NCBI GenBank assembly: GCA_030141605.1
Contig: JAQGDQ010000040.1
Location: 1-64,000, forward strand
Source: Tubiluchus corallicola
Taxonomy: Eukaryota; Priapulida; Priapulimorpha; Priapulimorphida; Tubiluchidae
Length of the DNA stretch: 64,000 bases
Direction of reading: 5' to 3'
The notes below the pieces were generated by a model that was not told the DNA's origin, did no database searches, and saw nothing but the letters and a program-made list of their open reading frames with translations. The position numbers were made by a program, and so were the translations under genes. The stretch's first letter is position 1. Every line of letters starts with the position of its first letter. Below are positions 1 to 64,000 of the stretch, piece after piece.

Positions 1-350
1 TATAAAATTGAATACATATTGACTGAGAAAGGTACAGCATCACTGTTTTAAGTAATTTACTTCAATATTTTAGTAAATGTGGCATCCCTTTTCAACATTT
101 GTATCAGGAGTGCTAGAAGAAGTTATTAAACAATTCGTTTCCAAAATGTCTTCATTGAATTTTGCAAGTTACACCAGCTAGACTTCACGACATATGCCAC
201 TAGTGAAAAATGTAAACTGGTCAGCTTATCTGTATAACTTCATTAGCTTTTTGACACACACTTGCTCTTAAAAGTAACTAAATGTAAATATGAGATTTTT
301 ACCCTTCATATTAACACATATTAACACATTTTGCAACTTGTTATTTTCAG

Positions 351-3300
351 GCACAAGCAATTTGGAAGTAAAACTCAGTGGTCATCATATCGTGGGAAGC
401 CCATTCCCAGTTCGCGCATACGATCCAGATTCAGTTAGGATGTTGAATCTTCCAACAGGACCAACTAAAGTTAATGAGCCTATCACATTTATGGGTAATT
501 AAATGCCTTATGATTACTTAGTAAACAAGTGACACAAAATCTAAATTTTGCATTTAGACATTGGCATGAGTTGTTAACTGGGTATGTGGCAAAGACCTCA
601 TATAGAAAAAACTCAATATCAGACATGCTCTTGCAAGATATTGCGCAGCAAACACTTTGTCTGTTAGGAGTATGCTAGATTTCGTGATTTGGTGACAAAG
701 AAATTCGGTACATCTGAATATTAACAACATACATACCCTTTGCATGTTTTGTTTGTTGATCTATTCTCAGATGTAATTATAAGCTATGCCAGAGAAAGAG
801 AAAGAACGCTAGGTAAAAGACTGGTTTACAACAAACGTTTTTCTTATTATTTTTTATTATCAAAGGCAGATTTTCATATTGAATGTAATTCTGATTATTG
901 TAGAATTCTAATTCCAAGTATAACGGTGTTGCATTTTATAGAACTATGTCACTTGCTTAAAGTATGTTACGAGGTCCACTAAACATTTTTATTATTAATT
1001 ACGTATTGTTTCAGTGGACGCATCAGATGCAGGCTCTGGAAGCCTGGACATTACTGTGAATAATGGCACATTACACTGCGACGTTGTAAACATAGGTGGA
1101 CAGAAGTATCAAGTTTCCTTTGTACCTCGTGAAGGAAAGCAACATGTTGTGGAACTAGTTTTCAATGGAAGACCTGTTATAGGTATGCAAAATTTTACGT
1201 TTTTCGTGAAATGATTTTTCTTTGCAATTCAGAATTCTGCTACAGTATCGAGGAGGCAAAGGCTGACCTATGCAGCATAAGCAGTTGGTCTGGGATCTAA
1301 CATTGGTTCGTTACCAAGACCAATTTTTTAACTTTCGTCTCCTGTAGCGTTCTATAGATACGAAAGTTTTCTGGTATCACAACTACAGTAGTCACCTCTT
1401 AATAGACTCACGGTTAATAGACTCACTCACTTAATTGACTCAAAAATGCCTGGAACGGGCCACTTCTATTGAAATATACATAAAAACTATCGGTAATTGA
1501 CTCAAATAACTTTGCTTAATTGACTCAATATTTTTCCTTCACGTACTTAAAATAAGACATTTGTTTGTGCCCAAACAACCTTTCCTACTTTTAGGTCATC
1601 TTTACTTCCCTTTTATGCATTATATATGTAGAAACAAGTACCATTTTGTTTGTAAACAGGTACATTTATCATGCGCTAATACGCTAGCGTAGCAGTTTTA
1701 CTTTGAATCTGTTACCCTCTCGCCCACTGCAATTAACCTCGTTACCCAAAGAATTTCTGGAAGCTAAACATTTAATCACTTGCCTAGCAGTTTATTTTGA
1801 TGCTCTAGTTGCAAATCAGCCAGTATTCCTTGTGACTTACAAGGGTAAACATCATACAGCAAATAAGGGCATAGAGTTAAGAAGTTTTAAAAATGGAGTA
1901 TAAGCGTAAAGATCTAACAGTTAAGGAGAAATTGAAAATTTTAGAGCAGTACAGTAAACTTCCAAAATGGGGCTGAAGGGTGCAGCATCGCAGTTGAAAA
2001 TTTCCCAAAGTACTCTAGGCAGAATATTGAAAAAACGATATGAAATTGAGCAGTCAGCAAGCCAAAATGAAAATGTAGTATCTAAGAGGCGACGCACAGG
2101 AAACAAGGGCACCACCAACTGCAGCTCAAGCACGCCAAGTGCTAAATGTTTTACATGAATACGTGCATCGCACAGCAACTGATTTTCAACATTTTTATAA
2201 TTACTAGAACTTTGTGAGCCAACTTCTTCGCGAGAAAATGAAGCAGCCAACTTTGAAGGATTTTTTGTAATTTTTGCAAATAAACAGACTTGTGTGATTT
2301 AGAAAAGCACACTTTTTAATTTATTGTTAATTCACTTATATAAATTAATATTTCAAAATATTTTCTTTCTAATTTTTAACTGCACAAAGGAATTTAGGCA
2401 TTACTTCGATTCTAAAATTGATTAAAAGCCTTTGCAGTACATAGTAAGTTGATAAGCTGATGACTCATACTTCTATAGCAGTAATACTACACCCATAGGT
2501 TAATAGGTTCAATCGGTTAATTGGTCAAAATACATCGGTCCCAAAGTGAGTCTATTAAGCAGCGACGACTGTACAAGAAAACCGAAAATAAACTATATGT
2601 TTAAGTACTTTGCATTATGTGTTTTTTGCTATTTCTAGGTTCGCCGTGGACCCATGAAGTGGTTGATTTTGGCAGAGTTGCCGTCAGAGGTGACTTTCAG
2701 CCCGCCATCGTGGGAAAGCCACAGACCTTTGAGGTGTTAACAGCTGGTGCGGGAGTCGGGGATCTTACTGTAAATATGCGAGGTACGTTGTTGACAAACT
2801 TTAGTATCACACTGAAATACACCATCTGGGATAAATCTAGATGCCTCATACATGCCATCTCAAGGTACAGTAATTCATTTGCTCGGATGTCTCTTTTTAG
2901 GACACCAAAAGCATTCTAGGCCAACTAGGTATATTAAAAATATGAAAAGCTAGTATGCACCATCTTAATCGTCCTAGATTTTACCATTTTCAAGATTGGT
3001 TTTAGCTTTTTTTGACTACAGACTGTGTTGTAAAGCCAAGAGTAAGTAATATATTAGATTTACAACAAAAGTAGCTGAGATTTAAAAGAACAGAACAGCG
3101 CTGTATATTGTTGTATAATATGTTTAACACATGCATGTCCAGCCATTCATTAATAACCTTTTATGATTTTCCTTCCCAACAAACATTGATTTTGTAGTAA
3201 TTGTATGTAGAACATTACTTACATACACTAAGTACAGCATCATCGTTAGAACTATGACTATTTTCATCAATGCTCAGCCAAGTCATTGTCTTTATGCTAA

Positions 3301-6300
3301 GTGAGTATTTTATAAATGGTGAAATTGATTTGCTTAGAAAAATACCAGTCACTAAAGCAGTAATAGATAAAAATGGACTCTCTTTTTTTCTAAATGTAAA
3401 GGCATTGGTGTGTGTTTGTACCCTGTAACTTTGAATAACATGTTTGGACCCTCTGTTGAAGTCAAGGCATTTCAAATCTGTTTTGGTCTTTTTGTGTGCA
3501 TGTGCGTGTGTGTGAAGCTAATTGAAATGAAATTTATGTGCAGCTATAATTACACAGAAAGATAAAGAATATCTACAAAAACTATAAAGAACATTTTATT
3601 TTTCATAGTCTGTTATGATCATCATAGAATTTTTTGTCAATCTTGTAAATTTACTTCAGAGAAATGTTGCTGTGTATTTCACATGTGCAGAACAACGTAT
3701 CATTGTTTTCTTGGGCACACTATCAAAAGAAGGTAAGTAGAAATTATATTCCAAATTTTTGGTCTTTTATTCAACTTTCATTAATATGCTTGTGTTGATG
3801 TTATATTTCAGGTCCAAGCGGCAGGTCGACGCCGTGTCGAATACTCTCAGAAGCCTTGAATACATACATTGTTGAATACATTCCCAATGAAGTAGGTGAG
3901 TGATTTTTGTTTGCATGTGCAAAATATGTAAACAAATTCAGAATGGCGCAGGAGTGGGCGCACGGATATGTTAATATTTATTCCTCGGATTACTAGCTGT
4001 TGTTTGTTGTGGCGGACATGGTTCTTGCACTTTTGTTATCAGCTAAATTAAGTAGGCTATTGCTGTCTTTTATTAGACCCCCTTAGGAGTTGATGACAAT
4101 ATTTAAGTGTTTGTTTATGGTTTAGCTTATGTTGCCTATTGTTTGTTTGTTACATTCATCTAAAGTAAATGTAACAGTTGAGTGGTAATTCATGTTCACT
4201 AATGCAGCATTCAGCATTTTGTTGGAATTTGTCAAATTTGTGTGTGAACAAATAATATTTTATTCACATAAATTATAATAATTATGTTAATAAACCTTTC
4301 TGTTAATTTTGAGGACTTGCACATTGACGATAACTCAAGATTTATTTATTGATACATTTGACAGACATAATCCACTACTCTATGTATATATTTTAAAGTG
4401 GAAATCAAACATTAATTTTAACAATAACAATAATAATTCTGTATGATATTAATTACAAGTCAGTAATAATAGTAGTAGTAGTAGTGGTAGTGGTAGTGGT
4501 AGTGGTAGTGGCAGTGGCAGTGGCAATGGCAGTAGTAGTAATAATAATAATACCATCTTCCATGTAAGTGTTTGATTGTGTTTCAAAAGAAAATGAAGTT
4601 GTAATTTGTAAATATATTTAATTACTAACTTACCATGTTGAATAAAGCTCTCCTCTGTTTTAGGTTCTCATAACATCGAAGTTATTTATGGGAATAGGGA
4701 AGTAAATGGAAGCCCTTTTACATTCCGTGCATACGATCCTAGGAAGATCACAGTGGGGTCCATCCCTAATGGTCTGATCAATCAGCCTGTTACTTTCAAT
4801 GGTGAGAATTCCTCTTAAGCATAAATGTCTTGCACTTAAGTAAACTTTTGAAATTAGATGTTCATATTAGATTAATATTTAATTGCTTTATGCGAAACAC
4901 TTTGATTATTGCAGTTGATGTTAGCAAAGCTGGTCAGGGTCAGTTAGAAATTGCCATCAATAGTGGACATGTACCAAATACAGTGAAGGTGCTACCGTCT
5001 GGTGTGTGTCAGGTTACATTTGTGCCGCATTCCGCTACTCCTCATCATATTGATATTAAATTTAACTCACAGCTAATACCAGGTAAGAGTAATACGATTA
5101 TAATATTCTAAATTGATTCACTCCTTCAAGACCGGACCACTCAAAATAAGTCTTCTAAGACGTATGACTTTTCTGCTACTGTCTGAGCACAGGCATAACT
5201 AAATGATTACAATTTAGGTATTGTTCTATTTAGGAGAATCTCAACTATCCAATCTTACTTTTTGTTTAAGTATTTTTAAGTGATTTAATTGGATGAAATT
5301 AAAAACAACAGACCATTTTCAAGTTCTTCAACTTACCATATCGAGTAGCTCAGTCTAGTTTACACTTGCGCAATCATACACACTGCTTTATTGATCGCCT
5401 GCTTGCTACAGTCCAGGAGAACTGTCTGCTGTATAGAGGTCTAGGAAGAACCACTCGATCAGCCTAGGGCAAATTGAGGTCCCTTTATGTTTTAACAGGA
5501 ATTTCTCCTTAAAAATAGAGAAGACTTCAGGCCAAAGTTTATCAGTGTGCTTGTGTCTGGATAGTTGGAAATTTCTGCCTTAGCCAATTTCACGCAAGTG
5601 ATATTGTACATTGTTGATGTGCAAGCACTGCAGTTACTGAAAGCTTTTTTTCAATTTTTTCATTAAAAATCGATCTTTAATTTGGTTTAAAGTAAGCATA
5701 TATATTTCATATAATTTTGCATGAAAGCCCATTGTTTGAGGAGTAGAAACCTACAAAAATTATCAAATATAATGTAATCATTGCTTTGTGAGAGCAGTTT
5801 TTCATGAATCCATGCAAATGCAGCCAACACTCTTACTGTCCCAAAGGAGTTAAGAATTTGATCCCCCCCCCCCCAATTTGTCGCTGTAAGCAGCTGCCTA
5901 ATTCACCTAGCTCTAGGGCTGGCCCAGGTAGTAAAGGTAATTGCTGGATTTTCTGCTCAGGTTGTCCATTTAAATGCTTTGTGAGCGATCCGCGAGCATC
6001 TGTGTCTGTAATGGGTGCTGGAGTAGACGAGAAAGTGCGCGTTGGAGAAACCGTTAAATTCGATGTCGTTGGCTTAGCAAAAGGAGCTCAGTCACCTCGG
6101 GTCACTGTTACAGGTTTGAAATATGTCACTTTTTTATTTTGTTATGCTGAATTAATCATTGTTACACTTGTCTACCAGCAATCAGCTTGATTTGCACTAG
6201 ATAAGATAAGAATAAAATCTCTATCTAAACTCAATAGCTAGAATGAGCCAGACTAAGCTCCTGTACATCCAGGTCGAGTATACTAAAACAATACGTAATA

Positions 6301-7763
6301 TAAATAAACATAAAAAATGAAAATATGGAATACAACTTAAAACTATACTATTTTTACATGCCTGTACAAAATTCTCCAGTAAATAAAACATTCTTAGTTC
6401 AGAAGTGGTGCTGACAAGCCACTGACTTAAAATTTTTCTATAAGTTTGAAGTCTACAGTCTTTATGCTGGTCTTTTTATGGCTATGCATCTTGTTGCCTG
6501 CAATTTTCTCAGTTTATGTATTGGGGATTTGGAATGGAGAATGGTTTAATATTTCATCAGAGTACATGAAATGCCAAAAATTAGAATTGGATCACTCAAC
6601 GTTAGAAGTCTTAGAACTGATATCAAAAAAGGAAATTAAATAAAAGATTTTGAAGTTTAAATTCAGCTAAAGTAGTATGCAGCACTTGCAGTACCCAGCA
6701 TTTTTTCAGTGGTTATGTGTTAGTGGCGTAATATCAACAGCCAGATTTTTAACTTCCAGGCCTACGATTTTCTTGTGTACATAATTTTAAAAGTAGAAAT
6801 ATTTGGTGTCTAATGTGTTAAATAAACTTTGTTGCTAGCTTTGTTTGCTTTGCTTAGGTCATGATAAACTATGATGTTATTATGTTCTTAAAAAAGTGAC
6901 TTATTGTGACACAACTCCTTTCAAAAATATAACCTTAAAAATTGAGTAGGTTATTTAATTGTATTTTGCTTTAAGTATATTGTTGCTATTGGCTGTCTAG
7001 GTGTGTTAAATAAATGCTGTTATTGATCTTGTTTACTTTGCTTGAGCTGCAGTCATAAATGCATTTTCTGGCTTCTTCAAAAAAGGTCACTTTCTGTCTT
7101 GACATAAAATGTCTTGTTATCATAACATTAAACATTATAGCTCTTTTTTTACTTGTGATTTAAGTGTATTTTTGCTAACAGGTTTCTTTGTTTTACTTAT
7201 TTTTTGCAGCACCTAATGGATATGAACTGCCAGTGTATGCCAACTTTAAGGATGACACATTTACTTGTGAGTATATGGTAAAGGATGTAGGAGTGCATAG
7301 AGTGAATGTAGATTATCCACCTGGGCAACCATTACCAACCAGTCCATTCATCGTGAAAGCTTATGATCCTACGAAAGTCATAGTGTCCGACATAGCTGGT
7401 CGAGTTAAAGAAATCGCTGAATTCACTGGTAAGTTATGAGATACTCAATGCATAATTTCTTATAGGATGGAACAAAATAGACAAGAAACTGTGTATGACT
7501 AGTTTGTGTTTAATTTGCACAGCCTGAAACATTATTTTACATAACACATTTTATAAATATTGAAAATAACAAAATATATTTCTGCATAGTTGATGCCAGC
7601 GCAGCCGGGGAGGGAAGCCTGGATATCAGTGTTGAATGCAAGGGACGTGTCTTGCCTTGTCAGGTATATCCGAAAGGAAATGCCGTGTTTGGAATCTCAT
7701 TTACACCTGCCGAAGAAGCGCCACATTATGTCACGGTGACGTTTAACAAGCATCCCGTGCCAG
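351..7763 (+). CDS. Filamin exons 1-9: repeats before the hinge
   Basis: Exons: 351-494, 1015-1182, 2639-2782, 3812-3895, 4664-4801, 4915-5082, 5961-6113, 7210-7428, 7590-7763. All introns are phase 1. They encode filamin repeats: exon 1 has GSPFPVRAYDP, exon 2 opens VDASDAGSGSLD, exon 3 resumes at GSPW, exon 5 has GSPFTFRAYDP, exon 7 starts GCPF, exon 8 has TSPFIVKAYDP, and exon 9 opens VDASAAGEGSLD and ends at VPG. Exon sizes repeat as about 140, 168-174, 144-153 and 84 bases, so four exons encode two repeats. In exon 8 the 84- and 138-base units are fused. Splice sites are canonical GT-AG throughout. Confidence 0.9.
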
Positions 7764-10700
7764 GTATGTAATTTTCGCTGACAGTTTTATCGTTGTACAA
7801 CCAACCACCCAAATATTTCAATAATTTTTTCTCTCCTGCTTGGAAGCTTAGGAACCTATCCTACGTAAGCTGTACTTGGGTGCTGCCAAACAGAACATAT
7901 ATTAACCCTTCCATAAGTGCCATGTTTGGTTTCCATGAAGAGAATAAAAACTTGTTCTTTCTACGGCAAAAGAAAAATGACAAAGTGCTTTTCAGTATGT
8001 GAAGATAGTATGTGAGAGAATATTTCAATGCAAGCGCTTGACTTGCTCTTGGATTGGTTTCTGGATGTTTGCTACGTAACAGATTTAACATGCTGTGCAA
8101 TTTTTTACAAGGCTGTATGTAGCAAAATTTTATGCAAAAAGACAACAACACCTTCATGACATAGAAATTAATTGGGAATGCTTGCTGAGGTTGGAAATTC
8201 ACGTGTCAGAACTGCTTAGTTCATTTACGTTGTTTGTTTAGCAAATATAGAAAATGTAGTGCACCGTGACTTCTGAGACACTCTGTATGTGAAATAATTT
8301 ACTTTACATCAGATTGAGCTATTAGGCTGCTTAAGAATAGTACTTAAATAAGTACTGTCCAAAGACCATGTGTGTAAACAAATAAGCGAAGTCCTGTATA
8401 AATGGTCATTGACATTGTCCTAAGGGCGATAGGTCACTAAATTGATCTCTTATGCTATAACACTCACTATGTCCATTGCCGTATGCATTTTGTGGCATAG
8501 AGCATTGCTTTAGAGTTCACTTCAGATGCAATATATAAGCATTTTCGGAATTTATTCAGTGTCACAGTTTGAGCGTCCGTTTCTCTAAATTTTGTCTGAG
8601 TTAATGTTTTTAAATCACACATTCTCCATTAGAAAGCTCATCATCTCTTTACTTCAGAAATTTATTTCGTGCGACACTTTTTCTAAACCCGATATAGATT
8701 TCCTTTTTTTGTTTCAGTTTTGATTCTTTACAAATCTTGTATTAATTTTAATAAAATCAAGAAATTTTAAATTAATAAATTTAAGAATTAAATTTCTTAC
8801 TATGTTTTTATCGTACTACAGTTCTATTTTTCACTCACGTAAATTCTAAAATGCACTTAAATAATACTGTTTTATTCATATTACATTATCTCTCTCAAAA
8901 AATCATCAGCTTTATCTTTCTCTGTGCTTTTTTCTGTTAACTGTTAAATATGAAAACACAATTATACGCATGAGCAAAACTATATGCATTCCCAACACCA
9001 ATAGCTTAGCTCACAACTCGTTGACTGATGACACAGTTCTAAAATAACTACTCATGCTGGACAGGTACTAATTGAAGTGAACTATATAATCTTCTTCCTG
9101 TGATTATGGTTGATTATGATGGCTCAGAACTGGTTCCAGGCGTTTATTATCACACCTTTCTTGTTCACTGTTGGTAGTCTCTCATTTGTGTGGTTCAGTT
9201 GTTTTAGCAGATTTCAAGCAGCATTTCTGTAAAATGTGTGACGTGTCAAAAAGTATTCGTGTTTGATGTCAAACAAAATCAATAAGAAGAATAGATTTGT
9301 AATTTACATTAAAGTTTTTTTAGGTGAGGTTAATTGTAATTTTATTATATCATAGTTGAGGTGCATTATCTTCGTGTTCCTCACTTATGTGTAAGTTCTT
9401 TTTATAGTCTTCATAGTTCATTGTCTTTTGTCTATAAATTTCAAATTATGTCCAGAATCGTTTCATCTTGTTTATTATCTTGATATTTTTAAGAAGTAGT
9501 TTATATAGGTAAAAATGTTGCCAACTTATAAAGCAATGCAGATATTACATTGTAGTTTCAAGGGTATATATTTCTTTTTTACTTTTGTAGTGAGGTGTTA
9601 GTCAGTTTAAAATATGGGAACTCAACAGTGTCAACACTCATTTGATCCTAGATATTTTTTTGCAAGACCCAACTATAATAGCTTGTTACATATGGAAATA
9701 CTTCTTATACATGCTAAACATGATTGAACATTTTTTTGTGCGAGTGACAGTTATGTATTTATACGAGTTGATAGCTTTCTCTTTTTTACTTTAACTTATG
9801 CTTTGCACTTTGGTATATTGTACACACCAATCAGTTTATTCAAGTTAGAAATTTAACCTCATTTGTTTCATGTATAAGCAGAAATCGGCAGAACAACAGT
9901 CGTGTTGTAGAGCATAAGTGGCTCGTTATACCAGCTTGAGAATAACTTAGTAACCTAGGATAACAAAGTCGGGGCTTTTTCAAGTGACTTTTCACAGTTT
10001 TTCTTGTAATTACACACAAGTGCCTAGTCAAACTGGCTGTTGTAACAGTTGACTGATAATTATATTGTAAACATTGGGATAAATGCAACTTTAAACCAGT
10101 TACTTTAAACATAGATTAATCTGCTATTTTCAGACGTTTCCACCAACAAATATTTTCTAAAATGGCAAATAACATTAAATAAATTTATTAATGAAATACA
10201 AAAAAGTGTTAAAAAATGTAAAAATATTATCTCAAAACATACTTCACCAATGCAAATTTAGTTAGAAACATCTCTTATGCAAAGAACCAATGAGGAAAAC
10301 TTGTATGCAGCCAAAACAATTAAAAGACAATTTTAATTTTAAATAGACTTGTATGTTCCAGTGACCCCTAGTTGATAAGTGAATCTGATGCAAGGTGGAA
10401 AAAACAAGTGAAAGAATAATATTTTCAATATTCTACATATGACTTAACGCAGTCATTTTTCTGCAAGTTGAAACATTCCCGGTCTTTATCAAAAAACATT
10501 CATTAATTTTAATTTATTTAGCATTATCATAGCAAATGAACTATTATATGTATTCAGCTATAGCACCTCTCTTCTAAATGTAATGTAGTTACTGTAAATT
10601 TGTCATATTTTCTGTAAAAATACAATTTCAAACAGTTTTATTGATAAATCTATTTGTCCAAGTAACAGATCAACAATATAGTTACAAGTGTAAAAAGTAA

Positions 10701-13700
10701 ATACAGAAGTACAGTAACAGTTAACCTATCTGTTAACCTATTGTCAGATAAATAACACTAATTCAGTATTCTACAAATATGATAAAGTGAGTATGACATG
10801 AATTCACACTTCAAATAGTAATTTACAATAAACAAATGAGGGTTACAACGTATTTTGATACAAGAGTTTAAAAATACATTATTTTCATTACAATGTAGTG
10901 GTCATTACAATAAAAAATAGCTTGTAATTTCTATAAAGTAAAATGATTGCACTTCTGTTGAATGTTTTTTGCTGCTGAAATTTCACAAATATTTGCTGGA
11001 CAAATATTTGCTAACTCGTGAAATTGCGGCATATCTTAATAGTTGTTATCACTTTTCACCACATGATAAACTCTACACACACTTTTTATCATCTTACATG
11101 AAAAATGCTTTGTTACAATGTGTTGTCAACAAACATTATTGAAAAAATGTAACGGAAGTATATGAGAACAAAGCCCTGTTAGTACTATATTTGACATTAC
11201 CTAGTACGTCATCAACAGTCATTTTATATTAGTGTTTTCATGCTATTCTACGAACTCATCACTTCAGTTACATATACAGCACTAGTTCTCATGTCGTGGT
11301 CATGATTACTGTAAAAATATGCATATGAATTTTTTCTTTGTCCATAAATAATGCAGTAAGGCTTAATTAAGAGGTCATTGCGGTAAGCCACTGAGGATGT
11401 ATAATCTCATCCCGATACATGTCTGTACACTGTGCACGCATTAATTTCATTTTGAAGTGTAGTACAAGGGCGCGATTGCAGCTACCAGCGTTATAAGCAG
11501 GTGGAGCCATTTTCTACACCTTTAATTGTTTGCTTTCCGTTACTCATAGGTAACTTATGAGGTGTTCCATTGAAAATGTCGCCGCTCTCTTTTGCCAAAG
11601 AAGCCCTTTCTGTAGCTAATAATGTCTCCCTTCTAGACTGCAGCATGAGGCTTTCTCTTTTGAGCGAAACATTGCGACTGGGTGGATCTGTCTGTGAAAA
11701 TGCCCATTCTTGAGAGCCTCTCCGTGCACGAAAACCTCTCCTGCCACAGATGCAATCGCGGACCTCGTGATTTCGATAGCAAAAAACTAATGCAACCAAG
11801 ATGCCTTGTAGTCCCAGCAGAATGTTATCCACGATTTGGTATTGATGGTACCCTTTTGTGTAACATGGAGGTCGGTAGAAGGTTGGAAAGTAAGTAAACC
11901 CCACCAGTGGCAGCATTGTGATGACTGCTCTGAGGGTTTTTTTGAAATGTTTCCAACCTCTTATTTTGTCTAGGGTGTCCTCATCCAGTTTATGAATAAT
12001 TAGGTGAAGGACTTTGGCCACAAAGATTATGCTCAAGATAAATGATGCAACACCAAAAGCGTTTAGAATCCATTCTAAGTTTCCTGCTGGATTTGCCCAG
12101 CATTTTTTGTGATATTCGTTTACTAAATACCTAGCCACAATATACACTATTACTGGCACGATAGGAAATAGCCATCCAATAAGATACAACCTCGTTAATG
12201 GCGTTCTTCTGAACACACTAATGATTACCCGATAGAGATAATAACACTCACAGAACATCCATGTGTATTTTGTAAGCATGAAGTACTTATGAACAAAGAG
12301 AGTAAGTATGACACATCCAATGTCATGAAAACCAACACTGGCATTTGCTTCTTCTGCTGTTGTATTGAGTTTTAACTCAGAGCTATTGTACATAAATGCA
12401 GTTTCTCTACTGTCGAGTGCAATTTCATTTCGGCCCATTCTTTCTCGATAAGGATAAATGATTAGTATATCATATGTAATAAAGAGAATTGAGCTAAGTA
12501 AATGGGAAAGGAGAAAATTTACATGCACAATATTGCGATTTTGTCGTAACCTTTTATAATATAAGAAGATTATAATTGCTGGCATTATAAATATGACATT
12601 AATTCCTAGAACAATATCACGTATTATTAAACGGGTTTTCACCATTTGTGAAATCACATCTGATTTATTGTAACATTCAGCATATGACGTAAATTCTCTT
12701 TCAGCTTGTCTACATGTATCCCACTTTACTTCCCAGGTTAGGTTGCCTTTAGCCACGCACCGCTTCTCTGAATATGCAATTCCATAATAAGGGCAGTAAC
12801 TCGTGAGATGCACGGGACACTTTCCTCGTACAACATCGCCTGCTGAGGCTTTTTCCCAACATTGTAACCCATCCCATGTCGGAGGACACATACCCTGGCT
12901 CTGCTTTGGAATCTGACTCACTATATGTTCTTGGCAACAGTCCGCAGCTGTTGAAACACACTCATACCACTGTGCTTTCTCTTCTGGCCTGCAGTTGATG
13001 TTAGTCAAGTTACTTATCAGAGTGAAAGCTGATGGGAACACAGGACAGTTATAATACTCCCAAACAAGATGGAGCGTGTCTTCCTGAAACAGTTCCATGT
13101 AGCAAAATGTGTATGATGCATCCAAGTATGTAGCATAATCAACATATCCAAGATCTACAATATGACAGTATCCATTTTTGTGCTTTAGCTGCTCAATGAT
13201 CTTTCCATCTTCTTCGTCTGCTGGGCATTTATTTACGTTTGATGTTGGAGATTCTACTTTGTCACTTACAAATCCATAAACACTGAATATCAAAATAGAT
13301 ATAATTGCTAATCGATACATGATGGGCACATCACAAACTTTTGCTTTGTTTACTTGTGAACATAACAACTGCGAGTTTGGTAATTAAATCAAATTGTAAA
13401 TGCATAAAATCAGTTTGGTTCACATTCACAACAAATTGATGTTCCTTTGTTCCTTCATAACTTTTGGCAGAATGATAAACTATTACGACAAACAGACTTG
13501 AGCTTGCGCAGTAAGTGTGCCTGGGTGTTTGATACGTAAAGTATTTACTTTACCTAGCTGATTTGTACCTTACACAGAGATCAAAGTCACAAGCCTGTAG
13601 CATTAACTACATAAATAAGTGAGATGTGTCTTTTCATACATACCTTAGATGGTGGAACATGTATAACTAAACCAGGAGTCACTGCTTAGAAAACAGTTAT

Positions 13701-16700
13701 AACTGGTGCACAGAAAACATGTAATTACATTTTAGTGTTTGATCTTAACCGCTTTAACTCCAAGTCATTAATTTTTCAACTCAAAAGCTCAGATGTAGGA
13801 AAATTGGCCAAAATTTACCAAAAAACTGTTTTAACTTTGTCTTTGTCTGTTTTGAAACTAAAATTCGCTCGTCAGTTATTCATTGAAATGTACTTTCAAT
13901 TTGTCCATAATTTTTAAATTTAGTTTCAAATGTATTAGCAGGGTGAAAATTGTTTCAAAGCTAGCAACAGTAACAGCAGCAGCAACAGTAGCAGTAGCAA
14001 CATCAACATCAACAACAGCAGCAGCAAGATCAACAACAGCAACTGCAGCAGCAACATCAACAACAGCAACAGCAGCAGCAACATCAACAACAGCAACAGC
14101 AGCAGCAACATCAACATCAACAACAGCAACAGCAGCAGCAACAACATTAACACCAACAGCAGTACCAACAACAGCAGCAGCAGCAGCAGCAACAACAACA
14201 ATAAAAAAACAGCTACAACGACAACTACAACATCAGCAGCAACAACTACAACAAAATAACAACAACAACAACAACAACAGCTACAACAAGAACTACAATA
14301 GCAACAATGACAACATTGAATAAATAATCTGATGACATTAAAGGCACTTCCTGTTACGTTATTTCTGTTAAATAATGATATTGTTTATTATGGCTGCATC
14401 GACAACAAAAATAGCGACAACGACAACAGCAGCAGCAAACAAACAACAGACAACAAACAACAACAATGTCAACAATGACAACGTGAAATAAATAATCTGA
14501 CGACATTGCTCCTGCACTGAAAATGGAAGTAAATGGCATGCCCGTAGCAAGTGGTGCTTGTTTCAGGAATAGCATAGCAATAAAATTTTCAGTCGTGAAT
14601 GAAACTGCAACCCGTAATTTTAAAGGCACTTTTTGCTGCATTATTTAGCTTAAATAATGATACTGTTATAGTTCTTTTGCTTATCTTAACACTATAACTT
14701 TCTTGCAATAATGACTTGCTTTATTTTTACGGATAATAGTTTAAAGTGTATTAACAGGGTGAAGGTCTTTCTAACGACGACTACAACAACGATGATGATA
14801 TGAATTAAGTAACCTAACGATGTAACTTTTCGATGTAACTTTTTATTAATATTGTATCATAAATGTCTGTTATAAATTGTCTTTGTTACTAACCTGTAAT
14901 CACTTACTTATTTTTTATCTCTTCATGTACTAACTTTTTTTATATAGCGATCGCATTGATGTACATATCGTGTTGATCAAAAATGAATGATAATAATAAT
15001 AATAAATTTGTTATTTGTAGGAAGCCCATTCCTTGGTGTTATCGGAGATGGTGAGCGCATTGAGAAAATAACACAAGCAAAGGCTAACTTAGCACACAGT
15101 AACTTAGTCCATACTTCAGACCTTCAACGTTCAAGCAGTTTGCAACAGAGTGCAACACAACAGCAGCAAGAGAGTCCACGATACTACACCTCCGAGCAGT
15201 ACAGCCCCCACCATCGAACTGTTGAAGCCTACCGATCGCACGGACACAGTCCTCAAGCAGGTGTGGCACGATCCACAAGCAAGTCGTACAACCGCAGCTA
15301 TTCTTCCACTTCCACTACAGTAACAAAATCACATTCGGAACGTAAGGGAGAAGGAAAGAGCAAAACTGTGATGTCTGGTAAATCATTAATGTTAGATGTT
15401 TTTACATTGAATTTTTTTTCCTAAAAACTTGTTTCAGTTAGATGGTAAATTTTTATAATGCTGCAAATGCCCATATTCATAGTTATTGCGTCAGCATTCT
15501 TAACTGACAAAAAACTTGTTAAACATTCGATGAATTTCTTGAACTTAATTTTTGAAAATATTTAGAATAACAGGCCCTCCAACATTTTTGTGAGATGAAA
15601 AATTGTTTACTCAGATGTTTCAGGTAGTTAACATATCTTCTTGGATAAATTATCAAAAAAACGAAATAAAAATAGATTAGCAAATAAAGAGGTTACTTCA
15701 ACATGTAACATAACTAATATTTAAAGTACAGGGTGTTTGAAAAGTCCCTTATTGCTGAAAAAATTATTGAAATAGCTATTAGAAGAGGAACTAGATGACA
15801 AATTGGTAGCTGATTTTACAGTTCATGAGATTTTGCTGGCATCATACTTGTCATCAAGACAGAGTATAATCATAGCTGCACATTGACTGGAGGTTGACAA
15901 CGTGTTGCAACTTGCTGTAGAGCAATTTTACTTTTTAGTCTGCTCTAGAATGGTATAGCAGTGCTGCAAGCTTCATTTCAGTTATAGACTCTCAAAAAAA
16001 TCCCATCTCACTGAGTGTACCACAAGACGATTGGTAAATTAGCTGTAAAGGAAATTGAAAGTAAAGCTAGTGAGAGACTTTTGAAAATCCCTGTAATATC
16101 TGTGTAATTAGTAATAAAATTTAGTCACAATAAAGAGAAAGGTTATTCTTTAATAGCTTTACTCCCGATGACGACAAAACTGCTTAAATCATTTTTATTG
16201 AGGGTTAAGGTGGTGGAGATTGTCTGTCCATTGCAATGGATTTAAATGCACATTAATAAAAAGCTTCTTTATTTTTTTTCTAAGGTTATGTGGATGAGAA
16301 ACAGTCATCATTTGTACAAGATGGAGACAGGCCACCACAAAAGGATGAGAGTCGTTACACAGTTACAAAGTCTGCTGTCGACACTCCAGAGGTTTGTTAC
16401 TAACAGCAATGTTTAAGTAACTAATGGTTGCAAAACTAGATTATTGTTATGTATATTAATTTTATATCTAGCTGCAATGTATGTATAATACTCTGTTGTA
16501 AGATGTCACTCAGAACAGTTTCTAGCGTGATAATGGTAAAAAACGATATTATACAGCCGAGGTTATTATCCATAGACTAGGTTGAAATGCAATGCATGTT
16601 CCAGTTAATACCTTCTGTTAGGATTATGATCCAGTGTTTGGTACACGTTACACAGATGAAATACAAGAAGAACTGCTATTCAACACACGAACAGAACGAA

Positions 16701-19700
16701 CGAAATTTTAGACATTTGGAATTTAATAAATAGCTTTTAATAATCAGGCATAGAATATTTTTCTTACCGAAGCTACCAACTGAAAGATGCCATGATTTGA
16801 TCTAATCATATGGAAAATGCGTGCATGCTTTCTGAAACCAAACATATGCAGTTATTCATAAATATCTTTGCATGTGCGGTGGCATAATTAGCAGCCAGTT
16901 TTTGCTGATAGGGATAGAATCAGCGATCACATGAAATGCATGAATTATGGAACACTATTTAATTTCTTTCTGTGAAACTGGTTACAAACAGCATTTACAT
17001 TGCTGAGCGCAAGATATGTGAAGAAATAAAATATTCAATTACCATGAAGGGTAATTTATTACAACGTTTAGCAACAGCTCCTCAATATGTAGTAAAAAAC
17101 AGACCATACTCATTCACTTCAGAGAGGCTAAACAGCCATTTAAAATTGCTAAACTGTGCACAGATTCCACAGTGATTAAGCTATGTGAAAAGATGATTTC
17201 TCCATAACTAATATAGTGTTTTCTCTATTTTCTCTGCTTCGCCTATAAATAACTCAAATTAGTCTGTTTGGGCAATTTGCATTCTGAGTGGTTTTCTTGT
17301 ACTCTTATTTTTAGATTTTGCTTGTCTCTTATTTTTACAAATTTTTAATTGCGAAATAAATGAGCTAAAGGAGTTTTTCAGTAATTTTCTCTCTGCTTTT
17401 TATTTATTTAATTAAGTAGATGAAAGTATGTGTACATACGTGTAGTTATTGAAGAAAGTAGATAATACATGATATGTAGATGATGCATAAGTAGAAGGTA
17501 AATGAAAGAGAGTAGTTGTTCTAAACACAGTTATGATGACATCACACTGTGGTGAAGCAAGGTGCAGTAAATGGTTCCTGCAGTTCTGATGATTGGTGGC
17601 AACACTGTATAGAATTTCAATATTTTATTTTCTAAAATATGCTTTCAGTACGCTGACTCTAGAATGAAACTGACATACCGAGTACAAGATGAACCAGAGC
17701 GGGTAGAAGAACATCGTACAACTGTAACGAAATCTCACGATGGTCCAGACACTGTTCACCGATCAGTTGTGAAGTAAGATTGTGCAATTTGTTCAGTTTG
17801 AAGTTGCCTTAGAAATTATAGTTTGTATCTTCATTCATTATTTTCCTTGATTTAAAAAAACACATTAATGATGGTATAAACCAATGAAATTAAATTTGAA
17901 ATGCTATAAAGAGAAAGTGTGAAAAAGTTAGAACACCGCCTGGATTTGAGTCAGGGACTTTCTACTTACAAGCCAGACATTTAATTTCACGTTTGTTGTC
18001 AAATTTAATTAATTTTTGGTTTATGCCATCATAATAATAATCTTAGTATTTAAGATTATAAATAATTAAAGAACACATTAATCACTGTGATTACTGTCGA
18101 AGAGAAAAATTAATATAGCATTCTGTCTATCTCATTGTCTCACTTTTTTAGATCTGGAGATAGAGGTTTTCCAGCTATTGAAAGAGAAACGTCTTTCCGT
18201 TCCCAGTCATCCGATCATTACGATCCCTCTTTCCGTTCACAGCCTTCGGAGCCGTATGATCCTTCCTTGCGATACGCTTCAATGGAACGAGGCTACGAAC
18301 ATGACAGGCCTCAACGCAGTGGTGCTCACCACGAATCATCACACCGTTCCAGTTCATCACACAGTTATGACAGGTCTTATCAAACATCCTCAGCATCTGG
18401 CCACAAACATGACGAACTTTACAGGTCTCCTGTAGATCCCAATTTCAGAACTGCAGGTATAGAGAGTCAAGATAATATGGCGTACAAGTCTGAACAGATA
18501 CAAGAGAGTCGAGTATCTCCACCATCATTTTCTCAGAGAGGTGGGCCTTTGAATTGGTGCTTCTTACGTTTTTTAGTATGTATTACTGTCCGAAAGATTA
18601 TGTTAGCAGAAAGAACATTTCTGCTATATGCTCTTGTAAGTTGTGTTACTTTTACACTTTTATTTATTTTATTTATTTCATGCTTGTTTATCTCTTGTAG
18701 AAGTGGAATCTCCTGTCAAGTCTTTCAGTACAACTCAAGAGCACAGCGGTGCTCATAAGAGTAGCCACGTTTCTAGAACGGAGTCTAAAAGCTCTAGTCG
18801 GGTTACTAGCCACGCCTACTCTTCAACACAACAGCAGCCAGGTGCAAATGAAAACTCCAATAAATTTAATATTTTGAAATAAACCATAAATTACTTTTCT
18901 TCTACTTTTTTATTACCCTTTCGCCCAAATGCCTATCTGATGGTTTTCGTCAGATCTGAGGTGACATGTTTTCGTATCATAAATAGATATTAATACAGTC
19001 ACGTAATGTAATACTGTAAAAACAACAGTACTTGCCTAGGAGCTCAGCAAACTGTCAACTATGTATTAGTAATTTAGCAGCTTTGTTAGCTTGCCAACCT
19101 TTTTTTGCAGCCAACATAACATAATACATATAGAAACTTAGATGATGTAAACATATGCATTCAGTATGAAAAGACTCTTGAATTAGGTTATCATTTTTCT
19201 TCTAGAACTGGAAACGATGGAAGTAAAGCGTGAAGCAGAAACAGGTCATGCAATAAAAGATGAGCCGGACAGAAGCTTGCGGGAGAGTACTACTAAACGC
19301 ATTGTGACTACACAAGAACTGAGCAAGGTTTTGCCCCACTTAAGATTTGGTTAATAAATCGCCAATTTAGTATTAATTATGTAAACTGAAGTATGGTGAA
19401 CAGTTTACTTTGTTAGTATTTTGTAGTGATGTAATATTGTGACTTGTATTTTATTAGGTAAGAGTAGATGGGCGGGGCATCAAAATAGCAACTCACAATA
19501 TGCCGGCTTACTTTGTCATTGACTCACGGGGACAAGGAGAGCCAGAAATTTCTATAATAGGTGTGCAGCATATATTGTTACCAGTCACTCATTTAATTAA
19601 TTGTTTTGTTCTTATTTTGATTGTTTGATATTCGATATTGATTTAATCAGTAATATAAACTCGTATTTTTTACGTCACGCTTTTGGTTACCAGATGCAAA

Positions 19701-22700
19701 AATATTTGAGTTTAAGAGCTTTACTTGAAGATTACTTTTTTTATTTTGCTGTAGAACCGAATGGAAATATATTGCCAGTTGCGGTGAAAGATAGCGGTCA
19801 TGGTATATACCGAGTTGAGTATACACCAGTTTCTTTGGGTAAGTGACTTCGGCACAGATGTAACATCTGTAATACGTATTTTAATGTATTTGTTTTATTT
19901 TGCTGTCTCTTTTCGTACTTTACCATTATTGCTTTGCCTTTGTCAACATTATCATAATAATTTATTATTCAACCTTGACAGGTGACCACAAAGTGACCGT
20001 GAAGTTTCATGAGCAGGAACTTGCCAATAGTCCTTTCACAGTCAAAGTGTACTTGCCAAAAAGTGTACGTGTTCTCGATATTCCACCAGGCACAGTTAAT
20101 CGACCAGCTACTTTCATTGGTAAGTGAAGCTGTTATAATTTTGTTTAACAAGTTTTCCTTTTCTAACTTGTGTTTTGCTGTGAGGTTTCTGCAATATTAC
20201 CTAAATGAATAATGCATTGCAGTCGATGCAAGTGATGCGGGAGCAGGTAACTTAGAAGTGTCTGTTAATGAGGGAGAACTACCTGCATCAGCAGAAGATC
20301 TTGGTGGAAACCGCTATGCTGTGACTTTCGTACCTCTGGAACCAAAACCTCACATTATTAGACTTGCCTTTAATGGTGAAAACGTTCCAGGTGAGTTCTT
20401 GTTGTAATACTGGCATTACTATTATTAAAAGTTTATAATCACGTTGAAGGAAAATGAATTGGAAAACCTGTAAACTTTTCTTTCTCGGTTCGGTTAGAAG
20501 CCCAGTTTGTAATTATGTTGCTGCAAAAAGGAGCAGCTGGTTACACTAGTGCTTTGGTTGCATTGTGCCACTAACCTATTTTCAGATGTGTTGTCAGAAA
20601 AGTATTAATAAAAGGGGAATGATCACATACCTGTGTTGGTGTGCCTCAGTGACCAGTTCTTGATTCTAAACTTTTTCTTACTTCTTACATTAACAGTCTT
20701 TTTACAGCAACAAGTTTTTTTTGTTGTTGATAGGAACTAGTTTATGTTAATGACATCATTTTTATTTACTAATTTCCACACTAGATGATAGAACAGCAAG
20801 TAGTGAGGCCCTTGTGTCTTGAAAATTGAGTTGATAGCGGGCTAGTTGCATTTAGTTCATTTACAAATAACCCAATGGAAGTTCTTTGGCATGCAAATTA
20901 CTTTTAAATTACATTAATTTACATTAAATTAAATTAAATTGTAGAACAAGCTTCCATTCCATTTCAAGCTGCAACTTGCAAGTGCAAATTCACTCAAAGT
21001 TCAGATCCAAATGCACAAAATTTTTGAAGACTATTTAATTGTTGGGAAATCTCCAAAGTTTTTGGACTTTATATAGAATATCTAAAACGTATTTAACCGC
21101 TGTTTAAGAATTCTGTAAAAGTAAGATGCATGTTCCAAATTCTGTAGGTTGTTTTGAGTGTAAGTGTAGGTGTGTAGGCAAAAATAAGGAAGAAAGTATA
21201 AAAATGTCATCCTCCTGAACTCTAATCTACATCCATACATTCCACACTGCAATGTTTATAATTGTATTTCTTTAATATTTGTGAACACAAGTGGTTATGT
21301 TCATTTTACACAGGTAGCCCTTTTACCATTTTGGTTGAACGAGGATCAGAGTTTGACATAAATCGAGTAAAAGTCATTGGAGACGAGGCATTTGGTCGGG
21401 TGCCTGTAAATAAGAATGTAATGTTTACCATAGACCCTCAGGGTGCTGGTGAGGCAGACTGTACTGTTCACATAACATGTAAGTTTTTCTGTAGCCGTTG
21501 TTATCCACTTCATCAATTTTTCAAATAATTGTGTAGATTTTGAATTATTTTTTTAACATTTTGTCTGTATGTATCTTTATTTGTTTTTATTTTTTGACCA
21601 ATCTTTCATAAAATAACTTTTTTGTTTGATCCAGTTTAATGAATGTATTGTTTAACACCAAAGCTCGTTCTGTTTTACAGTTGGATGCGTTCAATGTTTT
21701 GTTTTATATTCTAGCGCCATCTAAAACTGATGTCCCTTGTCATGTCTCAAAAACAAATAGAGGCAAGTTTGTTGCTGACTATATGCTAAAAGAGGTGGGT
21801 GAACACAATATCATGGTGCGGTATGGTGGACAACTTGTACCTGGCAGCCCATTTACTTGTAAAGCGTACAGTGCCGAACTGGTCAAGGTGATGGACATTG
21901 GCTTTGCAACAGTTGGTCAACAAGCTTCATTCACGAGTAAGTCGTGTTTCAGATTATCTTGTAAGCACGGAAAGCTATTTATTTGTGTAAAGCTAGAAAA
22001 ATTTGTCTGGAAATTTTGTATCACCTACTTACTGCGTTATTGTATTAGCAGCAGTACTCTATAAAGCTTATAAATTTAAACTTGTGCGATGACAGCTAGG
22101 TGCAGCCATTTTGGCGGTAGGTCGTTTAAAATGAGTTTAGATAACATTGCTTAGAGTTTGGAAAATTAATCAGAGCATTTGTAACGCACGCACACTTCAC
22201 TAACTAATCGAAGGTATAAATTACTGTATCTTGTTAGTAAGATTAAAAATAAGTTTTTGGTGCACACTGGGAAAGCGAGTCAGTAATATTTTACCAGTTG
22301 GAGCAAACGTCATAAATTACTAAGAATTTTCTTTTCTAGTTACATAAGTCTTTCAAGCTGGTAAGCATAATGCTAAATAATATAACCTTGTGTGATAAGT
22401 TTTTTAAGACATACTTTTAAATTGTGATTTCTTCCCTTTTAAATAATTGAGTAATGGGCTTTATGATATGCATCAGTTTTGTAATCTCTTGACCATGTTG
22501 ACATGTTAATGTCTATGTTTACCCCCAATTTATTAACTGTTGCATTGTGTGTGTTATATTGTGAAACCTGGATTTTGTTTCTAGTCGATGCAAGCAAAGC
22601 TGGTACTGGGAACTTAGAGATAATCATATCGATTGGTGATCAAAAAATACCTAATTACGTCCAAGGTGAAGGGGGTGCAAGGTAAGTTGCTTCTAACCAT

Positions 22701-25700
22701 ATAAAGTACGTTGGTTTTCTTGTGAATTGAAAGGTAAAATTCTGTACTTTTTGTCGGTTTTCGTCATTGTATGAAACAGCTAGTGATTGTATGAAACAAC
22801 TACTAATGAACAGTGTTGTACTTTTTTGCTTTTAGGTTCAGAGTTTCTTTCACACCCACAGAACGCAAAGTTCACAGTATCAGTGTCAAATTCAATGGTA
22901 TAGCTATTCCAGGTAGAGTTACTTTATTATTTATGTTAAATGTTGCTTAGATATAGATATATTGCATTTAATAAACCTTTTTATTCTTATATAATGCAAT
23001 AAACATTTGCCTATTAGAATAAATCAGTTATAATTTCATAACTTACTTGTAAATTTGTAATTATTAAGACAGTTTTTGCTTTTTTATGTAGGCAGTCCCT
23101 TTCCCTGTACAGTGCTAGAGGCAGGAGGTATAAGTGTGAACGGGGAAGGATTACGGCGCTGTCCCGTGAGTCAGACTGCTATTTTCATTGTCGATCCTCA
23201 TGGTTTGCCTCCCAGCGATTTTCTTATTTCTGTCACAGGTAGAACTTAGAGTTTGTTGCAGTTAACCTGTATTTAACACGTCTTTAATGCTTTTTAACAA
23301 GTGAAGATCGGTGTTTAGTCATGAACAATACATGAAAAATCTACTACACAGTTTCGACAAAATGTTACACATCCCAGGTGAGTGGTTTTTTGTGCTATAA
23401 TGCTAAAATTGCTTGGTTTTTCAGCTCCTAGTGGGGAAAAGGTTCCTGTTCATGTGTCTGGGACGGCAAAGATGAAGGCAGAGTATGCACCACACGAACT
23501 TGGTAAATTAAATAATTAAGTTCTTTATTCTTTGTCATTGTTTTTATATAGATTAGAAAACTTTTTTTCGTGTCATTTTTACTTGGTTGTCATGATTATA
23601 GGAGTGCACCAAGTTCATGTCAAATACAGAGGGCAGGATATTCAAGGAAGTCCATTTTTGTGCCAAGTGTATGACTCGTCTAGAGTTCAGGTGTCCAAGA
23701 TTGGTCCAGGAACAGTGGGTGTGCCTGTCAAGTTCCATGGTATGTTTTTATACTTGTAGAAATTTATACACAAGACATTTATTACACATTTATTTTTGGA
23801 TAGTTTCAGTTTGTTTTGTGGTGCTCATTTCGTGTTTTATAAACTTCTCTGAGTTTAGTGTCAGCCTGATTGTGCTTCAGCCACATTTCATCATGGATTC
23901 TTTGAGCCTTCATTGTTTTGGGTATTTGGTCATAAAGTTTGTGATCCTTGGTTAAGTGTCAGAAAAATTTTTCTTTGCTACAATGAATTTTCTATAGTAG
24001 TACTATTGCTTGCAATGTAGTGAAACTTAACATATTTTTCTGAATATAGTTGATACTTCCAATGCTGGAGAGGGAATACTGACAGTTGATGTATCTTGCA
24101 AAAGCAAGTGGGTGGCATCCAATGTTCGCCAGACTGCGGAAGGGCAATATGATTGTGACTTTGTACCTGTGGACAGCAGTCCCCATCTAGTGGAAGTAAC
24201 CTTCAACAATGACATAGTCGGTGGTAAGCTATCTAGATACATCATGTGTTTTTTTTTTGAATAGAGGTTCTAAAGAAATTGTTTCCTTTTTTCATTACAG
24301 CATAGTTTTTGAATGTTTGTTTATATTTGTTCAATTTTTCTTTATCTGTGTTTTATTTATATAACTTGCATGCTTCAGAAATAGAAAGGTCAGTTGACTA
24401 TGTAATGCTCATATTTACTCATAATGTGTTTAAGTACATTTCAGTGTGTTGTATCAGTTTTCTTTTGGCTATTTATTTGTTTAATAACTTTTTAGTCATA
24501 ATAAGTGCATTTCTGGTTGTCTGCTGTAATCTTCCAGTAAGCCATTGTGAATAAACTTTATAATTTTAGCCATTCATCCTAATGATTGTAGATTATATCT
24601 GTTTTATAACAATGCTGTAAGCAGTTTGTTTAAGCAGTCGTAGAACCAAACTAAGCGTGTAATTAGTTTGACATTATAGCAACAATAATGTAAATTCGTC
24701 ACCCCCATGAAATGTTGGAGTTTCTTGTGTGTTAAAACTTTGCATTCATTTTTTTTGTAACAGTTTTTTTTGCTGAATAGTTTTAGAGCTTTTGTTTCTA
24801 GTTTTTGGTCAGACTGCAAACATTGATTTTTCTAAAACAGATTTCAAACTGAAGAAAGCTCGCCAATACCCTAGGTCACTCTGCTGTGGGTGTTGTCAAG
24901 GTAGCTTAAGATTAAAGCACCCCTCTGCCTGAGTAGACCTCCACTTTCGCACTAGAAATTGCAGCAAAATTTGGGAACCTTTTACAAAAATTTTGCTGCA
25001 CATTTGAGAGGGATTGTCTTAGTAGTGACGACGAAGTTTTGGCTGCATGCTGGCAAATATTGCCTGCATTTTCTTCATATGGGTCATGCAGAAACCAAAA
25101 ATAAATTCAAAACTGAGCTGTCCAAGTCTAAAAAGCGTGTTTGTTAAAAATGATTTATGCACTTATGGTCCATGTACACAGTTAGACCTGTTTACTACTT
25201 TATTCAGAAAATAGTTATTATTATTTCAAATACTTTAACATTTATTGTAATTTATTTTGATCTCCAGTTTTTGTGGGCTGGTCTAACACATTCGCTTTAG
25301 TTACAGATTTTTCTTTTTTTAAAGTTCTATTGCAGTTACTTATGCTGCTCATTGTTTTGAATCTGTTTTTGTTTTCAATGTTTACATTCTTTTGTCTAAA
25401 GAGACTAGGCAAATCCAAATAAAGTACAAATATTCAAATTTGAAAAGGAAAGGTTCTGAAAAGTTGTGAGTCAAACAAAATTCGAACCAAGAACTTTTTG
25501 GTTACAGGCTACAATGATAAACCGGATTTATCATTGATGTTAAAATGTCTCACTTTCTTAGCATGTTTTACCTGGCTCTGCTATCTTTATCTTTGTTCAA
25601 GTAAAATTAATGTTATTTTTGCTTTTTGTTGCTGACAGTTTGGATAATGCCTAGGCTCTGCACCAACCTGCACGATATAGCACAATAGCACAGGTGTTGT

Positions 25701-28700
25701 CATTTGGTGCAATAGTATGGCATGACATGGTGTAATGGAATAGTGTGAATCAAAAGAAACAGCACAAAATTTTTCATTATGAATTTGCAACATACAGATG
25801 TTCAAAGTGATCTGATACCTTGAATTACTTGGTACTTTTAATCCTCTGCATATCGGAATAACACTAAGCAAATTTATGACATAAAATACATTGATTGTTT
25901 GCTTTATGCCAATAATTTCTTGTAATTAATTTTAATTAATGAATGTTAAGAGCAGATACTTTGTTTTACAAAGTACTACAATTGGCGCACGCAGATTACT
26001 TGAATTATGCATATTGTTATATAGTCATTTTTCTTGTCTGTTATCCTAGAATTTTTCTCTTAAAGAATAAAAAGAGCATTATAACTCTTATTAGTTACAG
26101 CTATTTCAAATTGAACTTTTACAGGTGTGTTTAGCTGTGATGTTACAGATGGTACAAAATGTATAGCCACGGGTACTGGTTTACTAAAAACAGCTGTTCA
26201 CGAGCCAGCTTCATTTGAGATTAATCCATGTGGATCACCACCTGGAGAAGTAGATGTCATGATAACCAGTAAGTGCTTATATGGAAAGACCACAGTTACA
26301 CATTGATTTTTAGCATCTGTTTAGTAACCAGCTATTACAAAGCAATGTATTCTGACAATGAGGTGTTGGAATACTGCTTGAATGTACTTGTTAGTGTCTG
26401 AATAAAACTGTTTTGGTAGTTGTTACTGCTGTTATTAAGAGAATTAAAAATTCTTTCTATGTGAATTTGTAAACGTACTTGGCAACCTTCCTCGTTTAGT
26501 AATAATGTACATTCACTAAAAGTTTGATACATTCTTTTATTCCTATCTACAAGTCCAAATTCAATTTAATTGCGCCTTAACAATGAGATGTAATGTTCAT
26601 TGTGGAAAATGCTAATGCCATTAATTATGTAGTCTAGCTTTTAAGCATTATTATTACCATGATAGCATCTTGTAAGATTTGCTTCATTAATGCAATGGTT
26701 AAAAAATTCTAAACCATTAAACTTTAGAAATTACCTCATTTGCTGCAGTGTGTCTCATTTTAATAAGGTGAAACATGGTATAAGAGAATAAAAATTTATT
26801 TTAACTAATGTTTTGCTTGGATAGGTCCTACTGGAAGACTTGTTGTCTGTCAAGTGTATTTACTGCGAGGAAAGATCCACCGCTGTGAATATCGTCCGAA
26901 CGAAGTCGGGCCACACAAAATCGAAGTGACGTATGACGACATTCCTATCCCTGGGTCTCCTTTTCGCTGTGAGGTGTATGATTACAGCAAAGTACAAGTT
27001 CAACCAATCGATGAAGGCATTGTAGGCCATCCTTTATTGTTTAATGGTATGTTAATACCTTGTATGCTGAATTATGACTGTCAGGATGAATGAGTATTTT
27101 CTGTTTTATATGCTAGTTCTTGTTATTTTGCTAAAAAATCCTAAGATGGTGGGTCTTTCTTCGATGATGCAATTTCAAGATTGATATGTCACGGTTCTGT
27201 ACTTTTCGCAGAGTTTTGAGAAAGTGTGAATTCTGAGCTTATCTCAAGATTTACAAAAATGTGTTTACAAAAGTCTTTTTATGGCTGAAAACGTATTCTC
27301 TCTCATTAACACAAAAGGTATTCTGTCCAAACAAGTATTAAAGATGAGACGAAATTGTTTACAGAGCATATTTAACAGGTGTTATCAGTTATGCTATTTA
27401 TGAAAGTGAATGTGATCAAAATACAAAATAATTATAGTTAGGTCTGCAAGATACAAATTATTTACAGTTATATCCGTAAAACAGTGAAATTATAAATAGT
27501 TTCTAGACAATAACAACATTGCTAACATTGCTAAATGTCTTGCTTGAAAATTGAAGTGAGGTAATTGTAAAAAAATGTGAACTTTTCTTGACCTGACTTG
27601 TTGCTTTTAGTTGATGCCTCTCAAGCTGGCACTGGTGCATTATTGTTGGATATAAAAGCTAGAGGGCGTGATGTACCTCATAAGAAGACTTTGCAGGGCA
27701 ACAATGTCTACCTAGTGTCGTTTACTCCCATGGAACCTGTACCACATCAGATATACATTAAGTTTAATGGTCATCTCGTGAAAGGTTTGTGTTCACTATC
27801 ACCTGACTTCTTGAGAAAACATAATAGTTGTAGTAAATAATGATTTTTTTTCTCAATTTCACTTTGAAATAAGAATAATTTTTCAATGATATTTAAACTT
27901 AGCTTGACATATTAATTAATTTATTTATTGTAGTTATTATTCGGTCAACTGTTTGTATCTGATCACAGCAAATTTAATTTCTAATTTTGCTGTTAGGTTC
28001 CCCTTTCGAAGCTCTGGTACAGGACAGCTCAGTGCAGATGCAGACGCATATTGGATTAGCACAGGAACCAGGCCGCATTGTCGCTAGTGGCAAGGGTTTG
28101 AGAAAAGCTAGAGTGGGAGATTTGGCTTGGTTTGTCACTGAAGTTCAGGGCGGTGATGGTCACTTGGAGACGTTTATTGCAGGTATGACGAGAACCTTCA
28201 AAAACTTCATTGAAATGAACTCCATCTGCATGTTCTTATTACACATTGATTTATCTATTTAACCAATTTTTTCTTCTATTTAAAGCAACACTGAAGGCAA
28301 CATATGATTGGGCCTCATGTACTTTAGATAACCATGTCATATTTATTAACTTACCCAAAATAGGCTGCATTAGTTTTCGCATGACATCACTGGTATCTCT
28401 AGCACATTGAATAATGGACGTGTATGTGCAGTAAAACACAAGTGAAATGATAAAACATGTAGTTTATCAAAACTACAGATTTGAGGCTTAACATTAAGCA
28501 CGCCTTCAGTGCTGCTTGCTTCTAAGTTTTCACTTTTTTATTTTGTTTTTGTTCTTATCAACTTTTAGCACCAAATGGAAAGCACGTTCAGACAAAACTC
28601 GTGCGCCAGAAGGATGGGGACTATAAAATTGAATACACTCCGACAGTGCCAGGACGTCACCAAATTGAAGTTATGTACAATGGTCGATCTATCATGGGCA

Positions 28701-31700
28701 GTCCATTCTACTCTGAGGTGTATGATCCTAGTAGAGTTATCATTGAAGATGTTACCAAGGCTGTAGTCGGTCAGGAAGGTGGTTTCCGAGGTAATATAAA
28801 TTAACCTGTATCTTGCCCTTTCTAGGAATAGACTTATCACTTAAATCTGTAATTCGATGAAATCTTGATACTCAGGACACTGTTTTCATTTAAAAACCAT
28901 ACAGCCGTTTTTACCCATGTCCAGATAAGCCGAAAGCATAAAATACTTTTTCACTGTTTCTGTATGTTTCAGTGGTGTGGGGTTAATGGCTAAGTGGATA
29001 GGCATACGTGCTTTGAGTGAGGAACATGTAACACCTTGGTTCTTTACTCCCTATGAGCAGTGTCATTCATAAGGCATAGCTCTTTACATTGTAGAGGGAG
29101 GATGTAAATTCTTCAGAACAGCTGGCTGATGCCCCTCTGCTGGTTTGGTAGCTCATCTTAGAGGCTTGTTCGTAATAATGATCCAGAGTCCATTCAGACT
29201 GCGTGCATTTTGTTGAGCAGTCGTTTCAATGTGGTTCTTATACTTTTTTGTTCTGTTTTTAGTTGTTTACAGAGATGCTGGCAGGGCTGATTTACTCGTG
29301 ACAATATCAAGTGAATCTGGCAAGAATATTCCATTTGAAGTTCATGAAGGCTCTTTCTCCAACTATATCCGTTATTTTCCGCAAAGCCCAGGAAAACATC
29401 GGATTGTTGTGACTTATGGCGGAGATGACGTACCACGTAAGTTATTGCTTGGTCTTTAGATACAATGTACGTTCAAAATCTTTTTTGTAGTTTTCATATG
29501 TACTGTTTATCAGAGAACTATATGAAGAGTGCAGAACTACAAACAAGTAGTATCATTACAGTTTGACTAGTTGCAGTATAGATAAATACATAATGTTGAA
29601 CATTACCATGAAAAACAATGATATTTGTTAAAAGTGCTTAATAAGAAACAAATTCAAACTCACATACTTGAATATTAACAGTTGTATGAATATGTTAATT
29701 GTCACGAAGAAGCAGGCAAGCAAGTTCATTTTGTGATGACAAATTATAAATTCTAATATTAAAAGGTAATAACTAAGTACAGCGTTTGTTTAATAAGTCA
29801 GAGTACAATGAATTTGTAGATGCAATGTACTTGCACGTCTTGGGTCTTTATACTGTTAATTTACAACTTAATTAAATGTGAAATGTGCAGCTACTACAGT
29901 TAGGTGATTGCATCTCGAATTGTTGCTGAAGTTACTAAAATAAAGTGGTGACGTAAGCATTTGTCAATCTGTCATCTCCTACTGAATTGTTTTGTAAACA
30001 AGTTATTTGTTAATAATGTACCACTAATGGGTACATTTCATTTTGAGAGTAAAGAATGTTAGGAGCTTCAGAAGATCCTACACGTGGTGTGCATAACACG
30101 CATTTTATAGGAAGCCCAATGACTGTACATTGTGAAGAAGCTGAACGTGGTATGATCACTGTTACGGGAGACGGCCTGTATAGATGCCAAGTTGATGATG
30201 AAGCACATTTCACTGTTCACGGTTTGAGAGAGCAACCCACAGTAAGAGTTGATGGTAGGACTGAAATCTATGTTATTTACTGTTTTTTAATGTTTATAGT
30301 TGTCGCGCATTTTCATTTGCGATTTATAATTGAGAATACTACTACCAAATAATTAAACATGTGCTGCCACCTACATTTCACAGTGTCGCACATTTTCATT
30401 TGCGATTTATAATTGAAAGTAGTACTACCAAATAATTAAACATGTGCTGCCACCTACACTTCATATTGTTTATTATTGTAACTTGACCCAAGTTTGATAC
30501 AGTTGTCCTTGGTCAGTCCTGTCACCTGTATCTGCTAGACTTCCCATATATGATTATATACTCTGCTAGTGAGTTTCACTAGTGAATCAGTCATACAACT
30601 TCAAGTCTAAAAGTATAGATTCAAATTTACTTCAAGTTCTGCACAAATTCAGTCAATCTGTATGGCCAACTATAAAGCTTCTACCATAGTCATTGAATTT
30701 CTCATCATCAGTTCATTTGGTTACCTTACAAGTTAAATTTATTGCTTATTTCTTGTACGACAGTTCTTCATTTGTATAGTAAATTTCTTTGTACACATTT
30801 GGTACACATTCAGTAACCTGTTGATGTTGTATCCGCATCACAGGTCCCAACTCTATAGCCAAGGTTCACATACGGAGAGATGGAGAAGTGACCTGGAAAG
30901 TCTTCTATACTCCTGTCGAAGTTGGAATTTTCAATATCAAAATATTTGGCAATGGGAAGGAAGTCACAGGTATGAGTCTTGTTATCGTATATGGTATTTA
31001 AGGAGTAAATTCAAATTTACTCATTTAGCTTAATTAAAAACGATTTTTGCAAATTATAGAGCTTTGTGGTAGTTGTATCAATCTATGGCATCCATCTCAA
31101 GAAATCTGTGCTTGAAAACATTTTGATTTTGCTTGGGACACTTTGGAAAATGCAAACAGTGCTTTTGAAAGTTGCCCCTGTAGTTTTATTTTGAGAGATG
31201 TTTTTTGCTTATTTTTGTTAAATGTTTTTTAAAGTTCATACATTATAAACCCGCATCGAATAAAGTGTGTGGAATTTGACACTAAATAGTGTTTATTTTC
31301 ACCACTGGTATAGATGTGATTTTACATTAACCTCAAATACTCCATGTCACTTTGCTCATTTGTATAAATGAATGTTGCAGGCAGTCCATATCATCCGAAA
31401 GTGACTGACCCACGCCGGTTAAAAGTAGTTGGCGGGTGGCACAGCATCATGGACGCCAACAGTCGGCTGTATCTAAAAGTTAGGGAAGAGAAAGTCATCC
31501 TTTTTGATATTTCTGAGGCTGGCCCCGGTACGTATGCTGCTGTAATAGAGAGATTATGGATGTTAAACGATACAAATTTGGCAATACGATACGATAATTT
31601 TTCCTAAGATACGATACATTATTTCGAATGATAAAAGTGACGCTAAAGTTAGACAATTTATGCAACAACAGAAAAGGTATTATTAATAATTAAAATGATT

Positions 31701-34700
31701 GAATGTTTCAGTGCATTCAGTGCTGTATGTTTAAATGGCTGCCAGTTACAAAACACAAATTTATTTTTCACAATGACTCATAAATAAGAAAGCTGCGACA
31801 GATAAACATATTACTGCGATAAAAATATCTCTGCGAGCTGCACATGACTGGGAATGTAGCACTAAAAATACGGAACAGTGTATTTGATATCTGTGCATCA
31901 GTATCAAAGTGTATAAAGGGATTTCTATACTTTGTCAGTATGATTCAAAATAAAGATAGCCATTTTTTGCCAGGCATATCATTGTCATTAACATCCCTAA
32001 GAGAAATAATAATAGACTCTTAACCCATGCTAAGACAGACTGGTAGATCTGTTCCGACTGCAGATTGGTGGACTTATTTGTGTTATATTTTGCACAGGTG
32101 AGCTGTCAGCAGATGTGGAAGGACCTTTGGGGCAAGTACCTGTGTCAGTAGAGAGGCTAAGTGACACTAGAAGACGAGTTTGTTTTACTCCACCCACTGA
32201 AGGTACAAAACATAATCTAAGCAATTTTTCTTAACTCTTAAACCAGTGAAGTTTAATTACTTATGAACTTATAATATCATTATTAATTGACCGATTTTCA
32301 ACCTTGTTAAATCTTTAAAAATCGATGAGTAGCATTGTGTATCTATCAGTAAAAATAAAGAAATTGTTAATCACGACAAAGTTTATTAGTATTAACAATT
32401 TTACATTCTAGAATTCTACGTGATTAATTTTATGTAATCTGATGAAGAGCTCCAAGAACAGTGGCTTCCGTAAATGTCATTTTTATTATTAAACTTTGTT
32501 GTTATTAAAGGAAGACAGGTTGATTTTTCATATCCTACCCCATTTTCAAATACGATAGAAAGTTCTATTTTAACAACAATAATACTAAAAAAGCATTTCT
32601 GATAATTAAATAATAAGTTAAAAACTTAATTAATGGCTGACGAGCCTAACTAGTGATGACATCACAAACTAACATAGTTTTCAAAAGCAAAAACATACCA
32701 TAAGAGTATTGCACATGTTTGCGAAAGCAAAGATTGAAGTACAGTGCCACTGTAAGAAGTTCAGTGTGTTGTACTAAAACTCGGCAAGTTTTAAGATAAA
32801 AGGTTCAAATTTCAAATTTACTGCCGTACTCACGCATAAGCTTTGAAACGTGTGTAGTAAGTCTCAAATGAGCACCTCTGAACTGAGAGGTACAACACCT
32901 GTTTTCTGTGTAACGTGTTTCCGAAATGCAGGCGCTAGTGCCCGTCTAACCAGCGAATGATGAACTGCATGTAACAGGGAAGAACTAGTGGCACGAATGC
33001 AAAATTGCATTTGTGTGGTAATAAGCCATCTTTGAAAAATATTACGTTCCTTTTCAATATTTTGAAGAGTAGATTGTTTTGATCTACAGTTTAAGATTAG
33101 GTCAGGTCTTCCTTTAATTACCTCTTTTTTGTAAAATATTTATTGCCGGCTTTCAGCCACGCAGTTGCTTCACTGCATATGATATCTTGAATCTGATGGT
33201 AACATGGTGTAATTAATCACATAATTTGGTAAATCTAGAAAACCGACAAATGATACTAAACATCTTTGACATAGTGTATCACAGGATAGGCATCGACTTA
33301 CCAACTTAAATTAACCTGTCACTCAAGGATAACAGCAAATTTGTTCAAACAGTAGCAAAAGTCAACATTTGTTTATACTCCTACCCCAGAGCAATATGCT
33401 TGTGGAACAAACTAGCACCAGATATCAGAGAAATCAATTCCAGAGATCACTACAGAGCACTAGCACTCTCACTTGTTTCTACTATGAAGGTGCCACCTCA
33501 CCTAATCTGTCTGTAAATCTAACCATGTTTTAGCCTGCACCCACAACATGTTTGATTTTCCTTTTTTCACCTCTAATCATAACCTGTAACACCTTCACCA
33601 ATTAGCGAGTTGTTTTCATCTCAAACTTCTAGTATATTGTAAAATACTTTTTAGAAGCATATTGTTCAAGACTTCAAGGAAATGTAAATTGTTTAAATGT
33701 ACTATTGCCTTGTCTGAATGTTTTATTTGCATGAATTCCAGGTTTGTATGAAGTTTCGTTGTACTGGAACAAAGTGCCACTGCCACGGTCACCAATAGAA
33801 GGCCACACGATGTCTGACAGTCCATCAATAAGCCCAGTGGCTCCTCCCCGTGGCGCAAAATCCACAGAGTTGACAGGGAGAGTAATTTTACGAGGTAGAG
33901 GTCTACAAGATGCTAAAGTGAGACAACCTGCAGAATTTATTGTTGATGGTTCTCAGTGTGTCACAGGTAAATTCAAATTCAGCATTTTTCTTGGAAATTT
34001 TGTTATCTTTCGTATTTGTCACATTGTCTTTTAGGGGCCATCCAACTATAACTGATACCAAGTTTAGTGTAGGTAGGTGCCAAGAGACGTGATAATGTCA
34101 TTATAACACAAGGTAGGTAGATGATTTAGTCATGACATTGTTCAGTGAATTAGGGCTGCTCACTGCCTTCATCACTGATGCCAGTAGAATCCACTGTTGC
34201 CTGTCCTTGGGAGGAGGAAGATAAAATGTACAAAAAGCTACATCAATATGATATCAATATCAATAAGGTGTAGGTAGGTGTTAGGGTGTATGATAATGTC
34301 ATTATAACGGAAGGTAAGTAGGTCCTTGAAAGCGGCCGAAAACTTGATATCATTATATGTGGATGGTCCCTTACTTAAATACGCAGCATTATTAAAATAT
34401 GTTTATTCATATGCTGAAGCTTCTAGTTGAAAAAGTACAGTTACTTAACCTTGTTTTTGTCCAGAGAATATTAATTAACTGTGTTCATATTAGGACATTT
34501 GAATTTGACTGGTAATGTGGAAATCCATTTCTTAAAATAAAATTAAATGCCAGCTTTCACTTAAGTATAGACATGGTTCTAATGATTCAAACATAATGAC
34601 CTGTTGTACTAAGATTACAGTTGGGTTCAACAGATCATTGTATTTCAATAAGTGCAACTATGTCTATACTTAAGTGAGTGCTGGTATTTACTGTTATTTT

Positions 34701-37700
34701 AAAAATTCTGAATTTGTTTTTTCTGTTTTGATTTAGAGGGCTTAGTTTGCTTTCCAACCCCCCTGGTGGCCACGAATTCACTGAACTGACAAAGGTACAA
34801 GAATAACCGGCAAATGAATTGATGTAGCTATTTTTTGTCTTGCGAAAAACAGTTTAAAAAAAATCTCGTTTTTTGTTATGGAATTCGACACACAGCACAT
34901 CGAAACCCAAAAGTCAGCGAGAGGGTGGTTAATGTGAATTGTTGTGACGAGAACAGAACCTCCATAAAACTCTGCCTCTAAGATAGACACACTGAACTGG
35001 CAAAGGTCACTTAGCTATATTCGAACCCGAATGCATCCTCCCTCTCCCTGCAGTATTCTGTGAATTCATTCACTGACCAGCGTCGGCACCATGCTTTTCA
35101 TAACTTGGCCGTGACCCGTAAGCTACTTCATAAATACGATTCTTTCAGGCAGTCCACATGTTACTCTACAAGGAAAGGGTGGTATTCAGATTCCGGTTGA
35201 CATCATACCAGTTGATGAAGATAATGTTTACAGATGTATCTACACAGCTGATGCGCCAGGTGTGTTCTTTGAATCGTTTCCAAGTGTATAAGTTTGATGC
35301 TCTGGTCCTGTATGTTTATTTGTTTGTGTCTTAAACATGGCAGGATATTCATGTTTCTTTATATCTTAACATATGCATTTGTAAATGTAAGGTACTAGCT
35401 AGCATATTTTGTTAATGTTTTCTGCTAAATGTGCTACTAACCTAACAATATTTATTAAATTCGGTGGCCTTCTATAATACTAGGGTTTGTGCAGAATGTT
35501 CGCTCACTATTTATTCATCAATGGATGGATTTGTTAACATCTGTCATTTCACGCAGTGTCAATATTGTACAAAATGTTTTTGTTGCTCCTATTGTTTTTG
35601 GTATCGATAGGTGTGGGTGGTTTTGGGTGCTTTTTAGTATTACTGACGTCACAGTAGAGCACTATTGGAGGAAAATTGTTGATTGACTTTGAAGAACCGA
35701 TTGAAGGGCATCTTTTAAACGTAACATGTTACTAAAGTTTGTGCATTTTACAAACACGTTCGAGCAAAACTTATGTACATGCATGCACAAGCAGCTTTGT
35801 GTTGGCTTTTAGAACACCTAATTTAGAAAAAGAGCTTTAGCAGAGCTTGTAGAACAGCTAAACACCTCAAATTTAGCACACGAATGCTTTTTCGTGGCAG
35901 CTCTTCATATCTCGAAGCCGATGGAAGTCAGGACAGAAAAACCTCAATAGGCAAGTAATCCAATGCCTCGCATTTCCAGACCTGCTAATTATTACTTACT
36001 TTTTGGAGGTAGAGACAGTTCTTAACTTCAATGGTGTGAAACTTATCCAAGGCTATTTGATTTTTTGTCACTAGTCCCTTAACATGGATAACATTTTGAC
36101 GTACATTGATTAGAGAGTTATTGTCGAACTGTTTATATTAAATTGACAATTTTTAGGCGTGTATAACCTGAACATCATATGGGGTGATGTGCATGTTGTT
36201 GGATCGCCATTCAAAGTAAGCGTTAGCAGTAAAAGTCTATGCGATCCTAACAAGGTGACCCTGGCTACTGACAGTTTAAATGCAGGTGTCCTTGGTAAAG
36301 AATTAGTCACGAAGATCGATACTCGTCGTGCTGGACCAGGTTTGTTGTTACGTGCACAATACTTATTCATGTATTGATCCATAGAAGGTTTAATGTGCAA
36401 CTGCGTCAAAACTTTTTTTTCGAAACTTGTGATGTATCAAAGCATTTTGTCATGTCTGCATCCAAAATTCACTACTTTGGAAAACACATTGTACAGTTAG
36501 CAAAATGGTGAAAAGAAAAAAAAGAAATTTATTTACAAAATACATGACACATTTTGTCCCTCTCCCCAAAAGCACTTTTTCAAAAGCAACTCATGAATTA
36601 TAGTCTATTCAGCTGTAAAATAACATAATTAAGCCATTTGCATAAAATATGAATGATAAAAAGCAATAGTATTACTGCAATAGATTTTCTTGTCCTAATT
36701 TTTTGATAATCCTTTTTTGTGTTAAACATTCAAGTTCAATGTATTGGTGTTTAATATTTTGTTTCATGCTTATTGTTTTTAACCAGTTTCAAAGTTATTA
36801 ATTTTATCTAAAAATTTTATTTCCATTGTATTTATTTGCTTTTTTTGTATTTTTGCAGGTGAATTATTAGCTCATTGTGTGGGCCCACATAAAGTTGCTT
36901 ACTGTGAGCTGTTTGACCATCGTGATGGCACCTACACGCTTAACATACGTCCCAACGAAGCCGGCAAGCATGTTCTCCATGTGAAATATGATGGTGAACA
37001 TGTGCCAGGTAAGTAATGTGCACCAACTTTTGCATTTATAAATACTGTAATTTGCTTTTCTGAAAGTATCCCATATTTTTGCTACTGAATAATAAAATAA
37101 TAAAAGTGTATTCTTCACATTATGCTAAAACTAATTGATTTTTATGCTTCAGGTTCACCATTCAATCTGCGCATTGCTGGTGCGCCTGATGCTAGCAAAG
37201 TTCGGGTGTATGGTCCTGGGATTGAGCATGGAGTCCTGGCTTTATATCAGAGCCGATTCATCTGTGAAACAAGAGGTGCTGGTGCTGGGCAATTGACTGT
37301 GCGCATTCGAGGTCCCAAAGGTATTATTGTTTCATTACCTCTTGTTTATATGTTTTATGTGCACATAAGTTTGTGATGCTTAGTGTTAACTCACGGTGAC
37401 TGTGAGATTTAACCATAACTGTGACGATTGTACTAACTATAATAGCCGGACTGCTTGTTATCTGCGTTTCAATTTTTTTAGGTGCATTTAGAGTAGAGAT
37501 GCAACGAGAAAGTCAGAAGGATCGCACGATTCTGTGTAAGTACGATCCCACAGAACCTGGTGAATATTTCGTACATGTGAAGTGGTCTGGAGTAGATGTT
37601 CCCGGAAGTCCATTTAAGATCTGCATATTTGACACTCAGGAAGAGCTGGAAAGGTGAGTGTGTTAGTAAGAAAATTAGTTTTAACATTAATAGGACAAAG

Positions 37701-38594
37701 TTTGTAGTGGTGCACGATAAACTTTGAGGCTTGCTGTATTTTTAAAGGGTTCGTTATTTTAATTAGTAACTAACTGTAACTGTAGTTACTGTATTTTTTA
37801 AATTTAGGTGTCAGCTGTATGGTAATGCTCTGTGGATCCAGCTTTATCGGTACAATCAAATTAAAAATTTCACATAGCAATACCTTACAAAAACTGCTTA
37901 ATATAGAATAACATAGCATAAGTGAATGTTTTGTAGCACTGTTTTTACCAAACTGTGTCATCTTGATTAGAAGCTACAAAGACAATATCACCTTGTTCAT
38001 TATTAGCTTAAATACTGCCTTGCTCAGCAATTTGTACAACAGCTCAGTTCTAAACATATTTCGTATGCACTAATTTTTAGACATTGACTCACTGGCTCAG
38101 ATTTTGTGATACCAGGTATAGTATACAGCATTCACCATTATTATATGCTTGCTCACTGATTGCATAATTTCTTATAACCATTTTTTTATTTCACTTTCTT
38201 CTTTAGTTTAGTTGTCTAATTTTTGGCTTCGTTGTAGTTTGTCATGGCTGTGTGGTCTATTAATTAGTTTTATTGTATGTTATTTTTAAATTGCAATGTT
38301 AATTTTAATTTCCCTTTTGTCTTTTTAATTGCTATGTACCTTCTTTTGTATGAATTAATTGATTGATTTTACTGAACTACTTCATTATCACTCCATCCAC
38401 ATACTTGTGTGTAAACCACTTGTGTTTTGATCTACTGCTTGAGTCACTGCATTGAAATTATCAGTATAAAACATTTTGTTTAAAATCTTTTCAGATACAT
38501 TAGGGGTGGTTGGTTACCTACTTGGGCGCCTTTGGACCACGGACCATATTCACCTGTCTACAGGCCTGCAGCAATTCCTTGGAAAGAAATGTGA
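351..38594 (+). CDS. Filamin-family actin crosslinker, 3' part of gene (44 constitutive exons; 5' end outside window)
   Basis: Filamins crosslink F-actin and scaffold membrane receptors through tandem Ig-like filamin repeats. About 21 repeat ends are visible (GSPF, NSPF or RSP followed by a hydrophobic strand), alternating with VDAS-x-AG-x-G openings and FNG-x-x-VPG ends. Nearly every exon starts after AG in phase 1 and joins in frame to the next, giving about 2,325 residues up to the TGA at 38592-38594. The calponin-homology actin-binding domains and first repeats must lie before position 1. The C-terminus does not end soon after GSPFKxxV as vertebrate filamins do, and the hinge is very large. 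It could be orthologous to filamin/cheerio or to the insect filamin-like jitterbug. I cannot decide from sequence alone, so I give no symbol. Family assignment is certain; exact joins are predictions. Confidence 0.95.
1386..2571 (+). mobile_element. Tigger/pogo-like DNA transposon, internally deleted, in filamin intron 2
   Basis: The left end CAGTAGTCACCTC and the inverted right end CAGTCGTCGCTGC both continue into TTAATAGACTCAC. A TA dinucleotide flanks each end (1384-1385 and 2572-2573), as expected for Tc1/mariner-pogo insertion. Subterminal copies of TTAATAGACTCA or TTAATTGACTCA occur several times near the left end. At 1186 bp it is shorter than autonomous Tigger elements. It holds a broken transposase start and a short C-terminal-like stretch (MKQPTLKDFL, 2238-2267) resembling the PCNA-binding peptide known at the end of pogo transposase. 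Confidence 0.8.
1893..2158 (+). pseudogene. Frameshifted N-terminus of a CENP-B-type (Tigger/jerky) transposase
   Basis: ATG at 1893 opens MEYKRKDLTVKEKLKILEQY, like the CENP-B N-terminal helix-turn-helix of Tigger/jerky proteins, and stops at 1976. The next frame continues from about 1967 with GLKGAASQLKISQSTLGRIL, the rest of the DNA-binding motif, then a basic KRRRTGNKG stretch, and stops at 2156-2158. The DDE catalytic core is missing. It is a frameshifted, non-coding remnant. Confidence 0.75.
4467..4555. repeat. AGT/GGT/GGC trinucleotide microsatellite in filamin intron 4
   Basis: A run of AGTAGT, then GTGGTA and GTGGCA units, then AATAAT follows directly. It lies in intron 4 (3896-4663) and carries no gene; the rest of this intron shows nothing I recognise. 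Confidence 0.85.
6815..7190. repeat. Diverged tandem duplication (about 188 bp x 2) in filamin intron 7
   Basis: The block starting GTGTTAAATAAAC at 6815 recurs as GTGTTAAATAAAT at 7003. In both, TTTGCTT, a GTCATRA segment, AAAAAAG with GACTT or CACTT, and a TTTAAGTGTATT-like stretch follow in the same order. The second copy ends just before exon 8. No coding signal. Confidence 0.6.
7764..11490. other. First part of filamin intron 9, no gene seen
   Basis: AT-rich intron sequence between filamin exon 9 and the nested GPCR gene. I see no conserved coding stretch or clear mobile element. The GPCR 3'UTR on the minus strand probably occupies its right end. Confidence 0.6.
10637..10642 (-). terminator. 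Candidate poly(A) signal for the nested GPCR
   Basis: TTTATT on the + strand reads AATAAA on the GPCR strand, about 850 bases after its stop codon. In AT-rich sequence such hexamers are common, so this is only a candidate 3' end. Confidence 0.25.
11491..13320 (-). CDS. Class B (secretin/calcitonin-like) G protein-coupled receptor, intronless, nested in filamin intron 9
   Basis: One open frame of 609 residues from ATG at 13318-13320. An upstream in-frame ATG at 13366-13368 would add 16 non-hydrophobic residues; I prefer the inner start because MYRLAIISILIFSVYGF looks like a signal peptide. The Cys-rich ectodomain runs to about residue 225. A hormone-receptor domain near 110-203 contains PPTWDGLQCW, CPVHLTSYCPYYG and TWEVKWDTC. 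Seven hydrophobic segments lie near 230-255, 265-290, 335-372, 377-399, 416-440, 463-483 and 495-516. Family B signatures include WMFCECYYLYR (TM3), GWLFP (TM4), LRAVITMLPLVGFTYF (TM6) and LQGILVALVFCYRNHEV (TM7). Extracellular loop 1 is long (about 293-334) with three N-glycosylation sequons. It probably binds a peptide hormone and couples to G proteins. The ligand cannot be read from sequence; a calcitonin/DH31- or CRF-like receptor is likeliest. Confidence 0.93.
   Translation of the reverse strand: MYRLAIISILIFSVYGFVSDKVESPTSNVNKCPADEEDGKIIEQLKHKNGYCHIVDLGYVDYATYLDASYTFCYMELFQEDTLHLVWEYYNCPVFPSAFTLISNLTNINCRPEEKAQWYECVSTAADCCQEHIVSQIPKQSQGMCPPTWDGLQCWEKASAGDVVRGKCPVHLTSYCPYYGIAYSEKRCVAKGNLTWEVKWDTCRQAEREFTSYAECYNKSDVISQMVKTRLIIRDIVLGINVIFIMPAIIIFLYYKRLRQNRNIVHVNFLLSHLLSSILFITYDILIIYPYRERMGRNEIALDSRETAFMYNSSELKLNTTAEEANASVGFHDIGCVILTLFVHKYFMLTKYTWMFCECYYLYRVIISVFRRTPLTRLYLIGWLFPIVPVIVYIVARYLVNEYHKKCWANPAGNLEWILNAFGVASFILSIIFVAKVLHLIIHKLDEDTLDKIRGWKHFKKTLRAVITMLPLVGFTYFPTFYRPPCYTKGYHQYQIVDNILLGLQGILVALVFCYRNHEVRDCICGRRGFRARRGSQEWAFSQTDPPSRNVSLKRESLMLQSRRETLLATERASLAKESGDIFNGTPHKLPMSNGKQTIKGVENGSTCL
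13908..14840. repeat. Degenerate tandem array containing the CAG/CAA tract
   Basis: Flanking sequences of the triplet tract recur. GAATAAATAATCTGATGACATT near 14317 returns as GAAATAAATAATCTGACGACATT near 14483. TAAAGGCACTTCCTG near 14339 returns as TAAAGGCACTTTTTG near 14620. GTATTAGCAGGGTGAAAAT near 13932 returns as GTATTAACAGGGTGAAGGT near 14748. So there are about three diverged copies of a larger unit, each with its own CAA-rich core. Confidence 0.6.
13960..14320. repeat. CAG/CAA/CAT minisatellite (about 27-bp unit) in filamin intron 9
   Basis: Nearly pure CAA, CAG and CAT triplets; a higher-order unit of about 27 bases (CAACAGCAACAGCAGCAGCA plus ACATCAA) repeats between about 14036 and 14140. 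It opens long frames in several phases (poly-Ala/Thr on +, poly-Leu on -) that I do not regard as genes. It starts about 600 bases beyond the GPCR start codon. Confidence 0.9.
15021..19327 (+). CDS. Filamin hinge: Ser/His/Arg-rich low-complexity insert (exons 10-16)
   Basis: Constitutive exons: 15021-15377, 16285-16391, 17649-17773, 18152-18540, 18701-18841, 19206-19327 (exon 12 is the alternative one, listed separately). After GSPFLGV the filamin fold stops. About 400 residues follow that are rich in Ser, His, Arg, Tyr and Gln, until repeat sequence resumes in exon 17. Visible motifs are three copies of a TVTKS block (TTVTKSH in exon 10, YTVTKSA in exon 11, TTVTKSH in exon 13) and short RSQ-x-x-x-x-YDPS repeats in exon 14. 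Intron phases here vary (0, 2, 1), unlike the uniform phase 1 of the repeat exons. Vertebrate filamin hinges are roughly 30 residues, so this is a large expansion. It is presumably disordered and open to phosphorylation (inference). Confidence 0.85.
15729..16093. mobile_element. MITE with TA target duplication in filamin intron 10
   Basis: The ends are CAGGGTGTTTGAAAAGTCCCT and, inverted, CAGGGATTTTCAAAAGTCTCT, flanked by TA on both sides (15727-15728 and 16094-16095). It is 365 bp with no transposase frame, typical of a non-autonomous Tc1/mariner-type element. Confidence 0.75.
16622..16711 (+). CDS. Possible alternative terminal exon of filamin (premature stop in hinge)
   Basis: After a TTAG acceptor, 29 codons run in the phase left by exon 11 (phase 0): DYDPVFGTRYTDEIQEELLF, then nine more residues and TAG at 16709-16711. 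An AATAAA follows at 16725-16730. If used, it would end filamin inside the hinge and remove all later repeats. The composition (acidic, YDP) resembles hinge sequence such as YDPS in exon 14. Against it, the open stretch is short and could be chance. The constitutive transcript would skip it, joining exon 11 to 17649, also phase 0. Confidence 0.4.
   Translation, partial: DYDPVFGTRYTDEIQEELLFNTRTERTKF
17869..18031. mobile_element. Short inverted-repeat element with tRNA-like core in filamin intron 13
   Basis: TGATGGTATAAACCAA at the left end matches inverted TGATGGCATAAACCAA at the right end, and AATTAAATTTGA continues the match in both arms. TAA flanks each end (17866-17868 and 18032-18034). 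The centre, read on the minus strand, contains CTTGTAAGTAGAAAGTCCCT then GACTCAAATCC, resembling a tRNA anticodon arm and B box. It is a MITE or a SINE remnant. Confidence 0.5.
19458..30254 (+). CDS. Filamin exons 17-35: repeats after the hinge
   Basis: Exons: 19458-19560, 19755-19838, 19982-20119, 20223-20390, 21314-21478, 21715-21936, 22585-22681, 22836-22912, 23092-23238, 23425-23502, 23602-23739, 24050-24223, 26125-26268, 26825-27046, 27611-27784, 27997-28182, 28569-28790, 29263-29436, 30111-30254. Repeat ends seen include NSPFTVKVY, GSPFTILV, GSPFTCKAY, GSPFPCTV, GSPFLCQVY, GSPFRCEVY, GSPFEALV, GSPFYSEVY and RSPMTVHC. The VDAS-type exon is split once (22585-22681 and 22836-22912, phase 2 intron). 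The unit equivalent to 84+138 bases is one exon at 21715, 26825 and 28569 but two exons at 19755/19982 and 23425/23602. The donor at 24223 (GTGGTAAGC) offers two GT sites 3 bases apart. Confidence 0.9.
20391..21313. other. Filamin intron 20, no gene seen
   Basis: AT-rich intron; a TTAAATTAAATTAAATT low-complexity patch near 20920-20940 is the only local feature. No coding or mobile signal recognised. Confidence 0.6.
24224..26124. other. Filamin intron 28 with a perfect 12-bp inverted repeat and tRNA-like fragment
   Basis: No gene seen. GCAGCAAAATTT (24961-24972) and its exact inverse AAATTTTGCTGC (24988-24999) form a short hairpin. At about 25478-25512 the minus strand reads AGCCTGTAACCAAAAAGTTC then TTGGTTCGAATTTT, like the second half of a tRNA with a B box, probably SINE debris. 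Confidence 0.45.
28975..29165 (+). mobile_element. tRNA-derived SINE-like sequence in filamin intron 33
   Basis: TTAATGGCTAAGTGGATAGG resembles a tRNA A box with D-arm (TAGCTCAGTGG). About 45 bases later CCTTGGTTCTTTACTCC resembles a degenerate B box. Non-tRNA sequence follows to about 29165, as in a SINE body. I see no poly-A tail or clear target duplication. Confidence 0.45.
30301..30466. repeat. 83-bp tandem duplication in filamin intron 35
   Basis: TGTCGCGCATTTTCATTTGC at 30301 recurs as TGTCGCACATTTTCATTTGC at 30384, and the match continues through AATAATTAAACATGTGCTGC and CACCTACA in both copies with only a few differences. The first copy begins 46 bases after exon 35. Confidence 0.9.
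30844..38594 (+). CDS. Filamin exons 36-45: divergent last repeats and C-terminal tail
   Basis: Exons: 30844-30969, 31381-31527, 32098-32202, 33742-33966, 35149-35259, 36157-36339, 36859-37008, 37153-37320, 37482-37653, 38495-38594. The last repeats are more divergent: exon 37 starts GSPYHPKV, exon 39 holds RSPIEGHT followed by a Ser/Pro-rich insert of about 25 residues, exon 40 starts GSPHVTL, exon 41 has GSPFKVSV, exon 43 GSPFNLRI and exon 44 GSPFKICI. Exon 44 continues past the repeat with FDTQEELER. After a phase 2 intron, exon 45 adds a tail rich in Trp, Pro and Tyr (GGWLPTWAPLDHGPYSPVY) ending WKEM and TGA. In vertebrate filamins the last repeat is the dimerisation repeat; whether this one dimerises is unknown. 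Confidence 0.88.
33340..33516 (+). pseudogene. C-terminal tail of a non-LTR (LINE) reverse transcriptase in filamin intron 38
   Basis: One frame reads QTVAKVNICLYSYPRAICLW followed by NKLAPDIREI and runs to TAA at 33514-33516. The FPRT-x-x-x-WN-x-LP pattern is typical of the end of Jockey/CR1-like LINE polymerases. Upstream, in another frame from about 33240, QMILNIFDIVYHRIGIDLPT fits the preceding segment, so a frameshift lies between. It is a 5'-truncated, dead copy. Confidence 0.65.
34034..34370. mobile_element. PIF/Harbinger-like MITE in filamin intron 39
   Basis: The left end GGGGCCATCCAACTATAACT and inverted right end GGGACCATCCACATATAATG continue as GATACCAAGTTT and GATATCAAGTTT. TTA flanks both sides (34031-34033 and 34371-34373), the 3-bp target of Harbinger/Tourist elements. 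Inside, GTGTAGGTAGGTG and ATAATGTCATTATAAC occur twice. No transposase. Confidence 0.75.
34532..34702. mobile_element. Hairpin MITE in filamin intron 39
   Basis: The left arm contains TTAAAATAA, AAATGCCAGC, then CACTTAAGTATAGACATGGT. The inverted right arm contains TTAAAATAA, AAATACCAGC, then CACTTAAGTATAGACATAGT. The arms are about 48 bases each around a loop of about 75 bases. It lies 161 bp from the neighbouring Harbinger-like MITE. Confidence 0.7.
37654..38494. other. Last filamin intron (intron 44), no gene seen
   Basis: AT-rich intron separating the last filamin repeat from the tail-only exon. I recognise nothing else in it. Confidence 0.6.
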
Positions 38595-40256
38595 GACGAC
38601 TGTTCCATATCTGTGACATTCCACAGGATTCTGTGATATAAAATAGTTGTTTAATCAAACACTTCTGATTTGAATTGTTCTTTCTCCACACAAATCATCA
38701 GAGAAGAAACTATTCTGTTCTTGCAAAATTGAAATGTTTTTCCGTAAAAATTGCCTTTCGAGAGATGAGGTAACGTTGCGTCTTGCAATTTGGTCATGAG
38801 TTGCATCTGTTAGTAACAATGCTAGGTGTTTTGGTTTGTCCCCGACGAACCTATTTTCTCAGCCATTCCTCAATGTGCAAACAATTTTAGGCCAAGTTTT
38901 AGTATCAGAGAAATAATAAATATAGTTTAGATGCAGCTAGGCAAAACAGTATGTCATAGAATTTTAATCTAATGAAGTTAAGATGTCAGCTAATGTAGAA
39001 TCTTCACTATGTTGATTAAATTTAACATGGTATACTATGATAGATTAATAACTACAGTAATTAGGTTAAAAACAATGAAAGAATCAAAAGTATTTCAAGC
39101 GAGAGAAGCAATTACTTCGTATCTATCTCATAATGTGTTACTGGTTGTTGTTTAGCATTCCTTATTATAATCTTGTAATACTTTTATTACTGTACCTTCA
39201 TGTTTAAAGTAATCTTAACATTTTGTTATGCTTATTTGCTGGGTAACATTTTGACAGTAGATTTGTTTTGTCACAGATTTATATTTTTGAAATTTGTTGG
39301 GTGTCTGTCTGGAGATTGGATCTCTACACATTTTACTAATTTATAAGCTTTGATTATACCTCTTGTTGTCTTAGTTTTGATATTATTATTATTATTATTT
39401 ATGTGGTGAATTTTAGACGATTTTATTGTAACTTACCAAGTAGTCTAATATTATATCTTTTTGATATTATTGTATTCTCAAACTACCAAGGCAGCTAATA
39501 AAGTTTATTTTGAAGTAGTTAGTAGTTGCTTAAACAAGCTTTCTTTTTAATTTAATAAAAAACAACTACACAAACAAAGCACAAATGACAGTGTGTAAAC
39601 AATCTATTTTGTACAAAACAAAAAAACTATTTTTACAAATATGCATTTATGAAATAAATTTCTATGCTAATAAAATGCCACATTTCTGCTAGTTGACAGA
39701 CCCAGAAAAATTGCTGACAGACAGCTAATTTCTCAACACCCTTCGAAGACTTGTCATTTTAATAGTGAGTTAAATGTTAATACAATTACAGCATTAGTTT
39801 TATAGTAGTTAATAAATACGATCACAAATGACCAACTGTCCGTTAACACGTTGTATCCAAATTTATAATAGACTATTAAACAGTGAATGAATTATCTCTA
39901 AGTTATACTGTACAATATACAATTTACAACAACAAATTTTGTAACAGCTTTCAACAAAAAAAAAAACGGTTTGAAATCACCATTGGATGCGTCACCACTG
40001 GATAAAAGTTTTTTGTCCTTGTGCACAAAAATGCATCAACAGTTCAGAAAAATGTGGGCAATTATTTTATTCAGTGACATTTTGTATAAGTAAGTCAACA
40101 AAAGGTTTAGAATTTCAAGCCAAATTCTCAGCTACTAGTATTCAGTTAAGGGTTTTAAGTGTCACATGAGACACAAGTGACATTGACAGTCGGCAAGTTT
40201 GATGGCAATTTTGCCAAACTTGAATGCATTAGAAATGTTGCACAATACAACCTAAC
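38595..40256. other. Filamin and CUL4 3'UTR / convergent intergenic region
   Basis: No open frame of interest. The left part should be filamin 3'UTR (+) and the right part CUL4 3'UTR (-). Several AATAAA hexamers occur on both strands. Confidence 0.6.
39497..39509. terminator. Back-to-back poly(A) signals between convergent filamin and CUL4
   Basis: The 13 bases AATAAAGTTTATT carry AATAAA on the + strand (39497-39502) and, one base later, AATAAA on the - strand (39504-39509). The site is about 900 bases after the filamin stop and about 750 bases after the CUL4 stop, so it could end both transcripts. Other AATAAA hexamers exist nearby on both strands. Confidence 0.35.
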
Positions 40257-51693
<11,437 letters not shown>

Positions 51694-51713
51694 GCTCGCA
51701 TCCTCGCCTCCTT

Positions 51714-54700
51714 CTGTGTTTAAAAATCAAATTTTGGAAATAAGACTACTATATTAACACTTTTAGCATAACCTAAAGATATGTACGAGATTAATACATG
51801 TGACAATTTACTGCATTAAAATATAAACAAACACTAGCCATCAAACTGTGAAATGGTTTTGAAGATTAGACTGTTCAGCACTGTAAACTTGTGATTCAAC
51901 GTAGATGTTTAAACAAATTAACCAATAAGCTATAAAACACGTCTAGATAAATTGGCCCGCCGGTCACGTCATGGTAACCGTTAACTTGAGTGATATAGAC
52001 CATAAAACTAGAAACGTCTTTAAAAAGTCGAGACGCACTTTACAAAAGAGCAACAAGAAACCGCATCAAAAGCAAAGAGAAAGCAAGTCAAACATTAAAA
52101 GTCTTTCAGCATAATTCATTCTACATTTTACCTAATTTGTGGTACATATTCTGCCACACCGTCAAAATTATTTGGCAGGCAATCTCACAAACATTGGAAT
52201 AAAAAACGTGAACAAAAACACTATTTTTTCTGGAAGTCAGTAGTTGAGAGCTGAGATCAGCAGTACGAGATATCTTCGTTCTTCTTTTTCTTCTAAAATT
52301 CGTGATTTTATCAGGTTCTGTGAATTATATGTGAAACGCGATGTTGGCAAGAGGCAACATAGCAAGTCAGCAACGTGATGTAGATCGTGTTGTTGTCAAA
52401 GACTTAGAAAAAAAATTTTGCAAAACGTTTGAATCAAAACTGCAAACTTTTCATTTGAAATTAGTGCACTGCAAATTAAATATTATTTAAAATTGCTCTG
52501 CATACATCTACAATTTACCTAGCAATTAACGAAAAGAAAAAAATGTCCAGGACGATGTTATGATAAAGATAATCTGAAAGTGTGACAATTAGCACACATT
52601 TTCATGTGCGCCGGGTATTATTTTCCTTGACAAAATGCTAGAAGATTAATAACAATGCTTACATACTATCGTAATCTTGTTGAAGTATGATAAATGCTAC
52701 TTAAAAACATGATGAAAATGAATTCTTGTAGTTTCTTAGAAATTGTTCGGTGCGTGAAGTGGAGTGAAGTGTATTATACAGCATTATAATTAAATAACAC
52801 TTTCCATAATTTAAAGCTTTACTTGGATTTTACTCTTTAATGCCCTTTATTTTCTTTTATATTATAGATAGGTCTAAAATTATAGGAGGGTCGTAAGGTA
52901 TATGAAATAGCCCAACAATTTTTCACAGTCACCTATCCACTTACTGATCAGATTAGGAGTTGCTTAGAACTTCTGTTGCTAACTGTGATCACTTGGCTAT
53001 TGCCATAGATGGAATGGGCAAAGTCTATATGCAGGCTTTTTGCCACAATTATCTCTGTTGTTAAATTCTCTCTGTTGATCATTTTATCTCACGTTTTCTC
53101 GCATTTTATATTCATGTTTTTTCTTAAATGTTGTCTCTCTAGTAAGTTGTTTATTGTTTAGTCCTGTGCTTCTGCACCACGGTTTTCTTTTTTTGTTATT
53201 GTACTGCATTTCAATGTGCACCTACTTGTGCCTTTTGTTTTTTTTCATTATTTCACTGGCACAAAAAAGTTAGTCATAAGTTGCACAGGACATCTTTTAT
53301 AGTTATCCTTAAACTTCTCTTTATAATTTCTTACGGTAACATAACTGCATAACATTCCATATGTGTAAATGTCTCACGCAAAAACTCATTTGCAAAAATT
53401 ATTATTGTTTATGGCACAGTTTGACCAGAATTTTGTAATAACACAAAAAAATTAATTTCAAACACATTTACTTTTTACTTATACTGTATTAATTAAACAA
53501 TTTTTTATAACATGAATGTGTTGCGTGTTTAGTTAATTATTGCCTAGATGAGTAATTTATGCTATATAACGAAGTTGTATACTTTAACATAGATTAAGAC
53601 ACAGTTCATTTACAAAAGAATATTTGTATTCACATACATTTTTACAGAAAAAACGTGAGCAATTAATTACTGGAAAACTGAAATACAACAATATTCAACT
53701 TTGGACTATTATTACCACACACCATAAGAATGCACATTACATTGCAGGCGAAAAATATCTGTAAAATTAAATTTCCTTGACATGCGATTTACTGTCAATA
53801 ACTAGAAAAAACCAGTTTTTATAAAAACTATAGAAGGAATTGAAGCATCTTTTAAAGCAAAGTGTAATTGGAAAATCTATGACAACAATAATGCAGTTAG
53901 TACTAATGACAAATTAAAAATGGTTAAATTATTATTACTTGTTCAAAATTCCATGGTTATTATCTTGAAATTTCACAAAAATTCTTCTTAGTTATAAGTC
54001 GTTACTACTCGTTGAAACAATCAATAACGACACGGATATTAAAATCTGAAATTTAAAACTATACAACAAGATGAGACTATTAAGAACAAAATAACACTAG
54101 ATTCCTTTCTAGATAAGCTATACTCACACAAAAAATGCATTTACAGTATAATACATAATAATGATGACAAATATTTAACAGTGCTCAGGCAAATAAATTT
54201 AAATTGTTTGACAATTATGTTCGCATAGGTATCAGTTAAACCATGCTAACTTTGACAGTAATTTACAATTTTCTATTTACATAAAAATTTACAAGACTTG
54301 ATTTTACACATCATGTCAAAACAGACGCAACTTCAATAATTGTCATACTCCCTAGGCAAACACATTTAGCTACACCGAGCATTCAAACAACGTCAGAAAC
54401 ATTCGATCATTATTAAAAAATCAAAAATAATAAACACTTCCAGTGTTCAATTATTTACCCCTGATTGAGCAAATCTACATATTTTAGCAAAAACAGCATT
54501 TTATTGGGAACAACTTTGGCTAGTAATTATAATCCACCCTTTAAAGTTTAACAAAGCAAAACTACAATGCTTGTATGACTCAAGTACACTAGCAACATGT
54601 CAAATTGTAAAAGCGACTAGATAATTCTGCTATTCCTTGTAACAAACTAGTACAATTACTACTCTCATTATCAAACAATTGCTTTTTGTAATATGAAAAT

Positions 54701-55022
54701 AACAGTAACTCTTCTTTCTATTATCAGTGAAAACTTCTGGCTCATTGTAATTTTCTACAAACTGTTATGCACTGAATACATGTGTCACATCATGGTGTGG
54801 CATGTCAAACTACATTCCACATAACATCAAGCATTTTATCACCTTGCTCATCCTGCTTGGTTTCCTGGAACGGGATAGTCTAGAATTGCCAGCTCACAAG
54901 TAAAAAAAACTGGTCTGGTTTTTGGACTAGGATTCTTTGTTTGGATGCTAAAGTCACTAATCATGAAAACATTTTTACTTCAAGAAATTTCGCGAGATTT
55001 CAGAAATGGACTACATATTATT
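51714..55022. other. Intergenic region between CUL4 5' end and REV3L 3' end; no gene seen
   Basis: Both neighbours read leftward. The right end should hold the REV3L 3'UTR. The left end (about 51,714-52,420) should hold the CUL4 promoter and any 5'UTR exon, and a slightly less AT-rich patch near 52320-52400 could be the promoter (weak inference). The middle, 52,500-54,400, is AT-rich without recognisable coding or mobile sequence. Confidence 0.5.
54500..54505 (-). terminator. Candidate poly(A) signal for REV3L
   Basis: TTTATT here reads AATAAA on the minus strand, about 520 bases past the REV3L stop. It is plausible for a 3'UTR end but one of several candidates. Confidence 0.25.
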
Positions 55023-58000
55023 TCACAAAGAGTCTTGTACACTGGCAAGCAAGCTACGCAGAGATGGCACTGTGTTCATATCATTCCAAGATTTACTCAG
55101 TCTAAACAAGATGGGACAGTCCAGTGAAGCACATTCGTTGTGAAAGTCAGGCCATCCGGAGCAGCTAATGCACACCTGAAAAGAAAAAATGAACTGCCAT
55201 GCTAACAAACATATCATGACAATCGAAATCCCAAAATGTCTTCTACACCTTGACTTACACTACCTGAGATATACACAGCTATTGACAAATTCAAGTATTT
55301 AATGAGGCTACTACTACAAAAACAACTATAAAATAGCTCAGAATTTGCATAATTTTGGGAGGTTTTAGTATTACATGTAGTTGGCATTTAATTAATTTTT
55401 GAAACAAATTATTAATTAGAGTTACTCCATTAATACTTATTTTGTTTCCCTTTATATAGCTCAGTACACTACAAAAGCAGTGCCAACTAATAACATTGAC
55501 AATGGCAAGACTGGAACATAGCTTAATATTGTTGACATTTCCTAAGACGGTGTCATAATTCAGTACGGGAATGTGTACATTTCTCTTGAACAAGCATTTT
55601 TACTCAAAGAAATTTCAGAAATAGACTACTAACAATTCACAAAGATTCTTGGACACTGGAAAGTAAGCTATGCAGAGATGGCACCGTGTTCATATCATTC
55701 CAAGCTCTATTCAGTCTAAGCAAGATGGGACAGTCTAAGGCAGGTGAAACCACAATGAAACAGTTTCGATTACTATATACTAAACAGTCTTAGAGTTACT
55801 TAACATTTTGAAGCACACATGGAATTCAATTCACCTACAGTGCTCTTTAATACAGCTGCAAAGTATTTAGGCTCCTTGATACTTTTGGGAATCTTGATCT
55901 TAATTTTAAGATTATCAGTTAATGATTAGTGACTTCTGGATGCTAGGTTCAAAATTTAACGTCATATCTACCCTCTGTACTGGCTTTCTCACAGTTTCTT
56001 TTCTTTTAGTTTCAAAACTTTTAAAATAGAGGATTTTACCAGTGATTATTAATTCTGTCATGAGCAGTATATTAATAAATTCATCTGGTGGCGATAATAT
56101 ATTCCGAAGATCGCTACTGCAAATCAAGGATCGGTCCAAACTTTACCACAAGGCATTTCTTTTAGTCAAGTCTGCTTTCAAAAATTAGTGATCATGAGCT
56201 TCGTTCCATCACTAGTTGATAATCTTAAAGTTAAGGTACTGTTTCCAATTTTTGTTAACTTTTTCGCAAAATTTGATTGTTTCAAAACTTAAAAGCTTAA
56301 TGATTGTTAGTTCATTTCTTCTTATTTGAGTCACATATAGCTATACTTTTATGTCTGTCTTTTAAATCTGGCAAAAAACTTTAAGTGCAAACTTTTTACA
56401 AGCATCAGTTTATTGTCTCATCTTAGCGGAATAACATTTAACAAATTCAAATTTAGCTGTAAGGTAAACCATAAAAATTGTTCTTCAATAAAACCTATTC
56501 ACCCGTTAAGGGCTACTTAGCAAAATATTTTACCCGATGACATAAAAAAATAGAAAAGAAAATCAACAAAAATGGAACTTATTGAAATACTAATAAAGAA
56601 TTTTATAAAGAATTTCAATGTATATTAATAGATGCAAACCTGTCTAAGGTCTTGATAAGTTCTTTCTAATCTTGCTATTTTATCACCGAGTACAGCTGCG
56701 ACCATTTGCTGGCTGCCAGTGCAGTTCGGACAAAGAGAATGAGCAAGGGTTAGCATTCCGCATGCCGGACACTCTAGCTTTTCAAAATACTGAGCGATAG
56801 TACCCTGCAGAAAACCAGTTATGTATAAATGAATATAATAAAATTCTCGTGGCTTCAGTCAAATCTCCTAGACAAATAACTATAAACTGTAATGTTATTA
56901 TTTTGTACAGAACTTTACGAAACTCTGGAAGAAAAGCTCTGGATAAAATCATACCTTTTTGTTTGTTTTCTCATTTGCAAATGATGTTATTCTCTCTATG
57001 CGAGGCATGTTACTATACCTAAAATAATAACGTAAATATAATATCAATTCACTTAAATCGAAGGACTCAGCTATAAGCTGCATGTAGTTAGCAATAATGT
57101 TCCATATTGCACTATTTATTATAGCGCTTCTCAGTTTATTTTTATGTTTTCTAAGTACTTACCACATTCTGACATCAACACCAATTAGCGAAAAGATTCG
57201 ATCCAATGGTGGCAGCACTTGACGTGTGATGTAGTAAATCGTATTAATGCGAAGTGTGGGATCTTGCAGCATCTCATGTGGTTCCCGCACCAATTTGATT
57301 AGAGGTAACCCAGGACTACCGTACACGATCAAATATGGAACACGTTCCCCACGACGAGGTTCCGAGCAGGGATCCACAGACAGACGCTTCCTGCAATAGA
57401 CAGAACCGATCAAATATCATAAAAGAAGCCAGTTGAACAGGACCTGATCTTTGCATACAGTAAAAAGTTTATAATTATTTTAAGTACATACCTAGCTATA
57501 TGCAGAGATGGAACGCATGCCCCTGGCCTATAGGTGTTCATTCCTCTATATTCTTTCGCAAAAAGACAGTCTAAGATACTGACTTTACCCTCCATGAACT
57601 TTGTAAACTGACATTGTACGTATTGTCTAACACGGGAAACATCTTTGGTTGTAAACAACACCTTCAAAGATCGCTCCAGAATCTAGAAATAAAACCTTGA
57701 TAAAACATTTACAAGAAAATCTAACAATTTTCTGATAACCTGTTTTGCAAAAAACAGGAATGCGTAGAAATGGAAAACAGCTACAAAATATAAGACTGGA
57801 ACTAGTTATTATTATGAATGCAATAATAATTGCCATGAATGATATGCAGATTTTTCACCTTTGCTGCAGCAGGACAACCATCTCTTCTAACAGTCTCTAT
57901 TCCCTTTGCATCAAAAACAGGTTCAGTTTGCTCAATGGATTCATATGCATATCCAACATAGCGTTTTTTTGTCTGAAGGACACAAGGTAGGTAAACCTGC

Positions 58001-61000
58001 AGAAAAATTAAATTCTTATTATAGCATAAAATAAGTTTGATCAAGAATCGTAAAATTTTGCACGAAAAAACATTAGGGTTGTAGTAAATTTATAAACCTT
58101 TTCAAATTTGAGCTTTACAGGCTTTGGATTCTGCGCAGTTACTTCATCAGCAATCTCTTGACCGATTCTGAATGCCTCTTCCTTACTCCTCCCAGCCAGA
58201 AGCAAGAACATACTGAAAGATGGAATGCTTCAATTATCAAATGCCAATGGCAGATATTCAAATCTGCAAAAAATGTTTGTCATTATCGTAAGCACTTTAG
58301 TTATGGTCACATAGCACGATTATACAAAGCACATAGAATACCTGTCCGTATCACCATATACAACTCTAGCATTCCATTTAGAATTCTCTTCAACTAATTT
58401 GATTGCTCTCTCCAAAGTCTCACGACCTTTCCGTACAATGCTGTCAGCTACCTACATAAAATAAAATCACTTTTCTTCCTGAATTATGTCATTGTAAAGC
58501 TTAACAGTCTGATAAATCAGGTATGCCAAAGTTGGTTGGCTCGAATTGTTTTTAATAAGCTAGCCTAAATGTGGTGTAAGAAAATCAAGACTATTCTACA
58601 AAAATTTTAAATAAGTTCACTATAAATGGGCCTATAAGGCAAAAAAGGGCTAGACATACATGCTGATCTAAAATTCTTCAATATTGTTCAAAATTAAGAA
58701 TAAATAACATCGACAAACTATAAAGTTATTCCGCAAAAAAGTTAAAATGCCTTTCTTTAAGGTCTGAAATTTTTTTGAGACCTTAAGGGCAGTTTGACTT
58801 CTTTTACTGATTACGACCATTGCGAGTCCCAGAAGAACACTATCTTATTTTCAAGTCATAATGTTATTCTTTCTTGTTGCCATAAATTTTGAAGCCAAGC
58901 CTTTCAAACAAATTCTGCAGTTGGTTTGCAATAAGGACTTGTGCAAAATAATTTCTAATGCATTGAAAGTTGCAAAAGAGACAAATATTCTCATACATCA
59001 ACACAAGGCATCCGTCCGGAGAAGTTAGCTGAGGTGTAACCATATGTTACATTAGCTATGAGCTTCAGCCCCAATTGTCTAGCATGCAGAAGACGTTCTG
59101 CAGCTCTGTCTCCCTTGTGCTTCTTCAGTGAATCTTTCACCATAATTCTTGAATCCAGAATCTCTTTCAGCATTCTACAAGAAATAAAATTGAATTTTGT
59201 TTTTGGGTTGTAAATGCATAATTTTCCTAATTTACCTTGACTATGCTTATAATCTTTTCTTTATTTCTCTAACATTCTATTATTTGTCACCCACAAGTCG
59301 TCTAGCGCCCAAGAAAAGCCAAGGTGTTATATTTAGTATGTCATGATTAGTTCCCAAACTCCATCGCTAGACTAGAATGATCCTTTAAAATTTTCATGAA
59401 ATAAATGGTTAACTTACTACTCAAGTGCTTAAAGACCTGCTACTGAAAATGTACCTAAGATGGTTTATTTTAGAAGAAGCATAATACTGAAGGCTTATAC
59501 CAGTACAAATCTGTGCAAATGCATTTTTCTCCCAGCGCAAAAACCTGGTACGTGAAGGCCATCTTTATGAGTTTATTTGTCATAGCCTTTTTCACAAGGT
59601 AAAGTTTAATACAAGCCCAGTGCAATTTTTGGAAATAAGGAAAAAGCTTTAACTGAAAGCTTAAAAAGGTTTTAGCAATGATATATTCATTTTCTACATT
59701 TTTTAACATAGCTATTGTTAATTATGGAACAGCCAATTCATGCTACAAAACAAAATAATTACTAAAATTACAAAACGAAAAATACCTACCTAGGCAAAAT
59801 GCCTTCCCGAACGCTTTTCTTAACAAACACGACACCATTTGGGGAGATCGTTAAGTGATTCCTGATTTGCCAAAAATCTGTTGGTGAAATAGTCAGTTCA
59901 TAGCAGCCAAGCTCATAAGGTATCTCACTGAAAAAAGTACCAGTCCAATGTCAAATAACTATTATTGGTGTAATTAGTATATGCAATTAACATACTAATG
60001 TGTAATTACATAGTACCTAATTAATATGTGTAATTATCATAAATAGGCATAGTTGGTCTAGCCAGCACTTGAATTTGCTCACATACCTGGCTTGAAACCG
60101 GTTTCTGCCGACTGTCTTTTGCACGCACTTTAACACACTATTTGACAAGCGTCTACATGTGAACTAGTTTTGCTGTTACTTTTCTGTTAGATATGATTAT
60201 AACAAAATTTCTTATAACTTGTGATATTGTAATGAAACGTTGTGCTCATTCATGAAATCATATATGTCACAAAGTGTAAGTTAATATCTGTAAGAACCTG
60301 GTAATATTTGTAGCTAAATGAGATTATCCTGTCTTTTACAGATCCGAATAAAGCCTTATTTGTAGCAAAAGCCTGTCACTAATAAACTGCACAACTGCAT
60401 TGCCCTATACGGAGCTTTGAGACTTTATTATATTATCTTAAAACATTGAGCACATCAATAGTTACTATCATAAGTAGATTAAAAATAGATTAATATAAAT
60501 GTTTAATATAAACTTTTTTAACTGTTAGACAAAAATGCAGGTATGTTTGAAAAAGTTATTTACCTGTCGATATGTTGCAGGTGATTTACTCTACCAACAC
60601 ACGTGGAAAAACAATAGTTGTATGCTATCATCATTGATGGGTACAATGACTGGAAATCTAGGACGATCACCGGATCCGTGTAAAATCTAGATTCTGGTTC
60701 CATGTTCAGCGGGAGACATTCTGGAGCTTTCATTCTACAGTGAGAAGAAAACCTTCAAAGTTCTTCCAAAAATACTTTCCTGATCAAATTTACATTAATT
60801 TAAATTGTAGTAAGGATGATGAAAATGTATCAAATATATAGTCAAACAGCAAAACAAACAAAAGATGCACAGCAACTTACATTAGCAGCAGCAAACAAGC
60901 ACAGAAAATAAATATATACATCAGTTGACATTGAAATGATTTGAAGCTACACTGTAAAATCATCAAAGCTATTAGGCAAATCATCTAAACTGTCAAGTAG

Positions 61001-63381
61001 TCGATGCAAATCGCACAAAACTCTGGCTCAAAATTTAAAACATTAATGAGTGTATTTCAGTTCTGTAGTGTAATCCTTACCTATCTTAACGTACACATAG
61101 GATTACCTTACTAAACTGTTGGTTGTTTAATGTAAAAAATTACTTCTTGCTGCACACTGAACTAAGTAAGTTATAGGAACTCTGAGCACTGTTACTAACA
61201 AATACCTAGACAGAAAAGTGAAGTACGTCCTTATGGAGTGAAATACAGGGTCGCAGAACTTCATACAGCTTGAAATGTGCAAGTGTTAAGTATGTGTAAG
61301 CCAGTGCATGCGTGTGCATGAGCCACTTACCAAAAACTTACATACGAAATCATTTGCAAAGATGGTGCAAGCAGAAGTACAGATAACATGACTGACAAAA
61401 CCAAGCTGCCTCATAAGGTGTAGAAATTATGAACTAGTCAATATCCATGGATATGAATGCTTATTTAGACCAAAAAAATTCAAAACAAAAAAGGGTAATG
61501 AGACAATGATAAAATTATCAAATTTACCTGGCTCTCTGTTGAACAGACGGTGACAAAGCGATATAATTCTGTGCCCTTGTCATGCGCAACATCATTGACT
61601 CAACACGAAACTGAGATCCCCGAGAAAGAACGTCATAAAATTCTATACCAAACAGCCGTGCCAGCTCACTCGTCCTACTAATCAGATCCAACTGTTTCAT
61701 AATCTGATGCTCTGAACAAACACGCGTCATATAATGTTCGATGACACGCCACCTGCATGGGAGAAAAGGCAACAAAGTTTCTTAAAAATAGCAATCTTTT
61801 ACCAAATATACAAATATATGACTGATACTGAAAACTACCATGCAGCAAAATTAATGAAAAATACACTGGTGTGTAGGAAAGTGATGAATTCCCAGTTAAT
61901 AAATACTCGGTGTGGTTGTACTTGTGCTTTCAGGTGTATGAGTTAATGGTTTAACTTAGAACTGATTTGTCAATGTAAGCAACAACTTCTTAGATTGGCA
62001 TTTGGATGGTGGGCCAATATTTGTTTTACAGCTGAGCAAACTTTGCAGTGTCATTCACTATACATAAGAGTACAACTTTCTGAACAATATTTTAGTAATC
62101 AAATAAACCCTGTAATAAAAGGGTTAACTATATTTGCAGAGGACTGGAATGTATGGTATATTTTTTTTAGTTATATATTCAATTTTAGTTTTAAAGTTCA
62201 AAAAGATGCAGTGTGAGTGATCCATAATAATCACAATATTTCTTCATCTAGTTTATTTATTTTCTTTAAATTTGATATCATCTTCCGTAGTTACTGAGAA
62301 AAGCTTGATCACTGACATTACTACATTACATACCTGTTTACTTATTGTTTATTAATTTGCAAAGTAAGTGAAAACTTTTGAACTTTCAAAAATAAAATTG
62401 CATTATGAACATGAAATTTTAATCCAAGTGCAGCATAGACAGAGCCCAGAGCCGCACTGTTTCAGTTGAGCTTCAGCCGGTTTATTTCTAAGGTTGACCT
62501 ACCCGATAAGAAACACAGCTTTTGTCGTGCCAGCTGCTCAGTAATGGGGGTCAAGCCAGCCAACATTTTTGATGGCTGTGAAGATTTTCGCTCTTGCGAT
62601 AATCACGTGACACTGTAAATCGCAGATTGAAATATGGCAAACGCATTGCGGATTCGTGGTCAGATGGTGCGCGTACTGACAGAGATACTAAACATTAGAA
62701 TTTTTTAAAGGAGATAGCTGGTAAATTCAAAAATAAATACACAAATAGGCAACGTTAGTCACACGTAGGGATCATTTTGGTGTTTTGGTATTGACTCATC
62801 GGTAATAAAGATAAGCTTCATCAACAGTTGGATTTAAATTATATTTGCAATAAGTCTATTGCTTTTTTATAATAAAAAACTGATCTCTATTATTTGAATT
62901 TGCACATCAGCTTTTTTCTGTGTATAAGCAACACAAATTACTTAAAACATTTGTCTCCATAATTTAACAGTTAATTAGCAATTCATCATTTATTTGGTTA
63001 ACAAAAAATTCGTAGCTTTAACTGACTTAGCTGATTTTTCCTTTAAGCCAAATCTGCCGAAAAGTCAGTCAACCTCAGCCGAGCTAGCTGATTTACTGTG
63101 TGAGTCAGCTTATGTAGTAGCAACTGACTTAGTTTCAGCCTCTACTCATAAATAATTACACAGAAGAAATGTTGTGGAAAACAAGAAAATGATGTAAAAC
63201 GAAAAAGCAAACAAACATTGGTTACCAAGAGTATAAAAAACTCTTAATAATAAGATGCTTACCGGTAGATGTTGCTTTCATGTTGGAACCATCTGGTAAG
63301 TTGTCGATAGTTAAACAATGGAATTCTTGTATGCAAGACATGATACGCCACATTCTCAAAACTATATACATTCAGAGTGAC
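55023..63381 (-). CDS. REV3L: DNA polymerase zeta catalytic subunit, C-terminal catalytic part (5' end beyond window)
   Basis: REV3L is the B-family polymerase that extends from mismatched or damaged primer ends in translesion synthesis. Exons in gene order (+ coordinates): 63263-63381, 61528-61752, 60564-60734, 59790-59927, 58997-59174, 58342-58451, 58098-58212, 57859-57996, 57492-57682, 57163-57390, 56955-57018, 56640-56804, 55023-55175. The frame is continuous for 664 residues. Visible motifs are motif A (VLDFQSLYPSMMIAYNY), motif B (RQLGLKLIANVTYGYTSA), motif C (VVYGDTDS, split by an intron), QTKKRYVGY, KEYRGMNTYRPGACVP and GERVPYLIVYGSPG. The zinc/iron-sulfur tail has C-P-A-C and C-P-N-C in the twelfth exon, then C-x2-C-x10-C-x4-C in the last, where family B subunits carry a 4Fe-4S cluster and bind accessory subunits. 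The end LLASVQDSL extends slightly past the human terminus. The N-terminal half is to the right. Confidence 0.96.
55590..55742 (-). pseudogene. Degenerate tandem copy of the REV3L last exon and start of its 3'UTR
   Basis: The stretch matches 54968-55135 closely at base level. On the minus strand it reads LDCPILLRLNRAWNDMNTVP, then SLHSLLSSVQESL and a stop at 55637-55639, against LDCPILFRLSKSWNDMNTVP in the real exon. The 5' half of the exon, with the first cysteine pair, is absent. The nearest AG (before ACTGTCCC) would put the copy out of frame with the preceding exon. It therefore looks like a dead partial duplicate inside the last REV3L intron. Confidence 0.8.
61753..63262. other. REV3L intron (first in window), no gene seen
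   Basis: It separates the exon ending NIYR from the one starting WRVIEHY. It is AT-rich; a less AT-rich patch at about 62440-62660 has no recognisable coding or transposon signature. Confidence 0.55.
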
Positions 63382-64000
63382 CTGTTAAGGCACAAAAATG
63401 TTGGCATTTTATTTTCCAAATCACGAAATGGTTAACATTTTGAATTCTGAAAATAAGGTAAAAATTATAATATGCCTTTTTAACAGTTTTAGAATTAAAA
63501 GTGATAGCAATAATGTGATAGCAATAATTAACACAAAATGACAACAAAAGAATCCTCTTCAGGTAAGGTACCAAAGTACCTGAATCCACATTTGCAAATT
63601 AGTATAATAATAAAAAAAGAAAGTTAATGAGCATTTTTTAATTATAAAGTTTTGTTCTACAAAAATATGTACCAGGATACATAAAACAATATAGCACAGT
63701 TCAGGTATGCACAATGAGATCACACAGTATGAGGCTAGCAGAACAAATGACATCTACTACACATTTACTCAATGTCTCTTGGATACCCATTTTGTAAATG
63801 ACAAGTTATTGTAGCAATATTAATACCATTACATGCTAGTAAGCTTATAATTTGCAAATTTTCGAAGTTCTGAGCAAACTTCTCACCCTATCTGATTCAT
63901 TTTTGGTCTCCAAGTTGGAAGTAGACCTTTCAGACCTTTAGTTGTTTGAGACGTTTTAATATTATACACAAAAATTCCATTGAATTCGAGTCATATTTAA
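63382..64000. other. REV3L intron at right window edge, no supported exon
   Basis: The next upstream REV3L exon should end in phase 0 with sequence like WRIxRHE. I do not find it here, so it lies beyond position 64000. Confidence 0.5.

Follow-up and report, generated by a model that had tools for sequence, protein, structure and literature searches.

The genome of the priapulid Tubiluchus corallicola carries an intronless class B1 G protein-coupled receptor (GPCR) gene that is nested antisense in a filamin intron and that very probably arose by an old retroposition from a parent resembling its split paralogue on contig C2123, followed by duplication of the intronless copy. The gene was analyzed within a window of 64,000 nucleotides, the whole stretch of DNA under study. 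The original prediction for this locus held that a complete intronless class B receptor is nested antisense in a filamin intron and that it represents an old retroposed copy that stayed functional. The completeness of the gene and its nesting were both confirmed. The third element stands as far as the split paralogue, the loss of introns, and the signature of selection are concerned, but the gene is not the sole intron-free copy, as it has an intronless sister on contig C2043.

Structure of the receptor gene and its filamin host

The receptor is encoded in one frame of 609 codons from the first ATG to the stop (609 amino acids plus stop), and the chance of a random open frame of this length is approximately 9e-21 at the base composition of the window. 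The protein is laid out as a signal-like N terminus (judged by eye), an extended ectodomain, an HRM domain, seven helices, and a C-terminal tail. Both domains of class B1 receptors were recognized by Pfam: the 7tm_2 match (E = 3.9e-33, 115.2 bits) spans profile positions 7-250 of 250, and the HRM match upstream of TM1 (E = 1.3e-6) scored 29.1 bits against a cut-off of 26.2. The protein also matches solved class B1 receptors, the best of them being PTH1R, with a match that begins at residue 144. A structure prediction for the window protein, which drew on two sequences only (the protein itself and its C2043 sister), gave a mean pLDDT of 34.5 and was set aside.

The host is a filamin-repeat gene, as 14 of the 59 matches to PF00630 listed for the genome fall in the window, all of them on the plus strand, with four to the left and ten to the right of the receptor. 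The exon ending at 7763 (CCAG/GTATGT) and the exon starting at 15021 (TTTGTAG/GAAGCCC) join in frame in phase 1 to give NKHPVPG/SPFLGV; the latter exon is without a listed Pfam match and was assigned on the evidence given in Table 1. The receptor coding region lies entirely within this one intron, on the opposite strand.

Judged by eye, Ser/Tyr/Gln-rich exons (window positions 15021-15400 and 18114-18550) seem to be interposed among the filamin repeats of the host gene directly after the intron that bears the receptor.

Table 1. Features of the receptor locus in the window, and introns of the split paralogue on C2123 that recur in more distant split paralogues
Feature	Position	Strand	Remarks
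Filamin exon left of the receptor	7590..7763	+	Filamin repeat; acceptor GCATAG before 7590, donor at 7764
Filamin-gene intron enclosing the whole receptor	7764..15020	+	7,257 bases, GT-AG, phase 1
Class B1 (secretin-type) GPCR, single exon	11491..13320	-	ORF and Pfam
Seven-helix domain of the receptor	11794..12624	-	Pfam 7tm_2
HRM domain of the receptor	12718..12891	-	Pfam
CAA/CAG-rich tandem array, without known role	13990..14315	.	Between the receptor start and the next filamin exon
Next filamin-gene exon, right of the receptor	15021..15400 (end approximate)	+	Begins GSPFLGVIGDGER...; splice signals, frame, GSPF motif
C2123 intron c|d			Phase 1; matched in C1248 and C2118
C2123 intron e|f			Phase 2; matched in C1248 and C2118
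C2123 intron g|h			Phase 1; matched in C1248, C2118, and C1024
C2123 intron i|j			Phase 0; matched in C1248 and C2118; acceptor matched in C1024
C2123 intron j|k			Phase 2; matched in C1248 and C2118; compatible in C1024
C2123 intron k|l			Phase 0; matched in C1248 and C1024

Split and intronless relatives in the same genome

Searching the 343.5-Mb genome with the window protein returned 10 matches at an E-value of 0.01; two close relatives are located on C2043 and C2123, and exons on C2118 and C1248 matched more weakly. The C2043 protein as a query gave nine matches, including C2118, C2123, and the window gene. Among the best-scored candidates in the searchable stretches of the genome, it revealed no additional copy without introns. 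The C2043 gene (396219-397814, minus strand) is a second intronless copy, with one open frame of 532 codons from the first ATG, and shares the ectodomain pattern with the window receptor. The original prediction had proposed looking for an intron-bearing paralogue and comparing intron positions; such a paralogue was found on C2123 (349733-341345, minus strand), where 13 exons were modelled, the first for the signal peptide and the last for TM7. Each of the 12 introns in this model has GT-AG ends, and the joined frame has no stop; the model does not include the exon(s) of the C-terminal tail, and the donor of intron d|e (GTGGGC) is weak. The window gene (C1820), the split paralogue, and the intronless sister are located on three different contigs.

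The window receptor is identical to the C2043 protein at 259 of 518 aligned residues and to the C2123 protein at 186 of 475, and the latter two proteins agree at 189 of 474 positions. C2123 resembles the window receptor in its extended ectodomain pattern (G.C...LGY, CCQ.H, and CP.TWDGLQCW) and its seven-helix core; however, it has 12 introns in the modelled coding part compared to none in the window gene, and the first extracellular loop is longer in the window protein according to the alignment. A host gene of the C2043 copy was sought among 10 ORFs, nine from its two 7-kb flanks and one from its own 5.5-kb locus (drawn from the 27 ORFs of at least 70 amino acids listed for three loci), and none of the 10 had a Pfam match at an E-value of 0.01.

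For a census of related genes, 19 HRM matches were grouped by locus with 57 7tm_2 matches, and six identical copies were counted once. Loci with both domains comprise eight split genes (C2123, C2118, C1248, C1024, C570, C562, C1542, and the C1974 set), two single-frame genes of the peptide type (the window gene and C2043), and a single-frame gene of the adhesion type (C2227), and two HRM loci (C26 and C268) are without a listed 7tm_2 partner. The DNA examined covered part of each of the 11 loci with both domains (one copy for the identical set), left out the HRM exon of C1024, C562, and C1542, and yielded a model of nearly the whole gene for C2123 only. Eight 7tm_2 matches are full length in a single frame; five of them belong to methuselah-like genes and one to an adhesion-type gene with leucine-rich repeats, both judged by eye, and these six were not counted as evidence for retroposition. 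The five genes with methuselah-like ectodomains are located on C984, C2248, C1732, C232, and C2027. The adhesion-type receptor (C2227:35479-39564) has 1,362 codons and an HRM match in addition to its repeats.

A 1,500-base stretch that includes an HRM exon from a different class B1 receptor is 100% identical on C1752, C1831, C1974, C2072, C2074, and C2107, and the span from HRM to 7tm_2 is equal to the base on all six contigs. These contigs most likely reflect assembly redundancy, not six genes. Searches with the haemocyanin domain of molluscs (PF14830) and the cuticle domain of arthropods (PF00379) returned no match, a result that does not establish that these domains are missing.

Intron positions and the direction of change

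All 12 modelled introns of C2123 are absent from both the window gene and C2043. For the exons available, the C2123 boundaries were compared with the boundaries in three more distantly related split genes, C1248, C2118, and C1024. Six of the 12 introns were matched in place and phase in at least two of these paralogues (Table 1). For three others (b|c, d|e, and f|g) the phase agrees in C1248 and C2118, in a gapped and variable stretch that leaves their place uncertain, and two (the intron after the signal exon and a|b) fall outside the comparison. The remaining intron, h|i (phase 2, at window residue 406), has no counterpart in C1248 or C2118, and thus single intron losses also occur in the family.

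The TM7 exon, which is 42 bases long in vertebrates, has the same length of 42 bases in C2123, C1248, and C1024. The available text of a study of the secretin family describes a TM7 exon as highly conserved, and its reference list includes a 14-residue TM7 deletion in a calcitonin receptor (PMC3659299). From the six shared introns and the recurring TM7 exon, we infer that the intron-rich gene came first and that introns were lost, not gained. The opposite account, in which genes without introns came first and the split ones acquired theirs later, found no support in our analysis. It conflicts with the six intron places and phases that C2123 has in common with two or more other split paralogues, with the 42-base TM7 exon and the family pattern in the portion of PMC3659299 available, and with the nested position of the intronless pair among split genes (see below), and we regard its probability as negligible.

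A second account keeps the direction of change but has the introns lost piecemeal and in place, by cDNA gene conversion or successive deletions, with a later translocation into the filamin intron. The lack of the phase 2 intron at residue 406 in C1248 and C2118 is in line with such a course. Against it stand the loss of all 12 modelled introns and the location of the gene inside the intron of another gene, as a retrocopy predicts, and we consider it very improbable. Under the preferred retroposition reading, the intron positions suggest that the spliced mRNA of a many-intron, C2123-like class B1 receptor would have been reverse-transcribed and inserted, whereby the introns would have been removed at once. 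On the opposing side, no run of eight A was present within 1 kb downstream of the window gene, and the short direct repeats flanking it include no convincing target-site duplication, although neither trace is expected in a copy this old. The nearest minus-strand AATAAA, moreover, lies approximately 850 bases downstream of the receptor (10642).

Phylogeny and order of events

The maximum-likelihood tree of seven sequences was built from the 303 columns that hold a residue in at least five of the seven rows; those of C1024, C2118, and C1248 were assembled from exon pieces and fall short of full proteins, and the C2118 row carries one spurious residue where two pieces meet. The window gene and C2043 are sisters in this tree with a support of 100/100, and C2123 is joined next (97.9/100). 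Placing C2123 beside either the window gene or C2043 was rejected by the AU test (p = 8.6e-5 and 5.8e-5, respectively), which was performed on five of the seven sequences, leaving out the short C1024 and C2118 rows. The common stem of the window gene and C2043 before their split measures 0.53 substitutions per site, and the intronless pair falls within the split genes when PTH1R is taken as the outgroup.

The simplest account of this topology is one retroposition on the shared stem, followed by duplication of the intronless gene, although the number of events, one retroposition with a duplication versus two retropositions, rests on parsimony. In the latter case, a C2123-like parent would have supplied the mRNAs for the window gene and for C2043 on two separate occasions, in agreement with their location on different contigs. 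Between the filamin intron and approximately 19.5 kb around C2043, nothing is shared beyond chance-like stretches of 18-42 bases (best E = 0.008); dispersed copies would give this result, but so would any old duplicate. The two intronless genes are, however, mutual closest relatives at 100/100 with a long common stem of their own, and two events from one parent would call for a parent on that stem that has since been lost or was very different, which makes this alternative unlikely. With a single retroposition, the tree suggests that the intronless gene would then have duplicated to give the C2043 copy and the antisense copy in the filamin intron. Since its intronless sister resides on another contig, the nested receptor gene may represent either the original insertion or a later duplicate of it.

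Selection on the intronless copies

Over 515 codons, the window gene and C2043 differ at 203 first, 134 second, and 327 third codon positions, corresponding to NG86 values of 0.32 for pN and 0.83 for pS, the latter being saturated so that dS is undefined. Polarised by C2123, the changes on the window branch amount to 58 of 247 first, 41 of 302 second, and 77 of 160 third positions (rates of 0.23, 0.14, and 0.48), and those on the C2043 branch to 55 of 244, 49 of 310, and 101 of 184; the changes were counted by parsimony with a distant outgroup, which makes the third-position rates rough. On the branch of the window gene, changes were 3.5 times as frequent at third as at second positions, so its protein has been under purifying selection. 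The codon-position pattern shows that both lineages were kept as proteins under purifying selection in the past.

Receptor sub-family and comparison with known systems

Judging from the class B1 family, the window protein would act at the plasma membrane as a peptide-hormone receptor that catches its ligand with the HRM ectodomain and signals through a G protein; class B1 membership implies that it should bind a peptide hormone and couple to a G protein. Approximately 120 residues lie upstream of the HRM domain, some of them conserved in all three paralogues (the window gene, C2043, and C2123), and this region may hint at a ligand type of its own. The best solved relatives of a three-sequence profile are PTH1R (E = 8.4e-57), CALCRL (3e-56), and CALCR (6.6e-55); the nearly equal scores of these human receptors do not separate the PTH type from the calcitonin type. 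Human PTH1R shares approximately 27% identity with the window receptor (94 of 354 residues). The candidate sub-families are the calcitonin type, the PTH type, and the protostome clusters described in the available text of two invertebrate class B1 surveys (PMC3961327; PMC7200681). In the portions of these surveys available, "intron" occurs once in PMC3961327, as part of a protein name, and is absent from PMC7200681.

Judging from the accessible parts of two reports, the birth route proposed here is already known from molluscan nicotinic receptors (PMC6896357) and moth opsins (PMC10642689). As far as the former text goes, the molluscan intronless genes arose by retroposition and then tandem duplication, a route like that of the window gene, from an intron-rich parent to an intronless copy and on to more intronless duplicates. 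They encode ion channels, however, and a single species may have as many as 120 of these intronless genes, many of them in tandem arrays (PMC6896357), whereas the window gene and C2043 are class B1 GPCR genes in two copies on different contigs. The Noctuoid LW opsin retrogene, according to the text at hand, is likewise an old, retained GPCR gene of retroposed origin, and it is expressed; in contrast to the window gene, it encodes a class A opsin and belongs to moths (PMC10642689). No report of a retroposed class B1 peptide-hormone receptor was found in the literature searched, which covered few subscription papers.

Skipping of the TM7 exon is reported for other class B1 receptors in the part of PMC3659299 available. 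The window gene cannot skip this exon because it has no introns. The pair offers a clean comparison between related receptors that are able and unable to be alternatively spliced.

Possible interference with filamin transcription

The receptor would be transcribed from a minus-strand promoter of its own, and filamin splicing would remove the whole receptor locus, so that the two mature RNAs need not overlap. The layout of the two genes allows interference between them, and antisense receptor transcription might regulate filamin by transcriptional interference, an idea that is compatible with the retrogene origin. In its favor are the geometry, with the whole receptor antisense within the intron, and a mammalian precedent in which, according to the available text, a nested gene makes its host end early (H13/Mcts2; PMC13309782). 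Nevertheless, we consider such regulation quite unlikely. Still less probable is a broader scenario in which one retroposed mRNA would have founded, in this animal lineage, an entire sub-branch of peptide-hormone receptors that lost all splice-made forms, such as those from TM7 exon skipping, and gained an antisense control site in the filamin gene, making receptor and filamin transcription mutually exclusive. The locus is a ready case for asking whether a nested antisense gene disturbs its host.

Elsewhere in the window, an ORF on the minus strand (51100-51474) resembles, by eye, the start of a cullin-4 protein.
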